A stretch of 64,000 nucleotides of DNA from an uncultured Alphaproteobacteria bacterium (GTDB taxonomy: Bacteria; Pseudomonadota; Alphaproteobacteria; RF32; CAG-239), in assembly GCA_944391505.1 (NCBI GenBank), contig CALXTV010000002.1, positions 62,001-126,000 of the forward strand. Direction: 5' to 3'. The position numbers and the translations under genes were made by a program. The notes beneath the pieces were generated by a model. The model searched no databases. It saw only the letters and a program-made list of their open reading frames with translations, and had not been told where the DNA came from. Below, in pieces: positions 1 through 64,000 of this stretch (positions are counted from its first letter, which is position 1; each line of letters starts with the position of its first letter).

Positions 1-1674
1 AAGCGCCTTGACAACAGCCAACGAGACAAAAAAAGCCAAGATGGCAAAAATTATGGCAATCAGCGAAATGTTGACACCGCCAATCTGAAAACCAAAAAAC
101 AGCTTTTTGATACTGTTTAACAGCAAATCGGTTGAAACACCCCATAAAGACAACAGGGCAAAAACGGCAATTACCACCAGCACCGGATCAATAATAAGGC
201 TCATCCAAAAATCTATTTTGGCAAGCATTCTCCGACGCATTTTAAATGTTTTGACCCAGAAGCGGAGCAGCAAAAGCCTCTGCAAACCCTCAAGAAGGAC
301 TTTGCGCATGACCATAAAAAAGCCAACAACAATCACCGATAAAATCGACCGATTCAATATAAACGCAGATAATTTCGGATAACCGGCAACCGCCAGCCAA
401 AAGACAGCTACGACAAAGAGCGACACGAAAAATATAATTTTAAATGCTGTACTTAATCCGTCATTCTCATCGCTCTCTGTCGTATCCGGCAAATCTTCAC
501 AGGTATCATTTTCACCATCCCAAAAAACCCGTTTGACAATCAGCACAATGCAAAATGCCTTTATGCCGCATGACGCAACCGTAATAAAATAGTTTAGCTC
601 AAGGCCGTAGTTGGCGCTGATGGATACATGTTCCAAAAAAGATACCAAGCCAATGGCATAAGCGCTGAAGTACAGTGCCTTGGTTATACGTCTGGCCTTT
701 TCATTGCCGACGTTTACCAAACGCCATTTTTCATTATAGGGAGCGAAAGTTACCCGGGAGAATGCCGAGGCAAATACGACATATAAAGAATAGTACAGCA
801 GCGAACCCAAGACCAAACCGAAGAAACCTACCGTAAAAACCTTCGTACTGACCATCCATATTAAAAAACCGATAATAATCGAAGCAGGAATGACCCCGTA
901 AGCTATGGCAACAAAAATAGCTGCAAAAACTTTCTTTTCATACCGCGGGTGTTCAACATCTTTCTTATAACCAAAGCGGCGCATGATGAACAGGCGCAGC
1001 CAAATACCCAGGAAAAGGGACAACAGGGCCGTAAAGCCCACAGGTATAATATTTGATTTTACATATTTTTTTTGCTTACTGTTGAGCTCGCCGTACCATT
1101 CTACCGGAGATTTTATGATATCAAAAACAAATTGAACAAACTGTTCCGAAGCTTTTAACAAGACTTCCGGATGATACAATGGTGTCTGTTTGGTTATCAG
1201 GTTTCCCAGCAATTCTTTATTGCGGATATCAAGTATCAGCGCATTGAGCTCGTCTATTCTGGCCAACAGGATATCCGCCTCGGCAAGGCGACCTTTTTGA
1301 AAAACTTCTTCCTTCCCAAATTCGTCTCTTTGCTGAGCAATAACGGACAATTCTTTGCCGTCTTCGGGCGCTTCACCCAAAGCTTCTATTCTTTTTTGAA
1401 CAAATTTAAGTTCCTGTTCTATATTTTTTCTGGCAACCAGCAGGCTTATCCGGTTTTCCTCCAAAAACTGAACCTCGTCGCTCATTTTCTGGGTGGAAGT
1501 CTCCCCTTTTTTCAGCATATCTTCAATAGCCTGGAGTTTCCGACTGTTTTCCTGATAATTTATTTCCGTTCCGTTATCGGGCTTATCAACCGCCGATGCC
1601 TTTTCCGGTGCTGCAAGAGAAACAGAAAACAGCATGATAACGCTTAGCAGAAAAACTCTCAAAAACTTCTTCAT
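1..1674 (-). CDS. MscS-family mechanosensitive channel, large form, 3' end beyond window
   Basis: The reading frame opens at the ATG at 1674 and stays open to the window edge, giving 558 residues without a stop. It starts with a hydrophobic signal peptide (MKKFLRVFLL...), then a charged coiled-coil periplasmic domain (about residues 35-145) of the kind seen in large MscS relatives with a DUF3772-type N-terminus, then many hydrophobic helices from about residue 190. The conserved MscS pore helix and beta domain would lie beyond the edge. Members of this family gate in response to membrane tension and protect against osmotic downshock. It follows the usg-like gene by 21 nt on the same strand and may be cotranscribed. 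The family call rests on architecture and overall resemblance. Confidence 0.72.
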   Translation of the reverse strand, partial: MKKFLRVFLLSVIMLFSVSLAAPEKASAVDKPDNGTEINYQENSRKLQAIEDMLKKGETSTQKMSDEVQFLEENRISLLVARKNIEQELKFVQKRIEALGEAPEDGKELSVIAQQRDEFGKEEVFQKGRLAEADILLARIDELNALILDIRNKELLGNLITKQTPLYHPEVLLKASEQFVQFVFDIIKSPVEWYGELNSKQKKYVKSNIIPVGFTALLSLFLGIWLRLFIMRRFGYKKDVEHPRYEKKVFAAIFVAIAYGVIPASIIIGFLIWMVSTKVFTVGFFGLVLGSLLYYSLYVVFASAFSRVTFAPYNEKWRLVNVGNEKARRITKALYFSAYAIGLVSFLEHVSISANYGLELNYFITVASCGIKAFCIVLIVKRVFWDGENDTCEDLPDTTESDENDGLSTAFKIIFFVSLFVVAVFWLAVAGYPKLSAFILNRSILSVIVVGFFMVMRKVLLEGLQRLLLLRFWVKTFKMRRRMLAKIDFWMSLIIDPVLVVIAVFALLSLWGVSTDLLLNSIKKLFFGFQIGGVNISLIAIIFAILAFFVSLAVVKAL

Positions 1675-1695
1675 GGGCTGGCTCCAAAAAATTTA

Positions 1696-2700
1696 TTACT
1701 TTTCCGCCAATAAGTGCTTCATTACACCAAAGGCATTTTTGGCAATGCCTACGCGCAGGTTGTCGGCAACCGACCAAAAACTGAAACCGTTTTCGACCGA
1801 GGCATCCTGGCGCAGACGGCTGACATAGATTTCGTCTTCGCCCTGAACATCGGTCAGGCTGACATAACCTCCCTCGACGTTCTTATCAAAGACGACTATT
1901 TCCTTTGATGATTTCATGTCTTCGCGGACTTTGTCAACGTCGACCTCTTCCTCACATTCGACGTTTACGAACTGAGCGGCACCGATAAAGGCGGGGACAA
2001 TTGCGCAGTTGGCGTGAACCTTGACTTCGCCCCCCAAAATCTTTTTGGTCTCGGCATTCATCGCCCATTCATACCGGGTTTCTTCGCCAATGAATTCGCC
2101 GACCTGCGGAATAACGTTGAATGCAATCTGCTTACGGAAAACCTGCTGATCGTCAACCAAAGTTTCATTCATAAAAATTTTCCGGGTCTGGTTGAACAGC
2201 TCGTCCATTCCTTCTTTCCCGTATACCGAGGCCGAAATATAGGCCGAGACGACAATGCGGCGGATTTTGTTGTTTCTGATTACCTTTTCTATCGGCAACA
2301 ACATTTGCGTTACCATCGCTGACGGCAGCGAAATGATGTTTCTTTTGGCCTCGGTAATCAGGTCATCGTTTAATCCGGCAATTACCATCGGCACATCCGG
2401 TTCACCGAAAAAAGCACCTGAACAATCAATTACCTTGGCATGTTTGGCCGCTTTGACGGCAAAACGGGCGGAGGTTTCGGAAGTACCGGCAAACACGGCA
2501 ATATCTGTATTCGAAAAATCAAAATCATCCAAATTCAAAACATCAAGCTCGTCATCTTCGCCGTAAGACACCTGATTCCCGAGCGGACATTTCGGTTCCA
2601 GAGCAAAAACATCTGCGGCCTTGACGCCGTCTTCCGCCAAAAAGCTTAAAATTTCACGGCCGACGCTTTCCATAACGCCGACGACTGCAATCTTCGTCAT
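1696..2700 (-). CDS. usg: Aspartate-semialdehyde dehydrogenase-like protein of the Usg type, probably inactive
   Basis: The 334-residue protein has the whole-length fold pattern of Asd. An N-terminal nucleotide-binding segment has a degenerate glycine loop (GVMESVGREIL), and a C-terminal FWSVADNLRVG signature resembles both Asd and E. coli Usg. The catalytic cysteine of Asd (NPNCST) is replaced: residues 125-133 read LPSAMVTQM. The active-site histidine region reads VPAFIGAAQF, with alanine where Asd has histidine. The segment YISASVYGK also matches Usg better than Asd. It is therefore probably a non-catalytic paralogue, and true Asd should be encoded elsewhere. Its cellular role is unknown. 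A short SD-like AGGAA precedes the ATG. Confidence 0.75.
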   Translation of the reverse strand: MTKIAVVGVMESVGREILSFLAEDGVKAADVFALEPKCPLGNQVSYGEDDELDVLNLDDFDFSNTDIAVFAGTSETSARFAVKAAKHAKVIDCSGAFFGEPDVPMVIAGLNDDLITEAKRNIISLPSAMVTQMLLPIEKVIRNNKIRRIVVSAYISASVYGKEGMDELFNQTRKIFMNETLVDDQQVFRKQIAFNVIPQVGEFIGEETRYEWAMNAETKKILGGEVKVHANCAIVPAFIGAAQFVNVECEEEVDVDKVREDMKSSKEIVVFDKNVEGGYVSLTDVQGEDEIYVSRLRQDASVENGFSFWSVADNLRVGIAKNAFGVMKHLLAEK

Positions 2701-2812
2701 TTTTCCTAATCCTTCTAAAAACTCAGAAATTAAAATGAAAATAGCACAAATTCGTTTATAAAATGATAATATCCGCTGCTGTTATAGGGATTTTCGGCAG
2801 TCGATGCAACTC

Positions 2813-4477
2813 TCAGGCACCGATGAGAACCCGGGCCGCGGCACGAGCCTCGTCAGTAATTTTCTCTCCCGCCAGCATCCGGGCAATTTCTTCATGGCGC
2901 TCAAGATCGTCAAGCTCGCAGACAGAGGTGGTTGTGACGTTGTCTACCGTGTTTTTCTCAACCTTGAAATGGTTGTCTCCCTTAGATGCGACCTGCGGCG
3001 AATGGGTAACGACCAGCACCTGAACATCATGTGCCAATCGCGCCAGCCGCTCGCCGACGGCCTGTGCCGTAGCTCCGCCGACCCCGGCGTCGACTTCGTC
3101 AAAAATCATGGTCGAGACGGCCGAACTCTGCGCCAGGTTAACTTTCAGCGCCAACATAAAACGCGCCAGTTCGCCGCCCGAAGCAATTTTGTTAATCGGC
3201 CCCTGCGGCGAATTCGGATTGGTGGCAACCGTAAAATAAACATTGTCAAAACCATGTTCGTTCCAACCGTTTTCATCAAGTTTTTCGATTACGGTCACAA
3301 AACGGGCTTTTTCCATTTTAAGCGGCGGCAGTTCGGCCATGACCTGACTATCCAGCGTCAATGCTGCAGCCTTGCGGCGGGCGCTCAGTTCATTGGCGGA
3401 CTTGACATAATCGGTTTTTGCGTGTTCTTCCGCACGACGGAGGCGGTTTATGCCTTCTTCGCCCAATTCGATGGCAGACAGTTTATGCCGGAACTCTTCC
3501 AAAACCTGAGGAAGTTCATTAACCGTTACCTGATGTTTGCGTGCCAGTCCGCGCAAGGCAAACAGGCGGCTTTCGATATTTTCCAGCTCATTTTGATTTA
3601 AGCTGACGCTTTCGGAAGCTTCTTCCAGTTCACTGACGGCTTCATTCACATCAATCAGGGCCTGGTCAAGCATGGCGATTATCTGGTCATATTTGCCGTC
3701 GACCAGCGCATTGGCACGATCCATCGCCGACTGTGCCTGCCGCAACGCCGACTGCACATCGGCTCCCTGCGTCAGCGCACCGAAAGCATAATTCAGGCTT
3801 TCGATAATTTTTTCGGCGTTCATCATCTCCAGACGTTTTTTGCCGAGTGTTTCTTCTTCACCGGCTTCGGGCGCGATTTTTTCCAGTTCGTCCACCCAGT
3901 GGCGCAACGCTTCTTCATCGCTTTTGGCTTTGGCTACGTTGTTTTCCGCTTCTATCCGCGCCGCTTTGGCCGTTTTGTAAGCAACAAACTTTTCCGCGAC
4001 TTCGGCCAACAGGTTTTTATAGCCGGCATAGGCATCCAGCACATCGCGATGATTGGCCGGATTAAGCAGCCCCTGATTGTCGAACTGACCGTGAACTTCA
4101 ACCAAATATTTGCCGATTTCTTTCAGAAGTCTGGCGCTTATCGGCTGATCGTTGAAAAAAATCTTGCCTTTGCCTTCGCGATTTAAGCTGCGCTTGATTG
4201 TTATTTCGGAATCGGCTTCAAGTTCATATTCTTCACACAGGGCAAAAAGCGGATTGCTTTTGTCCCTGACCTCAAACACAGCCGTAACGCTTAATTTATC
4301 CTCGCCCTGCCGTATCAGCGAGGTTTCGGCACGATTGCCGAGCACCAACCCCAAAGAATCGAGCAATATCGATTTGCCGGCGCCGGTTTCGCCGGTAAGC
4401 ACGCTTAAGCCGGATTTGAAATCCAAATCCAGCTTGTCGATTAAAACCACATTGCGAATTGACAGTGACTGCAGCAT
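2813..4477 (-). CDS. recN: DNA repair protein RecN
   Basis: RecN is an SMC-like ATPase that acts early in double-strand break repair. The 554-residue product has the Walker A motif GETGAGKS at residues 29-36, a long central coiled coil split around the middle, and a C-terminal ABC signature (SGGELARFMLA) followed by Walker B (MIFDEVDAG). The length matches the family. It lies 18 nt downstream of bamD, in the order lpxC-bamD-recN that is common in Alphaproteobacteria. No LexA box was identified. Confidence 0.95.
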   Translation of the reverse strand: MLQSLSIRNVVLIDKLDLDFKSGLSVLTGETGAGKSILLDSLGLVLGNRAETSLIRQGEDKLSVTAVFEVRDKSNPLFALCEEYELEADSEITIKRSLNREGKGKIFFNDQPISARLLKEIGKYLVEVHGQFDNQGLLNPANHRDVLDAYAGYKNLLAEVAEKFVAYKTAKAARIEAENNVAKAKSDEEALRHWVDELEKIAPEAGEEETLGKKRLEMMNAEKIIESLNYAFGALTQGADVQSALRQAQSAMDRANALVDGKYDQIIAMLDQALIDVNEAVSELEEASESVSLNQNELENIESRLFALRGLARKHQVTVNELPQVLEEFRHKLSAIELGEEGINRLRRAEEHAKTDYVKSANELSARRKAAALTLDSQVMAELPPLKMEKARFVTVIEKLDENGWNEHGFDNVYFTVATNPNSPQGPINKIASGGELARFMLALKVNLAQSSAVSTMIFDEVDAGVGGATAQAVGERLARLAHDVQVLVVTHSPQVASKGDNHFKVEKNTVDNVTTTSVCELDDLERHEEIARMLAGEKITDEARAAARVLIGA

Positions 4478-4495
4478 TGCGCGGCGTATCGTCCT

Positions 4496-5239
4496 TTACT
4501 TCAAAACTTTCCGGGCGTCTTTGGTCCATTTGCTTTTGGGGTAATTATACTCCAAGACTCGGAATGCCTGTTTGGCCTCTTTGTTCAGCCCCAGAATGGT
4601 ATAAATTTCGACCTGGCGATAGAGGGCTTCTTCAATATGGGAAGTCATCTGAAAGTCGTTAACTACTACCGAGAAACGATTCAGCGCCGAAAGGTAGTTT
4701 TCCTGCTTAAGGTAATAGCGGCCGACCTCCATCTCCTTGCCGGCCAGGTGATCATAAGTCAGCTCCAGTTTGAGCGACGCGTCTTTGGCATATTCGGTGT
4801 TCGGAAAGCGGGTGATGACCTGCCGCAACGCTTGCAGAGCCAGACGGGTGTTTTCCTGATCCTTTTCAACACCGACAATCTGTTCATAATAGCAAAGCGC
4901 TTTCAGATAATAAGCATAGGCAATGTCTTTGTTGCCGGGATGAAATTTGATAAAGCGATCCAGACTGAGAAGGGCATCGTCATATTTCTGGTCTTTATAA
5001 TAAGCATAGGCGCCCATAATTTTGGCCTTGGTCGCCCATTTGGAATAAGGATGTTCCAGTTCCACTTTTTCGAAAGTTTCGGCAGCTTTCTTATAAGCCG
5101 TCCGATCCAGCTCGTCATGCGCCTGATTATACAGTTCTTCGGCAGTTTTCGGTTTGATGCTTTTATCCGGCGCCGAAGCGCAGGCCGTTGTCAACCCGAG
5201 GCAGAAGATACAGACCAGAAACAGTTTTAAGTTTGTCAT
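4496..5239 (-). CDS. bamD: Outer-membrane assembly lipoprotein BamD (ComL/YfiO)
   Basis: BamD is the essential lipoprotein subunit of the BAM complex, which inserts beta-barrel proteins into the outer membrane. The 247-residue protein has a lipoprotein signal peptide ending in a lipobox (LTTAC, lipidated Cys at about residue 20). Tetratricopeptide-like repeats follow (AEELYNQAHDELDRTAYKKA, PYSKWATKAKIMGAYAYY and more). The start at 5239 has an AGGAAAG Shine-Dalgarno. It sits 9 nt after lpxC and 18 nt before recN, so the three are probably one operon. Confidence 0.93.
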   Translation of the reverse strand: MTNLKLFLVCIFCLGLTTACASAPDKSIKPKTAEELYNQAHDELDRTAYKKAAETFEKVELEHPYSKWATKAKIMGAYAYYKDQKYDDALLSLDRFIKFHPGNKDIAYAYYLKALCYYEQIVGVEKDQENTRLALQALRQVITRFPNTEYAKDASLKLELTYDHLAGKEMEVGRYYLKQENYLSALNRFSVVVNDFQMTSHIEEALYRQVEIYTILGLNKEAKQAFRVLEYNYPKSKWTKDARKVLK

Positions 5240-5248
5240 TTTTCTTTC

Positions 5249-6097
5249 CTATACCAATTCATAATTAGATTTGTCCGCGAACAGAACTTTCAGAAGTTCG
5301 TTGTTGTGATAGTGCCCGGTGCGGGAGGCGGTCAGCTCGCCGATGAGATGATAACCGGAAGTATACAAATCACCGACGGCATCCATTACCTTATGGTTGA
5401 CACATTCGTTCTGCACCCGGAAGCCGCCCGGGTTCAAAATCGTTTCGCCGTCCAGAACCACGGCATTATCCAGACTTCCGCCTTTAACCAGACCGACAGA
5501 GCGGAGATAGTCAACCTGATATTTTTCGCAAAAAGTGCGGCTGGGCGCAATATCTTTTTCAAAAATCTCCGGCGTAATTTCGCCCGAAAAAATCTGATGA
5601 CCGACAATTTTGGAAGGAAAGTCTATGGCAAAATTTATGACAAAGCTTTCGGCAGGCTTTAGAGACACGGTATTGCCGTTCTTGTCGGTAAAAGACACCT
5701 CTCTTTTGACTTTCAGATACATACGCGGCGCGGTTAAATCTTTCAGTTCCGTTGCTTTCAGCGCATCGTAAAAAAACTTGCCGCTGCCGTCCATAATTGG
5801 CAGCTCCTGGCCATCGACTTCAATAACCGCGTTGTCAACACCCCTGACTGACAAAGCGGCCATGACATGTTCGACGGTCGAAACCAGATTGCCTTTTTCA
5901 TCTCCGAGGCAGGTACAGTTCTGCGTATTGACGACATTAGAATACAAAGCCCTGATTTCAGGCTTTCCGGGCAAGTCGACACGGCGAAAAACAATCCCGG
6001 TATCTGCCGGTGCGGGAAGCACGGACATTTTGACGCGACAGCCCGAATGAAGGCCGACACCGCTTAGCTGTATTGTTTTGGACACTGTTGTCTGCAT
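5249..6097 (-). CDS. lpxC: UDP-3-O-acyl-N-acetylglucosamine deacetylase LpxC
   Basis: LpxC catalyses the committed zinc-dependent deacetylation in lipid A synthesis. I chose the ATG at 6097 because GAGGAG lies 6 nt upstream; an in-frame TTG at 6103 would add two residues. The 282-residue product has the zinc and catalytic motifs: TVEHVMAAL near residues 74-82 (zinc His77), HKVMDAVGDL near residues 234-243 (zinc His and Asp) and the late GHYHNN histidine. It is the first gene of a probable lpxC-bamD-recN operon, just downstream of the RNase P RNA gene on the same strand. Confidence 0.96.
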   Translation of the reverse strand: MQTTVSKTIQLSGVGLHSGCRVKMSVLPAPADTGIVFRRVDLPGKPEIRALYSNVVNTQNCTCLGDEKGNLVSTVEHVMAALSVRGVDNAVIEVDGQELPIMDGSGKFFYDALKATELKDLTAPRMYLKVKREVSFTDKNGNTVSLKPAESFVINFAIDFPSKIVGHQIFSGEITPEIFEKDIAPSRTFCEKYQVDYLRSVGLVKGGSLDNAVVLDGETILNPGGFRVQNECVNHKVMDAVGDLYTSGYHLIGELTASRTGHYHNNELLKVLFADKSNYELV

Positions 6098-6121
6098 ACG
6101 CAACTCCTCAGGCGCAAAAAA

Positions 6122-6507
6122 GTTGAGGCAGCCTGTAAGCCGGGTTCTGTACGCCTTGCGGCGCGACAGCTATTCATCTTGGCCGGACATTGCTGTACGG
6201 CTCAACGCGACCTACCTCTGGAGCAGAGTGGAAACCCTCCGTATAACCGAAACAAAAAGTTCCGGCCCTCCTAACTTGGTCTTGCTTCAGACAGGGTTTA
6301 CCTTGCCGAAACCGTTGCCGGTTCCGCGGTGAGCTCTTACCTCGCCTTTTCAACCTTACTCCCTGAAAGAGAGCGGTATATTTCTGCGGCACTTTCCCTC
6401 GGATTTCTCCGGCCGGACGTTATCCGGTGTCTCGTTTCCTTGAAGCCCGGACTTTCCTCTTCCGCGGATTTTCCTTTCCGGAAAGCAGCTGTCCGGCTGC
6501 CTGCTGC
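6122..6507 (-). ncRNA. rnpB: RNase P RNA (bacterial type A)
   Basis: On the minus strand the region contains the universally conserved P4 segment GAGGAAAGTCCGGGCT and, near the 3' end, the matching ACAGAACCCGGCTTA. The outer P1 helix is visible as GGCAGCC (minus strand, 6501-6495) pairing with GGCTGCC (6133-6127). The length of about 386 nt fits type A RNase P RNA, the catalytic subunit that matures tRNA 5' ends. The ends are estimated from P1 and from the upstream promoter. Confidence 0.95.
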
Positions 6508-6513
6508 TCAACA

Positions 6514-6541
6514 GATTAATCGCTGCTCAAAATTATTGCAA
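6514..6541 (-). promoter_or_regulatory. Probable rnpB promoter
   Basis: On the minus strand TTGCAA (6541-6536), a 16-bp spacer and TTAATC (6519-6514) place transcription start at about 6507, where the RNase P RNA begins. The -35 box and spacer length are the same as in the two HTH-linked RNA elements at 22.1 and 61.0 kb. Confidence 0.5.
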
Positions 6542-6569
6542 GTGCTTTGTATGTTTTATGACAACAAAA

Positions 6570-6593
6570 AGAGGCACGGAATACCGTACCTCT
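6570..6593. terminator. Orphan terminator-like hairpin
   Basis: AGAGGCACGG, the loop AATA and CCGTACCTCT form a 10-bp stem with one C/A mismatch, which becomes a G-U pair if read on the minus strand. T-rich tracts flank it on both sides. No gene on either strand clearly ends here, so its partner is unknown. Confidence 0.45.
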
Positions 6594-6831
6594 TATTTTG
6601 ATGATGGTATTATACCAGATTCGGAAACAAATAACAACATTTTAAACTGACAAAAATTGCAAAATTTCGTCTAGACGGGGCTATGTAAAATATGATATCA
6701 TGAAATTGTATTATAAGTATTAAGGATATTATTGTAGCGGTTGTTTTCAATTTAATTCGGGGTTTTCCTGTTAAATTTGATTATGACAAACAATGATATC
6801 TTTGTTGTGAATTTTCAAATTTAATTAATAT
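6594..6831. other. AT-rich intergenic stretch before the unknown gene at 6874
   Basis: No gene is seen here. The stretch is AT-rich and holds a 10-bp palindrome (CGTCTAGACG, 6668-6677) that could be an operator. No convincing promoter pair was identified for the downstream gene. Confidence 0.4.
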
Positions 6832-6867
6832 GGAGGTACTGGACTAAATAACCTCCCTAAAATCCAG
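6832..6867 (+). promoter_or_regulatory. Possible H-type pseudoknot in the leader of the 6874 gene
   Basis: Two helices interleave. GGAGGT (6832-6837) pairs with ACCTCC (6851-6856), and CTGGA (6839-6843) pairs with TCCAG (6863-6867). This is pseudoknot order, with loops of 1, 7 and 6 nt. The only strong SD-like sequence near the gene (GGAGG) is buried in the first stem, 37 nt before the ATG, and the ATG itself lacks an SD. It is not a clear match to the preQ1-I or SAM-II consensus. Confidence 0.4.
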
Positions 6868-6873
6868 AATTAT

Positions 6874-7353
6874 ATGAAAACATTAAGCAAAAACGAGATG
6901 AGAGAAATGGTTGCAGGTTTAATTGCCAACGGCGCCATTGTTAGGAACTTTGCTAAATTCGCACGCATTCAGGCTCAATGTGCCAAGGGAGGTGAAGTTA
7001 TTGAAACTGTTCTTTCTGACGGCACCAAAGAGACATTGAATACTGCCAATGCCGGAGATTGGATCGTGACTAACCCCGGCGGTGAAAAATACGTTGTTCC
7101 CGCAGCCAAATTTCCCAAGAAATATGAACCCTGCCCGGAACTGGGCGACGGCTGGTACAAACCGACCGGAGGCGTTCAGAAATTTCTTGAGCTGACGGAA
7201 GACACAACTTTCATCTGCTCTTGGGGAGAAGAACAGTTCATTCAGGCCGGCGGTTTCATCAACGTGACGGATTTAAGCGATATCTACGGTATTGCCCGGG
7301 ACGAGTTCTTTAACACATACAAAGAGTGTTCCGAGAACGGAATTTTCTGTTAA
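6874..7353 (+). CDS. Unknown soluble protein, possibly PGDYG-like
   Basis: The 159-residue protein has no signal peptide or membrane segment. A central stretch (GDWIVTNPGGEKYVVPAAKF and the following KKYEP) recalls small proteins annotated as PGDYG domain, but I cannot confirm that without a search. It is cysteine-containing and ends ENGIFC. It stands alone, with a possible pseudoknot leader lacking a normally placed SD and with its own strong terminator. Its function is not known. Confidence 0.6.
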   Translation: MKTLSKNEMREMVAGLIANGAIVRNFAKFARIQAQCAKGGEVIETVLSDGTKETLNTANAGDWIVTNPGGEKYVVPAAKFPKKYEPCPELGDGWYKPTGGVQKFLELTEDTTFICSWGEEQFIQAGGFINVTDLSDIYGIARDEFFNTYKECSENGIFC

Positions 7354-7376
7354 TGCTCTCATTCCTTAAACTTATG

Positions 7377-7405
7377 GAGTGCTCCTCACGGAGCACTCTT
7401 TTTTT
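7377..7405 (+). terminator. Intrinsic terminator of the 6874 gene
   Basis: GAGTGCTCC, loop TCAC and GGAGCACTC form a perfect 9-bp stem followed by a run of seven T residues, 24 nt after the stop codon. Confidence 0.93.
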
Positions 7406-7524
7406 GTTATTTTTTATCCCCAAAATTTTATTCTTCAGTAACGCAAGCCTGCCGTGGGCTTGATGAGAATCGGAAATATTTTATAAGGAACAAAATACGA
7501 ACAGTTAACAAAATACTAAATTTT

Positions 7525-7567
7525 CCCATTGAAACCCACAAAAACCCATGTTATACCATAAGGTATA
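7525..7567 (+). promoter_or_regulatory. mraZ promoter with MraZ-box repeats
   Basis: CCCA occurs at 7525, 7535 and 7545, an exact 10-bp period (TGGG direct repeats on the other strand), which is the known MraZ-binding arrangement. The repeats overlap a candidate promoter: -35 TTGAAA (7529-7534), 17-bp spacer, -10 TATACC (7552-7557). A perfect inverted repeat TATACC-ATAA-GGTATA covers 7552-7567. Autorepression by MraZ would fit. The TGGG orientation is on the antisense strand here. Confidence 0.72.
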
Positions 7568-7595
7568 GGATTAATGCGGCTGAAGGATTCCGAAA

Positions 7596-8063
7596 TTGAG
7601 AAAAACTTTTCTCTTTATGGACACAATCATTAACAAGGTGGACGCCAAAGGGCGCGTTTCCCTACCTTCAGACTACCGCGCAATCGTTAAAGAATTGTCA
7701 ACCGAGATTGTCTGTTACCGCAGCCTTACCGCTCCCTGCATTGAAGGCTGCACCGAAGAACTGCTTGACAAGCTGGCCACCGACATTGAAAACGCCACCG
7801 ATTTCTTTTCGGAGACGCAAGACAATCTTACCAACCTGATTTTCGGCGACGCCAAAAGATTTACCTTTGATTCGACCGGCCGCATCATGCTGACCGAAAA
7901 ACTGCTGCGGTATGCCAACATTACCGACACCGCGGTTTTTGTCGGCAAGGGCCGCAAATTTCAAATCTGGAATCCGGAAAACTGGGAAAAAGAAGAAGCC
8001 CGCATCCGTGCTGAAGTTCTGAAAAACCGGCCGACGCTGGCACACAAAACGGAGGCCGAGTAA
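7596..8063 (+). CDS. mraZ: Transcriptional regulator MraZ
   Basis: MraZ is a ring-forming DNA-binding protein that controls the division and cell-wall cluster. The 155-residue product carries the two AbrB/SpoVT-like signatures, DAKGR at about residue 16 and DSTGR at about residue 91. I favour the TTG start at 7596, because GAAGGA lies 8 nt upstream and the resulting N-terminus (MRKTFLFMDTIINKVDAKG) aligns with the usual MALFLSTFTNKLDAKG; an ATG at 7617 lacks an SD. Its stop codon overlaps the rsmH start by one base. Confidence 0.92.
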   Translation: MRKTFLFMDTIINKVDAKGRVSLPSDYRAIVKELSTEIVCYRSLTAPCIEGCTEELLDKLATDIENATDFFSETQDNLTNLIFGDAKRFTFDSTGRIMLTEKLLRYANITDTAVFVGKGRKFQIWNPENWEKEEARIRAEVLKNRPTLAHKTEAE

Positions 8064-8980
8064 TGACCGCTACCCAGAAACATATTCCGGTTATGCTCAA
8101 AGAAGTTTTGGAACATTTGACCCCCAAAGACGGCGAAACTTACGTCGACGCCACTTTCGGCAACGGCGGTTACAGCGAGGCTATTTTGAAGGCGGCCGAC
8201 TGCAGGGTTATTGCCGTTGACCGTGATCCGACCGTTCTGCCCCGCGTTGAAGAGCTGAAACAAAAATACGGCTCCCGTTTCGAATTTCGTCAGGGAACTT
8301 TCGGAAATTTTAAAAATCTTATTGCTCAACCCGTCAACGGCGCGGTTTTCGACATCGGCGTCTCTTCCATGCAACTGGACGAGGCGGCAAGAGGTTTTTC
8401 CTTTGCCAAGGACGCTCCTCTGGATATGCGGATGTCCTGCGCCGGACGCACAGCCGCCGACATTGTCAACGAAATGCCGGAAAAAGAACTGGCCGATTTA
8501 ATTTATAAATACGGCGAAGAACGCAAATCGCGGCAGATTGCGGCGCGAATTGCCGAACAACGCCGGATTAAGCCGATTGAGACAACCAAAGAACTGGCGG
8601 AAATTATTTATACCGTCATTCATAAAAATCCAAATACCATTGACCCGGCAACCCGCACCTTTCAGGCGCTGCGGATTGCCGTCAACAATGAGCTCGAGGA
8701 GCTCGAAAACGGCCTGAAAGGCGCCGTTGACCTTCTGTCCTCGCACGGCCGGCTGGTCGTGGTCACTTTCCATTCGCTGGAAGACCGGATTGTCAAAAGC
8801 TTTTTCAAAGAACAAAGCGGCAAGAATGCCGGCGTATCGCGCTATATGCCGGAAATGCCGCAAAATAACGACGATGCCAGTCTGGTCGAATGTTCCAAAG
8901 CCGTTCTGCCCGGTCCAGAAGAGACCGCGGTCAACAAACGGGCCCGTTCGGCAAAACTGCGCAGCGCCGTCAAAAAGTGA
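8063..8980 (+). CDS. rsmH: 16S rRNA (cytosine1402-N4)-methyltransferase RsmH (MraW)
   Basis: RsmH methylates N4 of C1402 in the ribosomal decoding centre using S-adenosylmethionine. The 305-residue protein shows the N-terminal HIPVMLKEVL motif, the SAM-binding DATFGNGGYSEAIL loop, GVSSMQLD, and the C-terminal VTFHSLEDRIVK motif. It follows mraZ with a TAATG-type overlap, as in most dcw clusters. Confidence 0.97.
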   Translation: MTATQKHIPVMLKEVLEHLTPKDGETYVDATFGNGGYSEAILKAADCRVIAVDRDPTVLPRVEELKQKYGSRFEFRQGTFGNFKNLIAQPVNGAVFDIGVSSMQLDEAARGFSFAKDAPLDMRMSCAGRTAADIVNEMPEKELADLIYKYGEERKSRQIAARIAEQRRIKPIETTKELAEIIYTVIHKNPNTIDPATRTFQALRIAVNNELEELENGLKGAVDLLSSHGRLVVVTFHSLEDRIVKSFFKEQSGKNAGVSRYMPEMPQNNDDASLVECSKAVLPGPEETAVNKRARSAKLRSAVKK

Positions 8981-9016
8981 AACACCTAACCCGCTTACCT
9001 AGAAAGGAATGCGACA

Positions 9017-9403
9017 ATGAATAGTACAAGAACTGCCACGTTAAGCCTCTGGGTTGCCCTTACATGTCTGGTCGGTTTTGGTATGTTTGTCATGAAAAAC
9101 CAGGTTCAAAACCTTGAAAAGGAATTGGCCAGCATCAACCGCAACATTGAAGAAGACGTCAAAACTATTCATATCCTCAAAGCCGAATGGAGCCATTTGA
9201 ACAACCCTTCCCGGCTCCGCGCGCTGGCAACGAAACATATTTCGCTTGATCAGCTCAAGGCTGAACAAATTATTAACTATTCTGCGTTACCATTTGATTA
9301 TGAGCAGGGCGAATCAGGAAGAAGACTGTTGGCCCGCAAAAACATAAGCAATCAGGCTGAGCGAAACAAGGAGCTTAAACGGCTCGTTAAAGCCCAGCGA
9401 TAA
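9017..9403 (+). CDS. ftsL: Cell-division protein FtsL
   Basis: FtsL is a bitopic inner-membrane divisome protein that works with FtsB and FtsQ. The 128-residue product has a short cytoplasmic start, one membrane helix (about residues 7-27) and a periplasmic coiled coil ending in the family-like LNNPSRLRALATKH stretch. FtsL sequences diverge strongly, so the call relies on this architecture and the position between rsmH and ftsI. Confidence 0.82.
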   Translation: MNSTRTATLSLWVALTCLVGFGMFVMKNQVQNLEKELASINRNIEEDVKTIHILKAEWSHLNNPSRLRALATKHISLDQLKAEQIINYSALPFDYEQGESGRRLLARKNISNQAERNKELKRLVKAQR

Positions 9404-9427
9404 AAGAAGGCAAGGCAGAAGCAGTCA

Positions 9428-11176
9428 ATGTGGGGAAAGTATTTTTCCGGCCGCGAAGAAAAGAATTTTTATCTTCCGGGGCAGGAAATTAAGATAGACA
9501 AGAGCTTTTCTTTTAAAAATTATACTTGTGAGAAAGATCCGCTTTCCACCTGTAAGAATCGTGTCGCCTTTGCAACACTGATGTTTTTGCTCGTTTATGC
9601 CGTTATCGGCGTTCGCCTGTTTGGCGTCTGTATTACTCCTGATGCCGGCGACAGCAAAACCGCCGAAGAAAACGACACCATCCGCGCTTATGCCGCCAAC
9701 CCGATAAAACGCGCCGATATTCTGGATCGTAACGGAACGATTATTGCCACTTCCCTGCCCACCGTCAATCTGTATGCCAATCCGAGAAAAATTCTGAATG
9801 CGCAGAAAGCGGCCGTCGAACTGAGCCGTATTTTGCCGGATATCCGTTATGAGGACATTCTGGCGAAACTTAAGCGGCGCGGAAGTTTTGTTTATATCAA
9901 ACGCAATCTTTCCCCTTCCCAGCAATATCAAATCAACTATCTGGGAATTCCCGGTTTGGAGTTTGAAGACGGCGAAAAACGCATTTACCCGCATAAAAAT
10001 CTGTTTGCCCACCTTCTCGGCAACACAAACATCGACAACAAAGGGATTTCCGGCATTGAAAAAAAACTTGACGAACGTCTGACGCAATCCGACATTCCGC
10101 TGCAGTTGACCATTGATGCCGGCATTCAGGACACCATTCGCAGCGAGCTGGCCGCCGCCGTTGAAAAATACAATGCGGACGGTGCCGCGGCAATTTTAAT
10201 GGATGTCCGAAACGGTGAGATAATTTCGATGATTTCGCTGCCGGATTATGACCCGAATCTTAATAATTATAAGATGCCGCGCGCCCAATTTAATTTTGCC
10301 ACCAAAGGCGTTTATGAGCCCGGCTCGGTGCTGAAAATTTTTAATGCCGCGCTCGGACTGGAAAGCGGAAAAGTTAAGCTGGCTGATCGTTTTGACGCAA
10401 CCAAGCCGCTGAAGCTGCGTTACAATACGATTAAGGACTATCGCGGCGAAAACCGTTGGCTGACCCTGCAGGAAGTGCTGATTTACTCCTCCAACATCGG
10501 GTCGGCGCAAATTGCCCTCAAAGTCGGCAAAAAAGAACAGCAGGATTTTCTGAAGAACCTCGGCTTCTTTGAACCAATCCGGAGCATCGAAGTGGCAGAA
10601 AAGGGATTTCCTCTGGTGCCCAAACGCTGGGGTGAAGAAACAACGGCAACCGTCGGTTACGGTTATGGTATTTCAATTACGCCGCTGCATTTGATAAGCG
10701 CGTTTGCCGGCGTCATCAACGGCGGTATCTATCATGAACCGACCCTTTTGAAAGACAACAAAAAACGTGAAAGCCACCGGGTTGTCTCGTTTAATACTTC
10801 CAAAGAAATGCGCAAACTGCTGCGCGGCGTCGTGGTCGAAGGCTCCGGCAAACGCGCCAACGTTCTGGGTTATGAAGTTGCCGGCAAAACCGGCACGGCC
10901 AACAAGCTGGTCAACGGCAAATATGTCGACAAAAAGGTCATGACTTCTTTTCTGGCCACTTTTCCGGCTTCCAACCCGCAATACGCTCTGTTTCTGATGA
11001 TGGACGAACCCAAAGCGACCACAGAAACATGGGGCTTTGTCACTTCCGGCTGGAATACGGTGCCGACAGCCGGAAAAATTATTTCGACCATTGCGCCGCA
11101 GCTTAACATCAAAGCCAATTATGATCTGGATGAACAGCGCCGTAACCGAATTATCGAAGCGGCCTACGGAAGGTAA
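9428..11176 (+). CDS. ftsI: Septal peptidoglycan transpeptidase FtsI (PBP3)
   Basis: FtsI cross-links septal peptidoglycan during division. The 582-residue protein has a cytoplasmic tail, one membrane anchor (about residues 46-66), a pedestal domain with the DRNGTIIAT motif, and the transpeptidase motifs SVLK (Ser300, Lys303), SSN (354-356) and KTG (487-489). murE and the rest of the dcw cluster do not follow: the operon ends here and a terminator lies 90 bp downstream. Confidence 0.96.
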   Translation: MWGKYFSGREEKNFYLPGQEIKIDKSFSFKNYTCEKDPLSTCKNRVAFATLMFLLVYAVIGVRLFGVCITPDAGDSKTAEENDTIRAYAANPIKRADILDRNGTIIATSLPTVNLYANPRKILNAQKAAVELSRILPDIRYEDILAKLKRRGSFVYIKRNLSPSQQYQINYLGIPGLEFEDGEKRIYPHKNLFAHLLGNTNIDNKGISGIEKKLDERLTQSDIPLQLTIDAGIQDTIRSELAAAVEKYNADGAAAILMDVRNGEIISMISLPDYDPNLNNYKMPRAQFNFATKGVYEPGSVLKIFNAALGLESGKVKLADRFDATKPLKLRYNTIKDYRGENRWLTLQEVLIYSSNIGSAQIALKVGKKEQQDFLKNLGFFEPIRSIEVAEKGFPLVPKRWGEETTATVGYGYGISITPLHLISAFAGVINGGIYHEPTLLKDNKKRESHRVVSFNTSKEMRKLLRGVVVEGSGKRANVLGYEVAGKTGTANKLVNGKYVDKKVMTSFLATFPASNPQYALFLMMDEPKATTETWGFVTSGWNTVPTAGKIISTIAPQLNIKANYDLDEQRRNRIIEAAYGR

Positions 11177-11204
11177 TCTTTCTTGCTTTATAGGAATATA
11201 ATCC

Positions 11205-11233
11205 TTGACAAATGCAAAAAATTTTGATATAGA
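11205..11233 (+). promoter_or_regulatory. Consensus sigma-70 promoter between ftsI and the ankyrin genes
   Basis: TTGACA (11205-11210), a 17-bp spacer and TATAGA (11228-11233) match the consensus almost perfectly. Transcription would start at about 11240 and meet the hairpin at 11267-11292 after about 50 nt. Confidence 0.7.
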
Positions 11234-11266
11234 ATTTTTGTCACTTGCTATAAGTCTATTTAAAAA

Positions 11267-11292
11267 CCGCTGACAATACAGCGGCTTTTTTT
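11267..11292 (+). terminator. Intrinsic terminator after ftsI / attenuator-like hairpin
   Basis: CCGCTG, loop ACAATA and CAGCGG form a 6-bp stem followed by C and an eight-T run. It can end ftsI transcripts, and also the short transcript from the promoter at 11205-11233. Confidence 0.8.
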
Positions 11293-11297
11293 AACTG

Positions 11298-11342
11298 AAT
11301 TTTATTATTAAACCGGTTAAGCTTAATTGTCTTATTGCAAAG
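11298..11342 (+). repeat. 45-bp upstream repeat, copy 1
   Basis: This segment is identical base for base to 13485-13529. Each copy ends at the SD region of a membrane-anchored ankyrin gene, so the upstream region was duplicated together with the gene. It contains TTAAACCGGTTAA, a dyad that may be an operator. Confidence 0.9.
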
Positions 11343-11351
11343 AGGTTATTC

Positions 11352-11825
11352 ATGAAAAAATTTTTCAAATATCTGGGGATTGCCATCGCTGCTCTGCTGC
11401 TGATTGTGATTATTATCTGGAATATTGTTTCTTTCATTTATGCTGACTTGGATAAATTTGTAACGGCAATGGAAGAAAATGACATTATCACAATGAATAA
11501 TATTCTGGATAAGGGTTTTGATATTAACCAATCTTTCCTATATTTTAAGACAACACCACTGGCAATGGCTCTTGTTCAACCTCAGATTAAGTTTAATACG
11601 GTTAAATTTATGATTGAAAATGGTGCTGATGTAAATAAACCCAATTGGCATAATTTTTCACCTTTGTCTCTGGCTATGCTTAGAAAACGTTCTGACATTG
11701 TCGCTCTCTTGTTAGAAAACGGGGCAGACACATCAGATATCGTCAAAGGATATACCTATGTTGAACTTGCGCAACAAATCGGCGATCAGGAAATTATTAA
11801 ATTAATTAAACAATACCAACAATAA
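11352..11825 (+). CDS. Membrane-anchored ankyrin-repeat protein 1
   Basis: The 157-residue protein begins with a charged start and one membrane helix (MKKFFKYLGIAIAALLLIVI; anchor residues about 8-32). About three ankyrin repeats follow, recognisable by MIENGADVNKPNWHNFSPL and LLENGADTSDIV. It should be anchored in the inner membrane with the repeats on one face; topology is not certain. It is closely related to the proteins at 12757 and 13540. Ankyrin repeats bind other proteins, and the partner is unknown. The codon content is visibly AT-richer than in the neighbouring ftsI. Confidence 0.82.
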   Translation: MKKFFKYLGIAIAALLLIVIIIWNIVSFIYADLDKFVTAMEENDIITMNNILDKGFDINQSFLYFKTTPLAMALVQPQIKFNTVKFMIENGADVNKPNWHNFSPLSLAMLRKRSDIVALLLENGADTSDIVKGYTYVELAQQIGDQEIIKLIKQYQQ

Positions 11826-11851
11826 TAAAATTTTATTCTAATTTATTTTCG

Positions 11852-11880
11852 GGGGACTGATTTTCAGTCCCCTTACTTTT
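11852..11880 (+). terminator. Intrinsic terminator of ankyrin gene 1
   Basis: GGGGACTG, loop ATTTT and CAGTCCCC form a perfect 8-bp stem followed by TTACTTTT. Confidence 0.85.
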
Positions 11881-11893
11881 AAAGGATATAGAA

Positions 11894-11932
11894 ATGAGCA
11901 CTTTTAAAGAATTTTTTAAAACAGAAATTTAA
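11894..11932 (+). other. Twelve-codon open frame with good SD, possible displaced start of the next gene
   Basis: ATG at 11894 has an AAGGATAT SD at ideal spacing and encodes MSTFKEFFKTEI before TAA. The frame of the following 244-residue gene is open across the same DNA (…LKNFLKQKFNQTRFG…). A +1 shift near the T6-A4 run at 11912-11921 would join MSTFKEFFK to that frame. This may be the true, frameshifted start of the gene at 11955, or a chance or leader peptide. Confidence 0.35.
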
Positions 11933-11954
11933 CCAAACACGATTTGGAATTTTA

Positions 11955-12689
11955 TTGAAAAAATCTTTGGAACAAAATACTATCGACACCGAATGGAGAG
12001 ATACTACAGTTTATGACCCTCTTAATGAAAAAAAGGTTTATGAAATCGGCAAGAAATACGAAGAAAATTTTTTTCCCAACGGATTAAAAAACTCTCCGCT
12101 TGAAAAACCAGTTGATTATGGTCCCGCCCAAAGTATTCCTGACAAACGCGGTTCAAGCGGTGCAAAAAAATATGCCGAATTGTTTGCCGGACATTATAAA
12201 CCGGAAACCGATATTTTATTAAAACCACTGCAGAATATCAGCGAAGCGGAAATCAAAAAGGCAAGGCGCTTTTCCATGTTTGAAAACAAAGATCTTCAAC
12301 TTGGTAAAGAAATCGACAATAGAATCGGAAAATGGTACGATATGGTTTACGGGACAGCTCCGCAGATGCGCGACGAGACAGGACGGCAGATTGAGCCTAC
12401 GGCAAAAATTCGGACGCAAAGCAACGACAGAATATTAACCAAAGACGGTTTTGATTTAGAAGAAGGACTGCGAAAGCTGGCCGAACGCATGTCTGAAATT
12501 GATAATGACAACACTTCCGAAACCGGCGTTGCCGCTTTACAGAAAAGTTTGAATATTTTAGGCGCAAAACCACCGTTGAAGACCGACGGGCAACTTGGCT
12601 CTCAAACAGCCTTGCAGACACGACGACAGTTGGTTGACGGAGGATATTTATCTTTGGCCGAGGTGTTGCAGCAGCAGAATTTTGGTTAA
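11955..12689 (+). CDS. Unknown soluble protein with a peptidoglycan-binding-like C-terminus
   Basis: The 244-residue product starts at a TTG with no clear SD, so the start is uncertain (see the short frame at 11894). No signal peptide or membrane segment is seen. It is rich in charged residues. The C-terminal 45 residues (VAALQKSLNILGA, then LKTDGQLGSQTA) resemble the core of peptidoglycan-binding type 1 domains, which are common in phage lysins and cell-wall enzymes. It lies inside the ankyrin cluster and no function can be assigned. Confidence 0.55.
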   Translation: MKKSLEQNTIDTEWRDTTVYDPLNEKKVYEIGKKYEENFFPNGLKNSPLEKPVDYGPAQSIPDKRGSSGAKKYAELFAGHYKPETDILLKPLQNISEAEIKKARRFSMFENKDLQLGKEIDNRIGKWYDMVYGTAPQMRDETGRQIEPTAKIRTQSNDRILTKDGFDLEEGLRKLAERMSEIDNDNTSETGVAALQKSLNILGAKPPLKTDGQLGSQTALQTRRQLVDGGYLSLAEVLQQQNFG

Positions 12690-12756
12690 AACATTAACCA
12701 AATTTTATGGTTGGGAAGGTAAACTTGATTATCTTATCGTTAATGAGGATACGGTG

Positions 12757-13422
12757 ATGAAAAAATTTTTCAAATATCTGGGAATTTCTCTTGCCTCCCT
12801 GCTGCTGATTTGGGTACTCACCAATATTATTTTTAATCTTTTATATTGGGATTGGTGGAAATTTAACGAAGCAGCAGACCATGGCGATATTGAAACGATG
12901 AGCGATATGTTGAAGGATGGTTATAATCCCAAATATATAACCCAATCCGATTCTTACTATCACACCAATCATTTCGAAGCCGCCTTAATTAATGCCCCTA
13001 ACCCCAATGAAGTTATAGAATTTTTTCTTAACAACGGGACAGACATTGATGCACCGTTATATAACGGTGATACGGCATTACAAATATCCATATATATCAA
13101 AAAACCTCAAATTACGGAATTTTTGATAAAAAAGGGCGCTCGTCTTGATGTTATGTCAAACGGAATGACCATTACCGACTTAGCGGTTACGACAAACCAA
13201 CCGGAAATTATTATGAAAATACCACCGGATAAAATTGTCATCGGTGAAAAGAACCGGAATAACCATGTATATTTTGCCCGTGTCGTTAAACTTTATGATA
13301 CGGGAAAAACAGATGCAAGAATAATAGATGCCCTACTTAAACAGGGTTTTATTTCGGAAAAATATCTTGAAGAAATCAGAACGATTTTGAAAAAGCACAG
13401 TGAACTTTATAACTTATTGTAA
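12757..13422 (+). CDS. Membrane-anchored ankyrin-repeat protein 2
   Basis: I chose the ATG at 12757 because GAGGAT lies 7 nt upstream and the N-terminus then matches its paralogues (MKKFFKYLGISLASLLLIWV). The 221-residue protein has one membrane helix, then ankyrin-like repeats (FFLNNGTDIDAPLYNGDTAL, FLIKKGARLDVMSNGMTITD) and a longer divergent C-terminal part of about 70 residues not shared with copies 1 and 3. Its first 18 codons are nearly identical in DNA to copy 3, so the family arose by duplication. Confidence 0.8.
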   Translation: MKKFFKYLGISLASLLLIWVLTNIIFNLLYWDWWKFNEAADHGDIETMSDMLKDGYNPKYITQSDSYYHTNHFEAALINAPNPNEVIEFFLNNGTDIDAPLYNGDTALQISIYIKKPQITEFLIKKGARLDVMSNGMTITDLAVTTNQPEIIMKIPPDKIVIGEKNRNNHVYFARVVKLYDTGKTDARIIDALLKQGFISEKYLEEIRTILKKHSELYNLL

Positions 13423-13484
13423 TAAATATTTATCTTCCTTTAATGAAAACGCTGAGTTAGGCAATTTCGACGAACGGTTAACCA

Positions 13485-13529
13485 AATTTTATTATTAAAC
13501 CGGTTAAGCTTAATTGTCTTATTGCAAAG
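13485..13529 (+). repeat. 45-bp upstream repeat, copy 2
   Basis: Identical to 11298-11342. It sits immediately before the SD of ankyrin gene 3. Confidence 0.9.
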
Positions 13530-13539
13530 GGGTTTATTC

Positions 13540-14007
13540 ATGAAAAAGTTTTTAAAATATCTGGGAATTTCTCTTGCCTCCCTGCTGCTGATTACGGCTA
13601 TTGGTCTATACATATTTTATTCTATGTATAAAAATTGGGGAGATTTTATCAAAGCTTCCGAAAGAAACGACATTTCCCAAATGCAAGAAATCTTAAATCA
13701 GGGATTTGACATTAATCAGACACTCATGCAGGTATCTCCTCTGTTTGCGGCCGTTTCATATTCGCATATCAATTATGAAACCATAAAATTTATGCTTGAC
13801 AACGGAGCTGACGTAAATGCCAAAAGTACTCGCGGTTTTCTGCCGATACATTACGCCATTTTCGAGAAGCGTCCGGATATCGTAAAACTTTTTTTAGAAT
13901 ACGGAACTGATGTTTCGTATAAAATTAAAGAAAAGACACTGCTTGATATTGCCGTGATAAGCAATAATCAGGAAATCATCGACATAGTTAAACAATACCA
14001 AAAATAA
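13540..14007 (+). CDS. Membrane-anchored ankyrin-repeat protein 3
   Basis: The ATG at 13540 has an AGGGG SD 8 nt upstream and gives a 155-residue protein. An N-terminal anchor (MKKFLKYLGISLASLLLITA) is followed by ankyrin repeats (MLDNGADVNAKSTRGFLPIH, LFLEYGTDVSYKIKEKTLLD). Both ends resemble protein 1, including a final IVKQYQK against LIKQYQQ, and it shares the identical upstream 45 bp. It is the last gene before a bidirectional terminator facing yacG. Confidence 0.82.
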   Translation: MKKFLKYLGISLASLLLITAIGLYIFYSMYKNWGDFIKASERNDISQMQEILNQGFDINQTLMQVSPLFAAVSYSHINYETIKFMLDNGADVNAKSTRGFLPIHYAIFEKRPDIVKLFLEYGTDVSYKIKEKTLLDIAVISNNQEIIDIVKQYQK

Positions 14008-14026
14008 AATTTTATCCCATTAACTT

Positions 14027-14055
14027 AAGGAGCCGGAAAGCGGCTCCTTTTTTAT
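14027..14055. terminator. Bidirectional terminator between ankyrin gene 3 and yacG
   Basis: AAGGAGCCG and CGGCTCCTT form a perfect 9-bp stem (14027-14035 with 14041-14049) with a T run on the plus side. It can end the ankyrin gene on the plus strand and possibly the dksA-maf-rng-yacG operon from the other side. Confidence 0.85.
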
Positions 14056-14261
14056 TCGTCCTGATGCTGTTTTTCCAATTCTTTTTCCAGCTCTTCGTAA
14101 TCTTCTTCGTCCATTTCCTGAACCGGGATACGATAACTTTCATTAAACCAGTTTCCCAAATCGATATCCGCACAGCGCTTGGAGCAAAAAGGACGATATT
14201 TTCCGGCCGGCGCTATTTTTTTACAAATGGGACAGCGATAAGTTTTGACAACTTCGCTCAT
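14052..14261 (-). CDS. yacG: DNA gyrase inhibitor / zinc protein YacG
   Basis: YacG is a small zinc protein that in E. coli inhibits DNA gyrase. The start at 14261 gives 69 residues. The four zinc ligands are Cys10, Cys13 (CPIC), Cys26 and Cys30 (CSKRC), and the [12 protein letters not shown] signature is typical of the family. Its ATG overlaps the rng stop codon (ATGA), which suggests translational coupling. Confidence 0.9.
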
Positions 14262-15427
14262 CTTGCCACTCTCCCGGTTCCCTGACAGGTTTCGCACTCC
14301 ACGGTCAAAACATCAGAAAGGGTCGGACGGCGGCGGATACGCTGGATTTCAACATTACCGCCGCGGCTTAAGCCAAGTACGCGCGGGTGAAGCGAATCGT
14401 CAGACAGCGCTTTTTCCAGTTCTTCAATAACCGGTTTCAAAAATTTGTATTCCGAGGAACCGGCAAAATCAATGATGATTTTTCCCGACAAATTGCGTAA
14501 GCGAATCTGGCGGGCTATTTCTGCCGCCGCTTCCGAATTGAGGCGCGTAATCGAACCGTTGGACTTGTCATCGCCGCTGTCCACGTCAATGGCGACGCAG
14601 GCCTTAGTTTCTTCAATGTGAATCCGGCCGCCGCTTTTTAAGGCAACCGTTTTCTGCAAGGCATCGGAGAGCGTTTCTTCCAGACCGTATTCGGCAAAGG
14701 GTTCCGCCAGATATTCAACGGCAAATTCGCCGTTATATTTTTCTTTGAGCTCGTTTTCAACATTGTGCGAATTGACAACAATTTTGGTCAGAGCCGGACG
14801 GGAACGCAAAATGTGTTCAAACAGGGGATCCGTTTTGGCATACAGCAAAGCCGGCGCTTTGGCACTGCGTGCTTTTACCCGTACATTTTCATAAGTTTCG
14901 CGCAGTTTTACCATTTCGCCGGCAATGACGTCAAAAGGAACTTCGACCGACGAAGTGCGCAAAATCCAGCCTTCCTGACCGGTGGTGTTTTCTAAAACTT
15001 TTTCCTTATATTCGGCAAGCTTTTCCTTGTCCTCAATCCGCGGCGAAGCTTCAACATGCAACCGGTAAGGGCAATAAACCAGGTGCGGTCCGACAATTTG
15101 AATCGAGCGAACAACCTTGGCGCCTTTTTCGGCCCGCTGCTCCTGCGCAACCTGAACAACCAAACTTTGACCTTCGCTTAAAGACGCCTCGTTTAAACCG
15201 GCTTCCTCCGCATTCAGAAAAGCTTCGCGGCCGTCGTCAATATCAACGAAAAAGCCGATTTTGTCGTGAGCCAAATCCAGCTTGCGGGTGATTCTGCCCA
15301 AATAAATATTTCCCTCGGCGGCCTGGTTTTCTTTGATAAATTCAAACTCCAGCGCTTCTCCGGCACCCAGCAGGGCTATGCGGGTCAACGCGTTTTTCTT
15401 TTCATATACGATTACGTCTGTTTTCAT
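14258..15427 (-). CDS. rng: Ribonuclease G/E family endoribonuclease
   Basis: This family cleaves single-stranded, AU-rich RNA 5' of structured regions. The 389-residue protein has an S1-like N-terminal region ([13 protein letters not shown]), the catalytic metal motifs CVAIDVDSG and GKIIIDFAG, and a zinc-link CxxC near the end (Cys378, Cys381). It lacks the long C-terminal degradosome scaffold of RNase E, and in its genomic place (maf-rng-yacG) it matches alphaproteobacterial RNase G. It overlaps maf by 4 nt and yacG by 4 nt. Confidence 0.9.
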
Positions 15428-16005
15428 TTTACACCTATCCCATTCAGCAGATTTCTGGTTTCATAAAGGGGTAAACCAATGACGCCGGAATAAGATCCGA
15501 TCATCTTTTTGACATAAGCCTCCATATCTTCAATTTTGTAGCCGCAGGCGCCTTCCCAGTTGTGTGAAGCGACATAAGCGCGGATTTCGGCGGAGGTCAG
15601 TTTTTTCATCAGGATACGGGTTGAAACGGTTCGCTGCGCGGTTCGTCCGTCCCTGGCAATGACACAGACGGAGCTGATAACCCGATGCGCCCGGCCGGAG
15701 AGCTTTTCCATAACCGCCGTTTGTTCGTCCTCATTCCGGGCTTTGTGCAGAACCGAAGCACCGGCAACAACAACCGTATCGCAGGCAAGAACGTTCTCAT
15801 TCGGAAAAAGCCCGGCGACACGACGGGCTTTTTCGAGAGCCATACGTTTGACATAGGCCGTCGCCGTTTCGTATTTTTTTTCGCTTTCGTCAATGTCCGC
15901 AGGGCAAATCTGTTTGGGCAAAAAGCCCATTTGAGCCAAAAGTGCGCGGCGCTGCGGAGAGCCGGAGGCCAAAACAAAATCTTTAACTTGCGGTTCCGAT
16001 GTCAT
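15424..16005 (-). CDS. maf: Maf-like nucleotide pyrophosphatase
   Basis: Maf proteins hydrolyse non-canonical or modified nucleoside triphosphates. The 193-residue protein has the N-terminal substrate loop LASGSPQRRALL and the conserved ACDTVV stretch, with GCGYKIEDMEAY late in the chain (a variant of the usual AGGYAIQG). It lies 3 nt after dksA and overlaps rng by 4 nt. Confidence 0.88.
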   Translation of the reverse strand: MTSEPQVKDFVLASGSPQRRALLAQMGFLPKQICPADIDESEKKYETATAYVKRMALEKARRVAGLFPNENVLACDTVVVAGASVLHKARNEDEQTAVMEKLSGRAHRVISSVCVIARDGRTAQRTVSTRILMKKLTSAEIRAYVASHNWEGACGYKIEDMEAYVKKMIGSYSGVIGLPLYETRNLLNGIGVK

Positions 16006-16008
16006 GAC

Positions 16009-16434
16009 CTACGCTTCGTCGTCGTAAGTTTTTTCCATTCTTTCGTGGCGTTCCTGCGCTTCGATTGACAAAGTGGCAACCGGACGCGCTTCCAAACGTT
16101 CAATACCGATCGGTTCACCCGTTTCTTCGCAATAACCGTAAACGCCGTCTTCAATACGTTTTAAGGCATCGTTGATTTTGGAAATGAGCTTGCGGGCACG
16201 GTCTTTGGTTCGCAAATCCAGCGCCTTGTCGGCTTCCAGCGAAGCGCGGTCAAGCTGGTCGGGCTGGTTCAGGCCGCCCTGGCGCAAATCTTCCAAAGTG
16301 TCCTTGGATTGTTCCAAAAGAGATTTTTTCCAGCTGAGAAGCTTCTGACGAAAATATTCAAGCTGATATTCGTTCATATACTCTTCGTCGGCCGAAGGTT
16401 TGTAATCGGGAGGAAGAATGATTTCGCTATCCAT
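16009..16434 (-). CDS. dksA: RNA polymerase-binding transcription factor DksA
   Basis: DksA binds the RNA polymerase secondary channel and works with ppGpp. The 141-residue protein has the coiled-coil hairpin with acidic tip (DLRQGGLNQPDQLDRASLEA) and the C-terminal globular part YGYCEETGEPIGIERLEARP. Only one of the four zinc-finger cysteines remains, which is usual for alphaproteobacterial DksA. It heads the probable dksA-maf-rng-yacG operon. Confidence 0.93.
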   Translation of the reverse strand: MDSEIILPPDYKPSADEEYMNEYQLEYFRQKLLSWKKSLLEQSKDTLEDLRQGGLNQPDQLDRASLEADKALDLRTKDRARKLISKINDALKRIEDGVYGYCEETGEPIGIERLEARPVATLSIEAQERHERMEKTYDDEA

Positions 16435-16483
16435 GTTTGATCTCCTTTGGATAATATTTAGTGTTTGTTTTTAAGCGAGGTTT

Positions 16484-16511
16484 CATATAGCAAGCAAAAT
16501 ACATACTTCAA
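16484..16511 (-). promoter_or_regulatory. Probable dksA promoter
   Basis: On the minus strand TTGAAG (16511-16506), a 16-bp spacer and TATATG (16489-16484) lie about 50 bp upstream of the dksA ATG. Confidence 0.5.
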
Positions 16512-16547
16512 TCGCTAACTGCAAGCAAAAAAACAAAAAAATCACAG

Positions 16548-16970
16548 CTATTTCATAAGTTTTGCCAGCTCGACCTCCACCCGCAGTTCAATCTCGCCGA
16601 TAAGTTCGGCAAGTTTTTCGTCTGCGGTATTGATTTTGGTTTCCTTTACATAACGCGAAATTTCAATCAGTTTGTCTTTGGAAATGTAACCCATCAGCAA
16701 CGCATCGCGAATTTCTTCAAGTTTTTCAATCAGGGTATTGCCGCGGCGAAGCATTTGTCGGCGTTTTTCGTTTTCCTCGTCTCCGGCGGCCATTTGCGCG
16801 GCAAAGATAGCATCGGAAACGGAAATCCCCGAAGTGCCACCGACCGGTGCGGAAGACGGCTTCATCGTTTCTTTCAGATAAAGAGAGAAACTGTCGCCGC
16901 CCGAAGTTTTTTTGGCCTTCGACGCGGTGCCCAAATCTCCGCTTTTGTTAACGTCATTGACTTTTATCAC
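16548..16970 (-). CDS. fliX: Flagellar assembly regulator FliX
   Basis: FliX is an alphaproteobacterial regulator that, in Caulobacter, links completion of early flagellar structures to activation of FlbD and sigma-54 genes. The 140-residue protein shows the family core: SDAIFAAQMA, RRQMLRRGNTLIEKLEEIRD and a C-terminal EIELRVEVELAKL. It lies 12 nt after the prepilin-like gene on the same strand. FlbD, its expected partner, is encoded at 38398-39714. Confidence 0.9.
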   Translation of the reverse strand: MIKVNDVNKSGDLGTASKAKKTSGGDSFSLYLKETMKPSSAPVGGTSGISVSDAIFAAQMAAGDEENEKRRQMLRRGNTLIEKLEEIRDALLMGYISKDKLIEISRYVKETKINTADEKLAELIGEIELRVEVELAKLMK

Positions 16971-16982
16971 GCAGGTTCTCCC

Positions 16983-17528
16983 TTATTGAAAATTCCATTT
17001 TATAATGTTTTCGTCACCGCTTTTGCAGGCGGCGGAAACATCGCCCATCTGGGCGGGCAGCTTATTGCCAGCCCCGGCCACCCAAGGCCATTTAAAAATT
17101 TTGCCGTTGATGTCCAGGCTGACCAGGTCGGAAGAATTGTCAACCGTCCAGTCGAGAATTCCCAACTCGACACAGACTTTCTGCGGAAGATCGGAAAAGG
17201 TTATTTCATAACTGTCATTGGAGCCTTTTACTGTCACTTCGCCGTTATAGGAATGGAACAGTCTGTTGCCGTTGACCATGTCTTTGGGGGCTATTTCTTC
17301 ATCAATGACCGTCTCCACGGATACGTTCGTATAGCGGCCATCGGCAATATAGCGGTTGTTAATCAGTTTTTTCAGCTCTTCAATTTGGCCACCGACACGG
17401 CTTACGCGATAGCGATCGTACATGGAGTTGACCAGCATGGCAATACTGACGCCCAACGAGCCAATAATACCAAGCACCATAATCATTTCGACCATCGTTG
17501 CGCCGTTTTCACCGCCATAACGCTTCAT
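16983..17528 (-). CDS. Type IVb prepilin-like protein
   Basis: The 181-residue protein has a prepilin cleavage site and hydrophobic helix near the start (GENGATMVEMIMVLGIIGSL), with the conserved glutamate at position +5 after the glycine. After the helix comes a pilin-like globular domain with cysteines in LPQKVCVELG and SAACKSG that could form the C-terminal disulphide of PilS-type major pilins. No other pilus gene is in the window. It lies directly upstream of fliX and is probably cotranscribed, which is unusual. Confidence 0.72.
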   Translation of the reverse strand: MKRYGGENGATMVEMIMVLGIIGSLGVSIAMLVNSMYDRYRVSRVGGQIEELKKLINNRYIADGRYTNVSVETVIDEEIAPKDMVNGNRLFHSYNGEVTVKGSNDSYEITFSDLPQKVCVELGILDWTVDNSSDLVSLDINGKIFKWPWVAGAGNKLPAQMGDVSAACKSGDENIIKWNFQ

Positions 17529-17649
17529 GCTTTTCTCCTAATATCTTTCTATTTATACCATCAAACAGACATGCTCTCAACAGAATTATCGCAGATACAC
17601 GCATTTAATGCTTTATTTTTATTTAAATTTGATTATATTAGGAAAAACT

Positions 17650-17664
17650 TTAACACTTTTTTAA
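17650..17664. promoter_or_regulatory. Candidate CtrA box TTAA-N7-TTAA
   Basis: TTAACACTTTTTTAA matches the full CtrA site in the spacer between the divergent pilin-fliX pair and the outer-membrane protein gene. In AT-rich spacers such a match can occur by chance. Confidence 0.35.
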
Positions 17665-17681
17665 CGATTGAGGATTTTGAA

Positions 17682-18233
17682 ATGAAAAAATTTATTACCG
17701 CTGCGCTGGTCTCCGGCGCGCTTTTCGCTTCTTCCGCCCAAGCGGCGCAGGACGGCGAATATCTGCCTTATGTCGGCATGGATTATACTTATTCGGATGC
17801 CAATGCCAAGTTTGAGCGTCCGCATTACAATTCGGGGTCGGTCAACGTCGGTACCATGTACAACCGTTTCTTCGGCACGGAATTGTTTTATCAGCTTTCC
17901 GACAGCCATAAAATCCGTCACGGACTGGACAAGGCCAAAACTTCTTTTCAGGCATACGGTCTTGATATATACGGTTATCTGCCTTTCGGCTGCTACGGCA
18001 CTTTTACGCTTCTCGGCGGTCTCGGTGTCGGCGAATATACTTTCCGCAAAGATTTCTCCTTTGCAAAAAAGCAGCGCGACCACGGTATCGGCTGGCGGGC
18101 TTCTCTCGGCGCCATGTATAATATAGACGAGCACTGGGGTCTACGTTTCCTTGCACGTTATGTCAACTTCAACCAAATTGAAGATTTGGATCATATGATG
18201 GAATATTCGGCCGGTATCCGTTATACATTCTAA
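17682..18233 (+). CDS. Small outer-membrane beta-barrel protein
   Basis: The ATG at 17682 has a GAGGA SD and gives 183 residues. A Sec signal peptide (MKKFITAALVSGALFASSAQ, cleaved near AQA-A) is followed by alternating beta-strand sequence with many Tyr, Phe and Gly residues, and the C-terminus is aromatic (YSAGIRYTF, final Phe), the typical BAM recognition end. It fits the OmpW/Omp25-like 8-strand barrels. Ligand and role are not known. Confidence 0.78.
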   Translation: MKKFITAALVSGALFASSAQAAQDGEYLPYVGMDYTYSDANAKFERPHYNSGSVNVGTMYNRFFGTELFYQLSDSHKIRHGLDKAKTSFQAYGLDIYGYLPFGCYGTFTLLGGLGVGEYTFRKDFSFAKKQRDHGIGWRASLGAMYNIDEHWGLRFLARYVNFNQIEDLDHMMEYSAGIRYTF

Positions 18234-18252
18234 GCTTTGCGGAGGAAAGACA

Positions 18253-18768
18253 ATGAACAGACTTTGGCTGATTTTTGGGTTGCTGTTTTTTGCGGCGGCC
18301 TGTTCGGATAAGCAGGAAAAAACGAATCCGGAAACGGTGCCGCTTGAAGAGGCTTTGGAAGAAGGCGAACAGATTGTGGTGCGGCCGAACTTCGACGTTA
18401 AGTTTGAAGAAAAGACCTATACTTACAAGCTCGGTGAAAACAAGCCCGGCTGTGATAAAGGCAGTGAGATTGTCTGCGCCATCGACCTTTATGCAAAATG
18501 CACGCTGGAGCCTGAAAACAGCACCTGTGACAAAGGAAAAATGCCGAAGTTTGTCTTCATGGACGACGAAAGTCTGCAGCGGCCGACCGAAATGAGCTTT
18601 AAAATCGTCAAAATAAAACCGGTTGACGCCAATATGATTGAAGTTTATACGGAGAGCAGCTGCAATGGTATGTGGTTCGGTCTTTGTCAAGGGAACATCA
18701 TTTATGTTCTGAGCAATAAAAACGGCGGCTGGGTTGTCAAAGACGTTTATGCCAGAGAAAACTTTTAA
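18253..18768 (+). CDS. Unknown lipoprotein
   Basis: The 171-residue protein has a lipoprotein signal with a lipobox (FFAAAC) at about residues 12-17, then an acidic linker and a domain with several cysteines (PGCDKG, EIVCAID, YAKCTLE, STCDKG, ESSCNG, GLCQGN) that probably form disulphides in the periplasm. It lies 19 nt after the outer-membrane protein gene, so the two are probably cotranscribed, and a strong terminator follows. No family was recognised. Confidence 0.72.
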   Translation: MNRLWLIFGLLFFAAACSDKQEKTNPETVPLEEALEEGEQIVVRPNFDVKFEEKTYTYKLGENKPGCDKGSEIVCAIDLYAKCTLEPENSTCDKGKMPKFVFMDDESLQRPTEMSFKIVKIKPVDANMIEVYTESSCNGMWFGLCQGNIIYVLSNKNGGWVVKDVYARENF

Positions 18769-18783
18769 AATTTAATTCCTCAA

Positions 18784-18810
18784 AAGCTCTGCAAAAGCAG
18801 AGCTTTTTTA
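18784..18810 (+). terminator. Intrinsic terminator of the 18253 lipoprotein gene
   Basis: AAGCTCTGC, loop AAAA and GCAGAGCTT form a perfect 9-bp stem followed by TTTTTA. Confidence 0.93.
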
Positions 18811-18870
18811 TTGGCCAAAATAAGTACGTTCCCGTTAGAATAGACTTATTTTCGGCTTCTTTATTATCGT

Positions 18871-18899
18871 TTGTCTTTTCAGAATATTTATCTTATAAT
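18871..18899 (+). promoter_or_regulatory. Promoter of the leader before the broken gene at 19059
   Basis: TTGTCT (18871-18876), a 17-bp spacer and a perfect TATAAT (18894-18899) direct transcription rightward from about 18906. Confidence 0.65.
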
Positions 18900-18905
18900 A
18901 AATAG

Positions 18906-19058
18906 TGGGTGTGGATGTTAATTCGCGGTGAAATATTACCGCGAAAATATGTGTTAGGTATGTTCTGTCCGGAAAATATCTTTTTCCGGTTTTTATCTTC
19001 ATTTATGTATCCTCACCTATCTAACGGGCTTTGGTTTGAATTATCGTGAGGTGATACT
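18906..19058 (+). promoter_or_regulatory. Structured leader with internal terminator-like hairpin
   Basis: The leader contains TTCGCGGT...ACCGCGAA (a hairpin at about 18921-18945) and then CCGGAAAA...TTTTCCGG followed by TTTTTATC (about 18969-18997), which resembles an intrinsic terminator. Further on, CCTCAC near 19013 can pair with GTGAGG, the SD of the gene at 19059. Together these would allow control of a gene that is now broken. Confidence 0.4.
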
Positions 19059-19362
19059 ATGAAGAAATCGTTTTTATTACTCTCTTTACTCAATCGGTGG
19101 TGGTGCTCATATTGATAAGACCGTTAAGTTTGAAGGCACCAACAGCATCAGCGGCGGAAGCAGCCACAGCGTTTGGGTACGCGGGCATAACACCTATTCT
19201 TACGGTATTGTCCGCGGCGTGCTGCAGGTTAACTCCGGCGCCAAACTGACACTCAGCAAGCCGGCCTGTATTTATACCCAGTGGAACGGTTCTGTTGTCA
19301 AATCGGGAACCATCTCCGGGACCGTAACGACGAACTGCAGTACTTATAAACTGACATGGTAA
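19059..19362 (+). pseudogene. Broken secreted-protein gene
   Basis: An ATG with a GAGGTG SD begins MKKSFLLLSLL, a signal-peptide start, but the frame ends after 18 codons (…RWWCSY). The adjacent frame is open to a stop at 19362 and has no start codon. It encodes about 90 residues of low-complexity, Ser/Gly/Thr/Val-rich, beta-type sequence (SIGGGAHIDKTVKFEG, later GVLQVNSGAKLTLSKPACIY). The simplest reading is an internal deletion with frameshift that removed most of a surface or adhesin-like protein. The parent family was not identified. Confidence 0.68.
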
Positions 19363-19374
19363 CCACCCCTAACA

Positions 19375-19406
19375 AAAAATCCCCGGAACATTTCCGGGGA
19401 TTTTTT
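19375..19406. terminator. Bidirectional terminator
   Basis: AAAAAATCCCCGGAA and TTCCGGGGATTTTTT form a long stem with A and T runs on both sides. It serves the broken gene (plus) and the lipoprotein at 19410 (minus). Confidence 0.92.
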
Positions 19407-19409
19407 CTT

Positions 19410-19775
19410 TCAGTCAATCGTCTGATCAACTTCATAAGCAACTCCGTCCGGGGAAACCGCTTCGGTTATGGTTTCATTGACAACGGTTCCCTGAGCCGAA
19501 GCTCCGTTGCTCTGCATATTTCCCGGCGTACTGACCGAAGCGTCGGTTGCCGCACCGTTTCCGGCCGGTGCAACTTCCACCCCGGGATTGCCGGGATCGG
19601 GCATCATATTGTTTGTCGGCGTTACGACCTGATACCCTTCCTCAACGACCAGCATATTGGCCGAATCGGCATTGCCGACATCGGCCGAAACCTGCGACTG
19701 GGCATTGGCGTCACGGGAATCGCATCCCATCAGCGCCAAGGCCGAAACGCTCAAAACGGCTAAAGTTTTTTTCAT
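19410..19775 (-). CDS. Small unknown lipoprotein
   Basis: The 121-residue protein has a lipoprotein signal with lipobox (LALMGC, lipidated Cys at residue 18). The rest is Asn, Ala, Gly, Val and Pro-rich with little predicted structure (DPGNPGVEVAPAGNGAATDA). It stands alone with a terminator behind it. No family was recognised. Confidence 0.7.
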   Translation of the reverse strand: MKKTLAVLSVSALALMGCDSRDANAQSQVSADVGNADSANMLVVEEGYQVVTPTNNMMPDPGNPGVEVAPAGNGAATDASVSTPGNMQSNGASAQGTVVNETITEAVSPDGVAYEVDQTID

Positions 19776-19950
19776 CTGACATCCTCTCTGTTTGATTTAT
19801 GACGATTTTACCGTATTTTTATATAAGCACGGCTGCCTTTTATTCAATATGCCGTATGGCGAGACAATTCAATTATGTCCAAAGCTTTAATTTTATGCCG
19901 GCACGACTATATTGAAAGTCCGTTTTTTGGTGTTGACGAAAGGATTGTAT

Positions 19951-20718
19951 ATGCTAAACTTGTTAAGTTTGATGAAGAAAAATTTTGGAGAAAACGAAGT
20001 GACTCTGGCCGACAAAGTAATCATTTGGGATTTGGACAACACGTTATACCGCATTACGCCGGAATTTGCCGATATGCTGGACGAGGCAACCGCCATTGCC
20101 GCCATTGAGGATTTGGGCGTACCGCTTGATTTTGCGGAGGCCAAGGCCAAGGTCAAAGAATCTTATATGACGTATCGCGACGGAGGCGAAGTTTTTGTAC
20201 AGCAATACGGCGTCGATCCGGAAGCGATGTTTCAGGCTTATCATAAGCGCAAACCGATTGCGCCGATTGTTCCCTATGAAAATCTGCTGGAAAAACTCGA
20301 GCGCCTGCCCAACAAACAATACATCTTTTCGACCAGCACCCGCGAAGTCTGTGAAAAAATTCTGAAGCACATTGGCTTATACGACTTTTTCAAGGGACGG
20401 TTTTATTCGGTTGAAGATTTCGGCACGGTCAAGAAAAACGAGAGTTCCGACGTTTATGCCAAACTGTGTAAAAAGATTAACGTTGATCCGAAAAACTGCG
20501 TCTTTGTCGACGACAGTTACTCTAACTTGGAATTTGCCAAAGAACTGGGCATGACAACGGTCAGAATTTTTTACAACGCAAATTCGGCCAAAGACAAGAC
20601 CTATATTGATGCGGCTTATAAGGGTGTGAACAGTTTTCTGGACGAATATCTGCGCCAAATTCCGGTCAACAGCAATGCTGCGCTCAAGGCTGCCGGTTCC
20701 GACGGTGCTGCTCGTTAA
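19951..20718 (+). CDS. HAD-superfamily hydrolase, pyrimidine 5'-nucleotidase type
   Basis: I chose the ATG at 19951, which has AGGA 7 nt upstream; upstream TTG codons are less likely. The 255-residue product shows all four HAD motifs: DLDNTLY (nucleophile Asp), STST, the lysine in VKKNESSD, and FVDDSYSN. The cap arrangement and sequence resemble the pyrimidine 5'-nucleotidase branch, which dephosphorylates small phosphorylated metabolites. Its last 35 bp overlap the convergent gene at 20684. Confidence 0.85.
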   Translation: MLNLLSLMKKNFGENEVTLADKVIIWDLDNTLYRITPEFADMLDEATAIAAIEDLGVPLDFAEAKAKVKESYMTYRDGGEVFVQQYGVDPEAMFQAYHKRKPIAPIVPYENLLEKLERLPNKQYIFSTSTREVCEKILKHIGLYDFFKGRFYSVEDFGTVKKNESSDVYAKLCKKINVDPKNCVFVDDSYSNLEFAKELGMTTVRIFYNANSAKDKTYIDAAYKGVNSFLDEYLRQIPVNSNAALKAAGSDGAAR

Positions 20719-21397
20719 AACGCCGACAGAGGTCGTTTTCCATCTGATAATTGGTTTGATTGTCGAGTTTGCTTTGCTCTTGCATAAGTTCTCTTTTGAA
20801 GTGGCGTATCAGCGGCTCAATCTCGGCAATATACTTTTCGGTCAGCGTATTGGTCGCCTCGTCTATTTTTGACGGCGTATCAATCTTGTATGGTTTAATG
20901 TCACGAGCAATTTTCTGTACGGAGCGGCGCAGAGACGGAATAAAATATTCCAGCGCCGCCGCATTAATCTGATGATGTGTCTGCTCATGGCGGACAACAA
21001 CGTTATATTCACAAGTGCCGGGAAGCAACTGGTTGGATATGTAGATGGTCGGATCCTGATAACCGATAAAGACATTCAAACTGGTCGGAACAACGCAAAT
21101 GTCCGTATCGTTAACAACCCGGCTGACGGTATCCAACGAAACCTCCCAGTTAACGCCGACAATCGCCAAGCCGGAAGCAAAAAGCCCCTGCTCGACAATA
21201 CCGTACCGCTGCCCCAACTGCGTCAGCCCCTGCTGATCGTAGCCGAAATCATATTTCAGCTTGCCGTAAGAAGTGGTAAATTCAATTTCCGGTTCGGCTT
21301 TCAGCGTTGCGCAGACATCGGTTTCCTCTGCCCGGACGGTGAAAATTCCGGTGGCGGAAAAAATCAAAAACGTTAATATAAAAAAAAGTTTTTTCAT
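20684..21397 (-). CDS. Secreted putative zinc protease (HExxH protein)
   Basis: The 237-residue protein has a Sec signal peptide (MKKLFFILTFLIFSATG...) and a zinc-protease-like motif HEQTHH at residues 137-142, that is HExxH followed by an extra His. This recalls the DUF922-type secreted proteins. A charged C-terminal helical region follows. Substrate is unknown. Its 3' end overlaps the convergent HAD gene by 35 bp, so the two transcripts would be complementary there. Confidence 0.65.
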   Translation of the reverse strand: MKKLFFILTFLIFSATGIFTVRAEETDVCATLKAEPEIEFTTSYGKLKYDFGYDQQGLTQLGQRYGIVEQGLFASGLAIVGVNWEVSLDTVSRVVNDTDICVVPTSLNVFIGYQDPTIYISNQLLPGTCEYNVVVRHEQTHHQINAAALEYFIPSLRRSVQKIARDIKPYKIDTPSKIDEATNTLTEKYIAEIEPLIRHFKRELMQEQSKLDNQTNYQMENDLCRRFNEQHRRNRQP

Positions 21398-21440
21398 GTA
21401 AGATAGTATATATGAGATTTCTTAACATAGAGTTGAGATT

Positions 21441-22067
21441 ATGCAAAAATCGTTTTTGCTGCCGGTTTTGAGCGTTCTTGCCCTGTTCAGCTCCTTTGCC
21501 GGCGCCGAATATCCGGGGCGCTATGTGCGCAAACAGTTAAAGCCGAATTTCTTTATTCCGGCCGAAGAGCTTGACCATACGGAAAAACTGCCGGAATTCA
21601 ATTATTATCCCGAGGAAGAAAGAAAAGCGGCAAGATATGGGAAAACTGCGGAAAAAGAGCAGATTATAAAAGTCATCAGAGCACCGAAAGAAACGCAAAA
21701 TGCCGAGGCCGTTCAAACGGAAACGAAAGCTCCGTCAACGGAAACCGCGGCCGCGGAAATTCCACAAGTGCCTGTTAACGATATGCCGGCTCCGCTGCCG
21801 GAAAATATTCCGTCGGCTGCCGACACGACCGAAATCAAAAGCGCATATATTGAATATGACAAAGATGAACTGGCGCAAATCCCCGAATATAAGCAGAAAT
21901 ATGACGATTATATCAACGATTTGAAGATCATTGCCGAAACCGGGCAGATACCGGAAAATCCCCGCGTTGTTTTTGACCTGACCAAAATGAGCACCAACGA
22001 ACGTCTGGTGGTAACCGACAAATTCGGCCTGCAGCCGGTTGAAGCCACGCCGGACGCCGGGCAATAA
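21441..22067 (+). CDS. Unknown periplasmic protein
   Basis: The 208-residue protein has a Sec signal peptide (MQKSFLLPVLSVLALFSSFA, cleaved near AGA-E), a Pro/Glu/Thr-rich middle (about residues 75-135) that is probably disordered, and a charged C-terminal domain. No family was recognised. It is divergent from the HExxH gene with only 43 bp between them. Confidence 0.65.
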   Translation: MQKSFLLPVLSVLALFSSFAGAEYPGRYVRKQLKPNFFIPAEELDHTEKLPEFNYYPEEERKAARYGKTAEKEQIIKVIRAPKETQNAEAVQTETKAPSTETAAAEIPQVPVNDMPAPLPENIPSAADTTEIKSAYIEYDKDELAQIPEYKQKYDDYINDLKIIAETGQIPENPRVVFDLTKMSTNERLVVTDKFGLQPVEATPDAGQ

Positions 22068-22106
22068 GCGCCTGCGTCGGGAGGGAACACTTCCCGAAAA
22101 AATAAA

Positions 22107-22134
22107 TTGCAAAATAGAAATCAGACTTTATAAT
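22107..22134 (+). promoter_or_regulatory. Promoter of RNA-HTH module 1
   Basis: TTGCAA (22107-22112), a 16-bp spacer and a perfect TATAAT (22129-22134). The same boxes and spacing precede module 2 on the minus strand at 61009-60982, where the first part of the spacer (AATAGAAATC) is also identical. Confidence 0.75.
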
Positions 22135-22139
22135 CTTTC

Positions 22140-22311
22140 TTGCTGTCAGCAATGGTTAGGCCGGCGGCGGAGCGTAGAAACTCCTTATAACGAAATATAA
22201 CCTCCTTTGTGGAGGATGACGCGAAATAAGCCGCTTTTGCGGACGAATAAGTGTGCTGTCGTTATACAGTTTCTAACTCCTCCGCTCTCTTTTGAGAGCG
22301 GTTTTGTTTTA
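22140..22311 (+). ncRNA. Conserved structured leader RNA, copy 1 (unrecognised class)
   Basis: A long stem is formed by GCGGAG (22167-22172) with CTCCGC (22280-22285), GAAACT (22177-22182) with AGTTTC (22268-22273), and TATAACGA (22186-22193) with TCGTTATA (22259-22266). It encloses two hairpins, CCTCC-TTTGT-GGAGG (22201-22215) and CCGC-TTTT-GCGG (22231-22242), followed by ACGAATAAG, which is identical in copy 2. The middle stem has a different sequence in copy 2 but pairs perfectly there too. A terminator-like hairpin CCGCTCTC-TTTT-GAGAGCGG (22282-22301) plus TTTTGTTTT shares bases with the outer stem, so only one can form at a time. The downstream gene is a small HTH protein. Confidence 0.75.
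22282..22310 (+). terminator. Terminator-like hairpin of RNA element 1
   Basis: An 8-bp stem with a TTTT loop and a T-rich tail lies between the RNA and the HTH gene. Its 5' arm overlaps the closing stem of the leader at 22282-22285. Confidence 0.7.
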
Positions 22312-22334
22312 ACAAAACATTGAAGGGGTTGAAC

Positions 22335-22622
22335 ATGATGAATCAGATAAAATACGTATCACAAGCAAAGCAAAAACAATCCGCCTTAAGGCGGACGCTG
22401 GGCGTCCAGTTGTTTTCCTGCCGGCACAAGCTGCGGCTGTCTTTGAAACACGTTCAGGATAAGACCGGCGTTCCGATACGGGTCATTGACCGATTGGAAA
22501 TCGGCAAAGGTGACATTCGCTGGGGTTATCTTCTGTTGCTGCTGAATTATTATGAACAGACGATTAATTTCGGCACCCTGCTTGAAGGCGAAAGCGATCC
22601 CGACCTCGAAGAAGACGCCTGA
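22335..22622 (+). CDS. Small HTH protein linked to structured RNA 1
   Basis: The start ATG at 22335 (followed by a second ATG) has AAGGGG 6 nt upstream, and the region from the terminator to the start is almost identical to module 2. The 95-residue product has a basic N-terminus and an XRE-like helix-turn-helix: LSLKHVQDKTGVP (KTGVP at 43-47), then RVIDRLEIGKGDI. An acidic tail follows (GESDPDLEEDA). It is homologous to the 79-residue protein at 60533-60772. It may bind DNA or its own leader RNA. Confidence 0.8.
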   Translation: MMNQIKYVSQAKQKQSALRRTLGVQLFSCRHKLRLSLKHVQDKTGVPIRVIDRLEIGKGDIRWGYLLLLLNYYEQTINFGTLLEGESDPDLEEDA

Positions 22623-22627
22623 AAAAA

Positions 22628-22650
22628 GCCCCTCTTCCGAGGGGCTTTTG
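22628..22650 (+). terminator. Intrinsic terminator of HTH gene 1
   Basis: GCCCCTC, loop TTCC and GAGGGGC, then TTTTG, just after the stop codon. The A run on the left also allows use from the minus strand by the DUF1013 gene. Confidence 0.85.
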
Positions 22651-22655
22651 CAAAA

Positions 22656-23363
22656 CTATGCCTTTTTTGTTTTTTTGGCGGTCGTTTTTTTAGCCGGCGC
22701 CTTTTTGGCTTTGGTCTTTTCCTTTTTCGGTGCAGCTTTCTTTTCTGCCTTGGCTTTTTCTTTCTTAGCCTTGGGGGCGGCTTTTTCTTTCTTTTCTTTT
22801 ACCTTTTTTTCCTTAACCTTTGCCGGTTTTTCCTTTTTGGCGGCGCGGGCTTTGGAGATGCTGATGGCTCCGTCCAAATCTTTTTCCGTGCAAAGGCCGA
22901 CGGCAACCGGATTTTTGGCGCGGATATTGGCCATGTCTTTGTGCGTGCCGCTGCGAATTGCTTCAATCGTCGGCTTCGTTGTGCCAATCAGTTTGCAGAT
23001 TTGCGAATCGATAATTTCGGGACAGTTTTTCAAAATCCACAAAATGGCGCAGGGTTTGTCGCTGCGCTGCGACGGCGAAAGCATTTTTTTGGCCTTGGCG
23101 TTTTTGGCTTTGACATTGCGCTCAAGTTCGCTGGCCTGAAGCGATGCTCTGCGGTCGGCTTCGCATCTTCTGATTTCTTCAATGGTCAACTGGCCGTTCT
23201 CAATCGGACTTACGCCCAAAATGTTAAAAGCGACGTCGCCGTCGGCAATTGCCTGAATTTCCAGTTCGTGAAGTTCGCAAAATTCGGCAATCTGACGGAA
23301 AGTCAGGGTCGTGTTTTCAACCAGCCATACCGCTGTCGCTCTGGGCATCAAAGGAGCTGTCAT
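22656..23363 (-). CDS. DUF1013-family protein with lysine-rich tail
   Basis: The N-terminal 175 residues match the alphaproteobacterial DUF1013 family. The sequence begins MTAPLMPRATAVWLVENTTL, continues with TFRQIAEFCELHELEIQAIA, and later has IGTTKPTIEAIRSGTH, a pattern suggesting HTH-like DNA or RNA polymerase interaction. The last 60 residues are a Lys/Ala/Pro tail (KKEKAAPKAKKEKAKAEKKA) like histone H1, probably nucleic-acid binding. The family is conserved in the class and is likely a regulator. A hairpin sits in its upstream region. Confidence 0.82.
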   Translation of the reverse strand: MTAPLMPRATAVWLVENTTLTFRQIAEFCELHELEIQAIADGDVAFNILGVSPIENGQLTIEEIRRCEADRRASLQASELERNVKAKNAKAKKMLSPSQRSDKPCAILWILKNCPEIIDSQICKLIGTTKPTIEAIRSGTHKDMANIRAKNPVAVGLCTEKDLDGAISISKARAAKKEKPAKVKEKKVKEKKEKAAPKAKKEKAKAEKKAAPKKEKTKAKKAPAKKTTAKKTKKA

Positions 23364-23386
23364 TTCAATATCCTTTCTTACATAAA

Positions 23387-23420
23387 AAACATTCTCTATT
23401 CCAGAGAATAGAGAATGTTT
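23387..23420 (-). terminator. Long hairpin with T run upstream of the DUF1013 gene
   Basis: AAACATTCTCTATTC and GAATAGAGAATGTTT form a perfect 15-bp stem around a 4-nt loop. On the minus strand the stem is followed by TTTTTT. It probably terminates the gene at 23455. A -10-like TATAAT (minus strand, 23430-23425) just before it would start a transcript at the hairpin itself. Confidence 0.75.
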
Positions 23421-23454
23421 GCCGATTATACAAGATTTTTTTTGCTGAATTAGT

Positions 23455-24291
23455 TTATTTTCTGTTGCTTAAGATGTTGGCCATGTTCAGATAGCCGACC
23501 TGAAGCATTTGCGCCGTCGCCTCATATTTCGTCGCCTGAATCTGCAAGGCGTTGACACTCGACAAGCTGCTGCTGGCACTGGTCTGGGTCAGCGGAATTT
23601 TGGTTTCGGTCTTGTTCTTCGAATCGTCAGACAAAGACTCCGTAGAAACATAGTCATGCTTATAATCTTCGCCCTGCTGAATCTGCATAACGTACGCCAG
23701 TTCTTCGTTGCTGCTGACCGTGTCGTCGCGGGTGATTTTGATATAAAGCATTGTATCTTTTTTGGCTTTATATTCGCCGCTGAACATTGCATCGATATTG
23801 TCGCGGGTTTCGGTTCCCTTCTCGGCTGAACTGTCGCCGATAAGCGTTTCCTTACCGTTTTTGTTGATGGTATAAACTTCAACTTTCAAGCCGGGAGCCA
23901 GCTCGGCCATCCAGTCCTTATTCTGCTCAGCCAGCGCTTTTTCTTCCTGCTCCTTGGCCCAGCCTTCAGGATCGGTAATCTGCTTGAGCTCATCCAGCTT
24001 CTGTTCATAGGCCGACAAATCCAAAACCTTTTCATTGCTACTGTCGCCGCCCTTAATCGAAAGCGAAACCGTACCGTTTGACTGTAGCTGGATTTTATAC
24101 ATATCGACGCTGTCATAATGTTCCGAAAGTTTGCCGACAACGCTGACACGGGCATAATTCAGGCGCGTATAACCGAGATCGCGGGCATTGGCAAAGCTCT
24201 CGTCAATGTCGTTCATGTCCGTGACGGTCTTTTCCCAGTAACCGAGATTACTTGTATCTGCCGGAATTGTCGTGCTTACTGTCGTCGCCAT
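23455..24291 (-). CDS. Unknown protein, possibly surface- or flagellum-associated
   Basis: The 278-residue protein has no signal peptide. It begins Thr/Ser-rich (MATTVSTTIPADTSNLGYWE) and has a beta-rich middle with a pattern like a pre-peptidase C-type domain (DSVDMYKIQLQSNGTVSLSI). The C-terminal helix (SSVNALQIQATKYEATAQML) recalls the terminal coiled coils of flagellar axial proteins. I cannot assign a family. It is followed by a strong terminator. Confidence 0.6.
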   Translation of the reverse strand: MATTVSTTIPADTSNLGYWEKTVTDMNDIDESFANARDLGYTRLNYARVSVVGKLSEHYDSVDMYKIQLQSNGTVSLSIKGGDSSNEKVLDLSAYEQKLDELKQITDPEGWAKEQEEKALAEQNKDWMAELAPGLKVEVYTINKNGKETLIGDSSAEKGTETRDNIDAMFSGEYKAKKDTMLYIKITRDDTVSSNEELAYVMQIQQGEDYKHDYVSTESLSDDSKNKTETKIPLTQTSASSSLSSVNALQIQATKYEATAQMLQVGYLNMANILSNRK

Positions 24292-24362
24292 GAGTGTGCT
24301 CCTTTATAAACCTACATTGTTTATTTTAGCATAAAAATAATTTTATCTCAACACAAATCAGG

Positions 24363-25979
24363 TTATTTTTCGGTCATCTTGTATAAAGAAACAGACCAGC
24401 CGGTTTTGCTCAGAATCTTTTCGCCCAAAAATTCAAAATCATACTTTTCGTCTTCAAGAGAGAGGCGTTCTTTGACCGGTTCGTTGACAATTATCTCGTT
24501 ATCATAGGTCTGTTCAAAGACGTCCTGAACAAACGCCTGCAAATTCGGCTCCTGTTCGGCCGAAAGCGACAAAATGCTGCATTTGTCGGCAACAATCAGA
24601 TTGCTGTTGTTAAGCTGGTCTTCGTAAACAGCCATTTCCCGGAAAAATTCCAAGGCAAAACCGGCCGCACAGTTCAGCTTGGAAAACTCAACCGAAGTGA
24701 TGTAATTGTCTTCGGTCACATTTTCACCGTCAAATCTGTCGGCAAGGTCTGCGATAATCTTCTGTGCCTCGCCTTTTACTTTGGAAAAGTCATCTCGATC
24801 GCCGGGCTGGTCGTTTTCGTAAAAACGAACCCGGTTTTCAATACTGACAATACATTTGAGCATAATGTCGGGTTTTTGCTTTTCTTCTTTTTTGGGCTCA
24901 TCGCGCTCAAGTTTTCGATTGTCTGCCGCCGCATATTTGTTCAATGCTTCCCATTTGCTGAACGTTTTTTTCAGGATATGCGTATCCAGCGGGCGTTCTG
25001 CCAACAGTTGAGCCATCAGGTAAGCCCCGACGCCGGTCAGAAAAATGGCGACCCTGTTGTCCTTATAGGTTTTTTTGGCGTCATAAAAAGCCTCGACATC
25101 GCCAATATCTCCGTCCAAAATGCTGAAAGCCTCGTGCAGCATGGAGTTGGCGTGGGTAATACTTAAGCCGTTATAGCGCGAAAGCTCCAACACGCCGCCG
25201 TAAATTATCAGCTTGACGCCCAAACGGTTGAAATTGTCGCTGATATTTATCTCGCCGTCCAGGTTGGATATTATCTGACTCATATAATCGACAATATAGC
25301 GCTTGAACTCGGCCGGCGCTTCAGGAAAAGCCGGCGCCAAAGTCGGTTCATAACTGTCATTGAGATTATAGTTTTGGATTATGGCATCGGCTTTGTCAAA
25401 AAACTTCTTTTCGTGAATAATTTTTTTCCGGCGCACTTTGCGCGAAGAAAAGACATACCACGGAACTTTGCGCAAAACCAGCGGCACGGCCAAAAGCAGA
25501 AACAAGACAAAAAATGTCAGGAACATAACCGTGCGCGCCAGTTCTTCCGGAACCGTAATTTCAATAACCGGAATCAGCAAGGTTATCAGTATGTTGGCCG
25601 AAACCAGACAAAAAACAATGATGGCCACCAGCTTAAAAATAGCCGTGACGACATTCTGGCCGTTGACGGCGCCTGCCGGCTCCTGAGTCTCAATGTTATA
25701 TTCGCCGCGGGAAGGCGTTAAACCGCCTTTCAAAGAATAATCCGAACCGCTTTTGTCCTTTTCTTTTCTGCCGGCTAAGCTGACATATTCCACCGTTTCG
25801 ACATAAGAATTGTCAAGTACGTCAAAATCTTCTTTCAGAATTTTGACGGCTATTTTTTCGGCTTCGCGTTCTTTGGCAACACGCATGGCTTCATAACGCT
25901 GATCGCTCGAAAAACGGTCTTCAAGCTTCCAGCCGTCGCCGCGGTCCGTATAAACTTCATAATGCGATATTTTGACCAT
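24363..25979 (-). CDS. Unknown membrane protein
   Basis: The 538-residue protein has a cytoplasmic-looking N-terminal domain (about 115 residues) beginning MVKISHYEVYTDRGDGWKLE, two closely spaced membrane helices (about residues 115-135 and 145-170), and a large soluble C-terminal domain of about 350 residues. No recognised catalytic motif is seen. It lies in the same direction as the neighbours and is separated from rpmE by that gene's terminator. Confidence 0.65.
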   Translation of the reverse strand: MVKISHYEVYTDRGDGWKLEDRFSSDQRYEAMRVAKEREAEKIAVKILKEDFDVLDNSYVETVEYVSLAGRKEKDKSGSDYSLKGGLTPSRGEYNIETQEPAGAVNGQNVVTAIFKLVAIIVFCLVSANILITLLIPVIEITVPEELARTVMFLTFFVLFLLLAVPLVLRKVPWYVFSSRKVRRKKIIHEKKFFDKADAIIQNYNLNDSYEPTLAPAFPEAPAEFKRYIVDYMSQIISNLDGEINISDNFNRLGVKLIIYGGVLELSRYNGLSITHANSMLHEAFSILDGDIGDVEAFYDAKKTYKDNRVAIFLTGVGAYLMAQLLAERPLDTHILKKTFSKWEALNKYAAADNRKLERDEPKKEEKQKPDIMLKCIVSIENRVRFYENDQPGDRDDFSKVKGEAQKIIADLADRFDGENVTEDNYITSVEFSKLNCAAGFALEFFREMAVYEDQLNNSNLIVADKCSILSLSAEQEPNLQAFVQDVFEQTYDNEIIVNEPVKERLSLEDEKYDFEFLGEKILSKTGWSVSLYKMTEK

Positions 25980-26002
25980 TGAAAAATTCTCGTTCAGTCA
26001 TG

Positions 26003-26037
26003 AAAAAACCTGCATTCAGTATAGGAGAATGCAGGTT
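26003..26037 (-). terminator. Intrinsic terminator of rpmE
   Basis: AACCTGCATTC and GAATGCAGGTT form an 11-bp stem (26007-26017 with 26027-26037), followed on the minus strand by TTTTTTC. Confidence 0.88.
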
Positions 26038-26061
26038 AACAAAGAATAAACCTTTGTGAAA

Positions 26062-26301
26062 TTATTTTACGGAAGTATCCGGTTTCAGGCCGAAAGCGCC
26101 AAACTTGCTGTTGAACTTCGAAACCTGTCCGCCGGTATCGACCATGCGGTGAATACCCGTCCATGCCGGATGAGACTTCGGATCAAGTTCCAAAGTCATT
26201 TTATCGCCGGCTTTGCCCCAAGTCGATCTGGTTTTGAATTCCGTGCCATCTGTCATCACATACGTAATTTCGTGATAATCAGGATGAATACCTTTTTTCA
26301 T
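26062..26301 (-). CDS. rpmE: 50S ribosomal protein L31
   Basis: L31 sits at the central protuberance and bridges the subunits. The 79-residue protein begins [20 protein letters not shown] and has the later [20 protein letters not shown] motif. It lacks the CxxC zinc ligands, so it is of the zinc-independent (C-minus) type. It has its own promoter and terminator. Confidence 0.95.
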
Positions 26302-26347
26302 CTTATTTTCTCCAAAAACTTAATTTATGACATGTAAATTTAGTGCC

Positions 26348-26376
26348 CTTATACATTAGAGTTACAAATTAGGCAA
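26348..26376 (-). promoter_or_regulatory. Probable rpmE promoter
   Basis: On the minus strand TTGCCT (26376-26371), a 17-bp spacer and TATAAG (26353-26348) lie about 47 bp upstream of the rpmE start. Confidence 0.6.
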
Positions 26377-26403
26377 GCATTAATTTACATAATTTTAATT
26401 TTT

Positions 26404-27384
26404 TTATTTGATTTCGTCAATTTCAACAACATTGCCGCGGGCGGCGTCATCGGTTATGTTGATGACCTTGATGCTGAAATTCTTATATCCTTTGCCCAAG
26501 AGATACGATCTGATTTCAATCGCGCGGTTCAGACTCTGTCTTTTTTTGCGAAAAACGTCCTGCCCATTGTCATAATTATAGGCCATGATGGCAATTTTGT
26601 TCGTTTTGGCGTTTTCAAAAGAAGCAATAATCGCATCGATTTTTTCTTTGCTGAGTTCATCAAGTTCGTCCGAACCTTCGGCAAAAACAATCTCTCTCTT
26701 TAATTTCTCGACATCGACCGCTTTTGACGTGTTTGACCCGGCAACCGGAATCAGAGGCTCAACTTTTTCCTCTGCTGCCGCCGGAACGGATTCGGCAACA
26801 GGAGCATTTTCAACCGTTTCGGTTTTTACGGGAACAACCGGGGCCGGCGAAATTTTTTCGGCCGGTTTGACTTCTTCGGTTTTAAACGGTGCTTTTTCCT
26901 CTTTGCTTTCGGAAAGAACTTCTGCCACGGCTTCACGCTTGGCCGGAGCAGAGGTCAAATCAACCGTTGTTTTAACAGGTTCAGCGACGGGTTCGGCCGG
27001 TTTTGAGGCTTCCGGAGCGGGAATCGGCGCCGGAGCTTTTGCCGCTTCGGGTTCGACAATTTTTTCTTCAACCGTTTTTGCCGGCTTTTCCGGAAGCGTT
27101 ATCTTATCCTCTTTTTCAACCGGCTTAGCTTTTGCTTTTTTCTTTTTGACCGGCTTTTTTTTCGCAGCCGCCTGTACCGGTTTCTTTTTTACTACCGGAA
27201 ACTGCGGTGTGTTTTTTATTATGGGAAAGAGCGGCTCGGGACGCGCATAGGCCGAAGGAGCACTGCCGCTGCCGATTTCGTCCAAAACCGACAGGTCAAC
27301 ATAGACATCATCGGCAGCAGAAGCATTTTCTACAGACCAACCGCAAAACAAACCGCATAAAGCCAGAATCAAAATCTTACGCAT
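26404..27384 (-). CDS. OmpA-like C-terminal domain protein with Pro/Lys-rich linker
   Basis: The 326-residue protein has a Sec signal peptide (MRKILILALCGLFCGWSVEN), a long low-complexity Lys/Pro/Ala/Glu-rich linker (about residues 60-215, including KKKPVKKKKAKAKP), and a C-terminal OmpA-like domain of about 100 residues (IVFAEGSDELDELSKEKID, then RKKRQSLNRAIEIRSYLLGK). Such domains bind peptidoglycan; the linker suggests reach across the periplasm. It is the last gene of the efp-region operon. Confidence 0.75.
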   Translation of the reverse strand: MRKILILALCGLFCGWSVENASAADDVYVDLSVLDEIGSGSAPSAYARPEPLFPIIKNTPQFPVVKKKPVQAAAKKKPVKKKKAKAKPVEKEDKITLPEKPAKTVEEKIVEPEAAKAPAPIPAPEASKPAEPVAEPVKTTVDLTSAPAKREAVAEVLSESKEEKAPFKTEEVKPAEKISPAPVVPVKTETVENAPVAESVPAAAEEKVEPLIPVAGSNTSKAVDVEKLKREIVFAEGSDELDELSKEKIDAIIASFENAKTNKIAIMAYNYDNGQDVFRKKRQSLNRAIEIRSYLLGKGYKNFSIKVINITDDAARGNVVEIDEIK

Positions 27385-27404
27385 TGCTCTTCCCCATATA
27401 AAAA

Positions 27405-28208
27405 TTATTTGTGTATCAAATCATAAACCTTTTTGGAAAGTTCGGCATTGGTGGCAATCAGGCTGCCGCTTTCGAGAACCATATCCAAATTCTCGGTGCG
27501 GATATCCGGCTGATTCATTTCCAACACATAACCGCCGGCTTCCTTGACCAAAAGCAGCCCCGCCGCAATTTCCGCAAATTTGTTGCCGAGACTGACAGCC
27601 GCATCAAATTTGCCGGCTGCCACGTAGGCCAAATCCAGAGACACGGCGCCCTGAATCCGGACATTGTCGGCGGCGCCGATCAGTTTGTCGTGCAGCCGGA
27701 CATATTCAGAAACGTCTGATTTGTAGTTGACCAGCGTTGCAATAAGCGCATCCGAAAAATCTTTGCGAGCCGAAACGCGCAGTCTTTCATGGTTGCGGAA
27801 ACCTTCCTTGTAGGCGCCCTTGCCCTTTTCGGCAAAGAACAACTCGTCAGAAGCCGGATTGTATACGATTGCCGCCGTAATGGCACCGTTCTCAAAAACG
27901 GCAACAGAAATGGCAAACTGCGGAATGCCGTGCGCAAAATTGTTCAGGCCGTCAATCGGCGCAACAATAAAATACGCACCTTTCGGTCTGGGCTGACCGT
28001 CAACGGCAATCGGATAAGAGGGCTTTATCCGACCAAGCTCGGCACGCAGCGTCCGATCTACTTTTCCGTAGGCTGAGACGACAAAATCCTTGCAACTTTT
28101 AACTGAAGACTGAAGCTGTTCAATCTCGCTGAAATCCCGGTTGAGCGGGCTGGCCGCTTTTTTGACGGCATTAATCAGCAGAGTCATAAAGGGCGAAAGA
28201 TACGACAT
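27405..28208 (-). CDS. Inositol monophosphatase-family protein with lost metal ligands
   Basis: The 267-residue protein has the overall SuhB/IMPase pattern, but key ligands are changed. The usual DPLDGTTNF is APIDGLNNF (residues 83-91), losing the first metal Asp and the Thr. The GEE glutamate pair before it is absent. The C-terminal WDIAAG is AEIAAG, preceded by LGNKF. Metal-dependent phosphatase activity is therefore unlikely. E. coli SuhB has an additional non-catalytic role in antitermination, so a structural role is possible. It begins 1 nt after the efp stop. Confidence 0.72.
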   Translation of the reverse strand: MSYLSPFMTLLINAVKKAASPLNRDFSEIEQLQSSVKSCKDFVVSAYGKVDRTLRAELGRIKPSYPIAVDGQPRPKGAYFIVAPIDGLNNFAHGIPQFAISVAVFENGAITAAIVYNPASDELFFAEKGKGAYKEGFRNHERLRVSARKDFSDALIATLVNYKSDVSEYVRLHDKLIGAADNVRIQGAVSLDLAYVAAGKFDAAVSLGNKFAEIAAGLLLVKEAGGYVLEMNQPDIRTENLDMVLESGSLIATNAELSKKVYDLIHK

Positions 28209-28209
28209 G

Positions 28210-28773
28210 CTATTTTGCTCTCTCTACATAGTTGGCTTCGGCCGTGCCGACAACAATTTTGTCACCGGTATTAATGAAAGGCGGAACCATGCAGCGGACG
28301 CCGTTGTCCAAAATAGCCGGCTTATAAGAAGAAGCTGCCGTCTGGCCTTTGACTACCGGTTCGGTTTCGACCACTTCGCAGGTTACCTGCAGCGGCAGTT
28401 CGACCGAAATCGGACGACCTTCGATAAAGTCAACATGTACGGCCATACCGTCAGTCATGAACGGACGAGAATCGCCCAGAATATCCGCCGGCATCGTAAA
28501 TTGATCAAAAGTGTCGCTTTCCATAAAAGTCAGACCGTTGTGGTCTTCAAACAGAAACTGGCAATCTCTTTCTTCGACCATCAGTTTCTCAACGTTGTCT
28601 TCGGTTCTGAAACGTTCGTTGGTTTTGGTTCCCTCTTCGACCGACTTCAGTTCGACCTGCATAAAAGCACCGCCTTTGCCCGGTTTGATGTGCATGGCCT
28701 TAACAACGGTCCAGGGCTTGCCCTTATACTCTATTACCCAGCCAATTCTGATTGATCCTGCTAACTGTTTCAT
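28210..28773 (-). CDS. efp: Translation elongation factor P
   Basis: EF-P relieves ribosome stalling at polyproline. The 187-residue protein has three EF-P domains and the modification loop KPGKGGAF with Lys33, equivalent to E. coli Lys34. The modification enzymes (EpmA, EpmB) are not in the window. The SD GGAGAAA precedes the ATG. It is translationally close to the IMPase-like gene downstream. Confidence 0.96.
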   Translation of the reverse strand: MKQLAGSIRIGWVIEYKGKPWTVVKAMHIKPGKGGAFMQVELKSVEEGTKTNERFRTEDNVEKLMVEERDCQFLFEDHNGLTFMESDTFDQFTMPADILGDSRPFMTDGMAVHVDFIEGRPISVELPLQVTCEVVETEPVVKGQTAASSYKPAILDNGVRCMVPPFINTGDKIVVGTAEANYVERAK

Positions 28774-28817
28774 TATTTTTCTCCGTATTTACAATTTTCA
28801 AAATGATTAAGGGCAAA

Positions 28818-29363
28818 TTAATCTAAACTTTGCTTTTTAGCAACAAGAATCTTATAGGATTTGTCATTTAAAATGACAATGTCGGCCGCCAGCGAGCGAA
28901 AATCCACCCCGTCTTCCCGGCAGAAGACCGCCGACTGAATTAAAAAAAGTTCGGAATACCACTGCACCAGTTCGCGCACTTTTTCCAAGCCGTCGCTCCA
29001 GGCCTGAAATATGATAAAATCCGGTTCACATTCACCGGCAAGCATCGCCTCATGACGCCGGTTACGGATAATCAGGCCGGAAACTTTGTCTTTGCCGGCT
29101 GTTTTGACGGCTTTATCAAAATCGGCCCTGATTTTTTCCGACCCCGAAACGTCCAGCACAAAACCGTCAAGATCCAAATCACGGCAAAGTTCCGGCGCAT
29201 TCTCGCCCCCGGAAAGCACAAGTTTGCCGGCTGCGGCCGCCCGGCGGGCAAAACCGGCAGTAAAACCGCGATCCAGACTTGAGGTTATAAGATAACATTC
29301 GAGCGCAGAATCTTGAATCAGCTCTTCATTTTCTTCGGTAATCTCAACAATAAACTTTTGCAT
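28818..29363 (-). CDS. Divergent ThiE/TenI-like TIM-barrel protein (tentative)
   Basis: The 181-residue protein begins MQKFIVEITEENEELIQDS and has alternating beta and alpha segments (GKLVLSGGENAPELCRDLDL, DGFVLDVSGS) resembling thiamine-phosphate synthase relatives found beside efp in some Alphaproteobacteria. Active-site residues of ThiE cannot be confirmed, so it may be a non-catalytic relative. It lies 44 bp upstream of efp on the same strand and diverges from the zapA operon. Confidence 0.45.
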   Translation of the reverse strand: MQKFIVEITEENEELIQDSALECYLITSSLDRGFTAGFARRAAAAGKLVLSGGENAPELCRDLDLDGFVLDVSGSEKIRADFDKAVKTAGKDKVSGLIIRNRRHEAMLAGECEPDFIIFQAWSDGLEKVRELVQWYSELFLIQSAVFCREDGVDFRSLAADIVILNDKSYKILVAKKQSLD

Positions 29364-29399
29364 AATTCGGTTTGCCGCTTGTAATTGATTTTTTAAGAA

Positions 29400-29405
29400 T
29401 ATAAT
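29400..29405 (+). promoter_or_regulatory. Candidate -10 box for the zapA operon
   Basis: A perfect TATAAT lies 50 bp before the ATG at 29456. The best -35 candidates (CTTGTA or TTGTAA near 29378-29384) are weak. Confidence 0.35.
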
Positions 29406-29455
29406 ATGCTGTTACTATACTGAAAGAATCTTTGAAAAGAAAGAGAAATTTGAAG

Positions 29456-29725
29456 ATGGATGCCAAGAACTCCGAAATGCCCCGGACGGCCGATGCTCTG
29501 GCCGGTCTGACCGAAGCTCTGTCCCGCCTCGGCGCGGGTATTGCCGCCAAGAAAAACGAACTTGCCGAGAAAGACAAAACACTTGCCGGGCAGTTGGCAA
29601 AAAAAGACTCAGATATTGTTTTGCTGAAAGAATCTTCCGTCAAAGTTATCGGACAAATCGACGGCATCATCGGAAAATTAGACAACATACTGGAAAACAA
29701 TGGCTCAGGTAACAATAACAATTAA
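29456..29725 (+). CDS. Small coiled-coil protein upstream of zapA
   Basis: The ATG at 29456 gives 89 residues, almost entirely a heptad-patterned coiled coil (LTEALSRLGAGIAAKKNELA, SVKVIGQIDGIIGKLDNIL). A small coiled-coil protein in this position is common in Alphaproteobacteria (DUF4164-like). It ends with Asn-rich residues and overlaps zapA by 26 nt, which suggests translational coupling and a role in Z-ring control. An upstream TTG at 29432 would add 8 residues. Confidence 0.68.
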   Translation: MDAKNSEMPRTADALAGLTEALSRLGAGIAAKKNELAEKDKTLAGQLAKKDSDIVLLKESSVKVIGQIDGIIGKLDNILENNGSGNNNN

Positions 29726-30041
29726 TTCCCGGGAATATGCCGTCGCCTGTGAAGACGGCCAGGAAGTCCGCATTTTGCAGCTGGCCCGGATGCTTGACGA
29801 AAAAGCAAAGCTGCTGACACAGTCCGGTGGTCAGGTTAATGAAAACATGCTGTTGGCCATGGTTGGTCTGCTGCTGGCCGACGAGTTGACCGAGCTCCGT
29901 AAGGGAAATCCTTCTTCTGCCGCGGTTTCTGAAGGTTTCGACAAACAGCGTCTTGCCGAAATTGACAAGGCTACCGCCGAGACTCTGGATAAAATCGCAC
30001 AAGAAATAAATTCTGTTGCAAAACAAATCGAATCATTGTAA
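29700..30041 (+). CDS. zapA: Cell-division protein ZapA
   Basis: ZapA binds and bundles FtsZ at the division site. The 113-residue protein has the N-terminal globular domain (VTITINSREYAVACEDGQE, RILQLARMLDEKAKLL) and a C-terminal coiled-coil helix (IAQEINSVAKQIESL). Its start lies within the preceding coiled-coil gene, and 6S RNA follows 10 nt or less after its stop, as in E. coli. Confidence 0.92.
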   Translation: MAQVTITINSREYAVACEDGQEVRILQLARMLDEKAKLLTQSGGQVNENMLLAMVGLLLADELTELRKGNPSSAAVSEGFDKQRLAEIDKATAETLDKIAQEINSVAKQIESL

Positions 30042-30048
30042 TCTAACT

Positions 30049-30214
30049 GCATAGGAGGCGAGCTGTCCGGTGCGTAGTTTCCGCAGATCTTCCGAGCCAA
30101 CATTTTTATATAGGGAGCTGTCTCTGATTAAATCGTGGTTTAATTATATGGCGCCCACTTTGTGAGAAGCGGTTCGATAAGAATGTCCCATACGGCTGAG
30201 ACGGCCCCTCCGTT
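30049..30214 (+). ncRNA. ssrS: 6S RNA
   Basis: 6S RNA mimics an open promoter and holds the sigma-70 RNA polymerase. The segment follows zapA directly, the conserved genomic position. Its ends pair (GGAGG at 30054-30058 with CCTCC at 30207-30211), extended by interrupted pairing inside. A central asymmetric region and a T run (30213-30219) follow the expected layout. A TTGCAA box (30016-30021) and TGTAAT (30037-30042) upstream could serve as promoter. The call rests on position and layout, as a covariance model could not be run. Confidence 0.75.
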
Positions 30215-30220
30215 TTTTTA

Positions 30221-30246
30221 GAAATCCCGGAACGGGATTTTTGTGT
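30221..30246 (+). terminator. Intrinsic terminator after 6S RNA
   Basis: AAATCCCG, loop GAA and CGGGATTTTTG give a short GC-rich stem with a T tail. Confidence 0.75.
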
Positions 30247-30270
30247 TTTAAAATAAGGAAATTGAATCAG

Positions 30271-31053
30271 GTGAAAATTATTTATTGCGGCGACATTGTC
30301 GGAAGAGCCGGCCGGGAGGCGGTTCTGAATAATCTGGAAAAACTGCGTGAAACATACAAGCCGGACGTTATAGCCGTTAACGTCGAAAATGCCGCGCACG
30401 GTTTCGGCGTAACCCCGGGCATCTGCCGCGACTTTTTGGACAAGGGCGTCGATGTTCTGGTTACGGGCAACCATGTCTGGCAACAGCGTGAGCTTATTCC
30501 GTTTCTGAACGAAAACAAAAGGATTATCCGTCCGCTCAACTATCCCGAAAATCTGCCGGGACGCGGCGTTGCAGAAATAGAACTGCCAAACGGCAGAAAA
30601 CTTCTAGCAGTTCAACTGCTGGGGCGGCTGTTCATGGAAGCCGTCGACTGTCCGGCACAGGCTATGGAAAAACTCCTTAAAAATTATACGCTTGGCAAAA
30701 ATGTTGCGGCCATTTTGGTTGACATGCACGCGGAGGCAACTTCCGAAAAACTGGCAATGGGGTATTTTCTGGACGGGAGAGTTTCCGTGGTGGCAGGTAC
30801 CCATACGCATGTTCCGACCGCAGATGCGAGAATTCTTCCCAAAGGCACAGCTTATATTACCGACGTCGGTATGTGCGGCGACTATGAATCCGTTCTGGGT
30901 TTTGAAGTCGAAGAACCGGTTAACCGGCTTAACCGCAGATATACCGGCGGGCGTCTGGTGCCGGCCAAAGGTCCGGGAACGCTGTTTGGCATTTTTGTTG
31001 AAACCGATGACGCTTCGGGTCTGGCCAAAACCATTGAACAAATCAGGATTTAA
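30271..31053 (+). CDS. ymdB: YmdB-family metallophosphoesterase
   Basis: The GTG at 30271 with AAGGAA about 10 nt upstream gives 260 residues, the family's usual length. Metal-binding motifs are visible: CGDIVGRAG, AVNVENAAHGFG, VTGNHVWQ, DMHAEATSEK and VAGTHTHVPTAD. YmdB of Bacillus hydrolyses cyclic 2',3'- and 3',5'-nucleotides and affects RNA turnover. It is followed by a bidirectional terminator. Confidence 0.93.
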   Translation: MKIIYCGDIVGRAGREAVLNNLEKLRETYKPDVIAVNVENAAHGFGVTPGICRDFLDKGVDVLVTGNHVWQQRELIPFLNENKRIIRPLNYPENLPGRGVAEIELPNGRKLLAVQLLGRLFMEAVDCPAQAMEKLLKNYTLGKNVAAILVDMHAEATSEKLAMGYFLDGRVSVVAGTHTHVPTADARILPKGTAYITDVGMCGDYESVLGFEVEEPVNRLNRRYTGGRLVPAKGPGTLFGIFVETDDASGLAKTIEQIRI

Positions 31054-31062
31054 CCGCACAAA

Positions 31063-31106
31063 AAAAAGCTTTTCGCGGCATTTTTAGTGCAGGCGAAAAG
31101 CTTTTT
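31063..31106. terminator. Bidirectional terminator after ymdB
   Basis: AAAAAGCTTTTCGC and GCGAAAAGCTTTTT form a perfect 14-bp stem with a 16-nt loop. It serves ymdB (plus) and the 112-residue protein gene (minus). Confidence 0.92.
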
Positions 31107-31114
31107 AATCATTC

Positions 31115-31453
31115 CTATTCCAGGGAGGCAGCGTCAACTTCTTCCAGCGCGCGGAATTTGATTTTAATCAGTTTCCGGCAAAATCCGAGTTCGATTTTTA
31201 TCAGGCGGAAAGCATAATATTTTCCGTCCTCAAGATGCAGATAGTCTTTGTTGACAATTTTAATCTTTTCCTTCTCATCAGCAGAAAATCCGCTGAATAC
31301 GGGTTTTCCCTCAGAAATCTGTGCAACATAGCTGCGTCCCAGCTCATACCTTCCGTAGACATCGGCCGAACCTCTTCGAACAGCCGAATAACAAACATTT
31401 TTATCTATATCTTCAGATACGATAAAACCACCATTGCAATAAAATTTCTTCAT
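31115..31453 (-). CDS. Unknown small protein
   Basis: The 112-residue protein begins MKKFYCNGGFIVSEDIDKNV. It has no signal peptide or membrane helix and is moderately basic, with a pattern of beta strands (YLHLEDGKYYAFRLIKIELG). It stands alone between terminators. No family was recognised. Confidence 0.6.
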   Translation of the reverse strand: MKKFYCNGGFIVSEDIDKNVCYSAVRRGSADVYGRYELGRSYVAQISEGKPVFSGFSADEKEKIKIVNKDYLHLEDGKYYAFRLIKIELGFCRKLIKIKFRALEEVDAASLE

Positions 31454-31644
31454 GGCTTCTTATTTTTTAGTTAAACATTGTTTTTATCAGCCGAAAAGGT
31501 ATCCGAAACAAGACTTTTTGAGTCCAAAATTCATCTCCAATAATAGCTAATTCCTCGTTAATATAATCCCGTGCTCAAAGGAGTCAACACAAAATAGACA
31601 AAACGTCTTATTTGTGCATAAAATTTTATGACAAAAAAACGGAG

Positions 31645-32832
31645 TTATTTGATTTCGGGGCCGGTATAAATTTTGCTGCCGTCGGGAATCTTCCGGCCGA
31701 CGCCTTTTTTCAAAAACTCGGAACGGACAAAACCCATTTCGCCGTTGTCAATTTGCACGCGATACCAGACCTGATCCGGCGAATAGCCGGTCAGACGAAC
31801 CGTTTGTCTGGATTTTAGCTGCGCCAGGACATCAAAATCATCCGAAGGGCCGTGCATAGCCTGAACTTCACGGATTGTATGGTATAGCAGGTTGGTGTCC
31901 GAAGGATCGGCAGGAAGATCAATGATGCGGCCAACGACCATGTCATCAACCGTTTCGCCGCCGGTGCGGAATTGTACCTGCTGAAAATATTTTATTTCAT
32001 TATTACGGGCAAAATATTTGGACAGTTCTTTGTCGGTCACAACCTTTGTACTTAACGACAAAAGCACCATCAGCAAAACAAAACCGGGAATAAGCAGTTG
32101 CAGTCCTTTAAGCAGACCACAGTTCCAAGCCGGGATACGAACGCTGCTGCGAACGCCGAGCATGGCAATAAACCGGTTCAACAAGCCCTTCTGGTAAGCA
32201 TCGGCATAGGCTCCGGCCTGCAATGCAGACAACAGAGCCTGTTCTTTTTTGCCTTCCTCCCAATAAGCGACAGCATTGTGCGTCAGCAACGTAAAATTAT
32301 CGCGCTGATTGGCATTAATGCCGCGGATATTGTCAATAATCGCCCGGATATTGCGGACAAAAGCCTGCGGATGCCACCAGCCCAGCGTCCAGTTGGACGC
32401 GGAGGCCAGCAGAACAGCCGTTTTTGCTTCTTTGAAATTGCAGATTTCCTGATTTTCGGCATCGCTGAACCGGATAATTTTTCCGGTTATCAGGCGCAAA
32501 TTCAGCGTCCGGACAAAGATATCTTCCTCACCGCCGCGGGTTTTGTAAGGTTTGAGGGCATTAATATCGGGAAAACTTTCTTTTGGGTGCGCCTGAGCCA
32601 TCAAATCATAAACAAGGCGCGAAGTTTCGTCTTTCAGCATGTCGTAAGCCACAGAAAGCTTTTGGAAATTTTCCAGAGCCTTTTCTCCCGGGTTGCGATC
32701 CGGATGCAAAAGTTTGGCACGCTCGCGATAGCTCTGCTTGATTTCGGCCTCCGAAGCATTGTAGGCAACTCCGAGGATATCATAATATCCCAGCGGATCA
32801 AAAGAAAAAGTCCTGTTTTCGGCTCTGCTCAT
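31645..32832 (-). CDS. J-domain membrane protein at the end of the flagellar operon
   Basis: The 395-residue protein has an N-terminal J domain (about residues 12-75) with the HPD motif at His43-Pro44-Asp45, which would stimulate an Hsp70 partner. A middle helical region follows, then one membrane helix (about 241-262) and a C-terminal part resembling an SH3-like fold (TVRLTGYSPDQVWYRVQIDN). It overlaps the preceding gene by 4 nt, so it is translated with the flagellar genes. A role in folding flagellar export or basal-body parts is possible but unproved. Confidence 0.78.
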   Translation of the reverse strand: MSRAENRTFSFDPLGYYDILGVAYNASEAEIKQSYRERAKLLHPDRNPGEKALENFQKLSVAYDMLKDETSRLVYDLMAQAHPKESFPDINALKPYKTRGGEEDIFVRTLNLRLITGKIIRFSDAENQEICNFKEAKTAVLLASASNWTLGWWHPQAFVRNIRAIIDNIRGINANQRDNFTLLTHNAVAYWEEGKKEQALLSALQAGAYADAYQKGLLNRFIAMLGVRSSVRIPAWNCGLLKGLQLLIPGFVLLMVLLSLSTKVVTDKELSKYFARNNEIKYFQQVQFRTGGETVDDMVVGRIIDLPADPSDTNLLYHTIREVQAMHGPSDDFDVLAQLKSRQTVRLTGYSPDQVWYRVQIDNGEMGFVRSEFLKKGVGRKIPDGSKIYTGPEIK

Positions 32833-34463
32833 ATATAAATTCCGTCTGCTAAAGTTTCACTTTCGCCGTTATCTTCGCATATTTTGATAAACTTTTCTTT
32901 AACGTTGATTTTAACGGTGCCGGCATAACCTTCTTCATGAAGCGTGGTTTTAAACAACCGCATGACATTGGCGCAAAAATCGGAACCGATATCGCGTTCG
33001 GTCCGGATTATCAGGTCAAAACGCTTGTCTTTAGCCAAAGCATAACCGTCAAACTGAAAAGAGCCGAGTTTCGTAAAATTGGTGTCGACAACAAAACGTG
33101 TGCCAAATTTGCGGTTTTCGCGGCTTTTTTTCTTTTCTTCCTCATCAAGAATTTTTTTGACGGCAATGCGTATTTTGCTCAGATTGTGACCGTTCAGCAC
33201 CGGAACCTCCATGATTCTCCAGTTGATGCCGTCCTGATTGGAAGAGACAAACATCGACCCCAGTTTGGAGACGACTTCCCTCCCCTCGGTCGTGGCGCTC
33301 AGTTTATCAACGATATCCGAACCGAGCCAGCGGCTGAGGTTATGTTCGCCGGACGCTTTAATATAAGCAATCATATTGGCGAGCATACGCGGCGAAGACG
33401 GTTCGGGAATTTTGTTCAGCACGGCGGTGGCAAGTTCGGTTTGTCCGCGATTCAGCAACGGCTGGAGAATTTTCATAATATTGTCGGAAACGGTCGGTTT
33501 TCCCGGATTTTTTAAAACGGCCGACGAAACACCGTCCAACTCGGAAGACATTTCGGCAATCCGCTCAAAACCTTCCAGTTCCAAAAGCACCGGCAGCCCT
33601 TTTCCGAGTTTAACGCCGTTTTCGACCAACACCTCGGCAAAAGGCGCCCGAATCGACACGGTGCCGTTATCCTGCCGGGCAATAATTTTTGCCGGAAAAG
33701 TCTGCCCGCCCAATGATGACAATTCCGCACCGATTTTCTGTACGGCTTCCGGCAAGGGAAGTTTCCCTTCGGCAAAATTACCGATGATATTTTGTATGTT
33801 CTGCAACGGACGAGATGCGGCCGCCGTTTCCCGAACGTTTTCGCCGGATACCTGCGGCAAAGCCGATGGCTGCAGCTTCTGCGGCTGAACAGTTACCCGG
33901 GCGGAAATTCCGACAAATTCTTTCAGCAGGGGCTGCAGTTTCTGTTCCGGAATTTTGAGTTCCGCCGCTAAGTTTTCAAGTAATGTTCTTGCTTTGAGCG
34001 GCGCCGTTTCGAACTGCGGAAGCGAAGCGGCGGTGTTTTTTATGAGCGGAACATCCGCTTGCCGGTGTGACGGAATTTCATTGCCCCGCTGCATATATTT
34101 TTCGGGTGTTTCACCGTTAACGGTTATAACCTTTGCGGCAACCGTTCCGTCCTTTTGCGGCTGAAGCTTCAGCTCAAGCGCGGCAGCAGGCATGTCGGCC
34201 GCCAGTTTAAGCGGCGTATCAAGTTTCAGTTCGACGGGAATTTTGAGAAGTTGCCCGTTGAGCGTTAAACTGACCGTTCCGGTTAACGTTTTAAGCGCCG
34301 TATTGCGCGCATCGGCCAATACCTCAAGCATGGCGCTTTGTCCCGGCAGAATTGTTCCGCTACCGGCCTGCTCGGTCAGGCCGCTAATGGTTCCGGTCAG
34401 ATTTTTATCGGCTGACGGCGCACTGACCTGCGGCGTATTCAGCGGCGGAATAACATTATCCAT
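32829..34463 (-). CDS. Unknown protein of the flagellar operon, FliK-like layout
   Basis: The 544-residue protein begins MDNVIPPLNTPQVSAPSADK. It has a Pro/Gln/Lys/Ala-rich first half and a folded C-terminal part of about 200 residues (KFGTRFVVDTNFTKLGSFQF). Length and composition resemble a hook-length regulator, but a clear FliK is encoded at 46822, so this is a different protein. It overlaps the flhG-like gene by 8 nt and the J-domain gene by 4 nt. Confidence 0.6.
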   Translation of the reverse strand: MDNVIPPLNTPQVSAPSADKNLTGTISGLTEQAGSGTILPGQSAMLEVLADARNTALKTLTGTVSLTLNGQLLKIPVELKLDTPLKLAADMPAAALELKLQPQKDGTVAAKVITVNGETPEKYMQRGNEIPSHRQADVPLIKNTAASLPQFETAPLKARTLLENLAAELKIPEQKLQPLLKEFVGISARVTVQPQKLQPSALPQVSGENVRETAAASRPLQNIQNIIGNFAEGKLPLPEAVQKIGAELSSLGGQTFPAKIIARQDNGTVSIRAPFAEVLVENGVKLGKGLPVLLELEGFERIAEMSSELDGVSSAVLKNPGKPTVSDNIMKILQPLLNRGQTELATAVLNKIPEPSSPRMLANMIAYIKASGEHNLSRWLGSDIVDKLSATTEGREVVSKLGSMFVSSNQDGINWRIMEVPVLNGHNLSKIRIAVKKILDEEEKKKSRENRKFGTRFVVDTNFTKLGSFQFDGYALAKDKRFDLIIRTERDIGSDFCANVMRLFKTTLHEEGYAGTVKINVKEKFIKICEDNGESETLADGIYI

Positions 34464-35265
34464 TAATCAATTTCCCGGCTATGGCAATGACATCTTCGGC
34501 CGCCTCCGACGTCGGATAGCGACTGATGAGGGGCGCCTGATTGCGAATGGAATCGCGGACGCGGGTATCGCGCCGGATTATACCTAACAGTTCGGGCGAA
34601 ATTTTCAAGAAGTTGCGGCAGGCCTTAAGCAGCGTATCATACGTCCGCTGTCCCTCTCTGACCGAATTGGCCTGATTGATAACCACGTTCAGATTACATT
34701 TCGGATATTGCATTGCCATGATTTTAATAAAAGCATAAGCATCGGTCAGCGACGTCGGTTCATCGGTGCACAGGACAATTATTTTGCCGGCCATGCCGGA
34801 AAGAATCCGCACCGGTTTTTCAACGCCGGCTCCCATATCCAAAATGACCTTGTTATAATCAGACGCCAGCAAAGACAGGTCCTCGCCCAAAATCTGCAGA
34901 CGGCCGACAGGCATTGACGCCAGACCGGCAGAACCGGAACGGCCAGCAATAATATCAAAATGGGTTTTATCGCAGTGATGAATGACCTGATTCAGGGTTT
35001 TGGCTCCGGCAATGACGCTGCCCAAATCGTCTTTGACCATTAATCCGAGCTGAATGTCTATATTTGCCAACCCCAAATCGCCGTCAAAAAGCAATGTTTT
35101 TTGCCTCAGGCCGCTTAAGGCATGCGCCAGCGTAATGGAAAACCAGGTTTTGCCAACCCCGCCTTTGCCGGAGGCCACGGCAATCATATTGCGTCCTTTA
35201 CGGAGACTGCGCGGCGCTATGCCCCGGGGCATGATTTTCAATTCTTCGCTCTGATTTTCTTCCAT
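34456..35265 (-). CDS. flhG: FlhG/FleN-type MinD-like ATPase
   Basis: FlhG controls flagellar number and placement by acting on FlhF. The 269-residue protein has the deviant Walker A SGKGGVGKTW near residues 31-40, LLFDGDLGLANIDIQL (Walker B-like) and the VVINQANSV motif typical of the MinD/FlhG group. It follows flhF by 18 nt. Confidence 0.92.
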   Translation of the reverse strand: MEENQSEELKIMPRGIAPRSLRKGRNMIAVASGKGGVGKTWFSITLAHALSGLRQKTLLFDGDLGLANIDIQLGLMVKDDLGSVIAGAKTLNQVIHHCDKTHFDIIAGRSGSAGLASMPVGRLQILGEDLSLLASDYNKVILDMGAGVEKPVRILSGMAGKIIVLCTDEPTSLTDAYAFIKIMAMQYPKCNLNVVINQANSVREGQRTYDTLLKACRNFLKISPELLGIIRRDTRVRDSIRNQAPLISRYPTSEAAEDVIAIAGKLING

Positions 35266-35283
35266 CTGATTTTCTCCTCAAAC

Positions 35284-36240
35284 TCAGGCCAGAACCAACT
35301 TGGCCAGCGCTTCACCGTCTACGGACGACAATCCCTTGGCAATGCTGGAACTGACGCTTGCCGCACAAAAACCGAATTCGCAACAGGCCGCCACCGACAA
35401 CAACGCACCTATCCGCCGGGTTAAATCCAAACGGGTCGGCAGCAAAAATCGAGCGCCGATTTCGGCAAAGACATCGGCTATTTCGACCGCTTCAAAAGTA
35501 TTCTTGCCGGCGTCCATGGTCAGAATCATATCGGCACGCACGGCTTCGGTCAGTATGCTGACCTTTTCAACCTCATCGGCCAGAAAAGGATTGATTCCGG
35601 GCGTGTCTATCAAAACCAACGAATATTTCCGCCGGGCTTCTTCGACGGCGTCGTAAAGGCCGCGCGGCGTTTTCACAAAGCGGAAATCAGTGCCGAGAAT
35701 ATCGGCAAATGCCTGCAACTGACTGTTAGCGCCGGCGCGGACATTGTCGGTTGAGATAATGCAAGCGCTCAGTTTTTGAATTTTTGCCTGGGTCGCCGTC
35801 TTGGCTATTGCCGTTGATTTTCCCGAACCCGGCACCCCCATAAACAATTTAACCGGCTGCCGACAATCCAAAATATCCTGAAAATGAAACATCTGTGCAA
35901 AACAATGCGTTAAAAGCTCTTTATCATCCCGAATATTTGCTTCGACAGACATCTTACGGCAACCGGCCAGAATCCGTTCCTTAACAATATCCAGCACGCC
36001 GTGATAATCCAGACTTTCGCGCAGTCGCCCGTCATCATATTTCCAACGCGCCGGTTTGACCTCAACCCGTTCATCCCGATTAAAAGAAATTTCGTCGGCG
36101 TCTTCAACAGCCGCCGTCAGTTCTATTTGTCCGGCAGCGTTTTTTTCCTGCGAAACGATGACGGCATCGGCGCCCAAAACTTCACGAACCTGAGCCAGGG
36201 CCGTCGGCATATCGGGGGCTGTAAAGTTTTTCAAGCGCAA
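35284..36240 (-). CDS. flhF: Flagellar SRP-type GTPase FlhF
   Basis: FlhF is an SRP-like GTPase that sets flagellar position. The 318-residue protein is shorter than most FlhF. It has the G1 loop GVPGSGKST, ACIISTDNVRAG, the G3 motif LVLIDTPG, and the G4-like PTRLDLTRRIG. It follows flhA by 11 nt and precedes flhG, the usual flhA-flhF-flhG order. Confidence 0.9.
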   Translation of the reverse strand: MRLKNFTAPDMPTALAQVREVLGADAVIVSQEKNAAGQIELTAAVEDADEISFNRDERVEVKPARWKYDDGRLRESLDYHGVLDIVKERILAGCRKMSVEANIRDDKELLTHCFAQMFHFQDILDCRQPVKLFMGVPGSGKSTAIAKTATQAKIQKLSACIISTDNVRAGANSQLQAFADILGTDFRFVKTPRGLYDAVEEARRKYSLVLIDTPGINPFLADEVEKVSILTEAVRADMILTMDAGKNTFEAVEIADVFAEIGARFLLPTRLDLTRRIGALLSVAACCEFGFCAASVSSSIAKGLSSVDGEALAKLVLA

Positions 36241-36251
36241 GGATATTCTCC

Positions 36252-38375
36252 TTAAATCTGACCGACGGTTTTAATTTTGGCTTTGGGATGTATCTCATTT
36301 TGAGACATAACGACCGTCAGCGGCCGGAAACGTTCGATAATCGAACGAACAAAAGGCCTGATGGCCGGGCTGGTCAGCAAAACCGCCGTTTCGCCCTTAA
36401 CGGCAAGATCTTCCAAAACATTACGGACTTTGGTAATAAAACTCTGCAACGCCGTTGGCGCCATGGCCAACTGGCGTTCGTCGCCCTCGCCGATGATAGA
36501 TTCGGCAAAGGCGTGTTCCCATTCCGGAGACAACGTTACCAAGGGGATAACACCGAACTCGTTGGTGTTGGCATTAGACAACTGGCGTGCCAGACGCGTG
36601 CGCACATGTTCGGTTATCATCATCAGCGAACGGGTCGTGGATATGGCTTCGGAAATGCCCTCGAGAATGGTCGGCAAATCGCGAATGGAAACCCGTTCCT
36701 GAAGCAGATTCTGCAGAATACGCTGAACGGCGCCGAGGCTGACCTTGCTCGGAATAAGCTCTTTGACAAGTTTTTGCTGCTCTTTATCCATTTCGTCAAG
36801 CAACTTCTGCGTTTCGGCATAAGACAACAATTCGGGCATGTTGTCTTTGACAAGCTCGGTAATATGCGTGGTTACCACGGTCGAGGGATCGACTACCGTA
36901 TAGCCGCGGAACATCGCTTCTTCACGGTAAGACTGGTCGACCCACATGGCCTTGAGGCCAAAAGTCGGTTCCGTCGTCGCCTCGCCGGGCAGCGTAATCG
37001 GTTCGCCGCGGGGATCCATAACCAGTAGCTGAGTGGGACGAAGTTCGCCTTTTCCGGCCTTGACTTCTTTAATGTAAATATTGTATTCGTTGGCTTCCAA
37101 CTGCATATTGTCCTGAATGCGGATGGAGGGCATGACAAATCCCAGTTCCGAGGCCAAAGCACGGCGCAGCGCCTTAATCTGGTCGGTCAGTTTGCGGTTG
37201 GTTTCCTCATTAATCAGCGGCAGCAAACCGTAACCGATTTCCAGTCTGATGAGGTCAATACGCAACGCATTGGCAATCGGCTCGTCGGCCGCTTTGGCCG
37301 CCGCTCTCTGTTTTTTCTCCTGCTCCATTACCGCCTGCGCCTGCTCCGCGGCAATCTGCTGTTGTTTGTTCAGATAATAAGCCGTACCGCCGGTTAATGA
37401 GGCCAACAAAACAAACGGAAAGGCAGGCGTTCCCGGCAGCATGCCCAGCGCCAGCGCCAGAAAGGACGACATTCCGAGCGCTTTCGGATAATTGGCCAGT
37501 TGGTCAAACAAAACTTTGTCCGTCGCGTCGGTCATACCGGCCTTGGAAACCAAAATACCGGCAGCAACAGAAATAATCAATGCCGGAACCTGCGCTACCA
37601 AGCCATCGCCGACGGTCAGGCGGGTGTATGTTTCGGCGGCTTGAGAAAAAGTCAGGTCATTTTGCACCATGCCGATGATGATACCGGCAACAATATTAAT
37701 GAAAGTGATTATCAAACCGGCAATTGCATCGCCGCGAACAAATTTTGAGGCACCGTCCATGGCTCCGTAAAAAGAACTTTCTTTTGCCAAATCTTCACGA
37801 CGGGAACGGGCTTCTTCTTCCGTAATCAGGCCGGAAGACAGATCCGCATCAATAGCCATCTGTTTGCCGGGCATGGCATCCAGAGCAAAGCGGGCGGCAA
37901 CCTCGGCAATACGGCCGGAACCTTTGGTAATAACCACAAAATTGACAATAACCAGAATGGCAAAAACAATCACGCCGATGACAAAGCTGTTGCCCATAAT
38001 GAAGCCGCCGAAAGCCTCAATAACTTCACCGGCGGCATCCGGCCCCAGATAGCCGCGGGACAAAATCAGTCTGGTTGACGCCAGATTCAGCGACAGTCTG
38101 TACATGGTGGTAATCAGCAAGACCAGCGGAAAAGCGCTGAATTCGGTCGGTTTTTCGATAAAGATGGCCGTCATCAATACAATACAGGCCATGGTGATGG
38201 ACAAAGCCAGCGCAATATCCAAAAGCCAGGCCGGCATCGGCAAAATCAAGATGACCAGCATCAAAACGATACCGAAAGCAAAGAGGATATCGCCCCGTTT
38301 GGTTGAAGCGATAAGCAGATCCTTAAAAGATTTGGCGCCGAACATTGCGGCGTTATTTTGCGGTTTCTTTGCCAT
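36252..38375 (-). CDS. flhA: Flagellar export apparatus protein FlhA
   Basis: FlhA is the central membrane channel and cargo-binding protein of the flagellar type III export gate. The 707-residue product has the FHIPEP-type architecture: eight N-terminal membrane helices, a conserved cytoplasmic loop (GSGRIAEVAARFALDAMPGK), and the C-terminal cytoplasmic domain. It follows flbD by 22 nt. Confidence 0.97.
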   Translation of the reverse strand: MAKKPQNNAAMFGAKSFKDLLIASTKRGDILFAFGIVLMLVILILPMPAWLLDIALALSITMACIVLMTAIFIEKPTEFSAFPLVLLITTMYRLSLNLASTRLILSRGYLGPDAAGEVIEAFGGFIMGNSFVIGVIVFAILVIVNFVVITKGSGRIAEVAARFALDAMPGKQMAIDADLSSGLITEEEARSRREDLAKESSFYGAMDGASKFVRGDAIAGLIITFINIVAGIIIGMVQNDLTFSQAAETYTRLTVGDGLVAQVPALIISVAAGILVSKAGMTDATDKVLFDQLANYPKALGMSSFLALALGMLPGTPAFPFVLLASLTGGTAYYLNKQQQIAAEQAQAVMEQEKKQRAAAKAADEPIANALRIDLIRLEIGYGLLPLINEETNRKLTDQIKALRRALASELGFVMPSIRIQDNMQLEANEYNIYIKEVKAGKGELRPTQLLVMDPRGEPITLPGEATTEPTFGLKAMWVDQSYREEAMFRGYTVVDPSTVVTTHITELVKDNMPELLSYAETQKLLDEMDKEQQKLVKELIPSKVSLGAVQRILQNLLQERVSIRDLPTILEGISEAISTTRSLMMITEHVRTRLARQLSNANTNEFGVIPLVTLSPEWEHAFAESIIGEGDERQLAMAPTALQSFITKVRNVLEDLAVKGETAVLLTSPAIRPFVRSIIERFRPLTVVMSQNEIHPKAKIKTVGQI

Positions 38376-38397
38376 TGTCCGAATTACTTAATCCCGT

Positions 38398-39714
38398 TTA
38401 CATCTCCGGTATATCAAAACCTTCGTTCTGATACTGTTTGAGTTTGTTACGCAGCGTACGGATAGATATGCCGAGAATGTTGGCGGCCGTCGTTCGATTG
38501 CCCATGGTATGTTTCAGCGTGTCAATAATCAGGTTGCGCTCAACGCTGGCCACCGTATTGCCGACAAATTCGGCGCCGGTCATAACCTCGTTTTCGTTTT
38601 TATTGATAACGGCGTCCTGAGAATCGAGGATAACGGCATCCTCGCCGATTTCTTTCCCGGTACTCAACAAAACGGCGCGATGCAGCGTGTTTTCCAATTC
38701 GCGGACATTTCCCGGCCAAAGGTAGTTCAATAGCTTTTGCTCGGCGGCTGCAGAAATCGGCTTTAAATCAATCTCGTTTAATTCCGAATATTTCTTGGCA
38801 AAATGTTTGGCCAAGACGATGATGTCGTCCGGACGTTCGCGCAGCGGCGGAATATTGATATTGACGACATTTAAACGATAGTACAAATCCTGTCGGAAAG
38901 TTCCGCTTTTAACCGCTTCATCCAGATTTCGGTTGGAAGTGGCGATAATGCGCGTATCCACCTTTATCGGCGCCTTGCCGCCGATGCGATCGATTTCCTT
39001 TTCCTGAATGGCACGCAGCAACTTGGCCTGAATACGGATATCCATTTCGGAAATTTCATCAAGCAGCAGTGTTCCGCCGGAAGCTTCCTCAAATTTGCCG
39101 ATACGGCGGGCAACGGCACCGGTAAAAGCGCCTTTTTCATAACCAAAAAGCTCGGACTCCAACAAGGTTTCGGGAATGGCGGCACAGTTGACGGCAACGA
39201 ACTTTTTGTTGGCGCGCTTGGAATTGTCATGAACAAAACGGGAAAAAATTTCCTTACCGGTTCCCGACTCTCCGGTAATTAAAACGTTTGCTTCGGAAGG
39301 CGCAATCTGTTTGGCCAGTTTTAAGACCTGTTCGGTCTTTTTATCTCCGTAAATTAAAGCATGGTTTTCGCGGGTTGCCGCGGCCAAAACGGCGCCAATT
39401 AATTCCGGATCCGGCGGCAGAGGAATATATTCTTTGGCCCCCGCCTTAATGGCATTGACGGCCAACGTCGGATCATTTGATACGCCGGCAGCAACGACCA
39501 AAACATTTATTCGTTCGGCTTCAAGACAGGAAATAAACTTATGGACATCCAGTTTGACATCTATCATTACCAGTTCAATGGTTTTGCCGGAGCGCAGAAT
39601 ATCAAGCGCATTTTCAATTTTATCCGCCAACGAAACATGACCGCCCTGAGCTATGGCAATCTTGCTTGCCGCCCCAATCTGTCCGTCCAATGTTCCGACA
39701 ATGAGCAGTTCCAT
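38398..39714 (-). CDS. flbD: Sigma-54-dependent flagellar activator FlbD
   Basis: FlbD activates late flagellar genes with sigma-54 RNA polymerase. The 438-residue protein has a degenerate receiver domain (MELLIVGTLDGQIGAASKIA lacks the acidic pair of true receivers), an AAA+ domain with Walker A TGESGTGK and the sigma-54 contact loop GAFTGA, and a Fis-type C-terminal HTH (RTTAANILGISIRTLRNKLK). The AGAKEYIPLPPDPELI stretch is a FlbD hallmark. It follows fliN in the Caulobacter-like fliF-G-H-N-flbD order; FliX is at 16548. Confidence 0.95.
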   Translation of the reverse strand: MELLIVGTLDGQIGAASKIAIAQGGHVSLADKIENALDILRSGKTIELVMIDVKLDVHKFISCLEAERINVLVVAAGVSNDPTLAVNAIKAGAKEYIPLPPDPELIGAVLAAATRENHALIYGDKKTEQVLKLAKQIAPSEANVLITGESGTGKEIFSRFVHDNSKRANKKFVAVNCAAIPETLLESELFGYEKGAFTGAVARRIGKFEEASGGTLLLDEISEMDIRIQAKLLRAIQEKEIDRIGGKAPIKVDTRIIATSNRNLDEAVKSGTFRQDLYYRLNVVNINIPPLRERPDDIIVLAKHFAKKYSELNEIDLKPISAAAEQKLLNYLWPGNVRELENTLHRAVLLSTGKEIGEDAVILDSQDAVINKNENEVMTGAEFVGNTVASVERNLIIDTLKHTMGNRTTAANILGISIRTLRNKLKQYQNEGFDIPEM

Positions 39715-39726
39715 TTTTTTGCAATC

Positions 39727-40080
39727 CTATTTGGTCACCGATTTGACAATCTCGGTCATGGTAATGCCCAGCTTATCGTCAACGACCACAACCTCGCCGC
39801 GGGCAACCAGATTGTTGTTGACGTAAATATCTATTGCCTCGCCGACCTTGCGGTCCAGCTCAATAATGGCGCCCTTATTCAGTTTAAGCAGTTGGCTGAC
39901 CTTCATTTTAGTTTTGCCGAGAATGGCCGAAACCTTGACCGGAATATCATAAACGGCCTCCAGATCGCTGGCCGAACTGGGGATATCGAAATTGTCGTCA
40001 AGGCTTTCTTTTTTGAGTATCGGCTCATCGTCCATTCCGGCGCTTTCGCTCAACTCATCCAGTTCCAAATTTTCACTCAT
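39727..40080 (-). CDS. fliN: Flagellar motor switch protein FliN
   Basis: FliN forms part of the C-ring that sets rotation direction and docks the export ATPase complex. The 117-residue protein has an acidic N-terminus and the C-terminal SpoA domain (DIPVKVSAILGKTKMKVSQL, then LNKGAIIELDRKVGE). It overlaps fliH by 8 nt. Confidence 0.96.
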   Translation of the reverse strand: MSENLELDELSESAGMDDEPILKKESLDDNFDIPSSASDLEAVYDIPVKVSAILGKTKMKVSQLLKLNKGAIIELDRKVGEAIDIYVNNNLVARGEVVVVDDKLGITMTEIVKSVTK

Positions 40081-40822
40081 CGTTTTTCTTCCCTTCAGGC
40101 TTGTCCGCCAACATATCTTTGATTTTTTCGCCCAATGCGGCCGAATTTCTCTCTACACCGCCGTTTTCCCATTCAACGCGACAATCCGACTTTTCTATCG
40201 AAGCATCTTTATGCAGGGAGATTTTACCTTCAAAATCATAGCTGTTGGCCAGTTTTGCAATCGTTTCCTGCACATATGATATAATATCGGGATGAATATA
40301 GAAAGACAATTTTGCTTCGTTTTTAAAACTGTTGAAATTCTCCGCAATAAATTTTTTAACAATCTCGGCCGCATTTTCCGCCGTCAGGTTCGGTACAAGT
40401 TTTTCAACAACGGCACGCGCCAGCGCAAAGGCCTCCTGCTCCGCATTTTCTTCCGCTTTGGAAGAATCGGCAATCAGCGTTGTCAGCTTATTACCTATGT
40501 TTTCAAGCAAAGCAGCCATCGTACTTTCAATCCCGTCGCGGGCAGTCTGCAAGCCGCGTTCATAAGCCTCCTGTTCGGCGGCTTTCAGCTTTTCGGCGAC
40601 CTCTTCTTCGGTAAAGGTTTTTATTTCCGGTTCCGGCGGCAAAGGTTCCGCTTCATATTCAACCTCCGTTATTTCTTCTTTCGGTTCTTCCGGCTCGACA
40701 ACCGGTTCAGGTTCGGCTACGGGCGGGGTTTCCGGTTCGGGTTCGATGACAGCCTCCGGTTTGTTTTTTTTCTTTTCCTCGATAACGAAATTATCAAACA
40801 GAAATTTTCTGAGTTCCGCCAT
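40073..40822 (-). CDS. fliH: Flagellar assembly protein FliH (FlbE)
   Basis: FliH is the regulator and stator of the flagellar export ATPase FliI. The 249-residue protein has a Pro/Glu-rich N-terminal half and a coiled-coil plus globular C-terminal half (EEVAEKLKAAEQEAYERGLQ, and a late VEWENGGVERN). The position between fliG and fliN supports the call, as the sequence itself is poorly conserved. Confidence 0.82.
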   Translation of the reverse strand: MAELRKFLFDNFVIEEKKKNKPEAVIEPEPETPPVAEPEPVVEPEEPKEEITEVEYEAEPLPPEPEIKTFTEEEVAEKLKAAEQEAYERGLQTARDGIESTMAALLENIGNKLTTLIADSSKAEENAEQEAFALARAVVEKLVPNLTAENAAEIVKKFIAENFNSFKNEAKLSFYIHPDIISYVQETIAKLANSYDFEGKISLHKDASIEKSDCRVEWENGGVERNSAALGEKIKDMLADKPEGKKNDE

Positions 40823-40835
40823 AACCCGTAATCCG

Positions 40836-41858
40836 TTAATAAATCAACTCGTCGCTGTCCTTGCCTTCGCTGATGACAATCTCGCCGGCATTGGACAGTT
40901 CCTTGGTTGTGGTAACGATATACTGCTGAGCTTCTTCAACATCGCGCAGGCGAACCGGCCCCATGGCTTCCATATCTTCCTTGATGATTTTTCCGGCGCG
41001 GGAAGACATGTTATTGAAGAACAGATCTTTGATGGTTTCGGAAGCACCTTTCAAGGCTATTGCCAGCTTGTCCTTATCGACATTGCGCAGCAAAATCTGG
41101 ATACCCTGGGAATCGACACGAACCAAATCTTCAAACGTAAACATGAGCGATTTGACGCGCTCGGCACTCTCGCGGTTGCGTTCTTCCAAGGCTTCCATGA
41201 AACGCCCTTCGGTATTGCGATCCAAAGAGTTGAAAATATCAGCAATAAGTTCGTGCGAATCGCGCCGGGTCGACTTGGAAAGGTTGGACATGAACTCTTT
41301 GCGCAGCGTTTTTTCCAAAGCATCAAGCACTTCTTTTTGAACCGAATCCATCCGCAACATACGCATAACGATTTCCATGGCAAAATTTTCCGGCAACAGG
41401 GCAATAACCTTGGCCGCGTGCTCTGCCTTAATTTTGGAGAGAATAACCGCAATCGTCTGCGGATATTCGTTTTTGAGATAATTGGCCAGGACGTGTTCGT
41501 TGACGTTGCCCAACTTATCCCACATGGTGCGGCCGGCAGGGCCGCTGATTTCTTCCATAATGGCCGCAACGCGGTCTTTGTCCAGCGTTTTGGACAGCAG
41601 ACGCTCCGTGCTTTCAAACGTGCCGATAAGCGCTCCGGTGTTGGACGACTTCTCCGTAAACTCCTGAAACAGTTGTTCTACCACGTTGGAATTGACTTTT
41701 CCCAGACTGGCCATAATTACCGAAAGCTCTTTAATCTCCTCATCATCCATCAGGGCAAAAATCTGCGCCGACTTGTCTTCGTCCAGCGACATCATCAGAA
41801 TAGCCGCCTTTTGTTGACCGGAAAGTAAATTATAATCGTCTATTACATTTTGCTTCAT
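40836..41858 (-). CDS. fliG: Flagellar motor switch protein FliG
   Basis: FliG joins the rotor to the MS ring and generates torque against the stator. The 340-residue product has the three helical FliG domains, including the EHPQTIAVIL-equivalent NEYPQTIAVILSK, and the C-terminal torque helix with charged residues (LMFTFEDLVRVDSQGIQIL). It follows fliF by 15 nt. Confidence 0.97.
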   Translation of the reverse strand: MKQNVIDDYNLLSGQQKAAILMMSLDEDKSAQIFALMDDEEIKELSVIMASLGKVNSNVVEQLFQEFTEKSSNTGALIGTFESTERLLSKTLDKDRVAAIMEEISGPAGRTMWDKLGNVNEHVLANYLKNEYPQTIAVILSKIKAEHAAKVIALLPENFAMEIVMRMLRMDSVQKEVLDALEKTLRKEFMSNLSKSTRRDSHELIADIFNSLDRNTEGRFMEALEERNRESAERVKSLMFTFEDLVRVDSQGIQILLRNVDKDKLAIALKGASETIKDLFFNNMSSRAGKIIKEDMEAMGPVRLRDVEEAQQYIVTTTKELSNAGEIVISEGKDSDELIY

Positions 41859-41873
41859 GATATTATCCCAGTC

Positions 41874-43493
41874 TTAATTGCCGTCGCTGGAATAGAGCCA
41901 GCCGCGAATAATGTTGACCGCTGCATCGGGGTTCTTTTCGACAATGTCGTTAATCTTTTTGAGCGACGAAACTTTAATACGACCATCAATCTTATTCATA
42001 TTGATAAGCTCATCAATCTCGCTGTCTTCCTCGTTAAGAAAATTGGAAAGCAGCAGATTGTCTTCTTCGGCATTATCGCCCAGTAGGCGCCCCTCGTTAC
42101 CGGATGCGCCGGTATCAAAGGCATTGTTAATCAGCGGACGGATAACCAATAAGATAACCAGAATTGCAACGATTGCAACGCCTATGCCTTCGGCAATGCG
42201 GATTAACTCGTCTTTGGTAAAGCCCATAATCAGGATTTCAGGTTTTTCTTCGATTTCCGGCTGATTGGACGCAAACTTCATATTGGCAACCTCGACCATA
42301 TCGCCGCGTTCGGCATCAAAACCCACCGCCGACTTAACCAGCGAACGTATCTGTTCCATTTCTTCCGGTGTGCGTTCGCGATAAACAAGCTTGCCTTCTT
42401 CATTCCGTTCATAAATGCCGTCAACGATAACGGCAACGCCCAAACGTTTGATAGTGCCGCCGTTTTTGACCTTGTTGCGAACAACTTTGGAAATCTCGTA
42501 ATTAATCGTTTCTTCGGTCCTTGATTTTTCGGTAACGCCTCCGCTTCCAGAAGCAACCATGTCGCCGTTCGGAATATTTTGCGCCACGGAAACGGGCTGT
42601 TCAAGATTGTTACTGGTGCTGTTGTCGGTTACGGAAGCCTGCGAGCGAACGACCTGCGAATCGGGATCATAAATTTCTTCATTGGTTACGACCTGATCAA
42701 AATCCATTTCCAGGCTCACCTGCGCACGCACCTTTCCTTCGCCGATGCTTTTTTCGAGCAAATTCTGCACCTGAAGCGACATTTTGCGCTCTTGTTCCAG
42801 GCGAAGCGCTTCGTTGTTGGCAACCGTTACAGCCTCTTCATCTTCAAAACCGCCGGTCAGCAAATTTCCAGCACTGTCAACGATAGAAACGTTTTTGACA
42901 TCAAGCTTCGGCACGGCTGCCGCCACCAACTGCTGAATGGAATGAATGTTTTCGAGGCTCAGCTGTCCGCCGTCGGTTTTTATGACCACCGAAGCGGTCG
43001 GGGTTCTCTCCTCCCGGGAAAACATTTCCCGTTTGGGCAAAACCAGATGAACACGTGCCGACTTAATATGATCCACAGAGCGAATCGTCCGTGCCAATTC
43101 GCCTTCCAGGGCGCGAATCAGATTGACATTCTGAACAAAGTTCGTTGAACCCAGAGCATCGGTATGGTCAAAAATTTCATAGCCGACATTGGAACCTTTG
43201 GAGGCCATCGCAAGATCCGCCGTATCTATCCGCATTTTATTGACTTCCTCGGCGGGCACCAGAATTTCCGTACCGTTTTTGGTCAGGCGATATTTAATGT
43301 TGGCCGTTTCCAGGTGCTGGACAATCTGCTTGGCATCTTCCATTTCCAAATCGGTGTACAAAACTGCATAATCACCGGTGTTCAGCTTGGTCGCCAGATA
43401 AACAAAAAAACTGATCAGAAAGATGACAATCGCCGCAAGCGACGCCAAACGTCCGGGCGACAAGTCCTTGATACTCTGTATAAAATTATTCAC
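41874..43493 (-). CDS. fliF: Flagellar MS-ring protein FliF
   Basis: FliF forms the membrane ring on which the flagellum is built. I favour the GTG at 43493, with GGGGA 6 nt upstream, giving 539 residues beginning MNNFIQSIKDLSPGRLASLA; a TTG at 43505 would add four. Two membrane helices (about 18-40 and 440-465) flank a large periplasmic region with YscJ-like domains. The C-terminal tail (INDIVEKNPDAAVNIIRGWL) is the FliG-binding end. Confidence 0.95.
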   Translation of the reverse strand: MNNFIQSIKDLSPGRLASLAAIVIFLISFFVYLATKLNTGDYAVLYTDLEMEDAKQIVQHLETANIKYRLTKNGTEILVPAEEVNKMRIDTADLAMASKGSNVGYEIFDHTDALGSTNFVQNVNLIRALEGELARTIRSVDHIKSARVHLVLPKREMFSREERTPTASVVIKTDGGQLSLENIHSIQQLVAAAVPKLDVKNVSIVDSAGNLLTGGFEDEEAVTVANNEALRLEQERKMSLQVQNLLEKSIGEGKVRAQVSLEMDFDQVVTNEEIYDPDSQVVRSQASVTDNSTSNNLEQPVSVAQNIPNGDMVASGSGGVTEKSRTEETINYEISKVVRNKVKNGGTIKRLGVAVIVDGIYERNEEGKLVYRERTPEEMEQIRSLVKSAVGFDAERGDMVEVANMKFASNQPEIEEKPEILIMGFTKDELIRIAEGIGVAIVAILVILLVIRPLINNAFDTGASGNEGRLLGDNAEEDNLLLSNFLNEEDSEIDELINMNKIDGRIKVSSLKKINDIVEKNPDAAVNIIRGWLYSSDGN

Positions 43494-43613
43494 CAGATTC
43501 CCCAATCTTTAAAAAATCTTACATATTTCCCCATTTATTTTATGTATTAGCTTAAAAATATTCAGATTAAAACGATTAATTAACATATATTCACAGCCGC
43601 AGTCTGCAAAGAA

Positions 43614-43637
43614 AAGGCCGCCATTCTTGGCGGCCTT
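43614..43637 (-). terminator. Intrinsic terminator of the fliK-flgD-flgE operon
   Basis: AAGGCCGCCA and TGGCGGCCTT form a perfect 10-bp stem around TTCT, followed on the minus strand by TTCTTT. It lies 42 bp after the flgE stop and upstream of fliF. Confidence 0.88.
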
Positions 43638-43678
43638 GACTTTAGGGGAGGAATTTTTAAGCAGATTTATTCTAAATC

Positions 43679-45937
43679 CTAGGTCATACGGGTAAGTTCG
43701 TCCAGCATTTCGTCGGCCGTGGTAATAATCTTTGTTGCCGCCGAATAAGCGCGCTGAGTCACAATCATGTTTGAGAACTCTGTGGCCAGGTCGACGTTGG
43801 AAGATTCCACGGAGTAAGCCGTAATTTCGCCGGCGCCGTTGGTTCCTGCCTGTCTCAGCATTGCCTGGCCGGACGCATCGGTTTCAATCCAGGTATTGCC
43901 GGTCAGAGCTTCCATGCCGTTGGCATTTGCAAAAGTTGCCAGAGGCAGAATGGCAATCGGGCGGGTTTCGCCGTTGTCAAACAGAGCGGTAACGACACCG
44001 TCTTCGCTGATGCTGACGCCGGTATAGCTGCCGAACTTGGCTCCGTCCTGATTGATGTAGTTGGTCAGGAAGTCGCCGGACAGATTGGTCAGACCGTCAT
44101 TGGTTCCGACATTACCCATATCAAGGGTAATTCTGGTTCCATTGTCCGGGTCGCCATCCATGTTCTGCGCACCATTTGCCCATTCAATAGCCATTTCGTC
44201 AACATAGAAGTATTTAGGCGTACCATCGGCGTTAAATCTGACAGCCGGAACAACCGCACCCTCCTCAACTTCGGTACCGTTAACCGTAAACTGGTTGGCC
44301 AGCGTAGCGGTCGTATTCTGAATCGACTTCCACCCGTTGGTTACCGAATCTCTTACCACGCCGGAGATGGCTGTTCCCAAATCCGTCGTATCAATATCAA
44401 TATCGCCTCCAGTCGACGTCGGCAAAATTTCCAGCGAAGAGCCGCTGACAACAAAACGGGAAGGTTCGGTTGCGGTTATGTTAAGTTTGTTGCCGAAAAT
44501 GCTCATCATGCTGGCAACATCAACTTTTGCGCCGCTGATGGCATCGGCAATGTTGACATAATAGTCACCGGCACCAGGATCATCCGGCGTATCGGTATTG
44601 ACAAAGTGGTATGTCTTGCCGTCCAGCGTAATCGTGTGGTTCAGATAATCAGCCGCCGTCGTTGACGTAAAATCAATGCGAGCCGTATTTTTAATATCGC
44701 TGTCAATTGCCTGAATGGTAAAGATTCCCGTCGGAATACCGGTATCCTGTGCCGGATTGGATGCGCTCTGGACACAGGCCAACGTTTTGCTGGCATCAAT
44801 GGTCAGTTCGGCACCGGCAACAGACTGGACAATCTGAATGGTGCTGCCGTCGGCGGTAAAACGGTTGGCCGAAGGCATATTGTTTTTAATCGCGGTTTCA
44901 AAGGCCTGCGCAAAATCGCTGGTGGTGATAATGCCGTTTGTAATGTCTACGGCAATATATTTGTTTGTTGCATCGCCGACCGGAATGGTTGCCGTACCGT
45001 TGGTAAAAATAAAATGATAATTCACATTAGTGCCGGCATCGCTAATGGTAATGCTTGAACCGTTTTCGGGAATTTTGGTAAATTCAAGCTGACCTGCCGC
45101 GTAGTAAACGTCCTGTGCCGTATCCGCCGCTGTTTCTCTGCCGCCGTATAACGTTACGCTGGAAGCGCCGCTCGGAACAGAGGCGCCCATCGACCAGCCG
45201 TTGGAGCTGGTTTTGGTATATTCCAGGCTCATGTTGCTGGCGTTGCCGAGGCTATCATAAATCAGCGCCGAAACTTTGCGTTTGCCGCCGGCTGCGGCAT
45301 TGGTCGGATCATAAATCGGATCAGAAGACGGCAGGTTGGCACCAAGACTAATCTGATGCGTCGGAGTTGCCGTACCACCGATGTTTGCCAAATTAACCGG
45401 GCGCAGGTTGGTTCCATCAATAATGTTATCATTGATATAAACGGTATTTCCGGCTGAATCGTAATAGGCTTTCATATATTTGATGCCATTGACATCGACA
45501 ACCGTCGCATTGGCATTGCCGTCCCAGGGCAGCAAGGACCAGGCCTGAGCATAATAACCGCCGGTATTTTTCAGATAACCGTTTTCATCAACGGAAAAGC
45601 TTCCGGCACGGGTATAAGCCCACAAATCACCCTCGCCCGGGTTGGCCGCCTGATTGACGACAAAGAAGCCGGAACCACTGATGGCAACATCGGTCGAGTT
45701 GGAAGTTGCGGACAACAGACCCTGCGCACTAACACTCTGCTTCGGCGCGGACTGAACACCGCCCGGAGAATATAAGCTGGAAGAGGCCTGTTTGGTTACC
45801 AGGGTTGAAAAGGCCACGTTCGTGCTTTTGTAACCCACGGTGTTGATATTGGCGATATTGTCGGAAATGGCGCCCATTGAACTGGACTGGGAGGCCAGAG
45901 CCGAAATACCGGACTGCATTGCACCAAAAATACTCAT
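43679..45937 (-). CDS. flgE: Flagellar hook protein FlgE
   Basis: FlgE builds the flexible hook. The 752-residue protein has the rod-hook N-terminus (MSIFGAMQSGISALASQSSS) and the conserved C-terminal helix (NVDLATEFSNMIVTQRAYSA). The middle is expanded with beta-rich inserts compared with E. coli FlgE (about 400 residues), as often in Alphaproteobacteria. It follows flgD by 21 nt. Confidence 0.95.
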   Translation of the reverse strand: MSIFGAMQSGISALASQSSSMGAISDNIANINTVGYKSTNVAFSTLVTKQASSSLYSPGGVQSAPKQSVSAQGLLSATSNSTDVAISGSGFFVVNQAANPGEGDLWAYTRAGSFSVDENGYLKNTGGYYAQAWSLLPWDGNANATVVDVNGIKYMKAYYDSAGNTVYINDNIIDGTNLRPVNLANIGGTATPTHQISLGANLPSSDPIYDPTNAAAGGKRKVSALIYDSLGNASNMSLEYTKTSSNGWSMGASVPSGASSVTLYGGRETAADTAQDVYYAAGQLEFTKIPENGSSITISDAGTNVNYHFIFTNGTATIPVGDATNKYIAVDITNGIITTSDFAQAFETAIKNNMPSANRFTADGSTIQIVQSVAGAELTIDASKTLACVQSASNPAQDTGIPTGIFTIQAIDSDIKNTARIDFTSTTAADYLNHTITLDGKTYHFVNTDTPDDPGAGDYYVNIADAISGAKVDVASMMSIFGNKLNITATEPSRFVVSGSSLEILPTSTGGDIDIDTTDLGTAISGVVRDSVTNGWKSIQNTTATLANQFTVNGTEVEEGAVVPAVRFNADGTPKYFYVDEMAIEWANGAQNMDGDPDNGTRITLDMGNVGTNDGLTNLSGDFLTNYINQDGAKFGSYTGVSISEDGVVTALFDNGETRPIAILPLATFANANGMEALTGNTWIETDASGQAMLRQAGTNGAGEITAYSVESSNVDLATEFSNMIVTQRAYSAATKIITTADEMLDELTRMT

Positions 45938-45958
45938 TTTTTCTCTCCTAAAGTTTTA

Positions 45959-46810
45959 TTAAAGCAAACCGAAAGCGGCGGCTCTCACAGCCTCGCCCGC
46001 GGCCCGACCAAGAACAGCGGCTGCTGTTTCTAGAGCGCTGTCTTCATCGCCCCCTTCTTCCGGAGGGGTTGTATTTTCGTCATTACCGCCGTCAGTTTCA
46101 TCACCGTCTCCGGCAGTATTATCATCCGAATTGAAATAATCGTCGTTGCGGACAGTCAAGATATCGCCCAGACCTGCTGTTACAGCATCGCCGAGGCCGA
46201 CATAGACGCCAGAAGAATCACTGGCAACACCTGTAACGCGGCCAAATACCGTTGTTACGACACTGGCTGCGGTCTCGCCACTGGCAACTTTGGTCGAAAC
46301 CTCAATCTTATAGGCGCCGTCCTCTAACTGATTGCCGTTGGAATCCTTGCCGTCCCAAGTAAATTCATGAGTTCCGGAGGTAACTTTTCCCTGTTCGGAA
46401 TAAACGATATTGCCGTTCATGTCCTTAACAACAATCGTCGTGCTGACAACATTTTTATCCAACGTGTAGGTTGCTTTGGCTTTTCCGCCTTCGAGCGGCA
46501 TGACGTTGCCGAGGACCTGAGCAACTTTGCCGATATAAGATACGGCCTGAGCGCCGAGGTTGGCAATATTCATACTCAACAGACTGTCCAGCTTTTCATT
46601 GGTCTGGATGGCCTGCTCAACGCTGGAATACTGAACCAATTGATTAGTAAACTCGGCCGTATCCATCGGATCAAGCGGATCCTGATATTTTAACTGGGTG
46701 GTTAACAGGGTCAGAAAGGTGTTCATATCTGCCGACAGATTTTGAGAAGCCGTCTTGGTTGTTGACGTTCCCGTCTGCGTATAACCGTTTAATGCGTTTA
46801 CGTCTGTCAT
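45959..46810 (-). CDS. flgD: Hook-cap protein FlgD
   Basis: FlgD caps the growing hook and guides FlgE assembly. The 283-residue protein has the N-terminal FlgD motif (NTFLTLLTTQLKYQDPLDPM, then DTAEFTNQLVQYSSVEQ) and Ig-like C-terminal domains. A long acidic, Gly-rich tail (DETDGGNDENTTPPEEGGDE) ends in hydrophobic repeats and is unusual for the family. Confidence 0.93.
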   Translation of the reverse strand: MTDVNALNGYTQTGTSTTKTASQNLSADMNTFLTLLTTQLKYQDPLDPMDTAEFTNQLVQYSSVEQAIQTNEKLDSLLSMNIANLGAQAVSYIGKVAQVLGNVMPLEGGKAKATYTLDKNVVSTTIVVKDMNGNIVYSEQGKVTSGTHEFTWDGKDSNGNQLEDGAYKIEVSTKVASGETAASVVTTVFGRVTGVASDSSGVYVGLGDAVTAGLGDILTVRNDDYFNSDDNTAGDGDETDGGNDENTTPPEEGGDEDSALETAAAVLGRAAGEAVRAAAFGLL

Positions 46811-46821
46811 TTTTTATCTCC

Positions 46822-48516
46822 CTAAACTCTGATATTAAGACCGGTTGTGCCATCCCAAGTCTGATTTTGGAAAGCCTCCGGCAAAAGATCATTGCTGGCT
46901 TCTTTTTCAAAGATATCACCGATAAAATTGCGCAGGCCGTTTTCTCTTTCCTGATTCTGATTGGCCTGATTTCCGTCTCTGAAGCTAAAACTCAGAGAAC
47001 CTTCATCAGTCTGAAAGCCGGCATCGTTAAAAGCTTTTTCCAAAGTCTGCATTTCTTTTTGAAGGGCTTCCATAGTTTCGGGGCGGGTTGAAATGATATG
47101 CGCCTGCAGTTTGCCGTCTTTTCCGATCTGCATTTTTACTTCAATGTGGCCAAGGTCTTCCGGTTTGAGAGAAATGTCGATTTTATCAATTCCCTTGACG
47201 GCCGATTTGGTAATATTGACCTTGACCTGCTCAACAACTTCCTTACTCATTCCCTTATAAACGTCACGGAAAGAAGCTTGACTGTTTTCGGCGGCATCCG
47301 CTTTGGCCGCGCGAACAAATTCACCGCCGGCCGCCGTTGCCGTTCCGAGATTAACGGAGTTGATGTCAGCTCCGGACGAAACCGGCGCTGCGACCGAAAC
47401 CGCACTGCTTTCCGCAGCAGCCGGCGCGGCTGCATTAAATACCGGTGTCATGTTAAGGTTTTGATTGTTATTAGCCGCGGACATATTTCCCTGTGATTGG
47501 AGATTATCCGCATTGGCCTGCGCCGAAACAACCGCCGGTTTGGAGGAAATGGTTACGGCCTCATCGACACTTTTAGCATCGGCAAGTAAATCTTTGGCGC
47601 TCAACTGGGCAATTTTTTCCTCACGAACGGAGACTTTTATGTTTGCCTTGTTTTCCTTACCGATAATTTCGGACAGTTTTGTTGCCTGATCTAAAATTTT
47701 TTCATCGGACAACTCATCAACAACATTTTGAATATCGGCATTTTTTCTGACAGTCTCTTCCCGAACCTGAGCTTTTACGGACTCCATGTTCAAATCGACA
47801 GCATCTCCGTCTTCAACCGGAACAAAAGCACCGACATCAATTGCATCACCTGATTGAGGCTGCTGAGTCGTATTTACGGCATTGAGCGCACCAGTTTTTT
47901 CAATCAGAAAAACCGGCTCTCCATCTTGCGATGTCGACATCAAAACCTGTATCGTATCATCACCGGCAAGCTGCGCGGCAAGATCAGCACCGCTCATCTG
48001 CATAACTTCCCCGTTTTCAGGATTGAGAACGTTAATCAGTCCCATTGCCGATAAATCGGACGCAGAGACAAGCACAGCTCCGGCGCCGTTTTTAACAGCA
48101 TCTACATCTTTCTGCGGAGCTTCGGCGTCTAGCGCTTCGACGGTTGCGGAATTTTCCGCCTCAGAGCGCGTCACATCTTCAACCTGTTGCTGGCGGACAT
48201 CACCGGCGGGAACATTTATGGAATCGTCTCGCTCGTCCCCCGTCTTATTTTCAGCCTTACGATTTTCTTTTCTTGTCGGCTTTTCTTTCTTTTCCAACGC
48301 TGCTGCTTTGTCATCCGGGCGAGTTTCCTTCTTCTCCGTACGGTCATCCCTTGCCGAAGCTTCGGCGCGACTATCTTCACGAACCGCGACAGGTCTTTCT
48401 TCCGTTTCCCGATTCAATATCTGAGCAAAAGCATCGCTGCCGGTTCCGGAGCTTATGCCGATTTTACCGAAGTTCATCAAACTGGCCAACTGGCTTTTAA
48501 TCTCATTTAATTCCAT
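46822..48516 (-). CDS. fliK: Flagellar hook-length control protein FliK
   Basis: FliK measures hook length and switches export specificity. The 564-residue protein has a long charged Glu/Lys/Arg/Asp-rich N-terminal region and the C-terminal Flg_hook domain (VKGIDKIDISLKPEDLGHIE, then VKMQIGKDGKLQAHI). It heads the operon behind a near-consensus sigma-54 promoter. Confidence 0.9.
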   Translation of the reverse strand: MELNEIKSQLASLMNFGKIGISSGTGSDAFAQILNRETEERPVAVREDSRAEASARDDRTEKKETRPDDKAAALEKKEKPTRKENRKAENKTGDERDDSINVPAGDVRQQQVEDVTRSEAENSATVEALDAEAPQKDVDAVKNGAGAVLVSASDLSAMGLINVLNPENGEVMQMSGADLAAQLAGDDTIQVLMSTSQDGEPVFLIEKTGALNAVNTTQQPQSGDAIDVGAFVPVEDGDAVDLNMESVKAQVREETVRKNADIQNVVDELSDEKILDQATKLSEIIGKENKANIKVSVREEKIAQLSAKDLLADAKSVDEAVTISSKPAVVSAQANADNLQSQGNMSAANNNQNLNMTPVFNAAAPAAAESSAVSVAAPVSSGADINSVNLGTATAAGGEFVRAAKADAAENSQASFRDVYKGMSKEVVEQVKVNITKSAVKGIDKIDISLKPEDLGHIEVKMQIGKDGKLQAHIISTRPETMEALQKEMQTLEKAFNDAGFQTDEGSLSFSFRDGNQANQNQERENGLRNFIGDIFEKEASNDLLPEAFQNQTWDGTTGLNIRV

Positions 48517-48556
48517 TGCAGAAAATCCTCAAACAAATTTCATTTAAGAATTTATA

Positions 48557-48572
48557 TGCAAAAGTCATGCCA
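48557..48572 (-). promoter_or_regulatory. Sigma-54 promoter of fliK-flgD-flgE
   Basis: On the minus strand the sequence TGGCATGACTTTTGCA matches the sigma-54 pattern TGGCAC-N5-TTGCA in GG-N10-GC spacing. It lies about 40 bp upstream of the fliK ATG. The required activator FlbD is encoded in the adjacent operon. Confidence 0.8.
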
Positions 48573-48589
48573 AATTTTAAACAGCTAAT

Positions 48590-48611
48590 AAAAAACCCCG
48601 CGACTGCGGGG
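48590..48611 (-). terminator. Intrinsic terminator of flaF
   Basis: CCCCGC, loop GACT and GCGGGG; on the minus strand the stem is followed by TTTTTT. It lies 20 bp after the flaF stop. Confidence 0.88.
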
Positions 48612-48631
48612 CCTACAATCAGTCAAAAAGC

Positions 48632-49033
48632 TTACAAATCCGGATTTGCTTCCGCTTCATCGGTCTGCTTTCCGGCCAATCCGCGGGCAATATTCATATT
48701 TATATTAATAAGAACTCCGAGACCGTCCGGTGACGGTTCGGCCAAAACCTTCACCGTTCGCTGAAAAACGAACATCGCTAAATTGATAATATTCTGGCGG
48801 ACTTCCGGTGGCTGCGGACAATCGCTTTCCTGCATGGCGCTGGCAATAATCGTCCAGAGACGGCGGTTTTTATCAAGCGCTTCGGGAAGTTCGCTTTTTT
48901 TCTCTTCCCAGTGTTCTTTAATGAGATTCAGCGCCGAAGCCGTACGGATAAAAGCGCGGCTTTCAAGTTCATTTTGCCCCATCGACGACACTTCATTTGC
49001 GGAATATTTCTGCGATTCGTTCATTTTTGCCAC
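48632..49033 (-). CDS. flaF: Flagellin biosynthesis regulator FlaF
   Basis: FlaF is an alphaproteobacterial protein needed for flagellin synthesis and secretion. The 133-residue product has the family core (ELESRAFIRTASALNLIKEH, then NRRLWTIIASAMQE). Flagellin and FlbT genes, its usual partners, are not in the window. A CtrA-like site lies just upstream. Confidence 0.92.
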   Translation of the reverse strand: MAKMNESQKYSANEVSSMGQNELESRAFIRTASALNLIKEHWEEKKSELPEALDKNRRLWTIIASAMQESDCPQPPEVRQNIINLAMFVFQRTVKVLAEPSPDGLGVLININMNIARGLAGKQTDEAEANPDL

Positions 49034-49051
49034 TCTAGAAATAATTTTGAA

Positions 49052-49066
49052 TTAAAGTCTTTTTAA
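49052..49066. promoter_or_regulatory. Candidate CtrA box upstream of flaF
   Basis: TTAA-AGTCTTT-TTAA is a full CtrA spacing match 19-33 bp before the flaF start. The region is AT-rich, so a chance match is possible. Confidence 0.35.
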
Positions 49067-49127
49067 ATAAATTTAGTTAAATTATGGTTATATTTTAGAA
49101 TAGATTTTACGATAATACAATTTTTTT

Positions 49128-50084
49128 ATGGCGGTCTTCATGATAAAAATTGCAAAGAAAATGTTTTTTCTCTTTTTGACATTCGTTCTGCTTTCTGAAA
49201 CGGCCACAGCGCAAATGGTGGAGATGAAAAAGGAAAAAAACCGGACAAAGGAAGAACTTAAGGTTACGGCCTTTCTGGATTATCCGCCTTTCGGGCATTA
49301 TGCCGAACCGCCCTATCCGAGCAGTTTTACCAGCATTTTCAAACCCATTATCGAGGACTATGCTAAAAAACAGAATTTTGAAGTAACCTATGTTCTTTCT
49401 CCAAACTATTCTACTCTGGTTCGCGATGTTCGACGAGGCGAAATCGACATGTTGCTCGGCATGTACCACGAAACCGCCATGTATATGGGGTTGGAATATG
49501 TTTTTCCGGCCGCGGTCAATAACCCGATTGTCGCCATTATGTTGCCCGGGAGAATTCACGAAGTAAAATCCCGCGCTGACCTGAAAAAGCTGCGCGGCGC
49601 CATGAGCACCCATGAGCATCTGAGTGATTTTGTCGCGCAGGAGCTTAAACAATACAACGTTAAAAAGTTTGAAAAAAGTCTTGATATGTATGAACGTCTG
49701 TTCGCCGGACAAATCGATTATATTATCGGCAGCCGTTATTTCAGCATGATCGAGGCCATGAAACTCGGCATTTACAACAAGGTCAGTTTTTCCAAACAGG
49801 CTATCTGGAATATGCCGCTGTTTATTGGAATATCAAAAACGTCGTTTCACAAAAAATTCCTTTCCCGGACATTTGCCGCTCTGATGGAGGACCCCAGGAC
49901 AACCAAACGCATTGAGCAAATTCTGATAGATACCATTAAAAAAATCGAAAAGGAAACAGAAGGCGTTGTGCCGCCGACATTCAGCAGCGACAAAAAGCTT
50001 TCCGACATTGACGACGTTACCGTTGACGAGCAACCAAATACCATGATTATGATTTTGGCACCCGGACAGCGAAAAAGCAGATAA
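49128..50084 (+). CDS. Periplasmic solute-binding-like protein
   Basis: The 318-residue protein has a Sec signal peptide and a fold pattern like family 3 solute-binding proteins (DYPPFGHYAEPPYPSSF, later VRRGEIDMLLGMYHETAMYM). No ABC permease or ATPase lies nearby, so it may act alone or in signalling. Two starts are possible, the ATG at 49128 and one at 49140; neither has a clear SD. Confidence 0.7.
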   Translation: MAVFMIKIAKKMFFLFLTFVLLSETATAQMVEMKKEKNRTKEELKVTAFLDYPPFGHYAEPPYPSSFTSIFKPIIEDYAKKQNFEVTYVLSPNYSTLVRDVRRGEIDMLLGMYHETAMYMGLEYVFPAAVNNPIVAIMLPGRIHEVKSRADLKKLRGAMSTHEHLSDFVAQELKQYNVKKFEKSLDMYERLFAGQIDYIIGSRYFSMIEAMKLGIYNKVSFSKQAIWNMPLFIGISKTSFHKKFLSRTFAALMEDPRTTKRIEQILIDTIKKIEKETEGVVPPTFSSDKKLSDIDDVTVDEQPNTMIMILAPGQRKSR

Positions 50085-50167
50085 ATAAACATCGTCATCT
50101 TGACCTTTGGACTGTTATTGTTTAAATATATATTGAAACTTTAACTTTAATAAGACGGCTGAAATTA

Positions 50168-50833
50168 ATGGTACTTCTCATTCATCATCCCGTTTCGGCG
50201 GCTTCGCGTAAAATCCGGATTATTATGGCGGAAAAAAGGATGCTTTTTGTCCTTAAAGAAGAAGCTCCGTGGAATCCGTCACAAGATTTGTTTAAGCTTA
50301 ATCCTTCGGGAGAGCTTCCTGTCTTTGTTTTTGATGGCAACGTCATTGCCGGAAATTATGCCGTGACAGAGTTTCTGGAAGAAGTTAACCGGGAAATCCG
50401 ACTGATGCCGGATGATCCCCTGAAAAAAGCAGAGGTTCGGCGTCTGATAGAATGGTTTGACGTTAAGTTTCTCAGAGAGGTTAACCGCAATATCGTCTAC
50501 GAAAAAGTATACAAAAGATTCGGCTCCGGCAACCCTCCAGACTCGAAAATTCTGAAAACTGGTGTCAACAACCTTAATTTTCATCTTGAATATATTGACT
50601 GGCTGGCCGAACGTCGCAATTATCTGGCCGGCGACGATTTTTCATTGGCCGATATTACGGCTGCCGCTCATTTGTCGGTTATCGATTATCTGGGCGATGT
50701 TCCGTGGGACGGTTATAAAAACGCTAAGCTGTGGTATTCAAAGATAAAATCGCGGCCGAGTTTTAAAGAAATTTTGAAAGACAGCATCAAGGGCATTCTT
50801 CCGGCCAAACATTATGCAAATCTGGACTTTTGA
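50168..50833 (+). CDS. Glutathione S-transferase family protein
   Basis: The 221-residue protein has the N-terminal thioredoxin-like domain (LIHHPVSAASRKIRIIMAEK, LNPSGELPVFVFDGNVIAG) and the C-terminal helical domain with the folding motif LAGDDFSLADITAAAHL. Its substrate is unknown. It precedes the lipoprotein at 50835 with 1 nt between the stop and the next ATG. Confidence 0.88.
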   Translation: MVLLIHHPVSAASRKIRIIMAEKRMLFVLKEEAPWNPSQDLFKLNPSGELPVFVFDGNVIAGNYAVTEFLEEVNREIRLMPDDPLKKAEVRRLIEWFDVKFLREVNRNIVYEKVYKRFGSGNPPDSKILKTGVNNLNFHLEYIDWLAERRNYLAGDDFSLADITAAAHLSVIDYLGDVPWDGYKNAKLWYSKIKSRPSFKEILKDSIKGILPAKHYANLDF

Positions 50834-50834
50834 G

Positions 50835-51299
50835 ATGAAAAAAATTTATGTTTCGCTGATTTCCGCATTTTTGTTTTCCTCCTGCACCCTTTTTCAGGAC
50901 GGTGACGGTCAGGTCATTTATCATTGGGAAAGGGAAAACACCGGCGTTCAGAAATTTGCCCGGGATCATTCGGAATGTATGCGGGAAGCCGAAGATTTTA
51001 AACTCCTGCCTGACGTGCGGATGTGGTTTTTTTCCGAAGAAGTCAAAATGAATATCCGAGCCGACTGGCATTCGGAAAAAGGCATTTGGGCTAGTTATGT
51101 TCCTTATCCCGGTGCTATGCCGGTGGTGGTTAACAGCCTGCGCAACGATTCCGACTCCAGCCCGAAGAAATACCGACTATGTATGGAAGACCGCGGCTAC
51201 TGGCACAGAACCTACAACCTGCCGAGCGTGACCAACATTTATGTTTATCGTCCGCAAAGCGTGCTGCAAGATGACCCGATTAACCGCGGAGCTTACTAA
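50835..51299 (+). CDS. Unknown lipoprotein
   Basis: The ATG at 50835 gives 154 residues with a lipoprotein signal (MKKIYVSLISAFLFSSC, lipidated Cys at about residue 17). The mature part is charged and Tyr/Trp-rich (DVRMWFFSEEVKMNIRADWH) with two late cysteines. It is cotranscribed with the GST gene; its 3' end abuts the convergent outer-membrane efflux gene. No family was recognised. Confidence 0.7.
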   Translation: MKKIYVSLISAFLFSSCTLFQDGDGQVIYHWERENTGVQKFARDHSECMREAEDFKLLPDVRMWFFSEEVKMNIRADWHSEKGIWASYVPYPGAMPVVVNSLRNDSDSSPKKYRLCMEDRGYWHRTYNLPSVTNIYVYRPQSVLQDDPINRGAY

Positions 51300-51300
51300 A

Positions 51301-52716
51301 TCAGTACACAGCAGGTTCAAAACCACCGCCTATTGCCTTGTAATAGGCAATGATATTTTGATAAATCGCACCGTTACCGGCGGCCAGTTCGTTCTGCGCC
51401 TGCAGAAGTTTTTGTTCGGCATCGAGCAAATCACCGAACTCTATCAATCCCTGACGGTATTTCGCCAGCGTATATTTATGGACGTACCGCATATTTTCTT
51501 CCGCCTTATAATCGGCCTGATTTTTCCGGTATTCATTCTGTACGGCGGTCATGCTGTCCTTAATTTCGCCGACGGCGGTTAATACCGTCTGTTTATACAG
51601 TTCAACATATTCGGCCTTGGTTTCCTTTTGCAACTCAACGTTATTAACCAGTTCGCCCCAATGAAAAACGGGCAGCGTCAGTGCCGGCGACCAGCTAAAC
51701 GCTTCGCTTGACGGCGTGAACAACTGCGTGCCGCGAATGGACTGATAGCCGAACATGGCCGAAACGCTTATGTCTGGGAACAGCGCGGCGACCGCCTGTC
51801 CGATTTTGGCATTCTGCGCAATCAACTGCTGCTCGGCGGCACGGACATCCGGACGGGCGCGAACAACCCGGGAGGGAATGTTGAACATGGCGTCGATGTC
51901 AAAGTCAAAACGGCGGGAAACCAAATTATCGGTCACAGGTTCCAGTTTTACCGACAAATGTCCGGGGAGAACACCGGTCAATATGGCCAGGGCATTGGAC
52001 GAAGCCGAAATCTGCTGCTCCAACGCCGGAATCAGACTTTGCGTCGTTTCTACGGCATAATAGGCCTGATTGAGCGCAATATCGTCGGTCAGACCGGCAC
52101 GATATTTTTCGGCGACCAGCTCGGCAATATCCTGCTGCAGCCGCAGATTTTCGCGGGAAATGCGAAGTTGTTCCTGAGCCGTACGCAAACCAATGTAAGT
52201 ATCGGCTATTTCGGCCACCAGCGACACCCGGACATTGTCCAAATCTGCCGCAGCAGCCTTGAACAAAGCCTGTGCCGCCTCGCTCTGCCGTCGTCCGCCG
52301 CCCCAAATGTCCAGCTCCCAGCTTGCGTCAAGACCGGTCTGATAATAGTTGTTTTTTAATTCATAACCGATGTTTTTGCCGGGTTTGTCATATTTAAAGG
52401 CGCCGGAAGCGTTAAGAACCGGAAGGTAATCGGCTTTGGCAATGTTCAGGCTGGCTCTGGCTTCGCGCAGCCGGCGTATGGCCGCGGCAACGTTCGGACT
52501 GTCTCGCAGACCGCAGGCAATCAGATAATTGAGCGTCTGATCATTAAACTGCCGGTACCAATCGGAGGGAATAACCCGCCCGGTCGTATCTTTGAGGCCG
52601 AGCGAATCGGCAATCTGTTTTTCGGGCAGAAAACCGGGCGCTCGGTAGTCGGGTCCGACCGTACAGGACGACAACAATATCATGGACGAAAACACAAGCA
52701 GGCTATTTTTTCTCAT
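51301..52716 (-). CDS. Outer-membrane factor lipoprotein of an RND pump (OprM/NodT family)
   Basis: The ATG at 52716 has GGAGG 8 nt upstream and gives 471 residues, starting with a lipobox (ILLSSC). Two TolC-like repeats are visible ([40 protein letters not shown]). It forms the outer-membrane channel of a tripartite efflux system. It overlaps the RND gene by 14 nt. Confidence 0.92.
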
Positions 52717-55700
52717 TTTTCTTGCCTCCGTTTTTCCGGTCATTTTTCTTGACCGTGGTTTCGCCGGGAGCCGAGAGTTTCGGTTCTATCCGAACCGGGG
52801 GCGTTCGGTCGCCGGTTTCCGCCGACACTTTTTCTGCGGCGGCCGTTCCGTGTCCGCCCCATTCCTTCAGCGTTTCAAACAAGGCAAAAAGAGCCGGAAT
52901 AAAAATGATACCGACAAAAGTTGCCGCTATCATACCGAAGAAAACCGACGTACCGATGGCTATCTGGCTGGAAGCTCCGGCGCCCGTGGCAACAATCATC
53001 GGGAAAACACCCAGAATAAAGGTCAATGCCGTCATCAGCACGGCGCGGAATCTTTCGCCGGCGCCTTTTTGAGCCGCATCAAGGATTGAATCGCCGCTTT
53101 CCCTGTAGGCCTTGGTAAACTCGACAATCAGGATTGCGTTTTTTGCCGCCAGACCAATCAGCATAATCAGTCCGAGTTGAGCGTAAATGCTCAGCGCTTG
53201 ACTCATCAGGTGCAGACCGACAAGAGCACCGAGAATGGCGAATACGGTTGAAAACATCACGGAAAAGGCCAGCATCCAGCTTTCGTACAAAGCAACCAGA
53301 AACAAATAGCAGAAAATCAGCGCCAGGACAATCAGAAAAGCGGCCAGGCCGGCGGCCTCAACTTCCTGTAAACTAAGGCCGGTCCAGGCAATCGAAAAGC
53401 CCTTGGGCAGAACTTCGTCCGCTATGGTGCGAATGCCGTCAATCGCGGTTCCGGTGCTGACGCCCGTTTTGCTCTGGGCGGTAATCGAGGCGTCGGTATA
53501 CTGGTTGTAGCGATAGATTATTTTCGGTGAAATCGTGGTTCTGACATCGGCAAAACTTTTGACTTTAATCAGCGTCCCGTCTTTGGACGGTACATAGAGG
53601 TTTTCGACATTTTCCACGCTGCGGCGATAGGCAAAATCGGCCTGGATAATCACTTTGTTTATCTGACCCGAGAGCGTGATGTTGTTGACATAGCGCGAAC
53701 CGAGATTGTTTTGCAGAGCCTCAAACAGGTTGGCAACGGGAATATTGTATGACTCAAGCTTGGTGCGGTCTATGTCGAGATAAATATGCGGCGTATCGGC
53801 CGTAAAAGTGGAAAAGGCATAAGACAAATCCGGCGAAGCATTCAGGCGGCCGAGAAAATCACCCATAACCCGGTACAAATCCGACGGCGTAAAGTTGGCA
53901 TTGGTCGCCAGAAGTTCCAGCGACAGGCCGCTGCTTTTGCCGATGCCGGGAATGGACGGCGGCGCAAAGAAATTGACTTCGGCACCGGGCGTCCGGCCGA
54001 ATTCTGCCATCAGTTCGTCGGTAATTGCTTCAATGGAAAGATTTTTGCTTTTGCGTTTTGACCACTCGTCCAAACCGACAACGCCGAAAGCGACGTTTTC
54101 GCCACCGCCGCCGAGCATGGAATAGCCGGCAACGGTAATGAAATAGCTGACGCCGTCGATTTTCAGCGCCCGTTCGGCAATGTCCGCCATTACCTCGTTG
54201 GTTTTATTAATGCTTGAAGTATCGCTCAACTGTACGTTGGCAAAGATAATGCCCTGATCTTCTTCCGGCAGGAACGAGGTCGGCGTTATCATGAAACCAA
54301 ACCCGATAACGGCAATGGTTCCCAGCGTTACCGCCGCCGTGGTTTTTAGTCTGCTTGAGAAAAAACCGACAGTCGTCAGATAATGTTTTTTGAAAAAATC
54401 TATAGTCTCGTCAAACCATTTGAAAAAACCATGCGGCTGCGTTTCATGACTGCCGCGAAGGAATATGGCACAAAGCGACGGGCTGAGCGTGAGGGCATTG
54501 AAGGCAGAAAAGACAATGGCCGTGGCAATGGTAACCGCAAACTGCTGATAGATTTTTCCGGTAATGCCGGCCATAAGACCGACCGGGATAAAAATGGAAA
54601 GCAGCACAAAAGTTGTTGCAATAATCGCACTGCCAATCTGCTGCATGGCCTTAACCGAGGCCGCGTGAGCATCCATACTTTCATAAACCATGAGATACTG
54701 CACGCGCTCGACAACGATAATCGCATCGTCCACGACCAATCCGATGGCCAGAATCATGGCAAAAAGCGTCAGAATGTTAATATCAAAGCCCAAAAGATAA
54801 ATAACCGCAAAAGTGGCTATCAGCGAAACCGGAATGGTTATCAGCGGGATAAGCGTGGTTTTGAACTTTTGCAAAAAAACGTATGTAACAAGCACAACCA
54901 GTGAAAAGGTTATGACCAGCGTTTCGACAATGCTGGCAATCGAGGCGCGGACGTAGTCGGTCGAATCGTAGGCAACCCGGAACTCCATGTCGGCCGGAAA
55001 ACTCTTGCTAAGTTCTTCAATCTCGGCGCGCACGCGTTTCATGATGTCCAGCGAATTGGAGTTCGGGGTTTGGCTGAGGCCGATAATAACCGCCGGCGCG
55101 TTGTCAAAATGCGCATTCATGTTATAGGTATCGGCGCCAAGCTCAATACGCGCGACGTCGCTGAGGCGGACGATGCCGCCGTCCCTGTCGGTTGCCACGA
55201 CAATTTGTTCAAAGTCGTCGACCGTATTGAGCAGGCCTTTGGCCGTCAGAGACAGAACCAAAGCCGTATCTCCGGCACTCGGTGCGGCACCGATCTGGCC
55301 GACCGAAGCCTGAATATTTTGCGAAGAAATGGCGTTGACGATATCCGCGCTGCTCAACCCCAGCGCGGCAAGCCGGTCGCTGTTGAGCCAGACGCGCATG
55401 CTATATTGCGGTCCGTAGACGGAAACATCGCCGACACCGTCAACGCGTGCCAGCGGATTTTGAATGTCGGTATAGGCAAAGTTGCTGAGGTAGAGATCGT
55501 TGTAGGTATTGTTCGGCGAACGCAGAACCAAAAGACCGAGGATATTGGACATCTGGGTTTTGACGTCGATACCTTCCTGCTGAACCACTGCCGGCAGTTG
55601 CGACATGACCTGCGACAAACGGTTTTGCACTTTGACCTGAGCGATATCGGGATCCGTGCCGACGTCAAAGGTTATGGTCAGGGTATATGAGCCGTTGTCA

Positions 55701-55951
55701 TCGGAGGAAGAAGACATATACAGCATATTCTCCACGCCGTTAATCTGGTTTTCTATCGGCACGGCCACCGTATCTACCAAAACCTGGGCACTGGCGCCGG
55801 GATAGGTGGTAGAGACGACAATCTGCGGCGGCGTAATCTGGGGATACTGCGAAATCGGCAAGACCGCAATCGCCAGCAGACCGAGCAAAATCATCATGAC
55901 GGAGATGACGCCGGCAAAACGCGGACGGTCAATAAAATATTCGGAAAACAT
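52703..55951 (-). CDS. RND multidrug efflux transporter (AcrB/MexB type, HAE1)
   Basis: This proton-driven inner-membrane pump takes hydrophobic drugs from the periplasm and inner leaflet. The 1082-residue protein has twelve membrane helices, two large periplasmic domains and the charged relay pair in helix 4 ([19 protein letters not shown]). The C-terminus is a charged Lys-rich tail. It begins one nucleotide before the adaptor stop and ends inside the outer-membrane channel gene. Confidence 0.95.
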
Positions 55952-57096
55952 TATTTCTCCTCCTGCGCGTCATCTGCGGCCACAACTTTGATTTTCTGAT
56001 CTTTGCGAATGATCTCCACTTTGTCCAGAACAATGCGGTCGCCCTGCCGGAATCCGTTGCGCACCAGATAACTTCCGCCGACCACGGCAACGACGTCAAC
56101 CTTGACCTTGTCGAGACGGCTGCCGTTGACGACATAAACATAGCTGCCGTCCGGGGTCAGCGTAACCAGTTCCTGCTTTATCAAAATGCCATCGGTATAT
56201 TTCTTTTCAATCAGCACATCGACATACGCATTGGCAACCAGGGTTTTGTCTTCGTTGGCAAAATCGGCATAAACTGCAATGGAATTGGTGTTGCGGTTGA
56301 TTTGGTTGTCGGCGAAACGATAAGTTCCCGGCTGTTCAAAGATACGTCCGTCCGCCAGCCGGAGCCTGATTTTTTCACCGGCAAAAAGGCTGCCCTTGCC
56401 GACCTCCTCCAGATAATCCTTGTCGGTTATCGAAAATACGACCCGTATCGGATTATACTGAATAATGCTCAGCAGCGGTTGTTCCGACGGCGCAACATAA
56501 TCGCCCCTGGTCAGCGATACATTGCCGACAATTCCTGAAATCGGCGCCTGTATAATCGTATAATCATAATTGACTTTTGCCAGTTCATGATTGGCTTCGG
56601 CATTGGCCAACTGTGCTTCGGCCGAGAGGTAAGAGGCTTTGGCGTTGTCAATCTCGGTTTTGGAAACGGCTTTGGCGCCGGCATTGCGAATACGCCGATA
56701 ATAGACCTGCGCGTTGTTAAAATTGGCTTTTGCTTCCAAAACCTGAGCCGCTGCGGAATCAAGTTTTGCCTTGTATTCGTTCTGACGAATGACAACCAGA
56801 GTATCGCCGGCGGCAACTTCCTGCCCGCCTTCGACATAAATATCCTCAAGAAAGCCGCTGATATAGGGCATGACTTCCACATCGTTAATCGGCGTGACAT
56901 AGCCGATATAGCTTTTTTCGACCGTCACGTCCTGCGGCCGCAGCGGCGCGGTATGCAATACCAGTTCGTTTCCGCTTCCGGCCGCAGCTTTATGCGAGGG
57001 GCCGGGCCTGAGCCAAAACCAACCGGCGGCAACTGCGACGGCAAGCAAAAGCATCAGCCATATGCCGTGTGTTTTCTTTTCTTCCCCGTATTCCAT
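55951..57096 (-). CDS. RND periplasmic adaptor (AcrA/MexA type)
   Basis: The adaptor bridges the RND pump and the outer-membrane channel. The ATG at 57096, with GAGGGG 10 nt upstream, gives 381 residues. An N-terminal anchor is followed by the hairpin domain ([20 protein letters not shown]-type helices at about 115-170), lipoyl halves ([20 protein letters not shown]) and beta-barrel domains. No TetR regulator is next to the operon. Confidence 0.93.
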
Positions 57097-57271
57097 ATTT
57101 TTACAACCCCTCAACTTTATGTTTAAGCTCAAAGTTTAAATAAGTGGCAATCATGTGCTTTCAAGAAGCCGGCACGCATTTTTGTATGCCAGCAACGGAT
57201 ATGGGGATAAATGCGGGAATTTGAAGATTTTTCTTTGCGGACGGCAAAAATGATAGTAAAGTCGAAGATAA

Positions 57272-58498
57272 ATGTCTGTGGCAGACAAACTGCCGTATTG
57301 GATTATGCTTGAAGAGGATATTTTACGAAAAATGGTCAAAGGAACAGAAAACAAACCGGTTGTTTTGCAGGTGCTACCCGAACTTGAAATGGGCGGCGTT
57401 GAAATCGGCACGGTTGAAATTGCCGGCGGCCTGCAGAAAAAAGGCATTAAAAATTTTGTCGCCTCGCAGGGCGGGCGTCTGGTTTATGACCTGGAAAAAA
57501 TCAAGGTCGAGCATTTGACGCTGCCGCTGAAAACAAAAAACATTTTCAAAATGCGCAAAAACGCCGACAAGCTGGCGCAGTTTATCAGGGAAAACGGCAT
57601 TAACATCGTGCATGCCCGTTCACGCGCACCGGCCTGGAGCGCATATTGGGCGGCGAAGAAAGCCGGGGTTCATTTTATGACCACTTTTCACGGCACTTAC
57701 GGCCTTGGTCCCTGGGGTTTGAAAAAGCTCTATAACCGGGTCATGACTTACGGCGAGCGCGTTATTGCCATTTCGGAACACATCAAACGCCACATTCTGG
57801 CTAATTATAAAATTTCGGAAGACAAAATCCGGCTGGTGCACCGCTGCGTCAACACCGAAAAATTTTCGCCGGAAATAGTCACGCCGGAAAGAATGATTAA
57901 CACGGTGCGGGACTACAATATTCCCGACGACAAAAAAGTTTTGCTGCTCGGCGGCCGGATTACCCGGTGGAAAGGGCAGCATCTGCTGGTGGAGGCTTTG
58001 TCTAAGGTCAAAAACCAGAATTATTATTGTATTATTGCCGGCGACGAACAGGGGCGCGAAGATTACGTAAAAGAGCTTAAGGGGCTGATTGCCAAATATA
58101 AACTGGAAGATCGCGTGGCTATCTTCGGCAAAGTGCTGGATATGCCGGCACTGATGATGGTTTCCAACGTTATCCTGTCTACGGCAATTGAACCGGAAGC
58201 TTTCGGACGTATCGCCATTGAAGGACAGGCAATGGGCAAAATCGTCGTTGCCTCCAACCACGGCGGTTCGCTGGACAGCGTCATCGACGGCAAAACAGGA
58301 CGACTCTTTTACAACAACAACGCCGCTTCTTTGGCCGAAGCCATCGACTGGGCATTGTCTCTTTCCGAAGAGGAAGAAGAAAAAATTGCCAAAGCGGCGA
58401 TCAAAAACGTAAAAGACAACTTCACAAAAGAAATTATGTGTGATAAAACTATCAAGGTTTATGAGGAGCTTATGGCTTCGGATAAACTGAAAGATTAA
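57272..58498 (+). CDS. Glycosyltransferase family 4 (GT-B) protein
   Basis: The 408-residue protein has a GT-B fold pattern. An N-terminal acceptor domain (VLPELEMGGVEIGTVEIAGG) is followed by the C-terminal nucleotide-sugar domain with LLGGRITRWKGQHLLVEALS and the conserved E(x7)E motif EPEAFGRIAIEGQA. It probably adds a sugar to lipopolysaccharide or another surface glycan. Alternative starts at 57305 and 57332 cannot be excluded because no start has a strong SD. Confidence 0.85.
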   Translation: MSVADKLPYWIMLEEDILRKMVKGTENKPVVLQVLPELEMGGVEIGTVEIAGGLQKKGIKNFVASQGGRLVYDLEKIKVEHLTLPLKTKNIFKMRKNADKLAQFIRENGINIVHARSRAPAWSAYWAAKKAGVHFMTTFHGTYGLGPWGLKKLYNRVMTYGERVIAISEHIKRHILANYKISEDKIRLVHRCVNTEKFSPEIVTPERMINTVRDYNIPDDKKVLLLGGRITRWKGQHLLVEALSKVKNQNYYCIIAGDEQGREDYVKELKGLIAKYKLEDRVAIFGKVLDMPALMMVSNVILSTAIEPEAFGRIAIEGQAMGKIVVASNHGGSLDSVIDGKTGRLFYNNNAASLAEAIDWALSLSEEEEEKIAKAAIKNVKDNFTKEIMCDKTIKVYEELMASDKLKD

Positions 58499-58521
58499 TT
58501 TAACAAAAGGAAAATTTTAAA

Positions 58522-60453
58522 ATGGTTGCGATAAAATTACCTGACGGTAGTATTTTAGAGATGGAAAGCGGGGTCAACGGATTTGACGTCGCGAACAAGA
58601 TTAGTCCAAACCTGGCCAAAGCTGCTTTGGCAATCACCGTAAACGGCAAAACACAGGATTTAAGCACTCCCATCACTACCGACGCAACCGTGACCATCAT
58701 CACCGGTAAGGACAAGGAAGGTCTTCACATCCTGCGCCACTCCTGCTCGCACGTTATGGCTCAGGCGGTTAAGGAGCTGTGGCCAGATGTTCAGGTTACC
58801 ATCGGCCCGGCCATTGAAAACGGCTTTTATTATGACTTTGCGCGCAAAGAGCCTTTTACGACCGAGGACTTTGAAAAAATCGAGGCAAAAATGCACGAAA
58901 TCGTCAAACGTGACGAGAAACTCGAGCGTATTGTCATGCCGCGCGACGAAGCAATTAAATTCTTTAAAGATTTGGGCGAGCATTATAAAGCCGAGATTAT
59001 CGAGGATCTGCCGGAAGGCGAAACAATTTCACTGTATCGTCAGGGCTCGTTTACGGATCTCTGCCGCGGCCCGCACGTTCCGTCCACCGGCAAAATCGGC
59101 GATGCTTTCAAACTGATGAAGGTTGCCGGTGCATACTGGCGCGGCGACTCCACCAAGGAAATGCTGCAGCGCATTTATGCAACGGCCTGGGCGGACAAAA
59201 AAGACCTCAAAGCCTATCTGGAAATGCTGGAAGAGGCCGAAAAACGCGACCACCGCAAACTCGGCCGCGAGATGGATTTGTTCCACTTTGAACCGGAATA
59301 TGCGCCGGGTGCGGTTTTCTGGCATGACAAGGGCTACAAGATTTACCGCAAGCTGATTGAATATATGCGCAATCGTCAGGAGCATAACGGTTATATCGAA
59401 ATTGCCACACCGCGCATTATGGACCGCGTTCTGTGGGAGATTTCCGGTCACTGGGACAAATACGGCGCGCACAACTATTCCGGCAAAACCGAAGACAACA
59501 AGCAGTTCTGCGTCAAACCGATGAACTGCCCGGGCGGCCTGCTGGTTTACAAGCAGGGTATCAAATCGTATCGCGATTTGCCGCTGCGCGTGGCTGAGTT
59601 CGGCATGGTTAACCGTTATGAGGCTTCCGGTTCGCTGATGGGGCTGATGCGCGTTCGCGAGTTTACGCAAGACGATGCCCATATTTTCTGCACGCCGGAA
59701 CAGATGGAAGAAGAATGTGTCAAGACCATCAAGCTGATTTTGGACATTTACAAAGACTTCGGCTTTGAAGACGTCAAGATTTATCTGTCGACACGTCCGG
59801 ACAGCATTTACCGTATAGGCTCCGACGAAATCTGGGACATTTCGGAGAAAGCCCTGGCCAATGCTCTGGAGCATAACGGGTATAAATATGAAATCAACGA
59901 AGGCGAAGGTGCGTTCTACGGGCCGAAGCTGGAATTTATTCTGCGCGACGCCATCGGCCGCGAGTGGCAGTGCGGTACCGTTCAGATGGATATGAACCTG
60001 CCGCAGCGCTTTGACATATCTTATATCGGCGAAGACGGCGAAAAACATCAGCCGGTTATGCTGCATCGCGCGTTGTTCGGTTCGATTGAGCGCTTCCTCG
60101 GCATTCTGATTGAAAACCATGCCGGCAAACTGCCCTTGTGGCTGTCGCCGGAACAGGTTGTGGTCTGCCCGATTGTCAGCGATATTGACGATTATGCCGA
60201 AGAAGTTACCAAAAAACTGCAAGAAGCAGGCTTGTATGCCAAATCGGATCTGCGGAACGAAAAAATCAACTACAAGGTACGCGAACATTCGTTGGCCAAG
60301 ATTCCGGTTATTGCCGTTGTCGGCGCCAAAGAAAAAGAGAACGGTACGGTTACCGTCCGCCGCCTTGGTTCCGAAAAGCAGGAGACGGTTAAGCTTGATG
60401 ACTTTATCGTTGCTTTGGTCAAAGAGGCACAGATGCCGCATTTGCACGAATAA
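58522..60453 (+). CDS. thrS: Threonine-tRNA ligase ThrRS
   Basis: ThrRS charges tRNA-Thr. The 643-residue protein has the N-terminal TGS domain (about 1-61), an editing domain with the HxxxH-type motif (HILRHSCSHVMAQ), the class II core with zinc ligand Cys in KPMNCPGG and the motif 3 region, and the anticodon-binding domain. It starts 23 nt after the glycosyltransferase and is followed by a strong terminator, not by infC. Confidence 0.97.
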   Translation: MVAIKLPDGSILEMESGVNGFDVANKISPNLAKAALAITVNGKTQDLSTPITTDATVTIITGKDKEGLHILRHSCSHVMAQAVKELWPDVQVTIGPAIENGFYYDFARKEPFTTEDFEKIEAKMHEIVKRDEKLERIVMPRDEAIKFFKDLGEHYKAEIIEDLPEGETISLYRQGSFTDLCRGPHVPSTGKIGDAFKLMKVAGAYWRGDSTKEMLQRIYATAWADKKDLKAYLEMLEEAEKRDHRKLGREMDLFHFEPEYAPGAVFWHDKGYKIYRKLIEYMRNRQEHNGYIEIATPRIMDRVLWEISGHWDKYGAHNYSGKTEDNKQFCVKPMNCPGGLLVYKQGIKSYRDLPLRVAEFGMVNRYEASGSLMGLMRVREFTQDDAHIFCTPEQMEEECVKTIKLILDIYKDFGFEDVKIYLSTRPDSIYRIGSDEIWDISEKALANALEHNGYKYEINEGEGAFYGPKLEFILRDAIGREWQCGTVQMDMNLPQRFDISYIGEDGEKHQPVMLHRALFGSIERFLGILIENHAGKLPLWLSPEQVVVCPIVSDIDDYAEEVTKKLQEAGLYAKSDLRNEKINYKVREHSLAKIPVIAVVGAKEKENGTVTVRRLGSEKQETVKLDDFIVALVKEAQMPHLHE

Positions 60454-60466
60454 GCATTATGCGCTT

Positions 60467-60497
60467 AAAACCCCGCCAAAACGGCGGGGTTTTTTGG
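60467..60497. terminator. Bidirectional terminator between thrS and HTH gene 2
   Basis: AAAACCCCGCC and GGCGGGGTTTT form an 11-bp stem, followed by T residues on the plus strand and, on the minus strand, by TTTTAAG. Confidence 0.93.
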
Positions 60498-60532
60498 TGC
60501 GTTCCAAACTCGGAAAATTGATATACGAAATC

Positions 60533-60772
60533 TTACTCTTCCAGGCTGACCCGGATTTTCTTTCCATAATAACCGCAGAGCCGGAAAAGCTTAAAAATAT
60601 CGGCGCAGTTTCCCCTCTCCAGACTATCGATTATCCAGCACGGCACGCCGGTTTTCTTTTCGACTCTTTTGATGCTTAAACGACGGCGCCGGCGCTCCTG
60701 CCAGAGAATTTGGCCGACATCTTTCAAAAACTCTTTTTTGATTTCTTTTTTGGACATTTGTTCCATCATCAT
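60533..60772 (-). CDS. Small HTH protein linked to structured RNA 2
   Basis: The ATG at 60772, first of three in-frame ATGs, matches the position of the module 1 start and has AAGGAG upstream. The 79-residue product has a basic helix and an XRE-like HTH: RRRRLSIKRVEKKTGVP (KTGVP at 40-44), then IIDSLERGNCADIF. It lacks the acidic tail of copy 1. The two proteins share L-S-x-K-x-V, K-T-G-V-P, I-D-x-L-E and a following DI, so they are homologues. Confidence 0.8.
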   Translation of the reverse strand: MMMEQMSKKEIKKEFLKDVGQILWQERRRRRLSIKRVEKKTGVPCWIIDSLERGNCADIFKLFRLCGYYGKKIRVSLEE

Positions 60773-60795
60773 GTTCAACTCCTTCAATGTTTTGT

Positions 60796-60976
60796 TAAAA
60801 CAAAACCGCCCTTTCGGTCAGAAAAGGCGGAGGATGTTGAAAGCTGCAAATAGACAGTGTGCTTATTCGTCCGCAGAAAGCGGCTTATATCGCACCATCC
60901 TCCCTTGCAGGAGGTTATTTTTTCTATTTGAGGAGCTTTCATACTCCGCGGCCGGTCTAACCGTTTCCGACTGCAG
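60796..60976 (-). ncRNA. Conserved structured leader RNA, copy 2 (unrecognised class)
   Basis: The same stem as in copy 1 forms with different sequence. P1 pairs 60944-60949 with 60827-60832 (identical to copy 1). P2 is GAAAGCT/AGCTTTC (60934-60940 with 60839-60845), and P3 is CAAATAGA/TCTATTTG (60923-60930 with 60847-60854). P3 differs from copy 1 at most positions but still pairs perfectly. Inner hairpins are at 60899-60914 and 60871-60883, followed by the identical ACGAATAAG. The hairpin at 60806-60830 overlaps the P1 arm, as in copy 1. Confidence 0.75.
60806..60830 (-). terminator. Terminator-like hairpin of RNA element 2
   Basis: CCGCCTTTT, loop CTGACCG and AAAGGGCGG form a 9-pair stem (one U-G pair) followed by TTTTGTTTT on the minus strand, the same tail as copy 1. 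Confidence 0.68.
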
Positions 60977-60981
60977 AGATG

Positions 60982-61009
60982 ATTATAAAAGCAGATTTCT
61001 ATTTTGCAA
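60982..61009 (-). promoter_or_regulatory. Promoter of RNA-HTH module 2
   Basis: On the minus strand TTGCAA (61009-61004), a 16-bp spacer and TATAAT (60987-60982). The -35, spacer length and the spacer start AATAGAAATC are the same as in module 1. Confidence 0.75.
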
Positions 61010-61037
61010 CGGCTTTTTTATAAGGGGACGCCCTTGA

Positions 61038-61155
61038 GCGCAAGCTGTTGCCAGCTTGACCGCACCACCGGCTGCTTTGAGAATCTTTGTTGAAACGCGC
61101 AAGCTGTTGCCAGCTTGACCGCACCACCGGCTGCTTTGAGAACCTTTGTTGAAAC
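61038..61155. repeat. 59-bp tandem repeat, two copies
   Basis: Two units of 59 bp (61038-61096 and 61097-61155) differ at one base. Each contains AAGCTG-TTGC-CAGCTT, a perfect 6-bp hairpin (7 bp with flanking bases). The unit length is not a multiple of three, so it is not a coding repeat. It lies between the Sel1-gene 3' end and the module 2 promoter. No gene is seen in the rest of 61010-61231. Confidence 0.9.
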
Positions 61156-61231
61156 GCGTTGCTTCCTGCGTGCATATCGTGAGGCCGTGCCTTGTGTCTG
61201 TGGATATAGCAAGATATAAAAAAACAAAAAA

Positions 61232-62389
61232 CTAAATACGTCCCCGATTTCGAACACTGACGTTTTTAAGGTTTTCGTCAATATAGCCGCGAATATTCTG
61301 GCCAAATGTCTGATTTATATAAGACGTCAGTTCCGAGGTTTTTTCCGTGTATTTTTCGGCTTCGGCCTGAGCCTGCAAGAGCTCTTCGATTTTCATCGTC
61401 TTTGCCAAAGCATCGCGTTTTTCGGCTGCTTTGGGTGCACCGCGAACCGCCGCAAGGTTAAACAAAATATGTGCGCGATAAACATCTTTCGGGTAAGCGG
61501 TTCCCAAAGCCAGAATATCGCCGAGTTCGGTCATGGCACCGACATGGCCCTGTTCGACCGCCAAGCGCAGAAATTTGACCGCATTGCCGTAGTTTTGCGT
61601 AATGCCATAACCTTTCAAATACATTTCTGCCAGCATATACTGCGCATCGGAATATCCGGCTTCGGCGGCGGAACGAATAAGCCGAACGGCTTTGCCATAG
61701 TCTTGCGGATAGACAAATCCGCGATAATACGCATAGCCAAGCATGAACTCGGCCGTCGGATTTCCTTTTTCCGCGGCCTTTTTGAACAGCTCCATGGCGG
61801 CACGGCTGTTTTTGCCGACGCTTGAACCGCTGAGATAGATAAAGGCCAGATTGACCGAGGCCTCAACATTGCCGAGCTTGGCCGCCCGGTCAAACAACGT
61901 GGCGGCTTTCAGATAATCTTTTTCCGTACCGATGCCGCTGTAGTAAAGGCTGCCGAGATTGTTGACGGCAACGCTGTCGTTTTGAGCCGCAGCCATGGAA
62001 TAATAGCGAAAAGCCTTGTTATAGTCGATTTCGACTCCCTCTTCGCCATATAAATACATATATCCCAGCGTAAGTTGCGCGTTAACATCGCCCTCCTCTG
62101 CCTGGCGGGTTATGCGCTGCACAAAAGACTCTTTTTTTTCATCGGGACGGGCATAAACTTTTTTGCTTTCTTTCTTTTTGGAAAAAGAAAAATTCATAAA
62201 AGAGAAAATGCCTTTATCGTCCTCTTCTTCGACTTTAGTTTCTTCTTCGGGTTCGCCGCGGTCAATGTTTTTGACCGTTTCGGTCAGGCTGAGCTGAGGC
62301 TTTTTCTGTCCGATATCCGGCACGGCCTGCGCCGCGGCGTTTTCGGCGGCCCAAAGCAATGATACCAGAAGCAAAACCAATTTGCGCAT
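61232..62389 (-). CDS. Secreted Sel1-repeat protein
   Basis: The 385-residue protein has a Sec signal peptide (MRKLVLLLVSLLWAAENAAA), a charged linker, and about six Sel1-type repeats from about residue 95 (AQLTLGYMYLYGEEGVEIDY, NLGSLYYSGIGTEKDYLKAA). Such repeats form alpha solenoids for protein binding, often in the envelope. It is 9 nt downstream of the truncated unknown gene, so the two are probably one operon. Confidence 0.85.
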   Translation of the reverse strand: MRKLVLLLVSLLWAAENAAAQAVPDIGQKKPQLSLTETVKNIDRGEPEEETKVEEEDDKGIFSFMNFSFSKKKESKKVYARPDEKKESFVQRITRQAEEGDVNAQLTLGYMYLYGEEGVEIDYNKAFRYYSMAAAQNDSVAVNNLGSLYYSGIGTEKDYLKAATLFDRAAKLGNVEASVNLAFIYLSGSSVGKNSRAAMELFKKAAEKGNPTAEFMLGYAYYRGFVYPQDYGKAVRLIRSAAEAGYSDAQYMLAEMYLKGYGITQNYGNAVKFLRLAVEQGHVGAMTELGDILALGTAYPKDVYRAHILFNLAAVRGAPKAAEKRDALAKTMKIEELLQAQAEAEKYTEKTSELTSYINQTFGQNIRGYIDENLKNVSVRNRGRI

Positions 62390-62398
62390 TAATCCTCC

Positions 62399-64000
62399 TT
62401 ATCTGCCGGCTGGCTGATGCGTTAACGGAAGTTTGGAAACATCCTTCTTTTTGCTGACGTTTTTATGATATATTCTTATCTGGTGCCGCGTCAATTTTTT
62501 TTCGCGTTTTGCAACCTCATTTTCGGCGGCTTCGTAATCCTGCCAGTAATCCCGCTCGTAATTGTCGCGGTAGATGTTGCGGTTCATGTCGGCACGAAAG
62601 CGGCGCGCTTTGCCGTAACCGTCCCAATCGCTTTTGTCTTTGCGCGGTTCATATTTTTGTACGTCAATAAAGTTCGGATAAGTTTCGTCCTTGCCGGAAA
62701 TGTCGACCTTATCGTGCAACGGCGAATATTTATACGAAATGCTCCGCCGGTAGCGTTTTGAAATCTCGTATATGCTTTTCAGGTCATAATTGCCGCGGGC
62801 GGCAATGGCGATATTATCCTTGTCTTTGAAGTCAAATTCTTTTTCAATATCAAAAATTTTGTGCGGGCGAACCATATAGCAGCTTTTTATGAGATCATGA
62901 CAGACTTTATAGGTTCCGTCTTCCCCGTCGGGCGGAACGCGCAGCGCACGATAGCCGTCTTCCAGCCAGCGGACTTTTTCAAGCACCATCATATTGTATT
63001 CATGATTGGCCTGCTTGTTGATTTTCTGAATACCTTTTTTGAGCAGAGAAATCCGGTATTCGTCGCGCTGGATTTCCTGTGCGGACATCTGACTGCGATC
63101 GGCTTTCAGCCTTTCTTCCAGCGCCCGTTGTTCTTCATACAGCAAATGCGTCTGGAGATCGGCCCGGTAAAAGGTATTGATTTTTATCTGGGCTTCGGCT
63201 TTAAACTTTTGCCCGTTTTCGGCCGAGAGATGAAAATATAATTTTTCATCATAATAGTTTTTGCCGTTTTTCTTGAGCTGGGCGCTGTTTTTCATATCGT
63301 TGTCATAAAACAGGCTGCGCGTTTCGGCAGGATTGACGCCGAGGTTCGGCGCGCGGGTCAGCGTACGGCGGGTTTTGCTGACGCCGGTATAATATTTGCG
63401 GGTGATGGTCAGGCGCAAAATGTCGCTCACGCGGTCAAGATGTCCGCGCACACCGGCAAGCTCCCGTTGCAGCCGTCCCAAATCGCCGTGGCTGCGAAAG
63501 CTCTCGTTGATTTTGCGAATTTCGGCCATTTGCTCCACACGATAGTCTTCAATCTTCTCAATCGCCCGCCGGGCTTTTTTCATGACCGGAAGAATGACAT
63601 AAACCGGGTTGTTTTCGTCATCGCGGTATTCCAGCCGCATACAGGTAAAAGGCGTAACCTCCTTAAGACTGTAATTGGTAACGACATTTTCGCGGACGGT
63701 GATAATTTTGTTGTTTTTGGCGTCGACATGCGGAATTTTCTGGATATGCATTTCCAGTTCGCCGTTGAGCGGATTCATGCAGGCAATCTGTTCGGGAATG
63801 CCGTAAATTTCGTACAAACCGCGATAAACTTCGCGATAACCTTTCATGCCGTCGCGGTAATAGTTGAGCAAAAAGGCGGTTTCTTCCTGATTGATGCGGC
63901 GATCGGCAAAAGCCTGAAAAATCTCACGGCAGTTTTCCTTGTCGTATTCCCGCTGGATGGCATCAACTTCTTCCGGCGTATATTTGACAATGTCTTTGGC
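62399..64000 (-). CDS. Unknown large charged protein, 5' end beyond window
   Basis: The frame is open from the stop at 62399 to the window edge, giving 533 codons; the true start lies beyond 64000. The visible part begins AKDIVKYTPEEVDAIQREYD. It is rich in Lys, Arg, Glu and Tyr, with helical, coiled-coil-like stretches (residues around RVEQMAEIRKINESFRSHGD) and a basic C-terminus. No membrane helix or catalytic motif is evident. It precedes the Sel1 protein gene by 9 nt. Confidence 0.7.
   Translation of the reverse strand, partial: AKDIVKYTPEEVDAIQREYDKENCREIFQAFADRRINQEETAFLLNYYRDGMKGYREVYRGLYEIYGIPEQIACMNPLNGELEMHIQKIPHVDAKNNKIITVRENVVTNYSLKEVTPFTCMRLEYRDDENNPVYVILPVMKKARRAIEKIEDYRVEQMAEIRKINESFRSHGDLGRLQRELAGVRGHLDRVSDILRLTITRKYYTGVSKTRRTLTRAPNLGVNPAETRSLFYDNDMKNSAQLKKNGKNYYDEKLYFHLSAENGQKFKAEAQIKINTFYRADLQTHLLYEEQRALEERLKADRSQMSAQEIQRDEYRISLLKKGIQKINKQANHEYNMMVLEKVRWLEDGYRALRVPPDGEDGTYKVCHDLIKSCYMVRPHKIFDIEKEFDFKDKDNIAIAARGNYDLKSIYEISKRYRRSISYKYSPLHDKVDISGKDETYPNFIDVQKYEPRKDKSDWDGYGKARRFRADMNRNIYRDNYERDYWQDYEAAENEVAKREKKLTRHQIRIYHKNVSKKKDVSKLPLTHQPAGR

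Follow-up and report, generated by a model that had tools for sequence, protein, structure and literature searches.

A covarying leader RNA with alternative pairings in Alphaproteobacteria, related to sRNA-Xcc1 and a candidate transcription attenuator

The two RNA copies and their surroundings

The window is a stretch of 64,000 nucleotides from the genome of an uncultured Alphaproteobacteria bacterium (contig CALXTV010000002.1). It carries two copies of a structured RNA, copy 1 on the plus strand (approximately 170 nt, 22141-22310) and copy 2 on the minus strand (60797-60975), and both have the same order of parts: their own -35/-10 promoter, the RNA, an intrinsic terminator, a Shine-Dalgarno sequence (SD) and a gene start approximately 25 nt further on. 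The sigma-70-like promoter of copy 1, recognised by sequence and conserved among copies, lies at 22107-22134 (-35 TTGCAA, 22107-22112; 16-nt spacer; -10 TATAAT, 22129-22134), and its position predicts a transcription start at approximately 22141. The promoter of copy 2 (60982-61009) has the same boxes at 61009-61004 and 60987-60982. An earlier note on this DNA had placed the element of copy 1 at 22107-22334; the segment is present and extends from the -35 box to just 5' of the ATG, of which only the part from the predicted start to the terminator is the RNA proper.

The drawn fold of copy 1 comprises the P1 hairpin (22142-22168), P2 (22169-22280), in which GGAG..AGAAACT (22169-22182) pairs with AGTTTCTAACTCC (22268-22280), P3 (22186-22266), the P4 hairpin CCTCC..GGAGG (22201-22215), P5/P6 with its symmetric internal loop GAAATAAG / ACGAATAAG (22219-22254), and the terminator CCGCTCTC TTTT GAGAGCGG followed by TTTTGTTTT (22282-22310). 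An inverted repeat, TTTTGTT..AACAAAA, lies across the U-tract (22302-22318) and shows compensated changes, such as TTTCTT..AAGAAA in genus g16. The corresponding parts of copy 2 are P1 (60974-60948), P2 (60947-60934/60845-60832), P3 (60930-60923/60854-60847), P4 (60914-60899), P5/P6 (60895-60859) and the terminator (60830-60806). An upstream open reading frame starting at GGAGGATG was rejected, given that its reading frame differs between the copies.

Both copies precede an open reading frame for a small Xre/HipB-like helix-turn-helix (HTH) protein, of 95 aa behind copy 1 (22335-22622, plus strand, with the SD GAAGGGG at 22322-22328) and of 79 aa behind copy 2 (60533-60772, minus strand). Both proteins score below the Pfam cut-offs, and the AlphaFold model of the 79-aa protein, made without an alignment, has a pLDDT of 59. 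Among the downstream HTH proteins, 16 of 31 members were matched by couple_hipB (best 6.6e-07). Elsewhere in the window, an RNase P class A RNA (6120-6504, minus strand) and a 6S RNA (30057-30211, plus strand) reach the Rfam gathering score, and an intergenic repeat, CGCAAGCTGTTGCCAGCTTGACCGCACCACCGGCTGCTTTGAGAA, occurs in tandem at 61035-61160 and is partly present beside three RNA copies (L010, L011 and L019).

Homologues, covariation and alternative helices

The host genome (1.74 Mb) holds 15 copies of the RNA at 73-100% identity, and 2-10 copies were found by blastn in each of the same-genus genomes. A covariance model built from 35 copies (R1) had matches in 131 of 153 genomes and in 16 of the 17 genera of the order, with up to 27 copies in one genome (G077) and 59 in another (G157), further candidates being scored. 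A broader covariance model (R2) matched in 32/385 sampled genomes of the class and in 3/398 of the phylum. Many homologues were recovered by covariance-model search across order and class. Hosts identified by a pattern scan include Azospirillum sp. CAG:239 and uncultured alphaproteobacterial metagenome-assembled genomes, several of them from the ruminant gut. A phage or plasmid element was rejected, given that no match was obtained in a pattern scan of 2.9 million viral contigs or by blastn against phage and plasmid records.

The compensatory changes between the two window copies were confirmed. In the middle stem (P3), TATAACGA/TCGTTATA (22186-22193 / 22259-22266) aligns with CAAATAGA/TCTATTTG on the minus strand (60930-60923 / 60854-60847), and in a second stem GTAGAAACT/AGTTTCTA aligns with ATGAAAGCT/AGCTTTCA; the segment ACGAATAAG and the inner hairpins CCTCC..GGAGG and CCGC..GCGG are the same in both copies. 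The minimum free energies are -65.1 for copy 1 (z -5.2) and -67.7 for copy 2 (z -4.2), each against shuffled controls. The proposal of a selected, covarying structured RNA is borne out over many homologues. In the MAFFT alignment of 35 copies, 93.8% of the cells are paired (82.3% shuffled), 230 cells carry double changes (67 shuffled), and the covariation score is 0.409 against 0.182 shuffled and at most 0.125 in every slid control; among 80 distinct hits aligned to the model, 97.1% of the cells are paired (69.2% in the control) and two-sided changes occur in 45 of 49 pairs. Neither A2 nor the RF02221 test involved fitting to the model, unlike A5 and A7, and the shuffle and swap controls leave some relatedness among the copies in place.

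Each of P1, P2, P3, P4, P5, P6 and the terminator is supported by the covariation analysis. Double changes were observed in 5/8 pairs of P1, 7/8 of P3 and 4/4 of P5, the last being 100% paired; P2 has 98.8% of its cells paired, P4 is supported in the covariation alignments and the terminator in that of 35 copies. The conserved internal loop of P5/P6 has GANAUAAG opposite ACGAAUAAG, which we take to resemble two back-to-back UAA/GAN motifs, a likeness offered as a lead only.

The stems drawn in the earlier note thus covary, but at least one further pairing is supported beside them, as three more helices, H1, H7 and J, covary too. H1, a hairpin formed locally by the P2 5' arm (GGAG..CTCC, 22169-22184), is an alternative to outer P2; it shows covarying types and can form in 164/177 sequences, compared with 25% of shuffles. 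H7 (CTG[TCGTTATA]CAG, 22256-22269) has the P3 3' arm as its loop and is an alternative to P3, its CUG/CAG becoming CCG/CGG or CUA/UAG in relatives. Helix J (22211-22283), a candidate antiterminator, joins the P4 3' arm, GGAGGAT (22211-22217), to the edge of P2-3' and the terminator, CTCCTCC (22277-22283). It covaries across lineages, and its formation is incompatible with P4, outer P2 and the terminator base.

The J duplex has an energy of -11.4 kcal/mol in 140 copies, compared with -9.6 (sd 0.15) when partners are swapped, and of -17.7 compared with -9.9 for the control in 25 distant copies, where its arms include GGUUGGAGG/CCUCCAACC, GACUGGAAG/CUUCCAGUC and GGGCGGAU/AUCCGCC. In these 25 copies the P4 region, too, folds into a hairpin (-8.3 vs -4.6 shuffled), and hence the P4 5' arm, the P4 3' arm and the J 3' arm vary together, which is the signature of mutually exclusive helices. 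P4 and J, and likewise H7 and P3, are covarying exclusive pairs tied to the terminator. In copy 1 of the window, J overlaps the terminator by just 2 nt, and a pseudoknot in which J and inner P2/P3 form together is conceivable. The covariation therefore favours exclusivity of P4 with J and of P3 with H7 over a clean two-state switch.

Downstream genes and the link to RF02221

An SD and an ORF start lie within 60 nt downstream of 151 of 197 distinct model hits (median 26 nt), compared with 67/776 antisense windows, which places the RNA as a same-strand leader at a fixed distance from start codons; the copies examined have their own promoter and terminator. In the host genome and many genera the gene that is led encodes an Xre/HipB-like protein of 70-95 aa whose sequence varies greatly (mean column identity 28%), whereas the RNA core is constant. 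All 14 best-scoring HTH relatives of the host genome follow the RNA. At its fifteenth RNA (L010, C2:53387) the HTH ORF is cut by an internal deletion to MATQNNEIIKI.., and the RNA upstream is still present with mispaired P3 arms. The HTH relatives beyond those 14 have no model-level RNA upstream, bar one with a 20-bit leader at C1:273k. At this site (L204, C1:272900-274000) an HTH-like gene follows a structured, terminator-bearing leader of approximately 20 bits, possibly a far relative.

The small HTH gene behind the RNA, as described for the window in the earlier note, does not extend to all genera. In genome G157 the RNA leads genes for secreted BspA-type leucine-rich repeat (LRR) proteins, pilin-like proteins and regulators, and elsewhere for lipoproteins, an acyltransferase, a TM2 protein and an outer-membrane-type protein. 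An RNA specific to HTH genes is ruled out by this variety, which therefore indicates a cis leader. Several secreted LRR proteins of G157 (behind L235, L236, L242, L248, L249 and others) share a C-terminal tail, KRIYTIDEANxVAGKxNxFxIRYR, which may be a signal for sorting or secretion.

The earlier note recognised no known class, and in the comparison with Rfam the window copies indeed match no family at threshold. Nor does any Rfam family match the element in 20 relatives, and the riboswitch classes of Rfam are without a match at the gathering score both in the window and in the element of these relatives. On RF02221 (sRNA-Xcc1) the window copies score 22.2 bits, below the curated cut-off of 53. 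Relatives of the window RNA, however, score 56.2, 51.7 and 45.4 bits on this family, the cut-off being reached only by distant ones such as L274, so that the window RNA is a remote and longer relative of a family already in Rfam, and the reading as a wholly new class without Rfam relatives was rejected. The chain of homologues is continuous: R1 finds the G440 copies (50.8 bits), which account for the score of 45.4, and R2 finds L274 (78.8 bits), which accounts for that of 56.2. The window RNA is thus without formal membership of RF02221, yet tied to it by intermediates and a common core fold. In the 87-nt RF02221 consensus, J is the closing helix and encloses both P5/P6 and a second hairpin, H7; the window copies can adopt all three, and these covary in relatives. 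A second, RF02221-like leader subtype was observed in the host genome upstream of a lipoprotein gene (C11:21731-21815; L338 841-1033).

RF02221 occurs in 37/289 genomes of the class and 54/349 of the phylum. Forty RF02221-only hits were found with a model beginning at J, and the 140 nt on their 5' side contain complementary P2/P3 arms (duplex -34.1 kcal/mol, compared with -25.4 for swapped and -24.1 for shuffled upstream DNA). An SD and ORF lie within 150 nt downstream of 32/40 RF02221 hits, compared with 36/156 antisense windows, and the ten proteins tested behind such hits include SymE, Bro-N, KilA-N, P22_AR_N and Rha. These findings suggest that sRNA-Xcc1 is only the 3' half of such a switch-like leader. 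Several gammaproteobacterial-type hits have no obvious intrinsic terminator before the gene, and in L301, L304, L325 and L295 a short copy of the P2 5' arm (e.g., CUGAUAA, CUCACAA) lies downstream of the RF02221 core, near the SD. This copy weakly suggests translational control in terminator-less members; as a general translational switch it was rejected, since it is striking in L301, L304 and L325 but overall yields just -12.3 kcal/mol compared with -11.3 swapped.

A candidate attenuator and its comparison with known systems

The RNA is probably a 5' leader that acts in cis as a riboswitch-like transcription attenuator, with sRNA-Xcc1 as its 3' half (J, P5/P6 and H7). Transcription would begin just 5' of P1. 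In one state, P1, P2, P3 and P4 would form and the terminator would halt transcription ahead of the gene; in the other, the P4 3' arm would pair with the edge of P2-3' and the terminator as helix J, accompanied by H1 and H7, which would block P4, outer P2 and the terminator base and allow the gene to be transcribed. The balance may be set by a signal, most likely a small ligand, read at the P5/P6 loop (GANAUAAG / ACGAAUAAG) or by the P2/P3/J fold. What the analysis shows is the fold, the covariation of both helix sets, the placement in cis with a promoter and a terminator, the broad phylogenetic range and the connection to RF02221; we infer that both states occur in cells and that J would lower termination. 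Against attenuation count the gene-less tandem copies with their own promoters, the several RF02221 hits that lack an obvious terminator, the 2-nt overlap of J, its possible pseudoknot with inner P2/P3 and the discrete 88-nt form of sRNA-Xcc1.

Some of these points would suit a stand-alone trans-acting sRNA, as published for sRNA-Xcc1, with the adjoining gene expressed by occasional read-through. Each copy has its own promoter and terminator, tandem RNA arrays have no gene between their members (L058, L069), stems are intact in copies without a gene (L059, L135), and sRNA-Xcc1 was first reported as a discrete 88-nt RNA on Northern blots with ends mapped by RACE (PMC2996969). We consider this reading unlikely, however, since the great majority of copies lie at a tight distance from the gene they lead, the 14 best HTH relatives of the host genome all have the RNA, the sole copy with an internally deleted HTH ORF has mispaired P3 arms, and the variable parts are base-paired, leaving no constant single-stranded seed.

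Autogenous control, in which the small HTH protein would bind its own leader, or else the promoter or the inverted repeat at the U-tract, and the fold would serve feedback, draws on the one-to-one pairing of RNA and HTH gene in the host genome, extra conservation near the -35 box and the covarying inverted repeat of the U-tract. It is made improbable by LRR, pilin-like, lipoprotein, SymE, Bro-N and KilA-N genes that are led without such an HTH protein there, and by the diversity of the HTH proteins beside a constant RNA core. The high copy numbers and tandem duplications, together with the integron association of sRNA-Xcc1 in Xanthomonas (PMC12444791), would also be expected if RNA and gene were a small mobile cassette whose fold is needed for movement, for example as an integron-like recombination site. 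This is very improbable in view of the fixed order of transcription signals and SD around the RNA, flanks that share no common terminal repeat in the own-genome alignment, and the negative searches of viral contigs and phage and plasmid records.

Beyond the attenuator itself, we tentatively propose, with a little less than even confidence, a new Proteobacteria-wide riboswitch class, present in dozens of copies in single genomes of some gut Alphaproteobacteria, of which sRNA-Xcc1 would be the 3' half, and through which a single signal would control surface proteins, small regulators and toxin- or phage-type genes. A survey of candidate structured RNAs in human microbiomes found HTH-XRE genes among their commonest neighbours (PMC8040213); its main text names no alphaproteobacterial member, and gut-bacterial members of the present family may be among its candidates. 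New here are the 5' half that RF02221 lacks, an alternative pairing, a role in cis and very high numbers of copies. If the proposal is true, a puzzling sRNA family becomes a cis-acting switch and RF02221 gains its 5' half, some gut bacteria read one signal through as many as 59 copies of a single RNA, and hundreds of leaders become usable for a ligand search, with the sRNA and switch hypotheses predicting opposite outcomes.

Compared with RF02221, the window RNA has P1, P2, P3, P4 and the terminator, which are absent from the Rfam model, and it is read as a cis leader whereas the family is annotated as an sRNA gene. sRNA-Xcc1 is described as a discrete trans-acting transcript of approximately 88 nt under HrpG/HrpX, and Chen et al. 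(2011, RNA Biol 8:947; cited in PMC12444791 and PMC12189769) call it a trans-acting sRNA in their title. In integron cassettes of Xanthomonas it is found upstream of symE (PMC12444791), and Xylella has five copies in tandem, approximately 385 nt apart (PMC12189769), an arrangement that resembles the RNA-gene units seen here; these published facts fit a cis leader of which the 3' half was the first to be described. Unlike in riboswitch tandems, each tandem unit here has its own promoter, and no Rfam riboswitch class is matched. With riboswitches and attenuators the window RNA has in common its position as a 5' leader, mutually exclusive covarying helices, a terminator, several families of downstream genes and, sometimes, a tandem arrangement.

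Follow-up and report, generated by a model that had tools for sequence, protein, structure and literature searches.

The window analysed here is a stretch of 64,000 nucleotides from an uncultured alphaproteobacterium (contig CALXTV010000002.1). At two places it carries a structured RNA followed by a small gene for a helix-turn-helix (HTH) protein. A preliminary description took these modules for members of a dispersed family of RNA-protein pairs, rather than for one local regulatory leader. This raises the questions of whether such a family exists, whether its RNAs and proteins are truly paired, and what the RNA does to the gene behind it.

Copy 1 occupies positions 22107-22622 on the plus strand; copy 2 is inverted and lies on the minus strand (60533-61009), about 38 kb apart from copy 1. 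Both have the same order of parts: a promoter, an RNA with a three-way junction, a terminator, a short leader with a Shine-Dalgarno (SD) sequence, and the small HTH gene. Within the window, the preliminary description was right in its placement of the two modules, their opposite orientation and their layout. The near-identical stretch that it noted upstream of the start corresponds to the 20-mer GCGGTTTTGTTTTAACAAAA, which has exactly two matches in the window, at 22298-22317 (plus strand) and 60790-60809 (minus strand), a number reached in none of the shuffles of the window. The KTGVP core was also found in both HTH proteins, which are 42% identical. The terminator-like hairpin and the near-identical stretch had been listed as separate elements. 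Both are present, but they overlap, with the 20-mer comprising the 3' end of the terminator, the U-tract and the back-pairing AACAAAAC sequence.

The putative promoter of copy 2 (60982-61009, minus strand), assigned by consensus match only, consists of a -35 box TTGCAA (61009-61004), a spacer of 16 nt and a -10 box TATAAT (60987-60982). Boxes and spacer are identical in copy 1, where they were read from the sequence (22107-22134, plus strand; TTGCAA 22107-22112, 16 nt, TATAAT 22129-22134), and close variants occur in other copies of the genus. An RNAalifold consensus of five copies predicts a 5' hairpin with GGUUAG in its loop (60944-60975, minus strand), the stem of which covaries (TCGG/CCGG versus TCAGC/GCTGA, as read from the sequences). 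The RNA core, matched by a covariance model in copy 2 (60827-60949, minus strand, E = 3.5e-40) and copy 1 (22167-22285, plus strand, E = 6.3e-35; G000:C2:84167-84285), is made up of P1, P2a, P2b, hairpin P3 (CCUCC/GGAGG) and hairpin P4, which carries a conserved internal loop, GAWAUAAG / GACGAAUAA. At its end lies a stretch that we call segment C (TCAACATCCTCC, 60829-60840, minus strand). It is complementary to the SD region of the HTH gene, with which it is predicted to pair in a read-through leader. Sequence and fold suggest an intrinsic terminator, CCGCCUUUUC-UGACC-GAAAGGGCGG with UUUUGUUUU (60797-60830, minus strand), and a palindrome, GUUUUGUU-UU-AACAAAAC (60789-60806, minus strand), is predicted to form a hairpin in the read-through transcript; terminator and palindrome were read from the sequence of copy 1 at 22282-22318 (plus strand). 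The SD sequence of copy 2, GAAGGAG (60779-60785, minus strand), is predicted to be paired with segment C, mostly with a probability of 0.6-0.9. The HTH genes encode 79 amino acids plus stop in copy 2 (60533-60772, minus strand) and 95 amino acids plus stop in copy 1 (22335-22622, plus strand; profile E = 4.8e-28).

The palindrome is exact in five copies of the genome, and its variants retain pairing (GTTTTGTTTTTAACAAAAC; GGTTTC..GAAACC; GTTTTTG..CAAAAAC). Its reading as a strict operator is weakened, as the spacing is TT or TTT and the arms change with compensation; both fit an RNA hairpin better, although the palindrome may still serve as an operator. We rejected the view that the RNA is a paralogue of 6S RNA, as a canonical 6S RNA is found at 30057-30211 and its fold differs. 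A coding sequence inside the RNA was also rejected, since in-frame stops differ between copies and stem changes are compensated. Just upstream of copy 2 there are two tandem units of a short repeat, AAGCTGTTGCCAGCTTGA (units of about 60 bp, window positions 61022-61160), which has about 25 matches genome-wide, several of them adjoining other modules (C2:53046-53231, C2:153521, C25:3127-3202).

The modules are not confined to the window. Exact matches to the 18-mer GTTTTGTTTTAACAAAAC number five in this genome, all of them inside such a module, and a search with R1, a covariance model built from seven RNA cores, identified 15 module copies. R1 matches were present in 92 of the 126 family genomes sampled and in 14 of 16 genera, with a maximum of 27 in one genome. 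All seven genomes of the genus (Azospirillum sp. CAG:239 and metagenome-assembled genomes) had between 2 and 15 copies each; from this company, the bacterium studied here is most likely associated with the gut. Strong matches outside the family were rare in a 385-genome sample of the class. These counts, and the HTH genes found behind most of the RNAs (see below), bear out the earlier claim of a dispersed family as opposed to one local leader. The RNA-HTH module family is genuine and dispersed, and it appears to be previously undescribed. Gut-associated alphaproteobacteria carry, in up to 27 copies per genome, a structured RNA family that is absent from Rfam and in nearly all cases linked to a small regulator gene.

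The folds of the two window RNAs are more stable than those of dinucleotide shuffles (z = -5.7 and -4.2). Evidence for a real, conserved structure comes from 109 aligned sequences, in which 95.9% of the cells at 35 base pairs are standard pairs. Cells with two-sided changes number 971 versus 248 in shuffles, the covariation score is 0.70 versus 0.19, and the signal is lost on sliding the partners. Support is strong for P2a, P2b, P3, P4a and P4b, and weaker for P1; overall, the covariation is overwhelming. The ground-state fold is nevertheless uncertain, because P3 and a pairing between segments B and C need the same segment. Segment B pairs beyond permuted pairs both with segment A (z = -6.3) and with segment C (z = -11.9).

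An HTH gene lies downstream of the RNA and on the same strand in 113 of 123 distinct RNAs, upstream in one and antisense in none. The ten exceptions comprise five RNAs cut by a contig end, one with a truncated HTH remnant (L051) and four without any HTH gene, the latter corresponding to 4 of 118 evaluable RNAs. Conversely, the module proteins make up precisely the 14 best HTH profile matches of this genome, and among ten weaker XRE matches an RNA was nearby only at L303, which adjoins a known module. The proteins are mostly 75-120 amino acids long and very diverse, with many pairs near 20% identity. The match of the copy 2 protein to Pfam HTH_25 (E = 4e-4) is below the curated cut-off, as are the Pfam scores of the window proteins taken singly. 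The family profile, on the other hand, matches HipB, C.BclI, ClgR and Cro-type structures. An AlphaFold model (pLDDT 91.8) resembles HipB (Foldseek TM about 0.7; 1.3 A over 61 columns), and the lambda-repressor-like helical fold together with the profile similarity places the proteins among the XRE/Cro type. Median dN/dS of the HTH genes is 0.10 over 25 pairs, and the proteins are therefore under purifying selection and maintained. The HTH proteins are probably small regulators that bind DNA.

An Rfam scan of both modules gave no match above threshold. Below threshold, the RNAs resemble sRNA-Xcc1 (RF02221): a window copy scores 20.4 bits, far under the gathering score of 53 bits, which the module RNAs do not reach, and scores are higher for L182 and the L121 region (29.5 bits each), L077 (25.6 bits) and two bridging loci, L171 and L172 (35 bits), which R2 matches as well. 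All of these subthreshold matches agree in position and strand. Three loci (G404:C53, G244:C7, G012:C10) were detected both by RF02221 and, independently, by R1 or R2, and at L215 and L220 the strands that complete the same long P2 helix can be seen by eye in the 5' flank beyond the Rfam model. The position directly upstream of a same-strand gene is also common to the two. From these similarities, the module RNA is a distant, subthreshold relative of sRNA-Xcc1 or a member of its class. Among 20 proteins encoded downstream of RF02221 RNAs, we identified Bro-N (four above the cut-off and one just below), KilA-N (two), Rha (three and two weak), P22_AR_N (one) and SymE (one). Canonical RF02221 RNAs stand before antirepressor-type genes or symE at L255, L258, L260, L262, L263, L267, L276, L278, L281 and L254; a literature search found no paper joining sRNA-Xcc1 to antirepressors. 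The preliminary description had held that RNAs without HTH genes would count against it. Such RNAs do occur at the level of the superfamily, where the genes behind them are of the Bro-N, KilA-N, Rha, P22_AR_N, SymE or lipoprotein-like kinds. The lipoprotein-like gene, a small one, is found in this genome behind a separate RF02221-like RNA, L252 (G000:C11:21731-21815), in which GAACAUCC stands opposite the SD sequence GGAUGUUC with complementarity at 8 of 8 positions. A 1.4-Mb genome of another family, G219, has 13 RF02221-like matches, so that the RNA class has expanded independently a second time.

The complementarity between segment C, just before the terminator, and the SD region was assessed by comparing duplexes with the 20-nt HTH leader of the own module to those with permuted modules. 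Matched duplexes were stronger (79 pairs, z = -8.3), and a control placed after the start was not shifted in this direction (z = +1.3). Outside the genus, ACTCC is accompanied by GGAGT in 22 modules and by GGAGC in none, while GCTCC is accompanied by GGAGT in 12 (a G-U pair) and by GGAGC in 10. The same held for 26 RF02221-like loci of alphaproteobacteria whose downstream genes are for the most part unrelated (z = -4.9, 0 of 10000 permutations; control z = -0.1). For RF02221 loci across the phylum, a narrow window gave no significant result (z = -1.4, p = 0.09); a wide-window test of 26 such loci gave z = -9.7, with the control itself mildly shifted (-2.4). In all three sets, the 3' segment of the RNA is complementary to the SD region of its own downstream gene beyond permuted pairs, with the proviso that permutation does not fully remove shared ancestry.

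Predicted folds of the read-through leaders agree with this complementarity. In both window copies, the SD sequence lies in a helix with segment C, and this helix encloses the terminator and the GUUUUG/CAAAAC hairpin. In the predicted ensembles of 87 modules, the SD sequence is paired with a mean probability of 0.88. The partner is mainly segment C in only 45 of the 87, compared to 30 of 87 after exchange of the upstream RNA for that of another genus (p = 0.007).

Coevolution of RNA and HTH protein was not supported. Identity between RNAs follows the host genus (Spearman 0.52) and hardly the identity of the HTH proteins given genus (0.10), and 83 of 98 modules have their nearest RNA within their own genus (expected 25). 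Within this genome, RNA and HTH similarity are only loosely related (Mantel correlation 0.11, p = 0.17), and the two trees, the agreement of which the preliminary description had proposed to test, disagree. Identical P2b strands were found with at least four different HTH subfamilies. The clearest case of exchange is the comparison of copy 2 with a third module, L003 (G000:C2:153244). The two encode the same protein, with one change in the entire HTH gene, and have identical RNA flanks, but their P2b-P3-P4 middles differ throughout while pairing is kept. The middle of L003 is common to the orthologue in CAG:239 and probably represents the ancestral state; that of copy 2 resembles other modules. 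Copy 2 is, by this comparison, a recent copy of the third module (L003/L038) with a swapped RNA middle. The possibility of one very recent copy, also raised in the preliminary description, does not apply to the two window modules with respect to each other, but does apply to copy 2 with respect to L003/L038.

A module present downstream of thrS is missing there in six other genomes of the genus. With the swapped middles, this absence indicates that modules are gained or lost and that RNA segments recombine between copies. At the thrS locus (L246 in G002), the CAG:239 site appears, on inspection by eye, to have an HTH-like open reading frame and another sRNA-Xcc1-like RNA in place of the module, and the site 3' of thrS looks like an insertion hot spot. 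Two modules are decaying: in L051 (G000:C2:53447) the P2b strands do not match and the HTH gene has suffered an internal deletion, while L052 (C1:187222) has lost the 3' half of its RNA and keeps the HTH gene intact. No mobility gene was seen at the inspected module loci. Carriage by phages or plasmids received no support: an exact-pattern search of IMG/VR and blastn searches with copy 2 against phages (INPHARED) and plasmids (PLSDB) all gave no match. With their swapped stems, the many related copies are a natural experiment in the diversification of RNA regulators and in how these remain compatible.

Beside what was computed (the modules, their fold, the co-occurrence, the selection on the protein, the matched RNA-SD complementarity and the shuffling of RNA segments), transcription, termination, translational repression, action in trans and a target of the protein are what we infer. 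A sigma-70-type promoter would give rise to a structured RNA of about 180 nt that would end at the intrinsic terminator, and read-through transcripts would carry the small XRE-type HTH gene. The segment before the terminator (5'-AACUCC-3' and variants) would pair with the SD sequence of the next gene (5'-GGAGUU-3' and variants), so that segment C would mask it in the read-through transcript, with the terminator and the GUUUUG hairpin inside the helix. The finished small RNA could also bind the SD sequence of HTH mRNAs in trans, those of sister copies included, much as the C4 RNA of phages does with its targets. At four loci (L161, L117, L118, L078), two to four tandem RNAs precede a single HTH gene. 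The terminated RNA may hence itself be a product that acts in trans, because those upstream RNAs of a tandem that have a promoter and a terminator to themselves would have no other way to work. On balance, we favour the view that the module is a chromosomally dispersed riboregulated cassette, composed of a C4-like SD-masking leader or antisense RNA and a small XRE protein. More tentatively, and with rather less confidence than doubt, we propose that sRNA-Xcc1-like RNAs are all portable maskers of SD sequences and form a single large class, in which many govern phage antirepressors. One of them would have been joined to a small XRE repressor in a family of gut alphaproteobacteria and multiplied to a genome-wide network of up to 27 modules, the terminated RNAs of which would silence all sister HTH mRNAs in trans while RNA segments pass between copies. 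The modules also suggest what the sRNA-Xcc1 class, so far poorly understood, may do, and in a form open to testing: it would mask the ribosome-binding site of the gene next to it, which is often that of a phage antirepressor.

The near-perfect co-occurrence of RNA and HTH gene would also be expected if each HTH protein bound its own RNA, as the preliminary description had it. Such specific pairing is very improbable, given that RNA sequence tracks genus and not HTH type, that one P2 stem stands with four or more HTH subfamilies, and that copies 2 and 3 share a protein and differ in their RNA middles. The idea of cognate pairs should give way to one of SD-masking riboregulation in which the RNA and the protein parts recombine freely. 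An RNA-antitoxin system, in which the HTH protein is harmful in excess, like SymE, and the RNA serves as a type I (antisense) or type III (protein-binding) antitoxin of a selfish addiction cassette, would account for the architecture of promoter, RNA, terminator and small protein, for the tandem RNAs (two to four before one HTH gene in four loci, as in type III) and for the unstable, dispersed copies. An RF02221 RNA stands before the gene of the type I toxin SymE (PMC12444791), and there are NCBIfam matches to HipB-type antitoxins. These matches, though, indicate the wrong half of a toxin-antitoxin pair; the fold is a DNA-binding XRE domain without a nuclease, and the RNA does not track the HTH protein, contrary to the cognate binding of type III. 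We consider this explanation unlikely.

The competing pairings may also fit another mechanism. In an attenuator or riboswitch-like leader, a signal would stabilise P3 with free segment C, the B:C pairing or P1 at the expense of the other folds and so control termination and SD access in cis. The pairing of B with both A and C speaks for such a leader, segment C overlaps the 5' arm of the terminator, and a ligand or protein could bind to the highly conserved internal loop of P4. RNAs that stand in tandem, each with a terminator, would serve no purpose in cis, however; the P2 stems vary freely among copies, and the genes behind the wider RNA class have no common metabolite theme. We regard a signal-controlled leader as a rather remote prospect.

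Several known systems resemble the modules in part. The likeness to sRNA-Xcc1 lies in the same order of the 3' half, namely a closing G-rich/C-rich stem, a hairpin with an AAUA..GAAUAA internal loop, a CUG/CAG or CCG/CGG element and then UUUCUAACUCCC, and in a multicopy, mobile RNA that stands upstream of a gene. In Xanthomonas, sRNA-Xcc1 is found in integron cassettes upstream of symE (PMC12444791). The module RNA differs in its long 5' strand, which forms P2 and is missing in the Rfam model, and in its XRE-type HTH partner, and no integron context was seen at the modules. With type III toxin-antitoxin systems of the ToxIN kind, the modules share a promoter, an RNA that is sometimes tandem, a terminator and a small protein gene, but the protein has the XRE fold only and is no ToxN-like nuclease, and the RNA does not co-vary with it. 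SymE/SymR likewise combines a small protein of DNA-binding type with an SD-directed RNA, and SymE itself follows an RF02221 RNA; SymR, however, is antisense over symE, whereas the module RNA precedes its gene on the same strand, and the protein belongs to the XRE type and is not SymE.

In its proposed mode of action, the module RNA resembles the antisense RNA C4 (RF01695). The C4 RNA of phage P1 is encoded upstream of an antirepressor operon, which is the same genetic position as that of RF02221 RNAs. No RF01695 covariance-model match was obtained in the loci scanned at E values up to 5-10, and unlike C4, the module RNA has its own predicted terminator. Large multicopy sRNA families in one genome have a precedent in the Group 1 sRNAs of A. 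baumannii, and in phages P1 and P7, antisense segments of C4 cover the ribosome-binding sites of its targets (PMC5320573). Segment C of the module RNAs, complementary to the SD region of the target gene, would be the counterpart of these segments.
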